Assembly (NCBI GenBank): GCA_024226335.1
Contig: JAAELY010000232.1
Span: 1 to 36,306, forward strand
DNA: 36,306 nt
Reading direction: 5' to 3'
Source of the DNA: a bacterium
Lineage (GTDB): Bacteria > Myxococcota_A > UBA9160 > SZUA-336
Part shown: positions 1 through 36,306 of the stretch, piece by piece
How the letters are laid out: every line of letters begins with the position of its first letter
Numbering within the stretch: the first letter of the stretch is position 1
Translations under genes and position numbers: made by a program
The notes under the pieces: model-generated
Told to the model about the DNA's origin: nothing
Database searches by the model: none
Seen by the model: the letters and a program-made list of their open reading frames with translations, nothing else

Positions 1-169
1 CTAGGGAATCTCTGCACAGGGAGGAATCGAGCGAGAAGCGGGAGTCGCCGCCTGAGCAAGAAGCGTGATCCGATCGCAGATCCGTAGATCTGCAGAGGGT
101 CGCGCGACGCAGCGCAGGCGGATGCATCACGCTTCGCAGCCGCAGCCTCCCTGTGCAGAGGTTCCCTAG
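1..169. repeat. Nested inverted-repeat (MITE-like) element
   Basis: Bases 1-24 and 146-169 are inverted copies of each other with 23 of 24 positions matching, and both outer ends read CTAG. Inside lies a second perfect 10-bp inverted pair (60-69 with 126-135), then a 7-bp hairpin with a 4-base loop (76-82, loop 83-86, 87-93) and a palindrome at 99-108. The element carries no open frame. This nested architecture is typical of miniature transposable elements or REP-like units. The left end coincides with the window edge, so it may extend further. The right CTAG supplies the TAG stop codon of the neighbouring reverse-strand gene. No transposase is visible, so family assignment is not possible. 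Confidence 0.7.
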
Positions 170-2304
170 TCGGCGAAAACGGACCTTCCCGCGCCGATTT
201 CGGCGCGTGCGGAGTCCTGGATGATCGATCGCATGAACCACTCGGGCAGTCGCTCCCCGCTCTGCAGCGCGTTCCTCACGAGCCGACCGCTAATCGGTAG
301 TACCCCAGTTCCAGACTGAGGCACGAGGGAACGCTCTTCGGGATCGTAGCCCAGCGTTTCGAAGAAAACCGGTTCGATCCCCAGGTCGCCCATCGATTCG
401 AACAGCGCCCGTGTGGCTCGGCCTTCGGAGCTGTCGTTGCGGCCGAGTACGATGTGGCTAAACCCCATATTCTTGCGGCAGAGCGCCAGCAGGGCCGCTT
501 CGCGCGCGCCAGCGCCGGCGGAGTACATGGCCGATGCCCCCAGGAGCACGCGGTCCCGCGGATAGAAGCCGAAGTCGATCAGCATCTGATAGGCGCGCAG
601 CGTGAATCCAGGCAGGAAGTCGCCCGGCTCGACGGCACCGGTCTCGATCGTAAGGTACAGGCCGTCTGCGTGGGTCAGGTCCAGCGCCCGGTGCTGGATT
701 TCCTCGTGGGCGCGGTGTGGGAGCGTGTGGGTATGGAAGGCGATGATCCGATTCCAGCCCTTCTTCGCGAAGAGGTAACGCGTATCGGCCGGTGGCAACT
801 GGTACTGGCGGTGCGGAGCCGGAAGCCGTTTGATCAGTTTGATCTCTCCGGCCAGAAGGACACCTTCGCGGCGCATCAGTCGGGCGACACGAGCATCCGC
901 TTCCGCGTCGCCGCCGAACCAACGCTCGGCGTGTTTGCCGAAGTCGAATTCGAAGATTTCACTCACTTCCATCAGGGAGTGGACGTCCCCCGACTCCTCG
1001 CATAGCGTGATGCGCTGCCCGGCTTCCAGGCCTTCGGCGGCCGCACCGGGGATCCGCAGCACGATCGGAACCGGCCAGGCCACTCCATCCGGGAGGCGCT
1101 GCTGATCGAGGACGGAGCGCACGCTGTCGAGGTTCATGAAACCGGACAGGGGGGAGAAAGTGCCCAGTGCAATTCGCTGACAGTCCAGAAGGTCCTGGCG
1201 CGGCAGTTCGATGCGGCGCAACTGCTCGATCCCCTCGAGATCGGGACCACTCGCGTTCTGGCTGACCAACGTTCCGCCGTGAGGCTCGACCAGTAGTGAG
1301 ACGGGCTGCGAGACGCGTTCGAAGGGATCGCGGTCGGCACTTTCCTCGAAAGCTTGTACGAGCTTCTTGATCATGCTGACGCAACCGATCGGGTATTTGC
1401 CTACCGCAGTCTCTCCCGCCAACACGAGGCCGTCCGCACCGTCGAGGATCGTGTTGAACACGTCATTGACCTCGGCACGTGTCGGCGTCGGCTGTGTCGT
1501 CATCGATTCCATCAGATTTGTTGCGACGTACACGGGTTTGTTCGCCGCTTTACCGACGGAAATGATCTTCTTCTGGACCAGTGGGATCTTCTCGATCGGG
1601 ACCTGTCGCGAAAGGTCACCGCGGTCGATCAGTAGAGCATCCGAGTGTTTGGCAATGGCCTCGAGGTTCGCGAGACCAGGAAGGCACTCGATCTTTGAAA
1701 TGACCGTGGCATCTGGTGCCGCAACCGCACGGATTTCATCAACGTCAGATGCGCGATGGGCGAAAGAAAGTGCGACGTAGCGAATTCCCAGGCCCTTGCC
1801 GATCTCGAGCGCGCGGCGGTCTTTCGCGGTCAAGGGCGGTAGTTCGATGTCGCGTTCCAGTGTCGCGGCCTTGTTCCGACCGACCAGGCCGCCGGTCAGT
1901 ACACGCAGGACCACACCGTCGTTTTCTCGATCGATGACCTGCGTGAGCACGGTGCTGTCGATCGTAATGAAATCGCCGATCTCGAATACGGATAAAACGC
2001 TATCGGGTGTCAGATTGAAACTATGGGCATCTCCGGGAACCGGATGCCCCGGAACACGGATCGTGCTGTTTTCCCGCAGCACGACCTCGTCTTCGATCAG
2101 GTAACCGGTGCGAATCTGTGCGCCTTCGGTATCGAGGCAGATCGGTACCGACGTCCGCTGTTGCAGGTATTCGATCTGGGAACCGACCTGCTCCGCCGAG
2201 ATGTGTGAGAGGTTGAGCCGAAACAGGCTCACGCCCAGTTCTTCCATGCGAGCGATGACTCGATCGTTCATGGAGGAGGGGCCGAGCGTGCACAATATCT
2301 GCAT
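166..2304 (-). CDS. Pyruvate kinase-like / ATP sulfurylase-like fusion protein
   Basis: The 712-residue protein has two parts. Residues 1 to about 340 resemble the pyruvate kinase barrel: CTLGPSS at the start, RLNLSH near 29-34, SKIE with the catalytic-type lysine, a DRGDL segment, PTRAEVNDV and GETAVG. The regulatory C-terminal kinase domain is absent. Residues from about 365 resemble ATP sulfurylase (Sat): GTFSPLSGFM, PHRAHE near 528-533, AREAALLALCRKN and ISGRLVRNAL with PEWF near the end. Key motifs differ from the families: DTKGPEIR reads DTEGAQIR, the sulfurylase QTRN reads HTHT, and GRDHAG reads GRNDSS. I infer a nucleotidyl-transfer role rather than ordinary sulfate activation. I chose the ATG at 2304 because it lines up with kinase N termini; an in-frame GTG at 2379 would add 25 Pro/Ala-rich residues. 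The stop codon is formed by the adjoining repeat element. Confidence 0.8.
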   Translation of the reverse strand: MQILCTLGPSSMNDRVIARMEELGVSLFRLNLSHISAEQVGSQIEYLQQRTSVPICLDTEGAQIRTGYLIEDEVVLRENSTIRVPGHPVPGDAHSFNLTPDSVLSVFEIGDFITIDSTVLTQVIDRENDGVVLRVLTGGLVGRNKAATLERDIELPPLTAKDRRALEIGKGLGIRYVALSFAHRASDVDEIRAVAAPDATVISKIECLPGLANLEAIAKHSDALLIDRGDLSRQVPIEKIPLVQKKIISVGKAANKPVYVATNLMESMTTQPTPTRAEVNDVFNTILDGADGLVLAGETAVGKYPIGCVSMIKKLVQAFEESADRDPFERVSQPVSLLVEPHGGTLVSQNASGPDLEGIEQLRRIELPRQDLLDCQRIALGTFSPLSGFMNLDSVRSVLDQQRLPDGVAWPVPIVLRIPGAAAEGLEAGQRITLCEESGDVHSLMEVSEIFEFDFGKHAERWFGGDAEADARVARLMRREGVLLAGEIKLIKRLPAPHRQYQLPPADTRYLFAKKGWNRIIAFHTHTLPHRAHEEIQHRALDLTHADGLYLTIETGAVEPGDFLPGFTLRAYQMLIDFGFYPRDRVLLGASAMYSAGAGAREAALLALCRKNMGFSHIVLGRNDSSEGRATRALFESMGDLGIEPVFFETLGYDPEERSLVPQSGTGVLPISGRLVRNALQSGERLPEWFMRSIIQDSARAEIGAGRSVFAD

Positions 2305-2400
2305 TCTGATCGCCGATCTGCCCGGGTTTTGAGCCGCGGCAGGGGTAACGGGCACCGGATCTACAAGGCCGGGCACCACCGGGAACTTCGTCCGAACGCC

Positions 2401-2406
2401 AGTATA
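2401..2406 (-). promoter_or_regulatory. Possible -10 box for the kinase/sulfurylase-like gene
   Basis: Read on the reverse strand the hexamer is TATACT, five of six matches to the sigma-70 -10 consensus. No convincing -35 hexamer lies 16-18 bases upstream; the best is TTCGGC. The 85-169 bases between the divergent genes are otherwise featureless. Transcription would begin near 2394, which leaves about 90 bases of leader before the ATG at 2304. Confidence 0.3.
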
Positions 2407-2473
2407 CCTGATCCGCCCCGCTGCGCCGAAGCTATGGCAGGGGCTCAGGAAGGGCGGTAACTACTTGGACTTC

Positions 2474-4021
2474 ATGAAGTTTTGGCCGGCAATCGCGTCC
2501 GTGCTCTTCTGCCTCGCCGCCTGCGGCCCGTCACCGGACGCGGCACGTGGCGAATTGCGCGTGAATCTGGCGACCGAACCGCCCACTCTCGACTGGAGCC
2601 TGGCGACGGATGGCACCTCGATCAAGGTCATCGAGCAGTTGATGCGGGGGCTGACCCGACTGGGACCCGACCTGCTGCCTCAGCCGGCCCTCGCGGAGCG
2701 CTGGGACGTTTCTCCGGACGGCCTGACGTATACCTTCCACCTGCGGCCCGGTGTCGTGTGGAGTGATGGGGTGCCTCTGCGCGCCCAGGACTTCGTTTTT
2801 TCCTGGCGGCGTCTGATGGATCCGGCCACCGCTGCGGAATACGCCTATTTCCTGTTTCCGGTGAAGAATGCGCGGGCGGTGAACTCCGGCGAACTGGAGC
2901 CGGAGCAACTCGGCGTACGCGCGCTGGACGACGCCACGCTACAGGTACGACTCGAGGCGCCACTGGTCTACTTCTCATCGCTGGTGAACTTCATGGTCAC
3001 GTTCCCACAGCGGCGCGACGTGATCGAGCGCTGGGGCGATGGTTGGACCGAAGCGGGCCGCTTGATCAGCCTGGGCCCGTTCATTCTCGAAGAGTGGCGC
3101 CACGAGTACCGCATCGTTCTGAGGGCGAACGCCGACTTCTACGCGGGTCGACCCGAACTCGATCGGGTGATCGGCTATATGGTCGAGGAAGCCGCGACGG
3201 CCCTTGTGCTCTTCGAGCAGGGGATTCTCGATCTGGTCGATCTGCCGCCTTTGGAAATTCGCCGCTACCGATCGCATCCCGCATACCGGAGAAAGGCGCA
3301 ACTCCGCGGTTACTACTACGGATTCAATACGCGCAAGCCGCCCTTTGACGACGTGCGCGTGCGGCGCGCTTTTGCGATGGCGATCGACCGCAGCCAGTTC
3401 CCGCCTCTATTGCAGGGCGGTGAGATCGCCTGGTCGTCCTGGATTCCGCCGGGGATGCCACACAACAATCCGGAGATCGGCCTGGGATTCGATCCGGAGG
3501 GCGCGCGCCGCCTGCTCGCGGAAGCCGGTGTCGATCCGGCCGAACTGAAGCCCATCCAGGTGGTCTACAACAGCAATGAGACGCATAAACTCGTGGCCGA
3601 GAAAGTGCAGGCGATGTGGCGGAAGCATCTGGGGGTCGACGTGGTGCTCGCCAACCGGGAGTGGAAGGTCTTCTTGAAGGAGGTACAGGTCGACACGCCG
3701 ATGGTGTATCGCCTGGGGTGGGGCGCCGATTTTGCAGACCCAGACAACTTCATCAATCTCTTCACGTCCGATAGCGCGAACAATTACACCGGATGGGGGA
3801 ATCCCCGCTACGACCAGCTCACGGAGCAGGCCGCGCGTGAGCGCGATCCGTCGCTGCGCCAGAAGCTCTATGACGAAGCGCAGCGAATCCTATGCGAGCA
3901 GGACGTGCCCATCGTTCCCTTCTTCGTGACGTCGATCAATTCAGTCGTGGCCGAGCGTGTGAAGGGCTTCGAGATCAACCCGATGGATCTCTGGTTCCTC
4001 GAAGAAGTGAGCACCCGTTGA
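2474..4021 (+). CDS. Peptide/oligopeptide ABC transporter substrate-binding lipoprotein
   Basis: A 515-residue extracytoplasmic solute-binding protein of family 5 (OppA/DppA type). The N terminus is a lipoprotein signal ending in the lipobox LAAC at about residue 17, so it should be lipid-anchored outside the inner membrane. Family features include the early NLATEPPTLDW segment, YTFHLRPGVVWSDG, the FVFSWRRLMDP stretch and the hinge region FNTRKPPFDDVRVRRAFAMAIDR. Such proteins capture di- or oligopeptides and deliver them to a paired DppB/DppC-type channel. The stop overlaps the TTG start of the permease gene (TTGA), indicating one operon. I chose the ATG at 2474 because it leaves a normal signal peptide; a TTG at 2465, nearer a purine-rich AGGAAGGG, would add only three residues. 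Ligand specificity cannot be read from the sequence. Confidence 0.93.
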   Translation: MKFWPAIASVLFCLAACGPSPDAARGELRVNLATEPPTLDWSLATDGTSIKVIEQLMRGLTRLGPDLLPQPALAERWDVSPDGLTYTFHLRPGVVWSDGVPLRAQDFVFSWRRLMDPATAAEYAYFLFPVKNARAVNSGELEPEQLGVRALDDATLQVRLEAPLVYFSSLVNFMVTFPQRRDVIERWGDGWTEAGRLISLGPFILEEWRHEYRIVLRANADFYAGRPELDRVIGYMVEEAATALVLFEQGILDLVDLPPLEIRRYRSHPAYRRKAQLRGYYYGFNTRKPPFDDVRVRRAFAMAIDRSQFPPLLQGGEIAWSSWIPPGMPHNNPEIGLGFDPEGARRLLAEAGVDPAELKPIQVVYNSNETHKLVAEKVQAMWRKHLGVDVVLANREWKVFLKEVQVDTPMVYRLGWGADFADPDNFINLFTSDSANNYTGWGNPRYDQLTEQAARERDPSLRQKLYDEAQRILCEQDVPIVPFFVTSINSVVAERVKGFEINPMDLWFLEEVSTR

Positions 4022-4947
4022 TCCGTTTCGTCGTCGCTCGCTTGCTTCAGGCGATTCCTGTGCTGCTGATCGTGGCGACGGCCACCTTTGCATTGCTTCG
4101 CTTTCTGCCGGGCGGTCCTTTCGACCGGGAGAAAGCGCTTCCTCCGGAGATCTTGCGCAACATCGAAGCGCGCTACGAACTCGATCGACCCATCCTGGAG
4201 CAGTACACGCAGTTTCTTTCGAACACAGTGCGCGGTGATCTGGGGCCTTCCTACAAGTACATCGGGCGCGACGTTTCCGACATTCTTGCGGAGTCGTTCC
4301 CCGTTTCGCTTCAGCTGGGATCACTCGCTTTGCTGATCTCTTTTGTCGGAGGCGTTTCGATCGGACTTGCCGCCGGAGTTCGCCGAGGGAGCTGGTTGGA
4401 TCGCGTCGTCATGTTGCTTTCTGTGCTTGGGGTCTCGGTGCCCAGCTTCGTGCTCGGCGCTGGTCTGATCCTGACCCTGGGCCTCGCGCTCGGCTGGTTT
4501 CCCGCGGGTCTCTGGGAGGGACCTTCACACGCGATCCTTCCCGCGATTACCCTGGCGGCCCTGCCCATGGCGTATATCGCCCAGTTGACGCGCTCCTCTG
4601 TGATCGATGTCGTGGACCGCGACTACATTCGCACCGCGCGTGCAAAGGGTGTGTCCGAAGCGCGTATTCGGCGCGTTCACGTCTTGCGCAATGCGTTGCT
4701 GGCAGTGACTACCTACTTCGGACCGTTGCTCGCGATCCTGCTTACAGGCTCGTTCGTCGTGGAGAAGATCTACGCGATCCCCGGTATGGGGCGCTTTTTC
4801 GTAACGGCCGTCAGTAATCGGGACTATCCGCTGGTGCTAGGCGTGACGCTCGTCTACGCGGTTCTCGTCCTGCTCGCGAATCTCCTGGTCGACCTCTTGT
4901 ACGGCTGGATTGACCCGCGTATCCGCGTGACGGGAAATCGCGAATGA
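4018..4947 (+). CDS. ABC transporter permease, DppB/OppB type
   Basis: A 309-residue inner-membrane permease of the binding-protein-dependent class. It begins LIRFVVARLLQAIPVLL, the usual start of OppB/DppB proteins, with about six hydrophobic segments. The FLPGGPFDREKALPPE and YELDRPILEQY stretches are family-typical, and the cytoplasmic EAA loop appears as DYIRTARAKGVSEARI followed by HVLRNALL. The TTG start at 4018 overlaps the TGA stop of the binding-protein gene. The frame stays open upstream to 3892, but that stretch lies over the binding-protein gene and lacks permease similarity, so I rejected it. The end overlaps the next permease by ATGA. It should form a heterodimeric channel with that protein. 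Confidence 0.93.
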   Translation: MIRFVVARLLQAIPVLLIVATATFALLRFLPGGPFDREKALPPEILRNIEARYELDRPILEQYTQFLSNTVRGDLGPSYKYIGRDVSDILAESFPVSLQLGSLALLISFVGGVSIGLAAGVRRGSWLDRVVMLLSVLGVSVPSFVLGAGLILTLGLALGWFPAGLWEGPSHAILPAITLAALPMAYIAQLTRSSVIDVVDRDYIRTARAKGVSEARIRRVHVLRNALLAVTTYFGPLLAILLTGSFVVEKIYAIPGMGRFFVTAVSNRDYPLVLGVTLVYAVLVLLANLLVDLLYGWIDPRIRVTGNRE

Positions 4948-5783
4948 ACTTCCTCGGCTGGCTCGGTGCGATCCTCGTCGCGTTCCTGCTCTTCGTCGCC
5001 GTGCTAGGTGATGGGATCGCGGGCGTGTCGTTCGACGCGCAGGATTCCATGCACGCGCTCGAAGGCCCATCGGTCACGCACTGGATGGGTACCGATGCGC
5101 TGGGTCGCGATCTGCTCGCCCGCGTCGCCCAGGGTGCTCGCGTGTCGCTGCGGGTCGCGGTTGCCTCGACGCTGCTCGCGCTCGCGATCGGGGTCACCTA
5201 TGGCGGCATTTCGGGTTTTGTTGCAGGCCGCCTCGACGCCTGGCTGATGCGCGGTGTCGACGTGATGTACTCGCTTCCCGATGTGCTGGTGATCGTACTC
5301 CTGATCGAAGTCCTGCAGAACCTGTTGAGCGGGGTCGCGGACAACTACCGCCGAGAACTGGCCATGGCGCTGGCCCTCGGGGGGCTCGGCTGGGTGGCTG
5401 TGGCCCGTCTGGTGCGCGGTCTCGTGCTCCAGGCGCGTGAGGAAGCCTGGGTCGAAGCGGCCCGGGCCATCGGAGTGGGGCGGCGACGCCTGCTTCTGCG
5501 CCATATCCTGCCCAATGTCTCGGGCCCGATTCTCGTGACTGCTGCCTTCCGCATCCCCGCCGCGATTCTTACGGAATCGACCGTCTCGTTCATCGGGCTC
5601 GGCATTCAGCCACCTTTCTCGAGCTGGGGAGCACTGGCCAGCGATGGCTTCAGCGCGATGCGCTCCTATCCACACCTGGTGGTTTTTCCGAGCCTGGCGA
5701 TCCTGGTCTCGTTGGTGGCGTTTCACTTCCTGGGCGATGCTCTCCGAGACGCCCTCGATCCGCGAAAAGCGCCTCGAACCTGA
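4944..5783 (+). CDS. ABC transporter permease, DppC/OppC type
   Basis: A 279-residue permease that partners the preceding DppB-type subunit. It shows the family hallmarks HWMGTDALGRDLLARV in the N-terminal third, an EAA loop reading EAARAIGVGRRRLLLRHILPN near residues 170-190, and SFIGLGIQPPFSSWG towards the end, with five or six membrane segments. At 279 residues it is slightly short for the family because the cytoplasmic N-terminal tail before the first helix is minimal. The ATG overlaps the previous stop (ATGA), so translation is probably coupled. No gene for a DppD- or DppF-type ATPase follows. The next ABC ATPase belongs to a different transporter class, so the energising subunits must be encoded elsewhere. 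Confidence 0.93.
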   Translation: MNFLGWLGAILVAFLLFVAVLGDGIAGVSFDAQDSMHALEGPSVTHWMGTDALGRDLLARVAQGARVSLRVAVASTLLALAIGVTYGGISGFVAGRLDAWLMRGVDVMYSLPDVLVIVLLIEVLQNLLSGVADNYRRELAMALALGGLGWVAVARLVRGLVLQAREEAWVEAARAIGVGRRRLLLRHILPNVSGPILVTAAFRIPAAILTESTVSFIGLGIQPPFSSWGALASDGFSAMRSYPHLVVFPSLAILVSLVAFHFLGDALRDALDPRKAPRT

Positions 5784-5970
5784 TGGAATTTGTGGGAGTT
5801 GCCACCTCCGAAGTCCGCGTTAGACTCCGCACCCGATGGGGCGGTCTACAGCACTCCAAACACTGTGATCGCGAGAGAGATCGCCCGGCGCCCGGAAGAG
5901 GGGAACTCGACTGTGGTGTCGAGTCGGATCTCCGCATGATGTTGTTCCCATTGGATGGAGTGAAGAACAA
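5784..5970 (+). other. Leader region before the ABC-2 operon, with a small hairpin
   Basis: The 187 bases between the permease and the ABC-2 ATPase carry a perfect 7-bp hairpin (5905-5911 with 5918-5924, loop TGTGGT). They also carry a GGAG ribosome-binding site at 5957-5960, ten bases before the TTG start. I see no consensus promoter and no T-rich terminator. A short open frame covering the interval has no recognisable protein features and I do not call it. Confidence 0.35.
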
Positions 5971-6747
5971 TTGATCAAGCTAGAGGGGTTCTCCAAACAC
6001 TACGGGAGCATCGTCGCCGTGAACGACGTGTCCTTTGAAGTTTCAAAGGGTGAAGTCGTTGGCTTTCTCGGACCGAACGGTGCAGGCAAGACTACGACCA
6101 TGCGTGCGCTGACGGGCTACCTCCCTCCGACGAGGGGAAGAATCGAAATCGCTGGATTCGATCCCGATCGGTATCCGCTCGAAGCCAAGCGCGCGACCGG
6201 CTATCTGCCCGAATCACCGCCTCTGTATCCCGAAATGCGGGTTCGGGAGTACGTCAAGTACGTGGCTGCACTGCACGATGTGCCGCGCGTGGAACGCGCA
6301 AGCAAAGTCGACAAGGCGTTGGCGGCCTGCGGACTCGAATCCGTGGCGGATCGCGTTATCAGCACCCTGTCGAAGGGCTTTCGCCAGCGCGTGGGCATCG
6401 CTCAAGCCGTCGTACACGAACCCCCCGTCCTGATCCTGGACGAACCCACCTCGGGCCTCGATCCGATCCAGATCGTCGAGATTCGCGAGATGATTCACCG
6501 ACTCGCGTCGGGTGAAGGGCGCACGGTCATTCTTTCGACTCATATCCTGGCGGAGGTCGAAGCGATCTGTCAGCGCGTGCTTCTGATCGCATACGGTCAG
6601 CTTTGCATCGACGCTCCGCTCGAGGAATTGCGGTCGCGAGGTTCGCTCGAGGAAGTGTTCATGCGCGAGGTCGAAGCGGCTGCAAATCTGTCGGACGCCG
6701 GCGACGAGGCCAGTCACGTTGAAGAAAGGCAGGAGAGCCCGGCATGA
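5971..6747 (+). CDS. ABC-2 type transporter ATP-binding protein (GldA-like)
   Basis: A 258-residue cytoplasmic ATPase. The Walker A motif is GPNGAGKTT near residues 34-42, the Q-loop region is GYLPESPPLYPEM, the signature is LSKGFRQR, and Walker B with the D-loop is LILDEPTSGLDP; the switch histidine is in STHIL. This architecture matches ATPases of ABC-2 exporters, including GldA of gliding systems and NatA-like pumps. The start is TTG at 5971 with GGAG ten bases upstream. Its end overlaps the permease start by ATGA. A partnership with the next three genes is inferred from order and spacing. The substrate is unknown. Confidence 0.92.
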   Translation: MIKLEGFSKHYGSIVAVNDVSFEVSKGEVVGFLGPNGAGKTTTMRALTGYLPPTRGRIEIAGFDPDRYPLEAKRATGYLPESPPLYPEMRVREYVKYVAALHDVPRVERASKVDKALAACGLESVADRVISTLSKGFRQRVGIAQAVVHEPPVLILDEPTSGLDPIQIVEIREMIHRLASGEGRTVILSTHILAEVEAICQRVLLIAYGQLCIDAPLEELRSRGSLEEVFMREVEAAANLSDAGDEASHVEERQESPA

Positions 6748-7520
6748 AGCACATCTTCGCCATCGCCGGTCGAGAACTGCGCAGCATCTTCGGCACACCC
6801 GTTGCCTATATCGTGATCGCCACGTACATGCTGTTTGCGGGCTTCATCTTCTTCGGCAGCCTGGGACAGTTCATTCTGCAGATTCAACAGATCCAGGCCA
6901 TGGGCCTGACGCAGTACCTCGAGCAGTGGAACCTGAACCAGATCGTGATCGCACCCGCGTACGGCACGTTTGCCTTGATCTTCGCGATGCTGATTCCTCT
7001 GCTCAGCGCGCGGGCGCTGGCCGGTGAAAGGGCCAACGGATCGATCGAACTCCTGCTCACGGCGCCGATCACCAGCTGGGAGATCATCATCGGCAAGTAT
7101 CTGGCGGTCCTCGCCGTCGTCACGGTGATCGTCGCCCTCACCGGATTGTTTCCGATGCTCTTGTTCTGGTACGGCAATCCGGAGGTCATGCAGACGCTCT
7201 CCGGATTGCTGACTCTCTTCCTGTACGGCGCCGGACTGGCCGCTCTGTGCTGTTTCATTTCGGCGTTGACCGACAGCCTTTTGGTGGCCGCCTTCGTCGG
7301 CATCGTGGTTTCACTGCTTCTGCTCGTGCTGCCGTTCGCAGCGGAGAGCACCAGCAATGAAGGATTCAAGGCTGCGCTGAGCTGGCTCGGAAGTGGCACG
7401 CACTTCGAACAGGGACTCCAGGGTCAAGTGCGCACAGAGGATCTGACGTATTTCGGTGTCATGGTGGTCGTTTTCCTGTCGCTGGCTCGGCTGGCGGCCG
7501 AATCACTGCGCTGGCGCTAG
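6744..7520 (+). CDS. ABC-2 type transporter permease (GldF-like)
   Basis: A 258-residue membrane protein with about six hydrophobic segments. Its N terminus, IFAIAGRELRSIFGTPVAYI, is typical of ABC-2 permeases in which a short amphipathic stretch precedes the first helix. The LLSARALAGERANGSIELLLTAPI segment between helices two and three is the most conserved part of this family and marks it as GldF-like rather than as an antibiotic-efflux permease. The ATG overlaps the ATPase stop. The gene lies eight bases before the GldG-like gene, so ATPase, permease and GldG-like protein are almost certainly made together. Confidence 0.9.
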   Translation: MKHIFAIAGRELRSIFGTPVAYIVIATYMLFAGFIFFGSLGQFILQIQQIQAMGLTQYLEQWNLNQIVIAPAYGTFALIFAMLIPLLSARALAGERANGSIELLLTAPITSWEIIIGKYLAVLAVVTVIVALTGLFPMLLFWYGNPEVMQTLSGLLTLFLYGAGLAALCCFISALTDSLLVAAFVGIVVSLLLLVLPFAAESTSNEGFKAALSWLGSGTHFEQGLQGQVRTEDLTYFGVMVVVFLSLARLAAESLRWR

Positions 7521-7528
7521 GAGGATAG

Positions 7529-9061
7529 ATGGAGCCCTTACTCGCGGCACTCGGGGCCGTTTTGCTGCTCTTCGGTTTCTTCGGTCTCTTCGCCGGAGCG
7601 TCCGGCGCGATGACTGGCTTTCACCTGGTCGTCGGTGGTGGTCTGCTGGCCTACGCGGGCCTGCGACGCTCGGGCAAGCTGGTTGAACTCTTCGCTGGCG
7701 GAACGGCAAAGCGCGGCGGCAACGTGGTGGTGCAGACGCTGATCGTGCTGGCGATCTCCGGAATGGCCGTGTTCATCTCCGAGCGCAACCCAGTTCGCTG
7801 GGATTGGACCGAGTCGGGCGTGCACACGCTGGCACCGGGCACGATCGAAATGCTGGAGCGCATTCCCGAAGACAGCCATGTGGAGATCTACGCCTTCTAC
7901 GCGAAGGGCGGACAACAGCCCGGCCGAGCCGAACTCGACAAGTACAGTTATCGAAGCGATCGGGTGAAGGTGAAGGTCTTCGACCCGAATGAACGACCCG
8001 AACTCGCGCATCGTTTTGAGGTGAACAACCAGGACGGAGTCGTGATCGTTTGTGGAGGGAGTTGCGACGAGGCCAGGGGAACCGCCCGTCTGGCCGAAGT
8101 GAGCGAGAATGAAATCACCAAGGCGATTCGCAGCGTCATTTCCGAAACAAAGACACTCTACTTTCTGACCGGGCATGGCGAAGCGGATCTCGAGGATGAC
8201 CAGGCTTCCGGCATCAGCATGATCAAGACCGCGCTCCAGGACGAGAATCTCTCGGTCGAACCTCTGCTCCTGGCGAAGGAAGCCGCGGTTCCCGAAGACG
8301 CCGACGGAGTGATCATCGTCGGACCGAGCCATTCGGTGTTCCAGCGCGAACTCGAAATGCTCGACAGCTATCTGCGCGGCGGGGGTTCGCTGATGATCTT
8401 CGCGGAGCCCCTGGTCGTGAGCAATCTGGAAGAGCAGGTGCTTTCCTGGGGGATCGAACTCGGCAGCGACATCCTCGTGGAGAAACAGCTTCAGCTCTTC
8501 GGTGGACCGAAGCTCGGTGTGCAACCGGTCGTCAATACCTACGGCGCGCATGCGATTACCGAGAAACTTCGTGGTCAGCCGACGGTGTTCCAGATGGCGC
8601 GTTCGGTGCGCGCTAGCGATGATGCTTCGGGTGTGGTCGAGCTGGCCATGACCAGCGGGGCGAGCTGGGCGGAAACCGATCTCGAGGAGTTCGCCACGCA
8701 GCGGACGGTGAAGCTCGACCCGGACAAGGACCGCGTCGGACCGATCGCACTGGCGGCGGCGCGAACGTTCGAGGTCGAAGGAGACGCTGCGGCGGAAGGT
8801 CGTCTGATCGTGGTCGGAGACTCTGATTTCGCGCGCAATCGCTATGTGTCGGAGTTCTTCAACGGCGATCTCGTACTGAACATGGCCAACTGGCTCGTCG
8901 GCGAGGAAAAATTCGCCACCATCGAACGCAAGATGCCGCGAGCCTCGAACATCGGTATGAGCGTCGAACAGTTTGCGAATTTCCGCTTCTTGTCGCTCTT
9001 CTTCCTGCCTGAAGCCATCCTGATGCTCGGAGTCGTGAACTGGTGGCGGCGTCGGACCTGA
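7529..9061 (+). CDS. GldG family protein (ABC transporter auxiliary component)
   Basis: A 510-residue membrane-anchored protein. The first 90 residues hold three hydrophobic segments, then comes a long soluble region, probably periplasmic, starting with FISERNPVRWDWTESGVHTLAPGT. A final hydrophobic stretch lies near 485-505 before WWRRRT. The soluble part is of the GldG/ABC-auxiliary type (related to intraflagellar-transport-like domains), with YFLTGHGEADLED, a VIIVGP segment and VVGDSDFARN. In Bacteroidetes GldG works with GldA and GldF in gliding; homologues in non-gliding bacteria have no settled role. An AGGAGG site lies six bases before the ATG. The gene sits directly between the ABC-2 permease and the DUF4340 gene, a recurring arrangement. 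Confidence 0.88.
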   Translation: MEPLLAALGAVLLLFGFFGLFAGASGAMTGFHLVVGGGLLAYAGLRRSGKLVELFAGGTAKRGGNVVVQTLIVLAISGMAVFISERNPVRWDWTESGVHTLAPGTIEMLERIPEDSHVEIYAFYAKGGQQPGRAELDKYSYRSDRVKVKVFDPNERPELAHRFEVNNQDGVVIVCGGSCDEARGTARLAEVSENEITKAIRSVISETKTLYFLTGHGEADLEDDQASGISMIKTALQDENLSVEPLLLAKEAAVPEDADGVIIVGPSHSVFQRELEMLDSYLRGGGSLMIFAEPLVVSNLEEQVLSWGIELGSDILVEKQLQLFGGPKLGVQPVVNTYGAHAITEKLRGQPTVFQMARSVRASDDASGVVELAMTSGASWAETDLEEFATQRTVKLDPDKDRVGPIALAAARTFEVEGDAAAEGRLIVVGDSDFARNRYVSEFFNGDLVLNMANWLVGEEKFATIERKMPRASNIGMSVEQFANFRFLSLFFLPEAILMLGVVNWWRRRT

Positions 9062-9074
9062 GCGGAGCAAGGCC

Positions 9075-10499
9075 ATGAATCTGCGCGGAACACTCGGTTT
9101 GCTGCTTGTGGCGGTCGGTCTCGGAGCCTATGTCTGGTTCGTCGAGATTCGTGGTGAGCAAGAACGGCAGGCGGCCGAAAAAGCCGAGAAGCGCCTGCTC
9201 GAGATCTCGGCTGATACCGTTCAGTCGCTCGAACTGGTGACCAGCGATGGGGGGCCGGCCCGAGCTGTGCGCGACGGAGACGGGTGGCGCCTGGAAACGC
9301 CCGTCGCCTACCCAGCCAATCCCGCAAGCATCGATGGAGCGCTCGCTGCGCTCGCCGAGTTCGACTTCGCCGCCAGAATCGAGAGGCCGGACGAATCACT
9401 CGAAGCTTTTGGTCTGGGCGAGAAGGCCCAGCCCGTCGTGTTGAAGCTCAGTGATGGCAACTCGATCCGCATTTCCCTGGGCGGAAAGACGCCGGTTGGC
9501 GGCATGCGTTATGTGGCCCTCGAGAGAGAATCCGAGTTCATCTACACCGTTCCCGAGCAGGTCACTGGGCCCTTGACGCCGACTCTGTTCAGTTTGCGCG
9601 ACAAGCGCATCCTCGACTTCGATAGCGATGCCGTGACGGCGATGCGCGTTTCGGCCAATGGGAGTCTGGTTGCAGCGGCCGAACGAGTGCTGGAAGGCGA
9701 GACGCCCGGGAGCTGGCACCTCAGTGCGCCGATCGAGGATCGCGCATCGATGTCCCAGATTACCCGCTTGCTCGTCGACCTGAGCCTTGCGAGCGCAACC
9801 GGGTTCGTCGATGAACCCGAGAGCGAGTCCAGCTACGGGCTCGACCGCCCGGATATCGAGGTCGATATCGTCGAACCCGAGCGCACTCGACATCTGGAAC
9901 TGGCGAAGTCAGGGGACGAGACGTACATGCGCGTCGCAGGCCGTCCGCTGGTGTTTCGCATTCCGCAGAGCCTACTGCAGAACATCCCGGTGGATCTGTT
10001 CTCTTTCCGCGACCACCAGGTTCTCGAACTCGCCGAAAAGGAAATCCGTCAGGTCCAGATCGAATTCCCGCGCGAACAGAAGAGCTTCCGCTTCGAGCGC
10101 GTGAAGAACGACTGGCTGCCGCTGGACAGCGAGGTGCGTCTGAAACCGCTCAAGATCGACGATCTCGTGTACTCGATCGAGTCTCTAGAGGCGACCGAGG
10201 TGGTCGACGGTGCGCCGAAGCTGGCCGTTCTCGGTCTGGACCCGCCGCGCGTGCGCGTGCGCCTGGGCGACGATGCCGGTGAGGAGTTTGGCTGGCTCGA
10301 ACTCGGAGATCCTGCGCCCAATGTCGGGCTGCCGGCGCGATCTTCGCGCAGACCCAAGATCTGGCGCGTGAACAGCGACCTGGGCCGCGAGGTTCCCCTG
10401 GGATTCGAGGCGTTCGAGAATCTCTTCGTCGAACCTTCTGAAGACGTCGAGGAAGATGAAGCCGAAGCGACTCCCGTCGCACCGGACACAGGCTCCTAA
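9075..10499 (+). CDS. DUF4340 domain-containing protein
   Basis: A 474-residue protein with one N-terminal membrane helix (LGLLLVAVGLGAYVWFVEI) followed by a charged region and repeated modules. Each module has the pattern of an ETP-like strand, a FGL or YGL turn and a short repeat such as VLKLSDGNSIRISLGGKTPVGG, which is characteristic of DUF4340. The C terminus is acidic (SEDVEEDEAEA). The protein is probably anchored with its bulk in the periplasm. It lies 13 bases after the GldG-like gene with a GGAG-type ribosome site, which makes it the fourth member of the exporter module. The family has no established biochemical function; I infer a structural or substrate-presenting role. The stop is directly adjacent to the convergent suhB-like stop, leaving no room for a terminator. 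Confidence 0.88.
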   Translation: MNLRGTLGLLLVAVGLGAYVWFVEIRGEQERQAAEKAEKRLLEISADTVQSLELVTSDGGPARAVRDGDGWRLETPVAYPANPASIDGALAALAEFDFAARIERPDESLEAFGLGEKAQPVVLKLSDGNSIRISLGGKTPVGGMRYVALERESEFIYTVPEQVTGPLTPTLFSLRDKRILDFDSDAVTAMRVSANGSLVAAAERVLEGETPGSWHLSAPIEDRASMSQITRLLVDLSLASATGFVDEPESESSYGLDRPDIEVDIVEPERTRHLELAKSGDETYMRVAGRPLVFRIPQSLLQNIPVDLFSFRDHQVLELAEKEIRQVQIEFPREQKSFRFERVKNDWLPLDSEVRLKPLKIDDLVYSIESLEATEVVDGAPKLAVLGLDPPRVRVRLGDDAGEEFGWLELGDPAPNVGLPARSSRRPKIWRVNSDLGREVPLGFEAFENLFVEPSEDVEEDEAEATPVAPDTGS

Positions 10500-11276
10500 T
10501 CAGGCGCCAGACAAGACCTGGAGCAGTTGCTCGTGCAGCCGTCCGTTGCTCGCCACGATCCGTTCGCCCTGGGAAGGTGTCGCGCCCCCGTCGAGGTCAC
10601 TCGTGTGGCCACCCGCTTCTTCGATCAACAGGATTCCGGCGGCCACGTCCCAGGGATGTAGAGAGAGTTCCCAGAACCCGTCGAAGCGTCCGCATGCGAT
10701 GTAGGCCAGATCCAACGCCGCAGAGCCCGCGCGACGTATGGCCTGAGCGCGTCTCAGGAAACGCGAGAAATATTCCAGGTTCGTGTTCTCACCCGAGTGA
10801 GCATCGTAGGCAAAGCCGGTCGCGAGCAAAGCCCGCCCGAGTTCGCTTTCCTGCGACACGCGTATCGCGTCCCCGTTGAGCGAAGCTCCCGCACCGCGTT
10901 CGGCAGCGAAGAGTTCGTCCTTCATCGGGTCGTAGACCACGCCCACATGTCGTGTGCCTTCGAGTTCGATGCCGATCGAGATCGCGTAGTGTGGAAATCC
11001 GTGGGCGTAGTTCGTCGTTCCGTCGATCGGGTCGACGATCCAGCACACGCCGCTCTTGCCGTCGCGGGGGTCGGCCTCTTCGGTGACGATCGCATCATCT
11101 GGTCGAGCGGTTTCGATGCGCGCGCGAATCAGCGCGTCACAGGCGCGGTCTACGTCGGTGACCAGATCGATCGAACTGCTCTTCGTTTCGATCTCGCGTT
11201 TCTGGCCGAAACGGCTGCGGGAAAGCTCTCCCGCTTCGCGTGCGATGCCACTGGCCAGTTCGAGCAGCCCACTCAT
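10500..11276 (-). CDS. suhB: Inositol monophosphatase family protein
   Basis: A 258-residue, magnesium-dependent phosphatase of the IMPase/SuhB family. Metal-binding motifs are all present: EEAD near residue 67, WIVDPIDGTTNYAHG near 79-94, and the C-terminal HPWDVAAG. The DLVTDVDRACD segment is the usual lithium-sensitive phosphatase signature. Substrates in this family include inositol phosphates and other sugar phosphates, and SuhB of enteric bacteria also acts in rRNA transcription complexes; which applies here is unknown. Its ATG overlaps the tatD stop (ATGA), so it is the last gene of the holB-metG-tatD-suhB operon. Confidence 0.92.
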   Translation of the reverse strand: MSGLLELASGIAREAGELSRSRFGQKREIETKSSSIDLVTDVDRACDALIRARIETARPDDAIVTEEADPRDGKSGVCWIVDPIDGTTNYAHGFPHYAISIGIELEGTRHVGVVYDPMKDELFAAERGAGASLNGDAIRVSQESELGRALLATGFAYDAHSGENTNLEYFSRFLRRAQAIRRAGSAALDLAYIACGRFDGFWELSLHPWDVAAGILLIEEAGGHTSDLDGGATPSQGERIVASNGRLHEQLLQVLSGA

Positions 11277-12076
11277 GCGGGCGGCTCGAGAGCAAATGCC
11301 CGACAGGTGGTTGCGGTGGTTCGTTCAGCGATCGACTCGGCACTGCAGTCGAGCGTTTCTGCCAGGCATTCCGCAACTCGGCCCACCCATGCGGGTTCAT
11401 TGCGCTTGCCGCGGTGGGGAACCGGAGCGAGAAGCGGGGAGTCGGTCTCGATCAGGATCCGGTCCGGCGGTACCTGACGTGCCACCTCGCGCAGATCTTC
11501 GGCACTCTTGAAGGTGACGATGCCCGAGAATCCGATGTCGAAGCCGCGTGCGAGGCAGTCATCGGCGAAGATCTGGTCGCCGGAGAAGCAGTGGATGACG
11601 CCTCCGGCGCGGTCTGCATTTTCCTCGTCGAAGATGCGCAGGATGTCGTCGAAGGCGTCGCGTGTGTCCCGGCTGGGTCGCACGTGGATGACCAGCGGTA
11701 GCTGCCTTCGATGCGCGAGCTGGATCTGGCCACGCAGGCACTCCGCCTGGGCTTCGCGCGGTGAGTGCTCGTACCAGTAGTCGAGTCCACATTCCCCGAC
11801 GGCTACGACCTTTTCATGCGCGCACCAGCCGTCGATCGCACGGGCCGAGATTTCACTCCACTCATTCGCGTCGTGGGGGTGTACGCCGGTCGTCGCCCAG
11901 ACCCCGGCTTGTTCCTGGGCCAGGCTGACCGCGCCGGCGTTGGCGCCAACCCCGTACCCGGCACCGATGGCAATCACGCCCACCACTCCCGCTTGACGTG
12001 CCCGTTCCAGGATGGCCGGCGCTTCCGCCAGAAGGTCCGGTGCACCCACGTGTGCGTGGCTGTCGAAGAGTTTCAC
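11273..12076 (-). CDS. tatD: TatD family metal-dependent hydrolase
   Basis: A 267-residue member of the TatD deoxyribonuclease family. The metal ligands are visible in order: FDSHAHVG at the N terminus, the glutamate in VGECGLDYWYEHS, the histidine in LVIHVRPSRDT, HCFSG, and IETDSPLLAPVPHRG with the family-typical NEPAWV after it. TatD proteins act as 3'-5' exonucleases or DNA-repair nucleases in characterised bacteria. The GTG start at 12076 overlaps the metG stop (GTGA) and puts HAH at the correct distance from the N terminus. An open frame to 12145 would add residues overlapping metG and is not family-like. The neighbourhood with metG and holB is a common one for tatD. Confidence 0.93.
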   Translation of the reverse strand: MKLFDSHAHVGAPDLLAEAPAILERARQAGVVGVIAIGAGYGVGANAGAVSLAQEQAGVWATTGVHPHDANEWSEISARAIDGWCAHEKVVAVGECGLDYWYEHSPREAQAECLRGQIQLAHRRQLPLVIHVRPSRDTRDAFDDILRIFDEENADRAGGVIHCFSGDQIFADDCLARGFDIGFSGIVTFKSAEDLREVARQVPPDRILIETDSPLLAPVPHRGKRNEPAWVGRVAECLAETLDCSAESIAERTTATTCRAFALEPPA

Positions 12077-13596
12077 TCCGTCTCGATGCGAGGAAACAGG
12101 GCTTCGATCTTCTTCGTCTGTGTCCCTGCGCTGAGCTGGCCCCATACGAGCCTCTCGGCGAGCGTGCCGGTACAGATCGGCTCGCCCAGGCTCTCCATGA
12201 TCTTCAAACTCGTTTCCGGAAGGAAGGACTCGAGTAGCACCGCGATTACGCGCAGCGACTCACACAACTCGTACATCACATCTTCGAGCTTGGCGCGTTT
12301 TTCCGGATCCTTGGCCAGCGCCCACGGTGCCTCGCTGTCCACGTACTTATTGGCCGCTGACAGGAGTTCCCAGAGCGCTGACAGCGCGCGCTGTGTGCTG
12401 AATTCGCGGATGTGGCGATCGACCTCCTGCGCCACGCGCACGGCCGTTTCCGAAAGATCGCCGGGTTCCCGGTACTCGGGGACCACTCCGTCGCAGTACT
12501 TCGCCAGCATGCTGATACTGCGATTGAGCAGATTTCCCAGGTCGTTGGCCAGGTCGGCGTTCACTCGCTGTATCAGGCTCTCTTCGGAGAAGTCGCTGTC
12601 CAGACCCCAGGACATGTCTCGCAGTATGTAGTACCTGAAAGACGGGAAACCGTATTTGTCTCGCATGACCAGGGGATCGACCAGATTGCCCAGGCTCTTG
12701 GATATCTTGGTGTTTTCCATGTTCCAGTAGCCGTGTACGTGCAGGCCCTGGTACAGCGGAACACCGGCTGCGTGCAGCATGGTCGGCCAGAAGATTCCGT
12801 GTGGCTTGAGGATGTCCTTGGCGATCAGGTGATGCGCCCCCGCCCAGTGGCTCTCGAAGTTTTCACCGTCGGGGTAGCCGATACCCGTCAGATAGTTCAC
12901 GAGCGCATCGATCCAGACGTAGATCGTATAGTCTTCGTCCCAGGGAGCTGCGATTCCCCAGGACAGGCGCTCACGCGGTCGCGTGATGCACAGGTCTTCG
13001 AGCGCGCCGCTCTTGAGCGTTGAGAGGACTTCGTTTCGGTAACGCTCTGGCGTGATTAGTTGCGGGTTCGCCTCGATCTCGCCAATCAACCACTCGAAGT
13101 GGTTTGACATCTTGAAGAAGTAGTTGGCTTCGCTGCGTTCCTCGGGTTCGGCGTCGTGTTGCGTGCAGCGACCGTTGTCGAGTTCTCGTTCGGTCAGGTA
13201 GCGCTCGCAGCCGACGCAGTAGCGACCCGTGTACTCGCGCAACTCGATCTCACCGCGATCGTAGATGGTCTGCCAGAAGGTCCGCACCGCCTGCTTGTGG
13301 TCGGCATCCGTCGTGCGGATGAAGCGGTCGTACTTCAGGCCGAGCGTGTCCCAGGTCGAGCGGAAGCGCTCGGCCATGCCGTCGACGAAGGCTTGGGGCG
13401 TCAGGCCTTCCTTCTCGGCTGCTTCGACCATCTTCTCGCCGTGCTCGTCGATGCCAGTGAGCAGGAAGCAGTTCTCACCCGCCGCGCGGTGGTAGCGCAC
13501 GAGCGTGTCGGCCACCGTCGTAGTGTAGGTGCTGCCGATGTGCGGTGCGGCATTCGGGTAGTACAGCGGTGTCGTGACGTAGAAGATCTCGGCCAT
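12073..13596 (-). CDS. metG: Methionyl-tRNA synthetase
   Basis: A 507-residue class I aminoacyl-tRNA synthetase that charges tRNA-Met. The HIGH signature appears as PHIGS at residues 18-22 and the KMSKS loop as KISKS near residue 295. A zinc-knuckle segment YCVGCERYLTERE lies near residue 125 followed by a C/H pair (RCTQHD). The connective peptide and WGIAAPWDEDYTIYVWIDALVNY are typical. The C terminus ends after the anticodon-binding helical bundle, so the dimerising EMAP/tRNA-binding domain of longer MetG proteins is missing. This shorter form is well known. The gene lies 27 bases after holB and is joined to tatD by a GTGA overlap. Confidence 0.96.
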   Translation of the reverse strand: MAEIFYVTTPLYYPNAAPHIGSTYTTTVADTLVRYHRAAGENCFLLTGIDEHGEKMVEAAEKEGLTPQAFVDGMAERFRSTWDTLGLKYDRFIRTTDADHKQAVRTFWQTIYDRGEIELREYTGRYCVGCERYLTERELDNGRCTQHDAEPEERSEANYFFKMSNHFEWLIGEIEANPQLITPERYRNEVLSTLKSGALEDLCITRPRERLSWGIAAPWDEDYTIYVWIDALVNYLTGIGYPDGENFESHWAGAHHLIAKDILKPHGIFWPTMLHAAGVPLYQGLHVHGYWNMENTKISKSLGNLVDPLVMRDKYGFPSFRYYILRDMSWGLDSDFSEESLIQRVNADLANDLGNLLNRSISMLAKYCDGVVPEYREPGDLSETAVRVAQEVDRHIREFSTQRALSALWELLSAANKYVDSEAPWALAKDPEKRAKLEDVMYELCESLRVIAVLLESFLPETSLKIMESLGEPICTGTLAERLVWGQLSAGTQTKKIEALFPRIETE

Positions 13597-13623
13597 GAGC
13601 AGGCAAGGATAGCCCGGCGTGTT

Positions 13624-14589
13624 TCAGATGCTCGCGCGCAGATCCATCAGAAGGCCCTCGACTACGAGTTGAGGGTTCAGGTTTCGGCGTCGCATTTCGC
13701 GCTGAGCGTCGCGTCCGGCCTCGAAGCGCTCCAGCCAGAGCGTCAGCGTCTTGCCGTTTCCCTGCTGGGCGGCGGCTTCCGCAGATCCCCGGGTGAGGGC
13801 ATCGTGGACGGCCATGAACAGTTCCGTCCGCTTGCGCGCCACTTCCCCACCGCGGAAACGCTCGCAGAACTCCAGGATCTCGCTGGCACCGCAGGCGGCG
13901 ATCCCTTCGATCATGGTGCGGATCTCAGCCGCGTCCTCGGAGTGAGTTTGTGCCCAGGCTCGGGCGTGCTCGGCACTGCCTCCGCTGACGGTGCTGGCGA
14001 GCCAGGCCTCGGACTCGCTCAGGCCTTCTGCGATCAACTGCTCGCGGACTTCGCTTTCGCGAGGCGCGACCAACCGCAGCCGGACCGTCCGGGATCGCAG
14101 GGTCTTCGGCAGCGCCTCGGAGGACTCGGCCACCAGGATCAGCACGGTGTCTTCCGGCGGTTCTTCCAGGGTCTTGAGCAGCGCATTGGCGGCTTCGACT
14201 CGCAAACGCTCCGCACCTAGAACGAGTCCCACCCGGCGTCCGCCTTCGTTGGCCACCAGACTGAGATCGCGTTGCAAATCGCGAATCTGGTCGACCTTCA
14301 CATACGCTCCGTCCGGTTGGACCCACTTCAGATCGGGGTGTCCGGGCAGGGCAGGCGGATCTTCGGATTCGTCTTTGCCGTCGTTTGATGAAAGCAGACG
14401 ACAGTCGTGACACTCCCCGCAGGGATCGTCGCCCCCCGCACGACAGAGCAACAGCTTCGCGAACCAGCAGACGATCTCCGTCTTGCCGGTTCCCGAAGCA
14501 CCTTCCAGCAAGTAAGCGCCGTGCAGCTTGTTTCGGGCGCGTGCGCCTCTCAACTCAGTTTGAATTGCCGTGTGGTCTTCTCGGTTCAT
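13624..14589 (-). CDS. holB: DNA polymerase III delta-prime subunit
   Basis: A 321-residue clamp-loader AAA+ protein. The P-loop reads GASGTGKTE near residues 29-37, followed by the four-cysteine zinc module (CRAGGDDPCGECHDC) seen in delta-prime and tau/gamma subunits. The sensor segment LLKTLEEPPEDTVLILVAES is family-typical. The usual SRC arginine-finger motif reads SRT here, which keeps serine and arginine but not cysteine. Delta-prime helps load the sliding clamp at replication. I chose the ATG at 14589; the frame remains open to a TTG at 14658, but those 23 residues lack similarity. There is no clear ribosome site before the ATG, and the upstream bases TTGAGA-16-TGTTAT could be a promoter leaving almost no leader. 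It is the first gene of a four-gene operon. Confidence 0.9.
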   Translation of the reverse strand: MNREDHTAIQTELRGARARNKLHGAYLLEGASGTGKTEIVCWFAKLLLCRAGGDDPCGECHDCRLLSSNDGKDESEDPPALPGHPDLKWVQPDGAYVKVDQIRDLQRDLSLVANEGGRRVGLVLGAERLRVEAANALLKTLEEPPEDTVLILVAESSEALPKTLRSRTVRLRLVAPRESEVREQLIAEGLSESEAWLASTVSGGSAEHARAWAQTHSEDAAEIRTMIEGIAACGASEILEFCERFRGGEVARKRTELFMAVHDALTRGSAEAAAQQGNGKTLTLWLERFEAGRDAQREMRRRNLNPQLVVEGLLMDLRASI

Positions 14590-14706
14590 CGTGGTCGGGA
14601 GGATAACAACACGGGCAACGAAGTTCTCAAGCGACGGGGATAGCAGACCGATAGGCAATTCGACCGCAAGTCTTGCGTAGACCGGCCCTAAAGGAGTGAC
14701 TCACAA

Positions 14707-15246
14707 ATGGCTTTTAACGAATTCCGAAAAAGGGACGACACGCGCCCTGGAGGAGGCGGAATGAGCGCGCCGAACAACGGTGGCGGCGGGGGCGTTGGTG
14801 CTCTGACCGCATTTATCGACCAGGGATCCGAGTTCTCGGGAAAGCTGTCCTTCAAGGACACCGTCCGTATCGACGGCCGCTTCGAGGGCGAGATCACCAG
14901 TGAAAACACGCTGATCGTCGGTGAGACGGGTCACGTCCAGGCGAACATCACGTCGGAGACGGTGATCATCTCCGGCGAGGTTCAGGGCGACATCATCGCC
15001 AGCGGCCAGGTGTCGATCCACAAGACCGGCTGTGTCCTCGGCGACATCCAGACGGCCAGCCTGCTCGTCGAAGAAGGCGCCCAGGTCAATGGACGCATCG
15101 ACATGAGCGCGCCGGGAATGAGCGATCGCTCGCGCAGCCAGAACAAGAACGAGAAGAACGAGAAGAACGAGAAGAGCGAGCAGACGAAAAAGACCGATGA
15201 GAAGCCCGAGCACGATTCGGCTTCCAGCGGCAGCAGCTCCAGCTGA
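14707..15246 (+). CDS. Bactofilin (polymer-forming cytoskeletal protein)
   Basis: A 179-residue protein with the bactofilin (DUF583) beta-helix at about residues 35-135. The regular hydrophobic/glycine pattern includes FSGKLSFKDTVRIDGRFEGEI, LIVGETGHVQANI and IISGEVQGDIIA. A glycine/proline-rich N-terminal arm and a highly charged Lys/Glu/Asn C-terminal tail flank it. Bactofilins polymerise without nucleotide and help shape cells, place proteins or anchor chromosome-segregation factors in myxobacteria. A strong AAAGGAG site precedes the ATG by 11 bases. The tail is encoded by a short tandem DNA repeat. It is transcribed alone, divergent from holB, and ends at a stable hairpin. Confidence 0.93.
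   Translation: MAFNEFRKRDDTRPGGGGMSAPNNGGGGGVGALTAFIDQGSEFSGKLSFKDTVRIDGRFEGEITSENTLIVGETGHVQANITSETVIISGEVQGDIIASGQVSIHKTGCVLGDIQTASLLVEEGAQVNGRIDMSAPGMSDRSRSQNKNEKNEKNEKSEQTKKTDEKPEHDSASSGSSSS
15148..15174 (+). repeat. Tandem 9-bp repeat in the bactofilin tail
   Basis: Three perfect copies of the nonamer AACGAGAAG stand head to tail, preceded by AACAAG and followed by a partial AGCGAG copy. They encode Asn-Glu-Lys triplets in the disordered C-terminal tail. The unit is a multiple of three, so gain or loss of copies would keep the frame and only alter tail length. Confidence 0.8.
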
Positions 15247-15259
15247 ACGGATCTGATCG

Positions 15260-15283
15260 GTCGGGGCGCTTCGGCGCCCCGAC
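15260..15283 (+). terminator. Terminator-like hairpin with UUCG loop
   Basis: A perfect 10-bp stem (15260-15269 with 15274-15283) closes a TTCG tetraloop 14 bases after the bactofilin stop. UUCG loops on GC-rich stems are exceptionally stable. The following bases are not a T run on either strand, so this may be a weak bidirectional terminator or an RNA 3' stabiliser between the convergent bactofilin and NifU-like genes. Confidence 0.6.
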
Positions 15284-15347
15284 GGTCGGCTCTTTCGGTC
15301 AGCTGGGTCGGCTCTTTCGGTCAGCCGGGTCGGCTCGTCCGGCTCAG
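15284..15347. repeat. 22-bp direct repeat, nearly three copies
   Basis: Copy one covers 15284-15305 and copy two 15306-15327, with 21 of 22 bases identical. A diverged third copy begins at 15328 and runs into the stop codon of the NifU-like gene (15344-15346). The core is GGTCGGCTC. It fills the space between the hairpin and the convergent gene. No function is evident. Confidence 0.75.
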
Positions 15348-15628
15348 GTGCCGATCAGCACCGACGTCACGCCCGGCACTTTCAGTCGAAGCGCCGGTTC
15401 CAGAACGAGTTTCCGGGTCATTTCGGACGCCGGACAGCTCGCGCAGGCGCCTTGCAGCACGACGTGCACGGTTCCGTCTTCATCGACGGATGCCAACTCG
15501 ACGTTGCCTCCGTCGGCGATCAGGCCCGGTCGCAGCGCATCCAGCGCACGGCGCACCGTTGCGGGTTTCACCGGCCGGGCTGCGGCCGCGTTGATCTCAT
15601 CTCTGCCATCACCTAGGGTTGCCGACAT
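15344..15628 (-). CDS. NifU-like (Nfu C-terminal domain) Fe-S scaffold protein
   Basis: A 94-residue protein consisting of a short tail and a single Nfu domain. The hallmark is IADGGNVELASVDEDG followed by GACASCPASEMT, where the CxxC pair holds a bridging iron-sulfur cluster for transfer to target enzymes. There is no NifU N-terminal scaffold or Nfu degenerate domain, so it is the minimal form. I chose the ATG at 15628. The frame stays open to 15748, but that part lies antisense to the MoaD domain and has no similarity. The start codon overlaps the divergent MoaD-MoaE start within a single CATG. A GTG at the VKPATV position is another possible start, with no better ribosome site. Confidence 0.85.
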   Translation of the reverse strand: MSATLGDGRDEINAAAARPVKPATVRRALDALRPGLIADGGNVELASVDEDGTVHVVLQGACASCPASEMTRKLVLEPALRLKVPGVTSVLIGT

Positions 15629-16286
15629 GCGCGTACGGGTGCTCCTATTCGCGGGTCTTCGTGAGGCCGTCGGCCACAAGTCCCTAGAGCTTGAATTGCC
15701 GGCCGACGCTTCCATCGCCAAGCTGATGGAGCGCGTCGAGGCCGACACGCCGATCCTCGTGCGCTATCGCGGCCGCCTGCTCATCTCGCTCAATGAGGAA
15801 CGCGCGGCGCTCACGACGGCGCTCAGCGATGGCGATGAAGTGGCCCTGCTGCCGCCCGTAAGCGGTGGTTCGGAGCGCAGTTGGGTGCGCTCGGAGCCGC
15901 TCTCGATGGACGAACTGCTGGCCGAAGTCTCCGGTCCTGAAATGGGAGGCGTCGTGACCTTCACCGGCGTGGTGCGCAACATCGCGCGCGGCGAGGAAAT
16001 CGACCACCTGGAATACGAAGCCTACGTGCCGATGGCCACCAAGGAGATGCGCAAGATCGTCGACAAGGCGCAGGGTCGCTGGCCCCACGTAAAACTGGCC
16101 ATCTTGCATCGCGTGGGACGGCTCGCGATCGGCGACGCCGCGGTCATGATCGCCGCGGCCGCCCCGCATCGCGCCGAGGCCTTCGAAGCCTGTCGCTTCG
16201 CCATCGACACGCTCAAGCACACCGTTCCGATCTGGAAAAAGGAGTTCGCCAAGAGCGGAGCCTACTGGGTCGAGGAGAACCCTTGA
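15627..16286 (+). CDS. moaE: MoaD-MoaE fusion, molybdopterin synthase
   Basis: A 219-residue fusion of both molybdopterin synthase subunits. Residues 1-80 are MoaD, the sulfur carrier, with RVLLFAGLREAVG at the start and the terminal LLPPVSGG at its end. Residues from about 88 are MoaE, with GGVVTFTGVVRN, EYEAYVPMA, HRVGRLAIGDAAV, PHRAEAFEACRFAID and the catalytic-type lysines in PIWKKE. The enzyme inserts two sulfurs into precursor Z (cPMP) to make molybdopterin. MoaD normally needs a free Gly-Gly end for thiocarboxylation; here Gly-Gly is internal and followed by serine, as in mycobacterial MoaX, which is cleaved there. The frame is open further upstream, but that part is antisense to the NifU-like gene. 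The end overlaps the next gene (TTGA). Confidence 0.92.
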   Translation: MRVRVLLFAGLREAVGHKSLELELPADASIAKLMERVEADTPILVRYRGRLLISLNEERAALTTALSDGDEVALLPPVSGGSERSWVRSEPLSMDELLAEVSGPEMGGVVTFTGVVRNIARGEEIDHLEYEAYVPMATKEMRKIVDKAQGRWPHVKLAILHRVGRLAIGDAAVMIAAAAPHRAEAFEACRFAIDTLKHTVPIWKKEFAKSGAYWVEENP

Positions 16287-16849
16287 GCGGGTCGGGTCAC
16301 CATCACGACCACGACAAGCCCCACCATCACGGACATGGCTCCGGGGCACCCGCTGAACACCGCGCCTACGCGCCCAAGGTCGTTGCCTGCGGCGTTTTGA
16401 CGGTCAGCGACACCCGAACCCGCGAGACAGATGCTTCGGGCAAGCTGATCGAAGAGAAGCTGCTGGAGGCGGGGCATCGCGTGGCCGAGCGCGAGATCGT
16501 CAGGGATGAAGCCGACGCGATCCGCAGCGCGGTCTTGCACTTTGCCCGCCGTAGCGAGATCGAGGCGGTCATCGTGACCGGCGGCACGGGCGTCTCGGCG
16601 CGAGACGTCACGCCAGATACATTGATGCCGCTCTTCGACAAGCAGCTTTCCGGTTTCGGCGAACTGTTTCGCGCGCTCTCGTTCGAGGAGATTGGCGCTG
16701 CTGCGGTGCTTTCGCGGGCGGTCGCCGGCACGATCGGCGGCAGTGTCGTGTACGTTACGCCCGGCTCGTCGGGTGCCGTGAAAACGGCCATGGATCAGCT
16801 GATCCTGCCGGAACTTGCACACATCGTGGGACAGTTGCGCCGTCGCTGA
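16283..16849 (+). CDS. MogA/MoaB family molybdenum-cofactor protein with His-rich leader
   Basis: A 188-residue protein of the MogA/MoaB family, which adenylylates molybdopterin before metal insertion. The fold motifs are VLTVSDTRT, VIVTGGTGVSARDVTPD near residues 95-112, and GTIGGSVVYVTPGSSGAVKTAMDQLILPEL at the end. The first 20 residues are unusual: after MSGSG come eight histidines among Asp, Lys, Pro and Gly, resembling the metal-binding leader of some metallochaperones. The TTG start overlaps the MoaD-MoaE stop (TTGA), so the two are probably translated together. MogA and MoaB cannot be separated here from sequence alone. Confidence 0.9.
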   Translation: MSGSGHHHDHDKPHHHGHGSGAPAEHRAYAPKVVACGVLTVSDTRTRETDASGKLIEEKLLEAGHRVAEREIVRDEADAIRSAVLHFARRSEIEAVIVTGGTGVSARDVTPDTLMPLFDKQLSGFGELFRALSFEEIGAAAVLSRAVAGTIGGSVVYVTPGSSGAVKTAMDQLILPELAHIVGQLRRR

Positions 16850-18184
16850 GTGAGTCTCGACTTCAGACGGGCGGCCCGGGATCCGAAAACTCAGCGAGTG
16901 AAGAGCACATTCTCTCTCTCTCGATGGTTGGTTCCCGGCGGGCTGTTTCTGCTGGCGGTGGTCGTGCTTCCCAGCAAGGTCGCCGTCTGGATCGACAGCA
17001 AGGGGCATACCTACCTGACCAATCGCGCCGGCCCGCCGTCGGCGGAGGCGGAACGGATCGCTCCCGAGCAACTATCGGTGGAGTGGGGTGGCCAGATCAC
17101 GGGCGAGAAGCTCGAACCGCGCCGGATGGACGCAGAGGAAGACCGCTATCTGCGCGCCGTCATGGCGGCGCGTGGCGATATCTTGCGGGGCGAACTTCAG
17201 GCCGGTCTGCGACAGCTGCGTCGTCTGCTTCGTTCGCATCCGTCGCGGCACGAAGCTCCCTATGTACTGGCTCTGGTCGAGCGGCATCGCGGACGTCTCG
17301 AAGCGTCGCGAGATGCGATCGTCGCGGTGCTCGACGGCGGCGCGATACTGCCGCCCAAATGGCGCGAGGTAGCTCAGCGCATGCGCGGGGAACTCGATGA
17401 GGAACTGGCTCTCGCAAATGCCAGGGATCAGAATTGGGAGACCCGTTCACTGGCGTCCTCGCATTTCAACGTAGCGTACGATCATCAGTTCGCGGGCCGC
17501 GAGTACGGCGAGCAGGTCGTGGAGATGCTGGACGAAGTGCGTAGCACGATGAATGACGAATTCGGCCAGACACTACCCGAGCCGCTCGAAGTGCGACTCT
17601 ACACGCGCGCGCACTATCTGAAGGAACACGAGCATCGCTTCGGCTTTGCGACCGTCGGCTTCTACGACGGTGCAATACATGTCGTATCGGCGCGGCGCCC
17701 GCGCAACGAACTCTACGCGCTCTTGATGCACGAGTACTCGCACGCGCTGTTCATGAATGCGCGCAAGAGCCACCAGCCGTTCTTCTTGAACGAGGGCATT
17801 GCAGATCGCGCTGAAGAGCGAGCACGCGGTCGGTCTCGCGTCTCGCGCAGTGAATGGCGGCGTCTGGTCGAGGCGATTCGCGATGACACCTGGATTCCAC
17901 TGTCCACCCTGGTGAAGGGCTTCGGTGGACTCGCAGGACGGCGGGCGCTGCTCGCATACCTGGAATCGCGTGCGGCGATCGAGTTGATCGAGACCCACAA
18001 GCCGGGCGCAATCGGGCGCTGGCTCGACCGCTGCGAAGAGGGCATGCCCTGGGAAGAGGCGCTCGAACTCGAAACAGGCTGGGACACGAAGGCGCTCGAG
18101 ATTGCTCTACAGGACGAAACGCAGTCGCGTTTCAGTCGAGATCCGCTCGTGCGCGCAGACCAGCAGGTGTCGCGGATCGAATAA
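16850..18184 (+). CDS. Membrane-anchored gluzincin-type metallopeptidase (peptidase MA-like)
   Basis: A 444-residue protein with an N-terminal hydrophobic segment (VPGGLFLLAVVVLP), then a DUF4124-like WIDSKGHTYLTNRAGPP stretch and a helical region resembling TPR repeats up to about residue 190. The catalytic domain follows: HEYSH at 294-298 supplies two zinc histidines and the glutamate base, and NEGIAD about 20 residues later supplies the third ligand, the arrangement of gluzincins. It is probably exported and faces the periplasm. The GTG start at 16850 follows the mogA stop directly. A second GTG at 16898 (giving MKSTFSLSRW) would make a more typical signal peptide and is a fair alternative. 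Substrate unknown. Confidence 0.8.
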   Translation: MSLDFRRAARDPKTQRVKSTFSLSRWLVPGGLFLLAVVVLPSKVAVWIDSKGHTYLTNRAGPPSAEAERIAPEQLSVEWGGQITGEKLEPRRMDAEEDRYLRAVMAARGDILRGELQAGLRQLRRLLRSHPSRHEAPYVLALVERHRGRLEASRDAIVAVLDGGAILPPKWREVAQRMRGELDEELALANARDQNWETRSLASSHFNVAYDHQFAGREYGEQVVEMLDEVRSTMNDEFGQTLPEPLEVRLYTRAHYLKEHEHRFGFATVGFYDGAIHVVSARRPRNELYALLMHEYSHALFMNARKSHQPFFLNEGIADRAEERARGRSRVSRSEWRRLVEAIRDDTWIPLSTLVKGFGGLAGRRALLAYLESRAAIELIETHKPGAIGRWLDRCEEGMPWEEALELETGWDTKALEIALQDETQSRFSRDPLVRADQQVSRIE

Positions 18185-18193
18185 CGCGACCGA

Positions 18194-19186
18194 TCAGTTC
18201 GACGGACTCCACAGGTCGAAGTCGACCAGCTTGTCCTTGAGGTATTCGCGCAGCCGGTCGATCAGCGCCTTTTCGATCTGACGCACGCGCTCCCGCGTCA
18301 GGCCGAACTCGTCGCCGAGGTCCTGCAGAGTCCTGGGCTCTTCGGCGATCAGACGATCGCGCACGATCGCGCCCTCGCGCTCGTCGAGATCCGCGCTAAA
18401 CGCCCGGATGTGGCGCATGAAGGTCGCGCGCATTTCTTGCTCACCCACGATCTCGTCGGTGGGGTGGTCCGCCGTCGGAATGAAATCGCCGAAGCTCGCG
18501 GAGTCCGACTCTTCCCTGCGTGCGGGCGCGTCGATCGACAGGTCGCCCTGGGCCAGGCGGTGCTGCATGTCGACGACTTCCGGCTCCTTTACACCGAGCT
18601 TCTCCGCGATCAGCTTGGGTTCCGGGTCGAGGCCCTGGTGTTCGAGTTCCCGCTTGGCGCGGTTGAGCTGGAAGAACAGCTTGCGCTCGGCGCGACTCGA
18701 ACCCACCCGCACGAGGCGAATATTGTCGATCAGGTACTTGAGGATGTAGGCGCGGATCCAGTAGGCGGCGTACGAGGACAGCTTGACGCCCCGAGTCGGG
18801 TCGTAGCGCCGCACGCCCTGCAGCAACCCGACGTTCCCCTCCTGGATCAGGTCGAGCACATTGGTCCAGACACGCCGATAGTCCATGGCGATCTTGATCA
18901 CCAGACGCAGATTGGAAAGGACCAGCTTCTCGGCCGCATCCGGATCGCCGTCTTCCTGCACGCGCAGGGCCAGCGCCTTCTCTTCTTCGCGTGAGAGAAG
19001 CGGGTATTTGGCGACCTCGGCGAAGTAGCGATCGAGAGGGTCCCGCGAAACGAGCGCGGAATCGCCTGGGACCTTTGTCGCTACAGGCGAATCCGCGACT
19101 CCGGAATCCACGGTATCGGAATCCGCGATTTCGGTCTCGGCGCCGTCTTCCAGATCTTCGAGATCGTGTGGGAGGTCTACGCTCAA
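18194..19186 (-). CDS. rpoH: RNA polymerase sigma factor, RpoH (sigma-32) type
   Basis: A 330-residue sigma-70 family factor. Region 1.2 begins DPLDRYFAEVAKYPLLSREEE, region 2 carries NLRLVIKIAMDYRR, DLIQEGNVGLL and SYAAYWIRAYI, and region 4.2 ends with LTRERVRQIEKALIDRLR. Directly after region 2.4 is ERKLFFQLNRAK, close to the RpoH box QRKLFFNLR, so I assign it to the heat-shock sigma class; myxobacterial SigB and SigC are related. An acidic 45-residue N-terminal tail with repeated ADS/DSG motifs is additional to the enteric protein. The start is TTG with no ribosome site, and a TATTCT hexamer lies 7-12 bases upstream of it, so a leaderless transcript or a later start is possible. A repeat element sits just upstream. 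Confidence 0.88.
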   Translation of the reverse strand: MSVDLPHDLEDLEDGAETEIADSDTVDSGVADSPVATKVPGDSALVSRDPLDRYFAEVAKYPLLSREEEKALALRVQEDGDPDAAEKLVLSNLRLVIKIAMDYRRVWTNVLDLIQEGNVGLLQGVRRYDPTRGVKLSSYAAYWIRAYILKYLIDNIRLVRVGSSRAERKLFFQLNRAKRELEHQGLDPEPKLIAEKLGVKEPEVVDMQHRLAQGDLSIDAPARREESDSASFGDFIPTADHPTDEIVGEQEMRATFMRHIRAFSADLDEREGAIVRDRLIAEEPRTLQDLGDEFGLTRERVRQIEKALIDRLREYLKDKLVDFDLWSPSN

Positions 19187-19201
19187 GTGGACAGAATAGC
19201 G

Positions 19202-19368
19202 CTAGCAGGCTGCGGAAGAACCCTCGACCGAGACATGCGAGTGGATTTCGTTCGCGCTCGAGGCGCTGAGGCGAAGCTGTAGTGCCTCTACAGCGAGTTT
19301 CAGCAACGAAGAGCGCGGATGAAAGACGCCGCGTGATGACGGGAATGGGTTTTTCCGTTGCCTGCTAG
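19202..19368. repeat. MITE-like inverted-repeat element between rpoH and cytochrome c
   Basis: Terminal arms 19202-19223 and 19347-19368 are inverted copies with 19 of 22 matches, both ending in CTAG. Inside is a longer imperfect stem: TTCGTT (19247) with AACGAA (19305), GCTGA with TCAGC, and a perfect 7-bp hairpin 19276-19282 with 19288-19294. There is no open frame worth calling. The CTAG at both ends suggests insertion at a CTAG or TA target. Size and layout closely match the element at the left window edge, although the sequences differ. Confidence 0.65.
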
Positions 19369-19388
19369 AGGTCCGGCTGGGCCTCTAG
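19365..19388. other. Hairpin abutting the repeat element
   Basis: Bases 19365-19374 pair with 19379-19388 (9 of 10) around a GGCT loop, and the hairpin shares its first CTAG with the repeat element. It lies 40-65 bases beyond the cytochrome c stop on the reverse strand. A weaker GGCCT/AGGCC stem occurs at 19411-19426. Neither has a T run, so termination of the cytochrome transcript here is only a possibility. Confidence 0.35.
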
Positions 19389-19430
19389 CGCTGGCCGTCG
19401 TGAACGGTCAGGCCTTCGAGGAGGCCGAAC

Positions 19431-19799
19431 CTACTTCTTTATGAACGAATTGATGACCTTCACCAGCGCGTGGCGATCTGCTTCTGGGATGACGCCACCC
19501 CAGGGAGCCATGAGCGGGGATCCACCCTTGGAGGCGGCACCGTTGGAGATCAGGTCGAAGATCTCCTTGTCGCTTCCACCGTACTTGAAGTCGCCCGTGG
19601 TGAAGTCCCGTGGTGGCGGCTGCAGCGTCTTGCCTACCATGCCCTGTCCGTCCCCTTCTGGGCCGTGGCAGGTGGCACAGAAGGTCGCATAGACCTGCTT
19701 GCCCTTGTCCAGTTCGGCATCGGCGCTTGCCGCGCCCGCGCTGGCCAGCAGCAGAGCTGCCATCGCACTCAGAGCCAGAGTTCTCACTACTACACGCAT
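19431..19799 (-). CDS. Class I cytochrome c, single haem
   Basis: A 122-residue periplasmic electron carrier. The signal peptide is RVVVRTLALSAMAALLLA with a cleavage region ASAGAASADA. The haem motif CATCH occurs near residue 43, followed by GPEGDGQG, and a likely axial methionine sits in SPLMAPWG. VIPEADRHALVKVINSFI is the usual C-terminal helix. I chose the ATG at 19799 because GGAGAGG stands six bases upstream and the signal peptide begins there; the upstream open frame to 19979 is not protein-like. The partner oxidase or reductase is not encoded nearby. A good promoter lies about 150 bases upstream. Confidence 0.92.
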   Translation of the reverse strand: MRVVVRTLALSAMAALLLASAGAASADAELDKGKQVYATFCATCHGPEGDGQGMVGKTLQPPPRDFTTGDFKYGGSDKEIFDLISNGAASKGGSPLMAPWGGVIPEADRHALVKVINSFIKK

Positions 19800-19950
19800 G
19801 TAAAGCCTCTCCAATAGTTGACTGGACCCGTTGATGGGCTCCCTGAGTTCGAAGTCCCGATTCGGATCGATGCTCACATCGACGATCGCGTCCCGGATGT
19901 CTGACGCCAGGGACCGGTCAGAGTCGCTCCGCCAATCCAATGCGGACCGG

Positions 19951-19979
19951 AGGGTACGCACCCCCCGCCCAACCGTCAA
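19951..19979 (-). promoter_or_regulatory. Sigma-70 type promoter for cytochrome c
   Basis: On the reverse strand TTGACG (19974-19979) is followed after 17 bases by TACCCT (19951-19956). Five of six -35 bases and the three best-conserved -10 bases match consensus. Transcription would start near 19944, leaving about 145 bases of leader before the ATG at 19799. The rest of the interval 19800-20026 holds nothing else recognisable. Confidence 0.5.
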
Positions 19980-20026
19980 CGCACCCCTCGGACGCGGAAT
20001 CTGAGCCGGATATTCTGCGAATTGAC

Positions 20027-21520
20027 CTATTTCCAGCTTCTCAATAACTCCAGGAGCAGTCGCACGCCAAATCCAGTCGCTCCCTTGGCGTTATAGGGTC
20101 GCTCCCGGGTGGTCCAGGCGGTGCCCGCGATGTCGAGATGGGCCCAGGGAATGTCTCCGACGAAATTCGAGAGGAACGCGCCGGCCGTGAGTGTGCCGGC
20201 CGCGCGTCCGCCGGTGTTCTTGATGTCTCCGACGGTGCCCTCGACGGCCTTTTTGTGCTCGGACCAGAGCGGCATCGGCCAGGCGCGTTCGTGGGCGCGG
20301 TCGCCTGCGCGCTGAATCTTGTCGACCAGCTTGTCATCGTTGCCCATCACCGCACAGCATGCATCGCCTAGCGCCACGACACACGCGCCCGTGAGCGTGG
20401 CCAGATCGATGATCGCATCGGGTTCCTGTTCGCGGGCGTAGTGCAGTGCGTCGGAGAGGACGATGCGTCCCTCGGCATCGGTGTTGAGGACTTCGATCGT
20501 CTTGCCACTTGCGGTCTTGACGATATCGCCTGGCAGATAGGCGTTGCCGTCGGGTGCGTTCTCGGCGGCCGCGACGATGCCGATCACGTGCAGCGGGAGC
20601 TTGAGCAGCGCGATGGCGCGCATGGCGCCGATGACAGCGCCGCCTCCGGACATGTCGTGCTTCATCTCGTCCATCGCGGCTCCCGGTTTGAGCGAGACGC
20701 CGCCGGTGTCGAAGGTGATGCCTTTCCCTACCAGTGCGACGCGCTTGCGTCGCCGGGCTCCGCGCGTGGGCGCGCCGTGCTCCATGATGATCAGTCTCGG
20801 AGAATTTGCACTACCCCGTCCGACCGCCAGAATGCCGCCCATTTCGTGCTTCTCGAGTTCCTTGGGACCGTAGATGCTGACTTTGAGCCCGGTATCGCGA
20901 CCCATGGTCCGCGCCTGTTTGGCCATGGCTTCTGGGGTGAGAACGCTGCCGGGTTCGTTCGAAAGGTCGCGCGCGAGGTTCGTCGATTCGGCCAGCACTG
21001 CGCCGAGTTTGGCCCCCTTGCGCAATCCGCCGACCTGTTTTGCATCTGCGGTCAGGATGTTGAGTCTGTCCAGTTCGGGAGTCTCGGTCTTGCCCGTTTT
21101 GTATCGCTCGAAAGTGTAGGTGCCGAGGATCGCGCCTTCGGCGAGTGCCTGGCCGACTCCTTCGGATTTGATGCGTCGTGTGCTGGGTGCGATGAAGGCC
21201 GCGAGCTTGCCCTTGCTGCGCGCGAGCGATCGGATCGCTCGACCCGCTGCCGCGCGCAGGGTTTCGCTCGTTACCTCGCCGTCTTTTCCCAGTCCAACAA
21301 GCAGTACGCGCTCCGCGCCGATGCCGGAGGCGGGAAATCGCACCATCTGACCTGATTTTCCCGTGAAGTCCCCGCTGTCGACGTATAGCGACAACTGGCC
21401 GTCGAGTGCTTCGTCGAGTGAGCGCAGCGCTCGCGGAAGCGCATCGCTTGTCGTCATGGTAACGACGAGTCCGTCCGCTTTGACCTTGCACGGATCGTCC
21501 CGACTGATATGGATCTGCAT
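20027..21520 (-). CDS. pepA: Leucyl aminopeptidase, family M17
   Basis: A 497-residue cytosolic aminopeptidase that removes N-terminal residues from peptides. The C-terminal catalytic domain contains VGKGITFDTGGVSLKPG with the metal-binding lysine and aspartate, DMSGGGAVIGAM, and the signature NTDAEGRIVLSDAL, followed by DLATLTGAC. The N-terminal domain up to about 170 is the variable macro-like domain. The ATG at 21520 begins MQIHISRDD. The frame remains open far upstream to 22078, but that portion is antisense to tolQ and I rejected it. A run of ten G residues lies five bases before the ATG, exactly where the ribosome site should be. PepA in enteric bacteria also binds DNA in Xer recombination; nothing here tests that. 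Confidence 0.95.
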   Translation of the reverse strand: MQIHISRDDPCKVKADGLVVTMTTSDALPRALRSLDEALDGQLSLYVDSGDFTGKSGQMVRFPASGIGAERVLLVGLGKDGEVTSETLRAAAGRAIRSLARSKGKLAAFIAPSTRRIKSEGVGQALAEGAILGTYTFERYKTGKTETPELDRLNILTADAKQVGGLRKGAKLGAVLAESTNLARDLSNEPGSVLTPEAMAKQARTMGRDTGLKVSIYGPKELEKHEMGGILAVGRGSANSPRLIIMEHGAPTRGARRRKRVALVGKGITFDTGGVSLKPGAAMDEMKHDMSGGGAVIGAMRAIALLKLPLHVIGIVAAAENAPDGNAYLPGDIVKTASGKTIEVLNTDAEGRIVLSDALHYAREQEPDAIIDLATLTGACVVALGDACCAVMGNDDKLVDKIQRAGDRAHERAWPMPLWSEHKKAVEGTVGDIKNTGGRAAGTLTAGAFLSNFVGDIPWAHLDIAGTAWTTRERPYNAKGATGFGVRLLLELLRSWK

Positions 21521-21525
21521 AGCGT

Positions 21526-21535
21526 CCCCCCCCCC
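21526..21535 (-). repeat. Homopolymer of ten G (coding-strand sense) before pepA
   Basis: Ten consecutive C on the forward strand are ten G in the pepA message, followed by ACGCT and the ATG. The tract occupies the Shine-Dalgarno position and can pair with the CCUCC of 16S rRNA. Runs this long slip during replication, so spacing to the start codon could vary between cells. An assembly or sequencing error in the tract length cannot be excluded. Confidence 0.7.
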
Positions 21536-21623
21536 GAAACGCCCGAGGTGATCCCGCTCACGGCGAGAAGATGGGCGAGGCGGGATCTTAGCAACACGAT
21601 ACCGCCTCGCCTGTTGAACTCCG

Positions 21624-21652
21624 TTGACGGGTGGCAGAGACCCCATTAGCTT
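21624..21652 (+). promoter_or_regulatory. Sigma-70 type promoter for tolQRAB
   Basis: TTGACG (21624-21629) is followed after exactly 17 bases by TAGCTT (21647-21652), matching the -35 at five positions and the -10 at its three most conserved bases. It lies in the 210-base interval divergent from pepA. The expected start near 21659 leaves about 70 bases before the tolQ ATG. Confidence 0.5.
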
Positions 21653-21730
21653 TCGACCGTCCCGACAGCGTTGAACGACCGGCGCTCCGGGTCTTCGCGC
21701 TTCTTCCTCTCCCCCGAGGGTTCGCTTTTC

Positions 21731-22387
21731 ATGCTCGATTTGATCTTTGGTGCCAGCCCCGTCGTTACCGGCGTGTTGTTCGCACTGGTCCTGGCTTCGA
21801 TCGCTTCGTGGGCGATCATCTTGATGAAAATCGGCGAACTGCGCCGGGTAGATGGTGCGACGCGAATCTTCCTCGAGGCGTATCACAACAAACCGCTCGA
21901 CGCGGTGTACGAGATCGCCCGCAAGCGCAAGGCGAGTCCGCTCGCGCTCGTGTTCAAAGCGGGCTTCGACGAGGTCGTCGAACTCGAAAAGGAGCAAGGC
22001 TCTTCGGAGTTGATCGAGCGCGAACAACTCGAGCGCGTCATTCGTCGCATGTACTGGATCCGCGACGATCAATCCCAACGCCTCGAGCGGGGGCTTTCAT
22101 TCCTGGCGACGGTGGGTAGTTCGGCGCCCTTCGTGGGATTGTTCGGAACCGTCATCGGCATCATGAACAGCTTCCAGCAGATCGGAACGACCGGCTCTGC
22201 GAGTCTGGCCGTCGTTGCACCGGGAATTGCCGAAGCGCTGATCGCGACCGCCGTCGGGCTCTTTGCCGCGATTCCCGCAGTCATCGCCTACAACTACTCC
22301 AACGCACGGGTTTCCAATATTCTCACGCGACTCGACACGTTCTGTCGCGAATTTGGCGATCTGCTTCGCGGCAGCGCGGTGCGCTGA
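21731..22387 (+). CDS. tolQ: Tol-Pal system protein TolQ
   Basis: A 218-residue inner-membrane protein of the TolQ/ExbB/MotA proton-channel family. The first helix is VVTGVLFALVLASIASWAIIL. The two later helices are in LSFLATVGSSAPFVGLFGTVIGIMNSF and GIAEALIATAVGLFAAIPAVIAYNYS, the most conserved part of the family. TolQ and TolR use the proton gradient to energise TolA and pull in the outer membrane at division. I chose the ATG at 21731, 11 bases after GAGGG; an upstream TTG at 21671 would add 20 residues without helix character. It overlaps tolR (TGATG). Confidence 0.94.
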   Translation: MLDLIFGASPVVTGVLFALVLASIASWAIILMKIGELRRVDGATRIFLEAYHNKPLDAVYEIARKRKASPLALVFKAGFDEVVELEKEQGSSELIEREQLERVIRRMYWIRDDQSQRLERGLSFLATVGSSAPFVGLFGTVIGIMNSFQQIGTTGSASLAVVAPGIAEALIATAVGLFAAIPAVIAYNYSNARVSNILTRLDTFCREFGDLLRGSAVR

Positions 22388-22791
22388 TGGAAGTTCAGCG
22401 CGGCCGGCGCCGGGTGATGTCGGAGATCAACGTGACGCCCTTCGTGGACGTCATGCTGGTGCTGCTCATCATCTTCATGGTGACCGCACCGCTGATCCAG
22501 CAGGGCATCGAGATCGAACTGCCCAAGACTCAGTCGGAAGGATTGAAGGGTCAGAGCGAGCCACTCGTCGTAACGGTGAAGAAAAACGGTGCCGTCTTCC
22601 TGCAGAGCAAGAAAGTGCCCATCGATCAACTGAAAACGAAACTGACCAGTATCTTCGCGACGCGGGACGACAAGGCCGTCTTCCTGCGCGCAGACTCGAA
22701 GGTCGCGTACGGCACGGTCGCCAAGGCGCTCGCCATCTTGCGACACGCGGGCGCAACGCGCATCGGGATGGTCACCGAGCCCGAGGCGTGA
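22387..22791 (+). CDS. tolR: Tol-Pal system protein TolR (ExbD/TolR family)
   Basis: A 134-residue protein with one transmembrane helix near residues 20-40. The helix motif INVTPFVDVMLVLLIIFMV contains the conserved aspartate that takes part in proton flow. The remaining 90 residues form the periplasmic domain, which ends ATKIGM-like as VTEPEA. The ATG overlaps the tolQ stop. Membership of Tol rather than Exb is decided by the adjacent tolA, tolB and pal. Confidence 0.93.
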   Translation: MEVQRGRRRVMSEINVTPFVDVMLVLLIIFMVTAPLIQQGIEIELPKTQSEGLKGQSEPLVVTVKKNGAVFLQSKKVPIDQLKTKLTSIFATRDDKAVFLRADSKVAYGTVAKALAILRHAGATRIGMVTEPEA

Positions 22792-22795
22792 ATTC

Positions 22796-23527
22796 GTGTA
22801 CGACTCGGCGCAGAGCCTGTTCGATGACGAGCGTTTCCGCCGGCTCTTTCTGTGGAGCGCGGCAGGGCACGTCCTACTGGCCTTCGGTCTGTGGTTCGCG
22901 CCGAATCCCAGCGTCCTGTTGAATCCTCCGACGCCCGTCTATATCGATGTGGTGACGGCCGCCCCGCGTGCGGCCCCGCCTCCCAGACCCGCTGCGGCCA
23001 GACCGGCGCCTCCCAAGCAGGTCGTCGATGAGATCGTGATCCCCAAGCTGCCCAAGGAGCCCAAGCCCGCTCCCAAAGCCAAACCGAAGCCGAAGCCGAA
23101 ACCTGTGGCCAAGACCGCGGCGAAAAAACCCGCCGCGGTAGCGCCGCCTTCGCCCGAAGACCTCCTGGAGAGCCTGCGCAAGAAAGTGGACGAGAGGCAG
23201 CCGAAGCCGGGGACCGGTACGGCAAGTCCGAATTCTCGAAGGGGCATTTTCGATCCCGAAAAGGCCGGCTATCAGAAGAAGCTCACGGCGTTGTTCTATC
23301 AGCAATGGGTGGGGGCCGCCTGCAAAATGCATCCCAAACCCTCGCATTTCGAGATCCGAGTGGCGCCCGACGGTAGCGTGAAGTCGGTGACCCGGACCGC
23401 TTCTTCGGGCAACCGATTCTGCGATGAGTCCGCCGAGCGTGCCATCCGCCGAGTCGATCAACTGCCCACTCCTCCAGCCCGGGTGGGGATCGTCACCGTC
23501 TCGTTCGACATATTGGAGATTCGTTGA
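22796..23527 (+). CDS. tolA: TolA/TonB-type energy-transducing protein
   Basis: A 243-residue protein with a single N-terminal helix (FLWSAAGHVLLAFGLWFA, about residues 18-35). A periplasm-spanning Pro/Lys/Ala-rich stretch follows, including repeated Lys-Pro pairs near residues 85-105, then a C-terminal TolA/TonB domain. The final 80 residues read YQKKLTALFYQQWVGAA, FEIRVAPDGSVKSVTRTASSGNRFCDESAERAIRRV and end VTVSFDILEI, the TonB/TolA C-terminal pattern with two cysteines that could form the TolA disulfide. It is short compared with enteric TolA, whose helical domain is longer. The GTG start lies four bases after tolR. The stop overlaps tolB (TGATG). Confidence 0.9.
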   Translation: MYDSAQSLFDDERFRRLFLWSAAGHVLLAFGLWFAPNPSVLLNPPTPVYIDVVTAAPRAAPPPRPAAARPAPPKQVVDEIVIPKLPKEPKPAPKAKPKPKPKPVAKTAAKKPAAVAPPSPEDLLESLRKKVDERQPKPGTGTASPNSRRGIFDPEKAGYQKKLTALFYQQWVGAACKMHPKPSHFEIRVAPDGSVKSVTRTASSGNRFCDESAERAIRRVDQLPTPPARVGIVTVSFDILEIR

Positions 23528-24828
23528 TGCGCCAGGCTTCGGTCGTACTGCTCGTCCTGCTTTTTGCCGCGCCTGTGGGTGCGGAGGATCGGATCCACGT
23601 CGAGGTGCACGGCTCGGGGGGGCGCGACTATCAGGTGGCGGTGCAGCGCTTTCAGGCCGAGGGCGAGGCCGCTGCGTACGTGGAGCCGTTCTATCGCGAG
23701 CTCACGCAGGCCATCACCTTCTCGAGTGTGCTCGAGGTCGTGTCGCCCGACGCCTTTCTCGAGCCGGTGCAGACATCCGACTACAGCGCATCGGGAATCG
23801 CGTGCGAGAACTGGCGGGGCATCGGGGCCGACATCCTCCTACAGGGCAAGCTCGAACTCTCCGGAGAGCGTCTGCGTGCGCGCTTCAAGGTCTGGGACAT
23901 CCTGCGTTGCCGCGAACAGGGGGATCGCGTGCGCATCGATCGCCATCGCAAGGAAATCGGCCTGCTGGCGCGTACCGTTGCCGACGAGATCGTCGAACGT
24001 TTCAGCGGTCGCCGCGGTGTGTCCGCCACTCAGATCGCATTCATCTCCGACAAGACGGGCAACAAGGAGTTGTACCTGATGAACGCAGACGGCTCGAACA
24101 AGCGCGCCGTCACCAATAACAACTCGATCAATCTCTTTCCGTCCTGGTCTCCTGATGGCAAGGCGCTGGTCTATACCTCGTACAAAGGCGGACGCCCGGA
24201 TGTGTGGACGCTGTTTCGCGGCCCCAGGAAAGGCGGACGTCTGCTGGGGGGGAACAGCCCGAAGTACCGCGCGACCTGGTCTCCGACCAATGGCTCGATC
24301 GCTCTGGTCATGAACCAGAAAGAAAACACCGACCTCTACACGGTGAACTCGAAGGGAGGGAAGTTGACCCGGCTCACGACCCATCGCTCGATCGAGACCT
24401 CGCCCGCCTGGTCGCCGGACGGCAAGCGGGTCGCATTCGTCTCGGATCGCACCGGCTCGCCCCAGATCTACATCAAAGAGCTGGGAGCCGCTTCTCTGGA
24501 GCGCCGGATCACCTTCAAGGGCGGTTACAACGCCAGCCCGGCCTGGTCGCCCACCGGTGAGTGGATCGCCTATACGGCCCAGACGGGCACGAATTTCGAT
24601 CTGTACCTGATCGACCCCGAAACCGGCTATACCACGCCGCTGGTGGTCCATCCGCGCTCGGATGAGGATCCCGCCTGGTCCCCAGATGGCCGGAAGATCG
24701 TCTTTCGCTCTTCCCGCAAGGGAAGAAAGAATCTGTACCGGATCGACGTGGATGGGAGGAATCTGACCCTCCTGACCGAAGGGTTCCGCAATTGTTCAAA
24801 TCCGGCCTGGTCTGGCTGGCTGGAGTGA
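23527..24828 (+). CDS. tolB: Tol-Pal system beta-propeller protein TolB
   Basis: A 433-residue periplasmic protein. It has a signal peptide (VVLLVLLFAAPVGA) and an N-terminal alpha/beta domain to about residue 165 that contains the TolA-interacting part. A six-bladed propeller follows, marked by repeats of the form SWSPDGK, TWSPTNG, AWSPDGK, AWSPTGE and AWSPDGR between about residues 200 and 400. TolB shuttles between Pal and TolA. The ATG at 23527 overlaps the tolA stop, and a TTG one codon earlier is equally readable. About 110 bases separate it from pal. Confidence 0.95.
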   Translation: MRQASVVLLVLLFAAPVGAEDRIHVEVHGSGGRDYQVAVQRFQAEGEAAAYVEPFYRELTQAITFSSVLEVVSPDAFLEPVQTSDYSASGIACENWRGIGADILLQGKLELSGERLRARFKVWDILRCREQGDRVRIDRHRKEIGLLARTVADEIVERFSGRRGVSATQIAFISDKTGNKELYLMNADGSNKRAVTNNNSINLFPSWSPDGKALVYTSYKGGRPDVWTLFRGPRKGGRLLGGNSPKYRATWSPTNGSIALVMNQKENTDLYTVNSKGGKLTRLTTHRSIETSPAWSPDGKRVAFVSDRTGSPQIYIKELGAASLERRITFKGGYNASPAWSPTGEWIAYTAQTGTNFDLYLIDPETGYTTPLVVHPRSDEDPAWSPDGRKIVFRSSRKGRKNLYRIDVDGRNLTLLTEGFRNCSNPAWSGWLE

Positions 24829-24846
24829 GGTCAGGGACCGGAATCG

Positions 24847-24874
24847 TTGCAGTTTCGGTCGGATAGGTTACAAG
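24847..24874 (+). promoter_or_regulatory. Possible internal promoter before pal
   Basis: TTGCAG (24847-24852) and TACAAG (24869-24874) are separated by 16 bases in the 109-base gap between tolB and pal, the largest gap inside the Tol-Pal run. The -10 match is weak. Many bacteria transcribe pal from an additional promoter, so the location is reasonable, but the sequence alone does not establish it. Confidence 0.3.
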
Positions 24875-24937
24875 TTCGGCGGTTTAGCGCGGAGTCGTGG
24901 GCGATCCGACCGCAAATCCGATAAAGGGGGAATCGGC

Positions 24938-25438
24938 GTGATTAGACGACTTTTCATTGTAACGGTCGTGGCTATGGCCTTTGGTTGTGCCAGCACTGGG
25001 CCCGAACCAGCGGCCGAGCCGGAGAAAACGGAAAGCTTCAAAGAGGCGGCTCCGGATCCCGGACTCAATACGGCCGGCCAGAGTGGCAGAGGTGCGGATG
25101 CGAGTTCCGCTGATCTGCTCTCCGTCTACTTTGGCTTCGACGATCACGGCCTCGGCTCTGAGGCGCGAGCCGCGCTCAAGCGGAACGCCGACGTGATGTC
25201 TCGGAACGCCGATCTGCGCGTGACGATCCAGGGCAATGCGGATGAACGCGGCAGCGAAGAGTACAATCTGGCCCTCGGTCAGAAGCGCGCCGATTCAGCT
25301 CGACGCTATCTGATCGACCTCGGTGTTGCGGCTTCGCGCGTCGGAACGGTCAGCTTCGGCGAAGAGAATCCGGCTATACGCGGGCATAACGAAACCGCCT
25401 GGGCGAAGAACCGGCGGGACGACTTCGTCGCAAGGTGA
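24938..25438 (+). CDS. pal: Peptidoglycan-associated lipoprotein Pal
   Basis: A 166-residue outer-membrane lipoprotein. The signal IVTVVAMAFGC ends at the lipobox cysteine (about residue 17), a flexible Pro/Glu-rich linker follows, and residues 60-165 are the OmpA-like domain that binds meso-diaminopimelate in peptidoglycan. Motifs include VYFGFDD, GNADERGSEEYNLALGQKRADSARRYL and a C-terminal NRRDDF. The start is GTG with AAAGGGGG about seven bases upstream. The stop overlaps the cpoB GTG (GTGA). Confidence 0.95.
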   Translation: MIRRLFIVTVVAMAFGCASTGPEPAAEPEKTESFKEAAPDPGLNTAGQSGRGADASSADLLSVYFGFDDHGLGSEARAALKRNADVMSRNADLRVTIQGNADERGSEEYNLALGQKRADSARRYLIDLGVAASRVGTVSFGEENPAIRGHNETAWAKNRRDDFVAR

Positions 25439-26259
25439 GGTATCTGGCCCCCCCGGTACTGCTGAGTGCTGCGGCGCTGGTGTTCAGTTTAGGCTGCATC
25501 ACCGTGCCGGAGTTTCAGGCAGTTCGCCGGGACGTCGAGGATCTGAAGCAGGCTCGCGGAGGCGGAGGGGGTGGTTCCTCTTCTCGCCTGGCCGAACTGG
25601 GCGTGGAGGTCGCATCGCTCCACGAAGAGATCGCCAATATGCGGGGCGAGATCGAAGCGGCACGCCACCTTGCCGACACTGCCATGGAAGAGGCCGTTGC
25701 GGCCCGTGAGGTCGCGAGTCGGGCCAGCGCCGCTGCCAGGCCGGCAACGCGCGATGCCTCGGGCTCGGGAAGTGGTCCGACAAGCCAGGGCCAGCCGGCT
25801 GCCGGTTCGCCGAATATCGTGACGCCCACCGCCGCCCCCACACCCATGAGCGGCGTCGGTGGCGAGGTCAGGGACTACGAAGAGGCTTTTCGCCGCTATC
25901 GCGCCGGAGAGCACGTTTCAGCCATTGACCGATTTCAGGCCTTTCTCCAAACTCACCCGTCTTCAGATTATGCAGACAACGCTCTTTTCTGGATGGGAGA
26001 GTCCCACTTCAAGCTCGGTGACCACGAACAGGCGGCGGTTACGTTTGACCAGGTGGTCAAGCAGTATCCCGACGGGAACAAAGTTCCCGATGCGCTCTAC
26101 CGCCAGGGCATCGCGCTTTTGGAGATCGGAAAAAAGACAGGACAAAGTGCCTCCTACACACCGGCCGCTCGCCAGATCTTCGAGCGAATCGTTCGAGACC
26201 ATTCGAGTTCCCCGCGTGTGACCGAGGCCCGCAGACAGTTGGAGATTCTCGGTCAGTGA
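25435..26259 (+). CDS. cpoB: Tol-Pal system protein CpoB (YbgF)
   Basis: A 274-residue protein. A lipobox-like end (FSLGC, residue 21) suggests a lipoprotein, whereas enteric CpoB is soluble. Residues 25-110 form an N-terminal coiled coil rich in Glu/Ala/Arg, the trimerisation region. A Ser/Pro/Thr linker follows, then three TPR repeats from about residue 145 (DYEEAFRRYRAGEHVSAIDRF, DNALFWMGESHFKLGDHEQA, DALYRQGIALLEIG). CpoB coordinates peptidoglycan synthesis with outer-membrane constriction. A glycine run near 43-47 is encoded by GGAGGCGGAGGG. The GTG start overlaps pal and its stop overlaps the next GTG. Confidence 0.92.
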   Translation: MRYLAPPVLLSAAALVFSLGCITVPEFQAVRRDVEDLKQARGGGGGGSSSRLAELGVEVASLHEEIANMRGEIEAARHLADTAMEEAVAAREVASRASAAARPATRDASGSGSGPTSQGQPAAGSPNIVTPTAAPTPMSGVGGEVRDYEEAFRRYRAGEHVSAIDRFQAFLQTHPSSDYADNALFWMGESHFKLGDHEQAAVTFDQVVKQYPDGNKVPDALYRQGIALLEIGKKTGQSASYTPAARQIFERIVRDHSSSPRVTEARRQLEILGQ

Positions 26260-26609
26260 GGAAGACGGATCAGAAGAAGTTCATCAAGTATCTCAACGAG
26301 AACAAAGAGCGCTTGATCGAGAACGCGCGCAAGGCGCTTGCAGGCGACATCCACCTGGACCCCGATGATTTCTCCGACGAGATCGACTCCGCGTCCTCCG
26401 AGAGCGGACTGGCTTTTGTCGGTAGGCTTCGCGAACGCGAACGGGTTCTCTTGCAGAAGATCGAAGCCGCGCTGGCGAAGATCGAAGCAGGCACCTACGG
26501 CAAGTGCTTGTCGTGCGGCGAGGATATCGGCCTCAAGCGTCTGCAGGCGCGTCCGGTTGCCACGCTGTGCATCGATTGCAAGAGCCAGCAGGAGAAGCTC
26601 GAGCACTAA
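26256..26609 (+). CDS. DksA/TraR family transcriptional regulator
   Basis: A 117-residue RNA-polymerase-secondary-channel regulator. An N-terminal coiled coil spans about residues 5-75, and its tip carries DEIDSAS, which preserves the two acidic residues of the DksA tip. The C-terminal zinc finger is CLSCGEDIGLKRL with the second pair at CIDC. DksA-type proteins tune rRNA and amino-acid promoters, often with ppGpp. The protein is shorter than E. coli DksA at the N terminus. Its GTG overlaps the cpoB stop (GTGA), so expression is tied to the Tol-Pal operon. The genome may contain other DksA paralogues. Confidence 0.9.
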   Translation: MRKTDQKKFIKYLNENKERLIENARKALAGDIHLDPDDFSDEIDSASSESGLAFVGRLRERERVLLQKIEAALAKIEAGTYGKCLSCGEDIGLKRLQARPVATLCIDCKSQQEKLEH

Positions 26610-26657
26610 CCCCGGTTTCGGACATCCGGGCCCAGGAAATCCGGGAGACACCTCGCC

Positions 26658-27695
26658 TTGCCTCTCATCCTCGGCATCGAGTCCTCATGCGACGATCTGG
26701 CGGCGGCGCTCGTGCGCGACGGCCACCAGGTCTTGGCGTCGGTGGTGCACAGCCAGGATGCGGTCCACGCGCCCTATGGCGGTGTGGTCCCGGAACTGGC
26801 CAGCCGAGATCACGTCCAACACCTGTACGGTGTCGTGGGGCGCGCTCTCGATCAAGCCGGAGTCGGGCTGGAAGAGGTCGATGCGATCGCCGTCACCTCG
26901 GGCCCCGGTTTGATCGGATCCCTGCTGGTCGGTTTGTGCTTCGCGAAGGGGCTGGCTTATCGCACCGGACTGCCGCTGATCGGTGTGCACCACATCGAAG
27001 GGCATCTCGCGTCCGCATTGCTCGGCGATCGACCGCTGGAATTGCCTTTCCTGGGACTGGTCGTTTCCGGTGGGCACACCCAGTTCTATCGCGTGCAGAC
27101 GCTGGCCGAACTGGTCCTGCTGGGCCAGACGCGCGACGATGCTGCCGGAGAGGCGTTCGACAAGATCGCCAAACGCATGGGCCTGGGCTATCCCGGCGGG
27201 CGCGAGATCGACGAGCGCGCGCGCTCGGGGAACGGGGAACGCTGGAGTTTTCCCAGGCCGATGCTGCGCGACTCGGGTCTCGAGATGAGCTTTTCAGGCC
27301 TGAAGACGGCGGTTTCGCTGGCCGCAACGCGTTGTGAGGAAGCCAGCGGCGGAGTGCTCGGAGAAGGCGATATCGCGGATCTCGCTGCCTCGTTCCAGGA
27401 AGCCGTCTGCGATGTCCTGATCGAAAAGGCGCAGCGCGCGCTCGACGAAACCGGGCTTTCGCGCATCGCGGTGGTCGGCGGACTTGCGGCCAACTCGCGA
27501 CTTCGCGAGCGCATGGCGGCCCTGGCGAGCGAGCGCGGGCTGGAAGTCCGGTTCCCGGCGATCCGACTGTGCACAGACAACGCCGCCATGATCGGTGCCG
27601 TGGCCGACGGCATGCTCCGGGCCGGGCGCGTCTCTTCGCTCGATCTCGAAGCGTTCTCGCGGGTTCCATTGGGCATGGCGGGCGCGACCCCATGA
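26658..27695 (+). CDS. tsaD: tRNA N6-threonylcarbamoyladenosine transferase TsaD
   Basis: A 345-residue ASKHA-fold enzyme that transfers the threonylcarbamoyl group to A37 of tRNAs reading ANN codons, acting with TsaB and TsaE. Metal-binding HIEGH lies near residue 113-117, and ASRDHVQH, GPGLIGSLLVG, VSGGHTQF, DDAAGEAFDKIAK and the C-terminal DNAAMIG are all intact. One deviation: the start motif normally GIETSCDET reads GIESSCDDL, so the conserved glutamate is aspartate. The TTG start at 26658 has GGGAG ten bases upstream. The end overlaps rsmA by ATGA. TsaB and TsaE genes are not in the window. Confidence 0.94.
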   Translation: MPLILGIESSCDDLAAALVRDGHQVLASVVHSQDAVHAPYGGVVPELASRDHVQHLYGVVGRALDQAGVGLEEVDAIAVTSGPGLIGSLLVGLCFAKGLAYRTGLPLIGVHHIEGHLASALLGDRPLELPFLGLVVSGGHTQFYRVQTLAELVLLGQTRDDAAGEAFDKIAKRMGLGYPGGREIDERARSGNGERWSFPRPMLRDSGLEMSFSGLKTAVSLAATRCEEASGGVLGEGDIADLAASFQEAVCDVLIEKAQRALDETGLSRIAVVGGLAANSRLRERMAALASERGLEVRFPAIRLCTDNAAMIGAVADGMLRAGRVSSLDLEAFSRVPLGMAGATP

Positions 27696-28516
27696 CCCGT
27701 ATCCGCGATGCTCTCGCACAGCGCGGCCTGGCGCCGTCCAAATCGAGGGGGCAGAACTTTCTGCACTCTTCAGCGACCGCGAAGCGCATCGTGGAACTTA
27801 CAGAATTGTGCAGTGACGACGCGGCCATCGAGATCGGGCCTGGGCTGGGTCAGTTGACGCGGCCGATTGCGGAAGTGGTACGCCGGTTGATCGCGATCGA
27901 GGTCGACCGCGGTATGGTCGCGGCGCTGCGCGACGACGGTCTGCCCGCGAACACCGAGATCCGCCACGAAGACGCGCTCAAAGCCGATTTGGGCGGCATG
28001 GTGCGCGAACTGGGCTCGCCCGTGGTCCTGCTCGGGAACCTGCCGTACAACATTTCGGGACGCCTGCTCGGCGCGCTCCTGGGACCGCGCAACCCGTTCC
28101 GCCGTTGGGGCTTCATGGTGCAGGCCGAAGTCGCCGACCGACTGCTCGCGGAGCCCGGCACCCGCAATTACGGCACGCTCTCGGTCTGGACCCGGCTTTT
28201 CTCCCGGGCGCACAGGGTCATGGAACTGGGCCCGGACGACTTCGTTCCCCGGCCCAACGTGCGCTCCACCTTTCTGCTGTTCGACCCGACCGAGGAGCCC
28301 GTCGAGATCGAGAGCCTTCCCGTTCTGCGCGCGGTGGTCCGAGCTGCTTTTCAACAGCGACGCAAGACCCTGCGCAGGGCCCTGAAAGGCAAGGTCGAGG
28401 GCAGTGATGCCGGTCTGGAGCGGGTGGAAATTGACCCGCAACGGCGCGGCGAAACCCTTTCAGAACATGAATTCCTGGCCCTGGCGAACGCCATCCACCG
28501 CGCGGGAAATGATTGA
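27692..28516 (+). CDS. rsmA: 16S rRNA dimethyladenosine transferase RsmA (KsgA)
   Basis: A 274-residue methyltransferase that dimethylates two adenines near the 3' end of 16S rRNA. It shows SRGQNFLHS at the N terminus, the SAM-binding IEIGPGLGQLT, IAIEVDRGM, the catalytic NLPYNIS (NLPY motif) near residue 112, and the C-terminal FVPRPNVRST and FQQRRKTLRRAL. The ATG overlaps the tsaD stop. Open frame upstream to 27569 overlaps tsaD and has no similarity. Its stop overlaps a TTGACA hexamer that belongs to the next promoter. Confidence 0.95.
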   Translation: MTRIRDALAQRGLAPSKSRGQNFLHSSATAKRIVELTELCSDDAAIEIGPGLGQLTRPIAEVVRRLIAIEVDRGMVAALRDDGLPANTEIRHEDALKADLGGMVRELGSPVVLLGNLPYNISGRLLGALLGPRNPFRRWGFMVQAEVADRLLAEPGTRNYGTLSVWTRLFSRAHRVMELGPDDFVPRPNVRSTFLLFDPTEEPVEIESLPVLRAVVRAAFQQRRKTLRRALKGKVEGSDAGLERVEIDPQRRGETLSEHEFLALANAIHRAGND

Positions 28517-28542
28517 CAGGCCCGCCCGAACGGACTTAGCCT
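28513..28542 (+). promoter_or_regulatory. Sigma-70 type promoter for the panBCD leader
   Basis: A perfect TTGACA (28513-28518) overlaps the rsmA stop codon. After 18 bases comes TAGCCT (28537-28542), which keeps the three most conserved -10 bases; the hexamer one base earlier gives 17-base spacing but a poorer match. Transcription should begin near 28549, 215 bases before panB. Confidence 0.55.
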
Positions 28543-28548
28543 CTCGGT

Positions 28549-28721
28549 AACAACAGTCCGCATCGAAAAAGCCCAGAAGCCTGGATCCCCGAAGGGACCG
28601 GGACCGAAGGCGCAGAATCGCTGCGGATGGCCGTGAGCCTTCCCCCCAAGGATCGCCCTCGACCGTCCTCAACGGCTTGCAACATCGTGGAGCGCCTTCC
28701 GCAGACGGAGGCGCTTTTTTT
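28549..28721 (+). promoter_or_regulatory. Structured panB leader RNA, candidate attenuator (possible pan motif)
   Basis: The 173 bases between the promoter and the intrinsic terminator fold readily. A 9-10-bp hairpin at 28580-28602 has a single bulged A and a CGAA loop, and a 5-bp hairpin lies at 28611-28625. Two upstream segments can pair with the terminator's left arm or loop instead: AAGGCGC (28607-28613) with GCGCCTT (28692-28698), and CTGCGGA (28621-28627) with TCCGCAG (28698-28704). Either would act as an antiterminator. A conserved pan-motif RNA with bulged adenosines is known upstream of panB in Deltaproteobacteria and Firmicutes, which makes that the leading candidate. I cannot confirm its consensus by eye. 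A small independent RNA is the alternative. Confidence 0.5.
28691..28721 (+). terminator. Intrinsic terminator upstream of panB
   Basis: A stem of ten pairs (AGCGCCT-CCG with CGG-AGGCGCT, one bulged T, loop CAGA) is followed by seven T. This is the clearest intrinsic terminator in the window. It lies 43 bases before the panB ATG and after a strong promoter, so it either ends a small RNA or controls read-through into panBCD. Confidence 0.85.
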
Positions 28722-28763
28722 GTTGCGGGCATTCCCGCGCAGAGCGCGGGGAGGGAGGGCGGC

Positions 28764-29567
28764 ATGAAAGAGACTCGAACTACGGTTCCCGGACTCGCGC
28801 GGATGAAGCGCGCCGGTGAGAGGATCACGATGCTGACCGCGTACGACTACGCGTTCGCGCGGATTCTCGACCGGGCCGGCATCGACGTACTTCTGGTCGG
28901 CGATTCACTCGCCAATGTGGTCCAGGGCAATGACACGACTCTGCCCGTGACCCTGGACGAAATGATCTACCACACGCGCCTGGTGGCCCGCGCCGCAAAC
29001 TGCGCCCTGGTCGTGGGCGATCTGCCCTTCGGCAGCTACCACGGAAGCATCGACGACACCGTCAACAACGCCGTCCGCATGATGAAGGAGGGCGGGGCCC
29101 ATTGCGTGAAGCTCGAAGGCGGCGAGCGCGTGGCCGAGCGCATCGCAGCGATCACGCGCATGGAAATCCCGGTCATGGCGCACATCGGCCTCACCCCGCA
29201 GTCGGTCCACAATATGGGCGGGTATCGGGTTCAGGGGCGCGGTGACGACGGACGCGAGCAATTGCTGCGCGACGCGCGTGCGGTCCAGGCCGCCGGGGCC
29301 TTCGCCGTCGTGCTCGAATGCGTTCCTGCGAAGCTGGCCGCCGAGCTGACCGCCGAACTGGAGATTCCGACGATCGGCATCGGCGCTGGCGTGCACTGCG
29401 ACGGTCAGGTGCTGGTGATGCACGATCTGCTCGGTCTGGGCGAGGGCGCCCCCGCCAAGTTCGTGCGCCAGTACGTCGATCTCGGAGCGATCGTGACCCG
29501 CGCGGCCGAGATGTTCGCCGAAGAGGTTCGCCTGCAGAAGTACCCGGAAGATCATGAGTCGTACTGA
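28764..29567 (+). CDS. panB: 3-methyl-2-oxobutanoate hydroxymethyltransferase PanB
   Basis: A 267-residue TIM-barrel enzyme that adds a hydroxymethyl group to 2-oxoisovalerate to form ketopantoate, the first committed step to pantothenate and coenzyme A. Conserved parts are MLTAYDYAFARILDRAG, LLVGDSLANVVQGNDTTLPVT with the magnesium-binding aspartate, GDLPFGSY, VKLEGG, MAHIGLTPQSVH and TIGIGAG. The usual QGHDST appears as QGNDTT. The ATG at 28764 follows GGGAGGG by about six bases. It overlaps panC by 14 bases. Confidence 0.96.
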   Translation: MKETRTTVPGLARMKRAGERITMLTAYDYAFARILDRAGIDVLLVGDSLANVVQGNDTTLPVTLDEMIYHTRLVARAANCALVVGDLPFGSYHGSIDDTVNNAVRMMKEGGAHCVKLEGGERVAERIAAITRMEIPVMAHIGLTPQSVHNMGGYRVQGRGDDGREQLLRDARAVQAAGAFAVVLECVPAKLAAELTAELEIPTIGIGAGVHCDGQVLVMHDLLGLGEGAPAKFVRQYVDLGAIVTRAAEMFAEEVRLQKYPEDHESY

Positions 29568-30420
29568 ACCCAGAATCATCCGCGCGGTATGGGAACTGCA
29601 GCAGTGGTCGGAGCGCATGCGCTGCGCGGGCAAGCGCATCGCGTTGGTGCCGACGATGGGCAGCTTGCACCTGGGGCACCTCTCCCTGTTGCGCATGGCT
29701 CAACATCACGCGGATCGAACCATCGTCAGTATCTTCGTCAATCCCACACAGTTCGGACCCAACGAGGATTTCGATAGCTACCCACGCGACCTGGAAGCCG
29801 ACCTCGAGCAGGTGCGCAAGGTCGGTGCCGACGTGGTTTTTGCGCCCGAGCCCAACGAACTGTATCCGGCCGGCGACGCGACCTGGGTCACGGTGGATCG
29901 GCTGACACAGGGCCTGTGTGGACGCTCTCGCCCCGGGCACTTCCGCGGTGTGGCCACCGTCGTGGCGCGGCTGTTCCAGGCGGCTCGTCCGCACGTCGCG
30001 ATTTTCGGTGAAAAGGACTACCAGCAACTGGCGGTGATCCGGCGCATGGCCCGGGACCTGCTCTTCGACACCGAAATCGTAGGGGCTCCGACCGTGCGCG
30101 AACCCGACGGGCTCGCCATGAGTTCGCGCAATCGCTACCTGAGCGACGACGCGCGACTCCAGGCCAGGGCGCTCAACATCGCGCTTCACGAAGCTCGGCA
30201 GCACGTCCGCGCCGGTGAGCGCGACGTGCGCTTCATCGCCGAAGCCACACGCCGGCGCATCGCGAAAGAACCGCTGGCAGAACTCGACTATGTCGAGATC
30301 TGCGATCCCGAAACCCTGGCTCCTCTCGATCGGATCGGGCGGCGAGCCATTCTGGCGGTCGCGGCGAGCTTCGAAGGCGCCCGACTCATTGACAACACTC
30401 TCCTGGAGGCAGACGGATGA
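29554..30420 (+). CDS. panC: Pantothenate synthetase PanC
   Basis: A 288-residue ligase that joins pantoate to beta-alanine using ATP. The nucleotide-binding [10 protein letters not shown] near residues 33-42, [44 protein letters not shown] and the KMSKS-like MSSRNRYL are in the canonical order. The start lies inside the end of panB in another frame, and the stop overlaps the panD ATG (ATGA). Together with panB and panD it completes the pathway apart from ketopantoate reductase (panE or ilvC), which is not in the window. Confidence 0.96.
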
Positions 30421-30764
30421 TCCGGACCATTCTCAAGTCGAAACTTCACCGAGCTACGGTCACGGACGCGAACCTCGAATACGAGGGTTCCATCACGATC
30501 GATACCGCGCTCATGGATGCGGCCGACCTTCTGCCCAACGAGAAGGTCGACATCTACGACTGCACCAACGGTGCGCGTCTGGCCACCTACGTGATTCCGG
30601 GCGAGCGGGGCAGTGGCGTGATTGGCATCAACGGCGCAGCAGCGCATCTGGTCAAGCCTGGTGATCACGTCATCATCGCCAGCTACGTCCAGATGGAGAC
30701 GCAAGAAGCACGCGCCTACGATCCCCTCATCTGCTTCGTCGACGCTCAGAACACCCTCCGCTAG
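30417..30764 (+). CDS. panD: Aspartate 1-decarboxylase PanD
   Basis: A 115-residue proenzyme that makes beta-alanine from aspartate. The self-cleavage site Gly-Ser is at YEGSIT (residues 24-25), which generates the pyruvoyl cofactor. [11 protein letters not shown] at the N terminus, [12 protein letters not shown] and the tyrosine in IIASY are family-typical. This is the PanM-independent or -dependent classical form; which one cannot be said. The ATG overlaps the panC stop. Confidence 0.96.
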
Positions 30765-30848
30765 CATCTTTCGCCCGCCGCCCGATCGACTTCGGTTTCC
30801 TTTTGAGTGCTCTTCCCGAGAGCTCCGGGTGGCCAGCGGAGGAAGTTC

Positions 30849-31499
30849 GTGAGCGACCGGTTGTGGCCGCGGGTCTGGCGAAAGATCACAGACACGTTGC
30901 GACGAGATTTCGTCGCAGGTCTGCTCGTCTTCGTTCCCGTCGGCTTCACGATCCTCGGTGTGCTGTGGATCGTGAACCAGCTCGACAAACTGGTGCTGCC
31001 GCGTCTGTTCAGAGCGCTCGGGCTCGAGGCTCAACAACCTCCCTTCGTCGGCGCGCTGGCGACCATCCTCGTGATCCTGGTGATCGGCGCCGCGACGCGC
31101 AGCTTCATCGGACGCAGCGCGGTCACGATCTGGGAACGCATCGTCGAGCGAATTCCGGTGGCGCGCAGCATCTACGCCGTGCTCAAGCAGTTCATGCAGG
31201 CGATCGTCGGAGAAGCCAGCGGTGCGGCGAGTTTCGATCGCGTGGTGCTGTTCGAGTACCCGCGCAAGGGCATTTATACCTACGCGTTTGTCACGGGTTT
31301 GCAAAACGGTGGCCCCGAAGGGCTACCATCGGGAATGACGAAGGTATTCGTTTCCAGTACGCCGAATCCCACGACCGGGTATTTCCTGCTGGTTCCCTCG
31401 GATGAACTGATCGACACGAATCTCTCGGTGGAAGAGGCGTTCAAGTTGATCATCTCCGCTGGGATCGCCGATGGGCCCGCAACTGCGGGCGCCTCATAG
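30849..31499 (+). CDS. DUF502 family membrane protein
   Basis: A 216-residue protein with two transmembrane helices: FVAGLLVFVPVGFTILGVLWIV near residues 20-42 and FVGALATILVILVIGAATRSFIG near 65-88. The conserved DUF502 stretch RIPVARSIYAVLKQFMQAI and VVLFEYPRKGIYTYAFVTG follow, then FVSSTPNPTTGYFLLVP. Function is unknown; plant homologues (COV1-like) act in vascular patterning. I chose the GTG at 30849 because GGAGG stands six bases upstream; an earlier open start at 30807 has none. No terminator separates it from panD, so read-through from panBCD is possible. Confidence 0.85.
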   Translation: MSDRLWPRVWRKITDTLRRDFVAGLLVFVPVGFTILGVLWIVNQLDKLVLPRLFRALGLEAQQPPFVGALATILVILVIGAATRSFIGRSAVTIWERIVERIPVARSIYAVLKQFMQAIVGEASGAASFDRVVLFEYPRKGIYTYAFVTGLQNGGPEGLPSGMTKVFVSSTPNPTTGYFLLVPSDELIDTNLSVEEAFKLIISAGIADGPATAGAS

Positions 31500-31518
31500 C
31501 CGCACGGAACCTCTTCCC

Positions 31519-31989
31519 TTGAGCGAAGCCGAACACAAGACCATCTGCAAGAATCGCCGCGCTCGTTTTCAATACGAGATCGACGAGACGATCGAAGCGG
31601 GGCTGGTGCTCCAGGGATCGGAAGTAAAATCGATGCGGGAGGGGAAGGCGAACCTGTCCGACTCCTACGGCCGGATCAAGGGCGGAGAGGCGTTCCTGGT
31701 CAAAGCCCACATCGAGCCCTACAAGCAGGCCACCCACCGCAACCACGAGCCCGAGCGGGAGCGCAAGCTGCTTCTGAATCGCCGGGAAATCCACCGCCTG
31801 GGCGGCAAGCTTCGCGAGCGCGGGTTTACCCTCGTGCCGATCGAGATGTACTTCAAGGGTGGGCGGGCGAAGGTGCTTCTGGGGCTCGGGCGCGGCAAGA
31901 AGCTATACGACAAGCGTCGGACCATCGCGAAGCGCGAATCCGATAAGCGCCTGCAGCGCCTGACCAAGCGCAAGGCTCAGCGGCGATGA
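31519..31989 (+). CDS. smpB: SsrA-binding protein SmpB
   Basis: A 156-residue small basic protein that delivers tmRNA to stalled ribosomes. Motifs include ICKNRRARFQYEI, LVLQGSEVKSMREGKANLSDSY, HIEPYKQATHRNHEPERERKLLLNRREI and the basic C-terminal tail GKKLYDKRRTIAKRE. The TTG at 31519 gives the family-normal length. An ATG at 31471 would add 16 residues overlapping the DUF502 gene and cannot be excluded. The stop overlaps the next gene (ATGA). The tmRNA gene itself, often beside smpB, is not visible here. Confidence 0.94.
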   Translation: MSEAEHKTICKNRRARFQYEIDETIEAGLVLQGSEVKSMREGKANLSDSYGRIKGGEAFLVKAHIEPYKQATHRNHEPERERKLLLNRREIHRLGGKLRERGFTLVPIEMYFKGGRAKVLLGLGRGKKLYDKRRTIAKRESDKRLQRLTKRKAQRR

Positions 31990-33272
31990 AGTGGCGACTC
32001 GGCGTGTTCGGCCTCGTGGGCGCGTTGCTGATCGGCTGTCAGACCGGCGGGACGAGTTACGAGCACAGCCGCTACGACTACTGGAGTTTCCGCGCGCGCT
32101 CCGGGCGACTTCCGGAGCCGAACTATCTACCCTGGGCCCTGCACGAGGAATCTCTGCCACTCGGGGGGCGCGGCTATGTGGTGTGTCGCTGGCCCGACGA
32201 TGCCTTCCCGCTGCGCTACTACGTGGAGTCTCCGATCATTCGCGAAGAACTCCAGGACGAATTCCGACCACGAGATCCCGGGGAGTTCGTGGCTGCGGTC
32301 GAGCGCGCATTCGATATCTGGCAGAAGGCGATCGGTCGGCCGGTGCGTTTTCAGCGCGTGCACGAGCGCAAGGACGCGCGCCTGGTCGTTCACATGCAGG
32401 CGGACAAGAACGAGAGAGCCGAAGGCTTTGTGCTGGGCGTGGTGCGTGACGAAACCGAGCGCTGCCAGATCCAGGGCCGCGGCGAGCAACCCGATCAGGT
32501 GCGCATCGAATACCAGGTCGATGACGCCTACCTGTACATCAGCGACTCGGTCGGCCTCCTGACGCCCCATCAGGTCCAGTCGATCGCATTGCACGAGATC
32601 GGCCACGTGCTAGGCGTTTCGGGGCAACACAGTCCGCTGCGAGGGGACGTCATGTATCGCGTGGCGAGCGATCGTCGCGTCGACGCGCTGTCCCAGCACG
32701 ACACGAATACCCTGCGCGCTCTGTACCGACTCGCGCCGGGCCGCATCTACGTGCGAACGGATGAAGCCCGCTCGAAACCGCTATCGGAAGTGCGCCGCGA
32801 TCCGCCGCGCCTCGACCATGAGTTGCGCGACGATCGCTACGACGTAGAGGTGCGTTTTCCGCGCGGCTGGCAGGTGATTCGCTCTGCGCGCGGCTGGATT
32901 GCGATCGACGGACTGAGTTGGGACTACGACGCGTCGATTCAGGTGGTGTCGGGCCGAGGCGATTTCGATCCCGAGTACGCGCCCCTGAGCCTGAACCGAC
33001 TCGTCACCGGTGAAATCCAGCGCTCGGAGATGCTCGAGATCGACGGTCAGCCGATCGCGCGCGTCGTCGCGAGTTCCGACGGTCGCACCGAAGAGATCAG
33101 CATGATCGGCTGGCAGAAGGGCTGGTTGGTGTTCGTGATCGCGGACTGTCGCAGCGAGGACTACCAGCTCTATCAGCCCTGGTTCCGCAGTGTGCTGCTC
33201 TCGCTCGATCACCCGGTCGAAGCGGCCAAGGTCTGGCGGCGAAAGCCCGGCGTTTCCGCGCCTCCTCGTTAG
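31986..33272 (+). CDS. Matrixin-like metzincin metalloprotease, lipoprotein
   Basis: A 428-residue predicted lipoprotein (VGALLIGC lipobox near residue 19). Residues 80-260 form a zinc protease domain of matrixin type. The active site reads HEIGHVLGVSGQHS at 203-216, and a Met-turn GDVMYRVA follows about 15 residues later, as in metzincins. The third zinc histidine normally lies ten residues after the first; here histidine is at +12. The C-terminal 160 residues are a separate domain with alternating strands (VRFPRGWQVIRSARGWIAIDG) that I do not recognise. The ATG overlaps the smpB stop. Substrate and role are unknown; export to the outer envelope is inferred. Confidence 0.82.
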   Translation: MKWRLGVFGLVGALLIGCQTGGTSYEHSRYDYWSFRARSGRLPEPNYLPWALHEESLPLGGRGYVVCRWPDDAFPLRYYVESPIIREELQDEFRPRDPGEFVAAVERAFDIWQKAIGRPVRFQRVHERKDARLVVHMQADKNERAEGFVLGVVRDETERCQIQGRGEQPDQVRIEYQVDDAYLYISDSVGLLTPHQVQSIALHEIGHVLGVSGQHSPLRGDVMYRVASDRRVDALSQHDTNTLRALYRLAPGRIYVRTDEARSKPLSEVRRDPPRLDHELRDDRYDVEVRFPRGWQVIRSARGWIAIDGLSWDYDASIQVVSGRGDFDPEYAPLSLNRLVTGEIQRSEMLEIDGQPIARVVASSDGRTEEISMIGWQKGWLVFVIADCRSEDYQLYQPWFRSVLLSLDHPVEAAKVWRRKPGVSAPPR

Positions 33273-34972
33273 TTCGAATCGTTCGCGAGGTCTCGGCGGT
33301 AGACGGAGCGGCCGCCGAGAATCGTCTCGACCACGGCGATCCGATCCAGGGGATCGCTGAGCGGATTGCCGGACAGGATCACCAGGTCCGCGAGCTTGCC
33401 GGCTTCGAGCGATCCCTTGACTGAATCCTCGAAGTGCTGCCAGGCGGCGTCGATCGTCAGGGCTCGCAGGGCCTGCATCGCGGAGATGCGTTGTTCCGGG
33501 CCCAGTTCGAAGCCCGAGCGCGTCCGCCGGTTGACCGCCGCCCAGGCGAGGCGCAGAGGTTCCAGAGGTACCACCGGCACGTCTGCGTGGATCGTGAAGC
33601 GCAGGTCTCGCTCGATCGCCGAAGCCGCGGGACTCATGCGGGCTGCCCGCTCGGGTCCCATGAAGATCGTGCGGTGGCGGTCGCCCCAGTAGAACGTGTG
33701 CAGACTGAAGAAGCTGGGCAGGATGCCGAGTGTCTTCATGCGATCGAGTTGATCGTCGCGTGCCATCTGCGCGTGGATCACGATGTGCCGGGTGTCTTCG
33801 CGAGGATTCTCGCGCTGCGCCTTTTCGAACGCGTCCAGGATGTCGTCGATCGAAGCGTCGCCATTGCCGTGAACGGCCAGCTGGTAACCGGCTGCGTGGT
33901 AGCGGCCGACCTGTTCGATCAGTTCGTCGCGCGGAATGCGCGGGTAGCCGCGGTAAGCAGGATCGTCACCGGGGGGAACGAAGTAAGGCTGTGACAGATA
34001 GCCGGTGTAGCCCTGGATCGAGCCATCGCCGATCAGTTTGATCGCACCAGTTCGCAGACGTAGCGGATCCCAGTCGGGTGCCTTGATTTCACCCGCCAGC
34101 ATGGCTTCGGCGCCGTCGAGTGCGGGCCAGACGACCAGCCTTACTTCGATGATCCCTAGCCAGGACATCCAGTCGAAGGCCCGGAACATGCTCAGCGCCG
34201 TCGCGCCACTCTGGGCGGTCGTCACACCCTGCTCCAGGTAGATCTCGCTTGCAGCGCGCATCATCTGCAATCCTTCCAACGCAGACGGCACCAGAAGGGC
34301 CTGCGCGGCGTGCATCGCGGTTTCCTCGAGGACGCCATCGGGAACTCCCTGTGCATCTCGTCGGATCACGCCGCCTTCGGGATCCGGGGTGTCCTTTGTG
34401 ATTCCCAGCAGTTCCAGACCGGCGCTATTGAGCACCGCAAGATGTCCGGAAGTGTGCAAGACTGCGATCGGATGCTGGGGAGTAGCCTGATCGAGATCGT
34501 GGCGTGTGGGGTGTCGTCGCTCGGCGAGCAGAGTGTCGTCATAGCCCATGCCCACGATCCACTCGCCGTCCCCTGTTTCACTCGCGCGTTCCGTCAGGCG
34601 GGTGACCAGACTCGCGATCGTCTCCACGTTGCCGATGGGCGGGCTGTTCAGGTTGATGAAGACCGCGTACACGCCCATGCCCGGGAAGTGACCGTGCGCG
34701 TCGATGAAGCCCGGCAAGAGTGCGCGACCCTGCAGGTCGACCACGCTGGCGCCGTTCTCGTCGGCCCAGCCGCGCAACTCGGCCGCGTTCCCCGCTGCGA
34801 AGATTCGATCTCCCGCGACCGCGAGCGCGTCGACCACGGAATTCTCCGCGTCCATCGTGAGGATCGGACCGTTGACGTACAAGACGTTGCCGGGCCGTCC
34901 CAGATAGCTGCGCACGCCCGCGATGGCCGCCGCGATCACGATGAGAACCAGAACGATTCGCAGAAATTTCAT
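33269..34972 (-). CDS. Amidohydrolase family protein (YtcJ-type)
   Basis: A 567-residue metal-dependent hydrolase of the amidohydrolase-3/YtcJ group. An N-terminal hydrophobic helix (FLRIVLVLIVIAAAIAGV) suggests export or membrane anchoring. The composite beta-domain begins NVLYVNGPILTMD. Metal-binding motifs are FIDAHGHFPG near residue 90, the lysine in IKLIGDGSIQGYTG, HGNGDASIDDIL and VIHAQMARDDQLDRM, then the FTIHADVPV aspartate. The closing KGSLEAGKLADLVILSGNPL is typical. Substrates in this group are amides of diverse types and cannot be predicted. Its stop overlaps the convergent protease stop within TTAG. The start is divergent from the symporter by 26 bases, so their promoters must overlap coding sequence. 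Confidence 0.9.
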   Translation of the reverse strand: MKFLRIVLVLIVIAAAIAGVRSYLGRPGNVLYVNGPILTMDAENSVVDALAVAGDRIFAAGNAAELRGWADENGASVVDLQGRALLPGFIDAHGHFPGMGVYAVFINLNSPPIGNVETIASLVTRLTERASETGDGEWIVGMGYDDTLLAERRHPTRHDLDQATPQHPIAVLHTSGHLAVLNSAGLELLGITKDTPDPEGGVIRRDAQGVPDGVLEETAMHAAQALLVPSALEGLQMMRAASEIYLEQGVTTAQSGATALSMFRAFDWMSWLGIIEVRLVVWPALDGAEAMLAGEIKAPDWDPLRLRTGAIKLIGDGSIQGYTGYLSQPYFVPPGDDPAYRGYPRIPRDELIEQVGRYHAAGYQLAVHGNGDASIDDILDAFEKAQRENPREDTRHIVIHAQMARDDQLDRMKTLGILPSFFSLHTFYWGDRHRTIFMGPERAARMSPAASAIERDLRFTIHADVPVVPLEPLRLAWAAVNRRTRSGFELGPEQRISAMQALRALTIDAAWQHFEDSVKGSLEAGKLADLVILSGNPLSDPLDRIAVVETILGGRSVYRRDLANDSN

Positions 34973-34998
34973 GGTGCAATTCTATCCGGAGTGAGTGC

Positions 34999-36306
34999 AT
35001 GAGTGGGCTAGACGCCGCAGTCAACGCCTGGGTCCGACCCGCGGCCGACGCGCTTTCGGCCCTCGTCTTCTTCAAGGTGTCGGTCGCTGGCGCGGAATTG
35101 CCACTGGTCGTTCTGTGGCTGGTGGCGGGGGCGTTCTTCTTCACGTTCCGCTTTTCATTCATCAATCTGCGGGGCTTGCGCCACGCTTTCGAACTCCTAC
35201 GGCGACCGGCAGAAAGCGATCAGCCCGGCCAGGTGACGCACTTCCAGGCGCTTTCGACCGCGGTCTCGGGCACCGTGGGTATCGGGAATATTGGCGGCGT
35301 GGCGATCGCCGTTTCCCTGGGTGGGCCGGGCGCGGCGTTCTGGATGATCGTGGCGGGCTTCCTGGGCATGGCCACGAAGTTCGTCGAATGCACTCTGGGC
35401 GTGATCTACCGGCGCGAGAATCCCGACAGCAGCGTGCGGGGCGGCCCCATGTACTACCTGGAGCGCGGCTTCGGCGAACTGGGCTGGTCGCGGCTCGGTC
35501 GCGGCCTGGGGCTCTTCTACGCCGTGGGCATCGTGATTGGCTGCCTGGGGATCGGCAATATGTTCCAGTCCAATCAGGCGTTCGTGCAGATCGTGGGGGT
35601 GACCGGCGGCGCGGAGAGTTGGCTGGCCGACAAGGGCTGGCTCGTGGGTGTGACGATCGCCCTCGCGGTTGCATCGGTGATCCTCGGCGGCATTCGCAGC
35701 ATCGCGCGCGTGACCTCGCGACTCGTTCCGTTCATGGCTGTTCTGTACCTGGCGGCGGCCTTCGTCGTGCTGGCGATGAACGCAGAGGCCTTGCCCTGGG
35801 CCTACGGCCAGATGATTGCGGGGGCCTTCAGTTCCGACGGTGTGGCGGGTGGAGCGCTGGGAACGATGATCATCGGATTTCAACGCGCCGTGTTTTCGAA
35901 CGAAGCGGGCATAGGTTCGGCCACGATCGCGCATTCTGCGGTGCGCACCGGCGAGCCGCTCACCGAAGGCTATGTATCGCTGCTCGAACCGCTGATCGAT
36001 ACGGTCGTCATCTGTCAGGTGACTGCGCTGGTCGTGATCACGACGTCCTACTTCGTGCCCGGCTTCATCCACGGGGGGCTCGGTGGCATCGAGATGACTT
36101 CCGCCGCCTTCGAGCGAAATCTCTGGTGGGCGCCGGTGCCCCTGGCCGTCGCGGCCATGTTATTTGCGTTTTCGACGATGATTTCCTGGTCGTACTACGG
36201 CCTGGTCGCGTGGGTCTACCTGGTCGGTGATTCGCGCGCCAAGGTGCAGAGTTTCAACGCGGTGTTCTGCATCTTCGTGGCGTTGGGCTGCATGATCCAG
36301 CTCGAA
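34999..36306 (+). CDS. Sodium:alanine/glycine symporter, AGCS family (3' end beyond the window)
   Basis: The frame from the ATG at 34999 stays open for 436 codons to the last base, so the gene is cut by the window edge. The protein has about ten hydrophobic segments so far. AGCS hallmarks are FRFSFINLRGL, HFQALSTAVSGTVGIGNIGGVA (sodium- and substrate-binding helix), GGPGAAFWMIVAGFLGMATKFVE, RGGPMYYLERG, and AVFSNEAGIGSATIAHSAV followed by EPLIDTVV. It imports alanine or glycine-like amino acids with sodium. A different, long open frame across the same bases (34995-36230) is a shadow without membrane or family features. The expected family length is 450-550 residues, so little is missing. Confidence 0.93.
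   Translation, partial: MSGLDAAVNAWVRPAADALSALVFFKVSVAGAELPLVVLWLVAGAFFFTFRFSFINLRGLRHAFELLRRPAESDQPGQVTHFQALSTAVSGTVGIGNIGGVAIAVSLGGPGAAFWMIVAGFLGMATKFVECTLGVIYRRENPDSSVRGGPMYYLERGFGELGWSRLGRGLGLFYAVGIVIGCLGIGNMFQSNQAFVQIVGVTGGAESWLADKGWLVGVTIALAVASVILGGIRSIARVTSRLVPFMAVLYLAAAFVVLAMNAEALPWAYGQMIAGAFSSDGVAGGALGTMIIGFQRAVFSNEAGIGSATIAHSAVRTGEPLTEGYVSLLEPLIDTVVICQVTALVVITTSYFVPGFIHGGLGGIEMTSAAFERNLWWAPVPLAVAAMLFAFSTMISWSYYGLVAWVYLVGDSRAKVQSFNAVFCIFVALGCMIQLE

Follow-up and report, generated by a model that had tools for sequence, protein, structure and literature searches.

A pyruvate kinase-like/ATP sulfurylase fusion in bacteria and its possible role in sulfate activation for surface glycans

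Known Sulfate-Activating Fusions

Sulfate activation is strongly uphill, and the known fusion solutions involve pyrophosphatase, APS kinase or GTPase partners. Described fusions join ATP sulfurylase to APS kinase (PAPS synthases), to pyrophosphatase or to APS reductase (PMC4220642, PMC2275785), and "pyruvate kinase" is absent from both of these sulfurylase-fusion reviews. The protein considered here resembles them in having a sulfurylase joined to a partner that would pull an unfavorable reaction, but its partner is a pyruvate kinase (PK)-like domain. In Entamoeba and Thiobacillus denitrificans, an inactive sulfurylase-like domain is fused to APS kinase (PMC13213808). The present protein similarly keeps a sulfurylase half judged to be dead, whereas its partner is PK-like and not an APS kinase.

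The Fusion Gene and Its Predicted Product

The window, i.e., the whole stretch of DNA analyzed, comprises 36,306 nucleotides of contig JAAELY010000232.1. The gene and its domains are as follows.

166..2304, minus strand: fusion gene P0001, a single open frame of 712 aa
1381..2304, minus strand: PK-like barrel and B domain, without C-domain (Pfam PF00224, E 1e-69; PF00224 match placed at 1381-2307)
826..1287, minus strand: PUA-like domain of ATP sulfurylase, PF14306 (PUA_2; Pfam E 5e-35)
226..807, minus strand: ATP sulfurylase catalytic domain PF01747, decayed copy (Pfam E 1e-40)
1..169, no strand assigned: short element with 43-nt terminal inverted repeats (79% complementary), outside the fusion gene

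The gene starts with ATG at 2304 and its stop codon lies at 166-168 of the minus strand. This choice of ATG agrees with the N-termini of relatives; an alternative in-frame GTG at 2379 would add 25 aa, an extension absent from relatives. Pfam was searched with the resulting 737-aa frame, in which no PK C-terminal domain was found, in agreement with the preliminary description of this DNA. This domain is absent from some short PK models too. None of the NCBIfam PK and sulfate adenylyltransferase models reached its cut-off with the fusion protein (TIGR01064 scored 273.9 against a cut-off of 306.4 bits, and the other NCBIfam PK models were further below). The AlphaFold model, computed from an alignment without row L006, is confident (pLDDT 90.8, pTM 0.86), and Foldseek matched its sulfurylase part to ATP sulfurylase 8a8d (TM 0.91 of target) and, separately, the model to pyruvate kinases in PDB. 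The fusion of PK-like and sulfurylase-like parts proposed earlier is thus real, as judged from the single frame, the Pfam match of each half and the confident fold; its coordinates were right, the strand is minus, and all quoted motifs are found in the protein.

The 169-bp element, with CTAG outermost, directly adjoins the fusion gene's stop codon and terminates the contig. It resembles a MITE-type element at which the assembly broke, and only one flank of the gene is visible in the window because the contig stops there.

Distribution and Phylogeny

A profile of the PK signature region identified 131 relatives, most of them full-length fusions and most of them from MAGs, in at least ten phyla. 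They include Alpha-, Beta-, and Gammaproteobacteria, Omnitrophota, Verrucomicrobiota, Planctomycetota, Acidobacteriota, Actinomycetota, Chloroflexota, Elusimicrobiota, Bdellovibrionota, Myxococcota, KSB1, and others. For analysis 80 of the 131 were fetched, and 79 were usable for PK-like motif counts. A tblastn search of plasmids found full-length homologs with 50% identity on Sinorhizobium chiapasense and Ensifer adhaerens megaplasmids; a single-sequence scan of genome contigs and viral contigs returned no relatives. In the window's own phylum the fusion is rare (3/379 genomes), and the relatives L081 and L084 carry the Myxococcota label. It is extremely improbable that two genes were joined by a sequencing error or that the resemblance is due to chance, and this explanation was rejected on the more than 60 proteins of the same architecture across phyla; an assembly artefact was likewise dismissed, as the fusion is also found on two circular megaplasmids and its fold is confident.

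In the tree of the PK half, in which L059 and L072 (see below) were still classed as decayed sulfurylases, the family forms one clade apart from control PKs, with support 100 and a long branch. The sulfurylase half likewise forms one clade apart from control Sats (support 99), so that both trees uphold the earlier suggestion of a separate clade. No description of the PK-like/sulfurylase architecture was found in the literature searched, and the fusion apparently represents a widespread, undescribed bacterial enzyme family.

The PK-Like Domain

Three segments of the window protein carry the family-specific PK motifs.

2104..2139, minus strand: CLDTEGAQIRTG, in which E and Q are family-invariant; the same positions vary in ordinary PKs
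1606..1632, minus strand: LIDRGDLSR, family signature (ARGDL in ordinary PK)
1405..1422, minus strand: LAGETA, with A in place of S of the ordinary-PK LSGETA

The motifs D[TS]EGAQ and DRG(D/E)(L/M)SR are present in all 79 usable members. The residue before RGDL is D in 79/79 family members and A in 30/30 control PKs, and SGET has become AAET (LAAETA signature), with A in 79/79 members versus S in 28/30 controls. Also family-wide are a Q that occupies the E/K position in the DTKGPE loop and N for Q after the catalytic T. The preliminary description had regarded the PK motifs as altered: the change from ARGDL to DRGDL is strong, but that of DTKGPEIR alone is weak; this motif is variable in ordinary PKs, DLQGPKIR being commonest in the control set and one control having Q at the E position. 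A PROSITE-like PK signature pattern was non-discriminating (15/83 family members, 16/30 controls) and was dropped.

Residues R29, N31, S33, H34, D58, R65, K145, K204, E206, R228, G229, T262, and E298 are kept in 79/79 members and D230 in 78/79, decayed and stand-alone members included; we take this set to be the catalytic or Mg2+/PEP-binding residues of pyruvate kinase. Judged by these residues, the PK-like domain never decays, unlike the sulfurylase half. The family thus shares with pyruvate kinase (PF00224, TIGR01064) the barrel and B domain, these residues and its best sequence and fold matches, but lacks the C-domain, stays below the NCBIfam PK cut-offs, has DRGDLSR and LAAETA and forms a separate long-branch clade.

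Such conservation bears on whether the domain is catalytic. It might be a PEP-sensing or scaffolding regulator without turnover, like the inactive APS-kinase-like domain of fungal sulfurylase, given that there is precedent for inactive partner domains in sulfate-activation fusions (PMC13213808) and that active-site neighbors are changed; but retention of phosphoryl-transfer and metal residues in at least 78/79 members is unusual for a pseudoenzyme, and stand-alone PK-like proteins occur in operons with APS kinase only, which makes a regulator unlikely. The family D and A would probably affect enolpyruvate protonation. As a tentative possibility, the domain may be a new enzyme that employs the PK center, one Asp gained and one Ser lost, for a step of sulfate activation or sulfuryl transfer that depends on PEP or enolpyruvate, differs from the conversion of ADP to ATP and belongs to no known pathway.

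The Sulfurylase Half and Its Decay

Two segments of the window protein correspond to the active-site motifs of ATP sulfurylase.

703..741, minus strand: AFHTHTLPHRAHE, QXRN/HXXH region; R and N are gone, HxxH is retained
421..447, minus strand: LGRNDSSEG, degenerate GRDHAG loop

In the Allochromatium sulfurylase, sulfate is held by the side chains of Gln and Arg in QXRN together with the amide of the GRD-loop Ala, and the alpha-phosphate by Thr and Asn of the same QXRN motif (PMC3779200). Nearly all relatives have an intact-looking sulfurylase with HTRN, HxxH, and GRDH[TS]G. Of the 57 intact members, 56 have H for the Q of QXRN (Q in every readable control sequence), 53 have T in place of an H, and 56 have I or V where an invariant R would stand; most or all keep R, N, HxxH, and GRDH. 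Compared with ATP sulfurylase (Sat; PF01747 and PF14306), the family has both domains in order and HxxH, and the relatives also R, N, and GRDH, but it differs by Q to H in QXRN and by its separate clade; the window copy in addition has lost R, N, D, and H of QXRN/GRDH.

The window copy reads HTHT, with HRAH kept, and GRNDSS; the Arg, the Asn, and D-H-A of GRDHA are gone and the loop is shortened, so this half can hardly work and almost certainly lacks sulfurylase activity. The altered sulfurylase motifs pointed out earlier (HTHT, GRNDSS) are present but peculiar to this copy, the family norm being HTRN and GRDH[TS]G; the reported loss of sulfate-binding residues is true of the window copy. Other decayed members are L040/L045 of Thauera, as well as L049, L081/L084, and the window's tree neighbors L013, L015, L017, and L033. 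The tree indicates at least three decay events, L059/L072 left out, and two lineages in which the half is missing altogether; read from these sequences, decay or loss is a recurrent, independent process. L059 and L072 were dropped as decayed sulfurylases, as they turned out to be PK-like-APS kinase fusions. One KSB1 assembly carries two fusion copies (L017, L048), the sulfurylase half being decayed in one copy and intact in the other.

Gene Neighborhood

An APS-kinase-like gene is nearby, adjacent, or fused in 44/83 loci, mostly immediately downstream, and its start often overlaps the stop of the fusion gene. Stand-alone PK-like genes are translationally coupled with APS kinase in L077, L078, L083, and L090, and in L092 the PK-like protein and a family-type sulfurylase are encoded by separate neighboring genes. 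Direct fusions were seen in Omnitrophota.

L059:9905-11404: PK-like-APS kinase fusion, Pfam-confirmed
L072:1430-2947: PK-like-APS kinase fusion, by tblastn

An iterated profile found sulfotransferase genes in 34 loci, concentrated close to the fusion (30/299 at gene ranks 1-2 versus 5/522 at ranks 4-8, p about 1e-9), with neighboring genes called by a simple open-reading-frame method. All four sulfotransferases tested with Pfam (4/4) were Sulfotransfer_3, and neighbors match Sulfotransfer_3 and APS_kinase above the Pfam cut-off. In the window no such sulfotransferase gene can be seen, as the contig ends. Polysaccharide genes surround the fusion (Wzy ligase, epimerases, aminotransferases, NeuB-/NeuA-like proteins, glycosyltransferases), as judged from sequence for most loci and by Pfam for the rhizobial cluster.

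L006:11704-21241: rhizobial megaplasmid cluster with Wzy ligase, P-loop kinase, beta-helix protein, fusion, APS kinase, antiporter, PqqD/HprK-like protein, and NTP_transf_5

This cluster is likely an uncharacterized sulfated exopolysaccharide locus.

A Na+/H+ exchanger gene (PF00999) is enriched next door to the fusion in distant phyla (16/299 versus 0/522), one to two genes downstream at the following positions, among others.

L013:13218-14489: Na+/H+ exchanger
L015:9140-10339: Na+/H+ exchanger
L017:12419-13684: Na+/H+ exchanger
L028:12695-14149: Na+/H+ exchanger

Two Myxococcota relatives have a gene of the alkaline phosphatase/sulfatase superfamily before the fusion (inside L008:1757-5488, and L009:7953-9806) and encode a protein of about 200 aa without Pfam match after it.

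Sulfurylase and APS Kinase Elsewhere in the Genome

If the sulfurylase half makes APS, a genome would be expected to do without it only when it encodes a second sulfurylase. With strict cut-offs, a separate Sat or CysD is present in 19/23 genomes in which the half is decayed, missing, or replaced versus 16/35 in which it is intact (p 0.006), and, counting shorter or divergent CysD, in 21/23 versus 23/35 (p 0.03); these p values ignore shared ancestry, and many of the genomes are draft MAGs. The two genomes with a decayed or missing half and no separate sulfurylase are MAGs, and the separate Sats are canonical (QTRN/GRDHAG). The genome of the window has both Sat and CysD/CysN-C, plus APS kinase, on other contigs. 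The earlier statement that no cys or sulfate genes lie nearby holds for the window, but the contig ends just past the gene.

APS kinase is present in 30/31 genomes, a set mostly chosen for having no adjacent APS kinase, and on this ground the idea that the PK-like domain replaces APS kinase was ruled out. In a sample of the window's phylum it was found in 34/58 genomes.

The loss of the half mostly where a canonical sulfurylase exists elsewhere, the retention of most of its site and the adjoining PAPS genes point to sulfate as the substrate of the intact sulfurylase halves. The same three observations, including the APS kinase and sulfotransferase genes within surface-polysaccharide clusters, speak against the view in the preliminary description that the protein is a nucleotidyltransferase acting on an unknown substrate.

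Given the family-wide Q to H, H to T, and R to I/V changes, sulfate could be bound differently or be replaced by another oxyanion. The Campylobacter O-methyl phosphoramidate pathway (Cj1415-Cj1418) combines, in a polysaccharide cluster, an APS-kinase relative, a nucleotidyltransferase, and a PEP-synthase-like kinase, and APS-kinase relatives acting on CDP-phosphoramidate are known; its first steps are performed by different enzyme families, and it has no sulfurylase. By analogy, and as the preliminary reading or a variant of it would have it, the sulfurylase half might adenylylate a phospho-acid or other oxyanion from the PK-like half, with APS-kinase-like and sulfotransferase-like enzymes acting on the product. 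The replacement of the sulfate ligand Q by H and the other two substitutions fit such a scheme, but the loss of the half accompanies canonical Sat/CysD, which supply APS only, the neighbors are Sulfotransfer_3 and APS_kinase above cut-off, and nearly all intact members still have R, N, HxxH, and GRDH. Altogether, such a scheme is quite improbable.

Proposed Function

The preferred reading, to which we give a probability of about 0.5, is that the family is a sulfate-activation (PAPS-synthesis) module for cell-surface glycan sulfation, with a PK-like part that regenerates ATP from PEP. In intact members, the sulfurylase half would make APS from ATP and sulfate, an APS kinase (next door, fused, or elsewhere) would then make PAPS and ADP, and the neighboring sulfotransferase would use PAPS on surface glycans. 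The PK-like domain probably turns ADP into ATP with PEP: it would rephosphorylate the ADP released by APS kinase, renewing ATP for both steps and relieving the dead-end inhibition of APS kinase by ADP-APS, and PEP would thereby pull sulfate activation forward. In the window protein only the PK-like step would take place, and Sat or CysDN encoded on other contigs would provide the APS. ADP and APS trap APS kinase in an inhibited complex (PMC3734648), and in vitro PAPS systems add PK and PEP to avoid the ADP inhibition of APS kinase (PMC9885120). The PK-like domain, with its intact phosphoryl-transfer center, is the constant element, and the partners are PAPS enzymes; PEP-driven ADP removal and ATP renewal is the simplest mechanism.

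Against ATP regeneration, the family-invariant PK changes would be needless for it and suggest altered chemistry, and the genome of the window already has an ordinary PK of the cell. Within the same sulfate-activation module, the PK-like domain might thus perform a new PEP- or enolpyruvate-linked reaction instead of converting ADP to ATP, for example with the ADP-like APS as nucleotide, or with a phosphoryl or sulfuryl group moved between nucleotide and enol acid. The invariant substitutions beside an otherwise intact catalytic center would suit such a reaction, as would the persistence of the PK-like domain where the sulfurylase is lost and its fusion or operon linkage to APS kinase, a binder of APS and ADP; moreover, APS and ADP bind ATP sulfurylase almost identically (PMC3734648). 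The neighboring genes, however, predict no product and ATP regeneration is simpler, so that a new reaction appears rather doubtful, and regeneration of ATP from PEP is retained as the preferred role.

Significance

Automatic annotation would label the proteins of this family as pyruvate kinase or sulfate adenylyltransferase. In rhizobia, Thauera, Methyloversatilis, Omnitrophota, and others, the family marks clusters whose likely products are sulfated bacterial surface glycans. If a family spread over many phyla indeed couples sulfate activation to a PEP enzyme, this would represent a novel means of powering PAPS synthesis or a novel reaction, and enzymatic sulfation would benefit from a PAPS supply driven by PEP.

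Follow-up and report, generated by a model that had tools for sequence, protein, structure and literature searches.

A one-hairpin variant of the pan motif RNA as a likely transcription attenuator upstream of panBCD in a Myxococcota genome

Introduction

Does the gap in front of the pantothenate genes of this genome encode a regulatory RNA, and if so, to which family does it belong and how might it switch? In the 36,306-nt stretch of DNA analysed here (the window), the gene order is tsaD, rsmA, a 250-nt gap, panB, panC, panD, a DUF502 gene and smpB. An earlier reading of the sequence alone (the original prediction) had described the gap as an attenuator-like leader and guessed that it might be a pan-motif RNA. 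According to the main text of its 2010 description, the pan motif is a stem with two bulged adenosines that precedes pantothenate genes in three phyla, in most cases as a tandem pair, and a dimeric protein was suggested to bind it (PMC2864571). RNA-seq studies of Paenibacillus riograndensis and Bacillus methanolicus also report it in the leaders of panB operons (PMC5670726, PMC4342826). In the literature searched, we found no paper that assigns it an effector.

A promoter, a leader and a terminator precede panBCD

The order of elements in the gap is promoter, leader and terminator, followed by panBCD (28764-30764; Table 1). A TTGACA promoter, a leader, a terminator with seven T and panB, in this order, had been predicted, and all of them are in place. 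The promoter overlaps the rsmA stop codon, and the transcription start would lie near 28549. Although a generic promoter scan of the window missed this site, boxes of the type TTGACA-N18-TAGNCT lie 60-72 nt upstream of the hairpin in seven of the eight leaders of the window's family. No promoter was found in the window between the terminator and panB. The downstream genes are panB, panC and panD by Pfam, which is the gene context of the pan motif. A 46-codon open frame (28627-28767), unconserved in the family, spans the terminator, and its end overlaps the start codon of panB.

Table 1. Positions in the window of the proposed regulatory elements and of the genes downstream
Feature	Position	Strand	Basis
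Promoter: TTGACA (28513-28518), 18-nt spacer, TAGCCT (28537-28542)	28513-28542	+	sequence
P1 5′ strand, TCCGCA; pairs with 28622-28627	28557-28562	+	pairing; relatives
P0-like 5′ strand, GCC; pairs with GGC at 28609-28611, would sequester the antiterminator strand	28571-28573	+	class-wide P0 covariation
pan hairpin, type H2: G.CCUGG.A.UCCC(CGAA)GGGA.CCGGG.A.C	28579-28604	+	Rfam; class model; covariation
Switching strand GAAGGCGC, hairpin 3′ flank; can form the antiterminator or be captured by P0	28606-28613	+	covariation; Rfam flank
P1 3′ strand, TGCGGA; overlaps the second 7-mer of the original prediction	28622-28627	+	pairing
Intrinsic terminator: 10-bp stem, one bulged U, CAGA loop, seven T	28691-28721	+	sequence; relatives
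Antiterminator partner GCGCCTTC, also the terminator 5′ arm	28692-28699	+	pairing; covariation
panB, ketopantoate hydroxymethyltransferase	28764-29567	+	Pfam PF02548, E 2.6e-115
panC, pantoate-beta-alanine ligase	29554-30420	+	Pfam PF02569, E 4.7e-105
panD, aspartate decarboxylase	30417-30764	+	Pfam PF02261, E 3.7e-50

The leader carries a single pan hairpin

The window's hairpin has two bulged A on opposite strands, at 28585 and 28603, both of which are conserved in the class; the bulged A of the original prediction is thus present, but as one of two. An Rfam search at the gathering cut-off gave no match in the window. At a relaxed threshold, the best match was to the pan model RF01749, positions 62-86 of which align with the hairpin with both bulged As matched. 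The covariance-model search put forward as a check on the pan-motif guess therefore returns the expected alignment, but at 18.8 bits, below the cut-off of 36.2, a curation threshold rather than a biological feature. The score falls short because RF01749 is a two-hairpin model. The 3′ flank of the hairpin, CGAAGG, also fits the Rfam consensus flank aGAaGG. Matches to Yar_3, PhotoRC-I, ffh and snoRNA families at permissive E-values were set aside as sub-threshold noise.

A covariance model built from relatives (class model R1) scores the window hairpin at 40.5 bits (E 9.3e-7), and this is its sole match in the 5.75-Mb genome. Neither the window's panB leader nor the rest of its family has the second hairpin type, H1, that would complete a tandem. 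Because the published description says that "most" pan hairpins occur in tandem, a single hairpin does not exclude membership. The original interpretation is largely right, with the correction that the window's leader is a one-hairpin variant of the pan motif RNA lying below the Rfam cut-off.

Pan hairpins lie upstream of panB across the class

We identified pan-type hairpins in all 53 panB leaders examined in the class. Most of these leaders hold two, H1 (consensus A.GRGGN.A.YCGC-loop-GCGR.NYYYC.A.T) and H2 (G.CTYGG.A.TCC-loop-GGA.CCGAG.A.C), spaced 47-144 nt apart. H2 closely precedes panB in 51 leaders, and the two exceptions are those of G025 (H1 alone) and G035 (clear H1). The window's family, comprising eight panB leaders, keeps H2 and lacks H1. 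The leader of G025 (L062) is the reverse of this H2-only variant, with just an H1-type hairpin about 77 to 50 nt before the panB match.

We also scanned the leaders mechanically for any hairpin, whatever its sequence, in which both strands bulge an A at a distance of five pairs. Such a hairpin turned up in 47 of the 53 leaders, whereas shuffled leaders gave 1.2 on average. The pairing also covaries: six of the nine H2 pairs show changes on both sides, and the covariation score of H1 is 0.455 versus 0.213. Little in the 26-nt hairpin is invariant in sequence besides the bulged As and the pairs near them. Together, the RF01749 alignment with both bulged As, the position of H2 and this clear covariation bear out the pan-motif guess. 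In H1, the two "highly conserved" bulges are not both fixed, since the 5′ bulged base is C rather than A in some hairpins (GAGGGGTCTCGC...; leaders of G030, G032, G043, G020, G041, G059 and others).

None of 60 related genomes passes the Rfam pan cut-off, even though most of them have both hairpins; among the Rfam pan matches listed for them, most lie a few hundred nucleotides upstream of panB. Rfam's pan model, in other words, misses the motif throughout a Myxococcota class. In most of 91 class genomes, the class covariance models find a single strong match. The weaker matches that were fetched fall mostly inside coding frames and indicate no other regulated genes. One of these, antisense in a murJ-like gene, was rejected as a regulon member because it falls in a coding frame, and a weak match in G088 is another panB leader. 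G061 has H1 a second time, at the end of a contig (L146, G061:C8:57-89), probably in another panB leader from a mixed bin.

The 3′ flank of the hairpin pairs with the terminator arm

Between promoter and gene lies a terminator, and an alternative helix shares its 5′ arm, the arrangement that defines an attenuator. The terminator stem pairs 28691-28697 with 28709-28715 and 28699-28701 with 28706-28708, the T-run occupying 28715-28721; many relatives have T-run terminators at the equivalent relative place. The hairpin's 3′ flank, GAAGGCGC (28606-28613), is complementary over 8 bp to GCGCCTTC (28692-28699). Two 7-mer complementarities had been predicted here, with different outcomes. That between 28607-28613 and 28692-28698 is exact, extends to the 8 bp just given, is conserved and is strongly supported by comparison. 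That between 28621-28627 and 28698-28704 is likewise exact but was not seen in the relatives' leaders, and it seems incidental, a consequence of the sequence of the P1 5′ strand (TCCGCA) recurring in the terminator loop.

Taken by itself, the window is weak evidence: the leader's fold energy is ordinary (z -0.4 and -1.05), and an 8-nt complement to the terminator arm and loop, found in 3.8% of dinucleotide shuffles, is alone only mildly unlikely. The case therefore rests on comparison. The strand after H2 reads GAAGGCG in most of the window's family and mostly GGGGGCG or GGGGGTG elsewhere, and it can pair with a downstream arm in 40 leaders, usually with the 5′ arm of a terminator (CGCCTTC, CGCCTCC or CGCCCCC). 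Double changes occur in five of the seven pairs of this antiterminator helix, and 96% of its cells are paired, a percentage that is inflated because the arm segments were picked by eye with complementarity in view; the double changes are less affected and sounder. Pairings include GGGGGCG/CGCCTCC and GAAGGCG/CGCCTTC, and the telling compensatory cases are those of G059 (GGAGAGT with GCTCTCC) and G040 (GGTGG with CCACC).

For H2 and the antiterminator jointly, 97.9% of cells are paired, and 11 pairs show double changes versus 4.0 in shuffles (0/500), so the covariation that had been named as a check is found among the relatives' leaders. No slid register of the alignment comes close. We dropped a null for the antiterminator in which the G-rich flank was shuffled, since composition itself drives pairing and makes such a shuffle uninformative, and relied on covariation counts and swap tests instead. 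The antiterminator is in the same register in L073, an Rfam-certified pan RNA (38.0 bits) of an unclassified deltaproteobacterium in which GGAAGGC pairs with GCCTTTC of a terminator, and in two Desulfuromonadales leaders (L100, L111). Within the window's family, no T-run follows the hairpin in G004, G007 and G009, and other downstream arrangements are seen in G005, G006, G008 and G010.

Minimum-energy folding of the full leader favours the terminator state over the antiterminator state by 7.3 kcal/mol, so folding alone predicts a default OFF, which does not settle the sign of the effector. With the polymerase at 28706-28708, the free fold and the antiterminator fold lie within 0.3 kcal/mol of each other.

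A second helix competes for the flank

Class-wide, the flank has a further partner, a segment before H2, in most cases at a distance of 4-11 nt, with which it forms a helix that we call P0 (for example CGCCC/GGGCG, CACCC/GGGTG, CTGCCC/GGGCGG and CGCTC/GAGCG). P0 and the antiterminator use a common strand and are mutually exclusive. In a swap test, exchanging flanks between leaders gave poorer pairing than the native flanks in all 500 trials, and across families p = 4e-6. In the window's own family, P0 amounts to 3 bp and is not statistically better than with swapped flanks; here the outer stem P1 may take its place. An outer stem like P1 is readable in G009, G007 and G005 and, in changed form, in G010, and its support across relatives is moderate because the sequences are few. 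The covariation of both the flank/terminator-arm pairing and, class-wide, of the helix competing with it supports the predicted attenuator.

Proposed mechanism and alternative explanations

We think it likely that a pan-motif cis-regulatory RNA, in a one-hairpin variant, controls panBCD by transcription attenuation. Transcription would begin just after the TTGACA/TAGCCT promoter, and the hairpin with its two opposite bulged adenosines would be recognized by an effector, for which a protein is a likelier candidate than a small molecule. When free, the flank GAAGGCGC would pair with the emerging 5′ arm of the terminator, blocking the terminator so that panBCD is read; when held at the base of the hairpin (through GCC/GGC and P1), it would leave the terminator to form and transcription to stop before panB. 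Because a free flank would mean ON and a captured flank OFF in every arrangement, effector binding is proposed to repress: the effector, which may report pantothenate or CoA status, would presumably stabilize capture of the flank at the hairpin base, giving an OFF state when bound. This provides a working model for the pan motif, in which the flank strand has two alternative partners, the terminator and the base of the hairpin.

The form of this explanation that names an effector type has an operon enzyme (e.g. PanB) or a dedicated protein bind the hairpin and repress this operon, and we give it an even chance. A single target operon is found per genome, and the tandem hairpins of most relatives suggest a multimeric protein, in line with the main text of the 2010 paper (PMC2864571); against this, the window's family works with a single hairpin, and the inter-hairpin spacing elsewhere varies from 47 to 144 nt. 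It is less probable, though conceivable, that the hairpin is instead a small-molecule aptamer, a riboswitch that responds to pantoate, pantothenate, phosphopantetheine or CoA without the help of a protein. Three-strand switches with interchangeable terminator and ribosome-binding-site outputs are typical of riboswitches, and within the class control is found for panB only. Set against these points, what is conserved is a hairpin of 26 nt, in which little is invariant beyond the bulged As and nearby pairs, the discoverers thought the motif suggestive of protein binding, as their main text has it (PMC2864571), and a 2022 review names CoA as a coenzyme without a known riboswitch (PMC9971707). A still more speculative version makes the one-hairpin leader a minimal, self-sufficient sensor with interchangeable outputs that directly binds CoA or a metabolite of the pantothenate pathway; if true, such a sensor would fill the missing CoA/pantothenate riboswitch class.

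Explanations that dispense with the switch fare much worse. An ordinary constitutive terminator after tsaD-rsmA, followed by panB and with complementarities by chance, would suit the ordinary fold energy and the frequency of the 8-nt complement in shuffles, but the promoter precedes the terminator with none found after it, and the comparative data, in which hairpin and antiterminator are kept with compensatory changes, contradict it; we consider it very improbable. Equally improbable is a free small RNA gene independent of panB, as the promoter-to-terminator unit of ~170 nt might suggest, given that the class-specific hairpin stands immediately before panB and, in three leaders, abuts the start of the gene without a terminator. 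Leader-peptide attenuation as in amino-acid operons, to which the 46-codon frame would lend itself, is the least probable of all: there is no run of regulatory codons, and we rejected it because no matching, conserved peptide was found in the family's seven other leaders.

Relation to known systems

The pan motif RF01749 (Weinberg et al. 2010, PMC2864571), as its main text presents it, shares with the window's leader the two opposite bulged As and the position upstream of panB, panC or panD, and the window's hairpin sequence and GAAGG 3′ flank agree with the model. In contrast to the usual tandem pair, the window has one hairpin, which scores below the Rfam cut-off and is enclosed by the outer P1 stem. 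The antiterminator, P0 and terminator resolved here are absent from the pan passage of that main text. Transcription-attenuating riboswitches and protein-binding attenuators, such as the PyrR binding site, likewise use an exclusive antiterminator and terminator with a common strand, and the class-wide pan leaders resemble them in adding a third helix that competes for that strand; here, however, the recognition element is a single 26-nt hairpin.

As far as we have checked, the one-hairpin variant, the covarying antiterminator and P0, the ribosome-binding-site variants described below and the gap in Rfam's coverage of the class are new, though parts of the pan platform may already have been noted in the supplement of the 2010 paper, whose main text is the basis of this comparison (PMC2864571). 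As the one-hairpin family shows, evolution can keep a lone pan hairpin, which gives pull-down tests with ligands or proteins a small, defined RNA to work with.

Other outputs of the flank in relatives

Three leaders have a hairpin that directly adjoins the panB start, and no terminator. The flank in G022 (L051) and G033 (L042), both of which lack a terminator, is the apparent panB ribosome-binding site (GGAGG or AGAGG), and in G152 (L170 740-775), from another class of the phylum, a single hairpin is followed by GGAGG and the panB start. These sequences point to an apparent translational output of the pan RNA, with the flank as the putative ribosome-binding site. The leaders of G005 and G008 (L009 and L007) have a downstream hairpin instead of a terminator (GCGTCTCC...GGAGACGC and TCTCCTCTCTC...GGGAGAGAGA), which seems to cover the panB ribosome-binding site.
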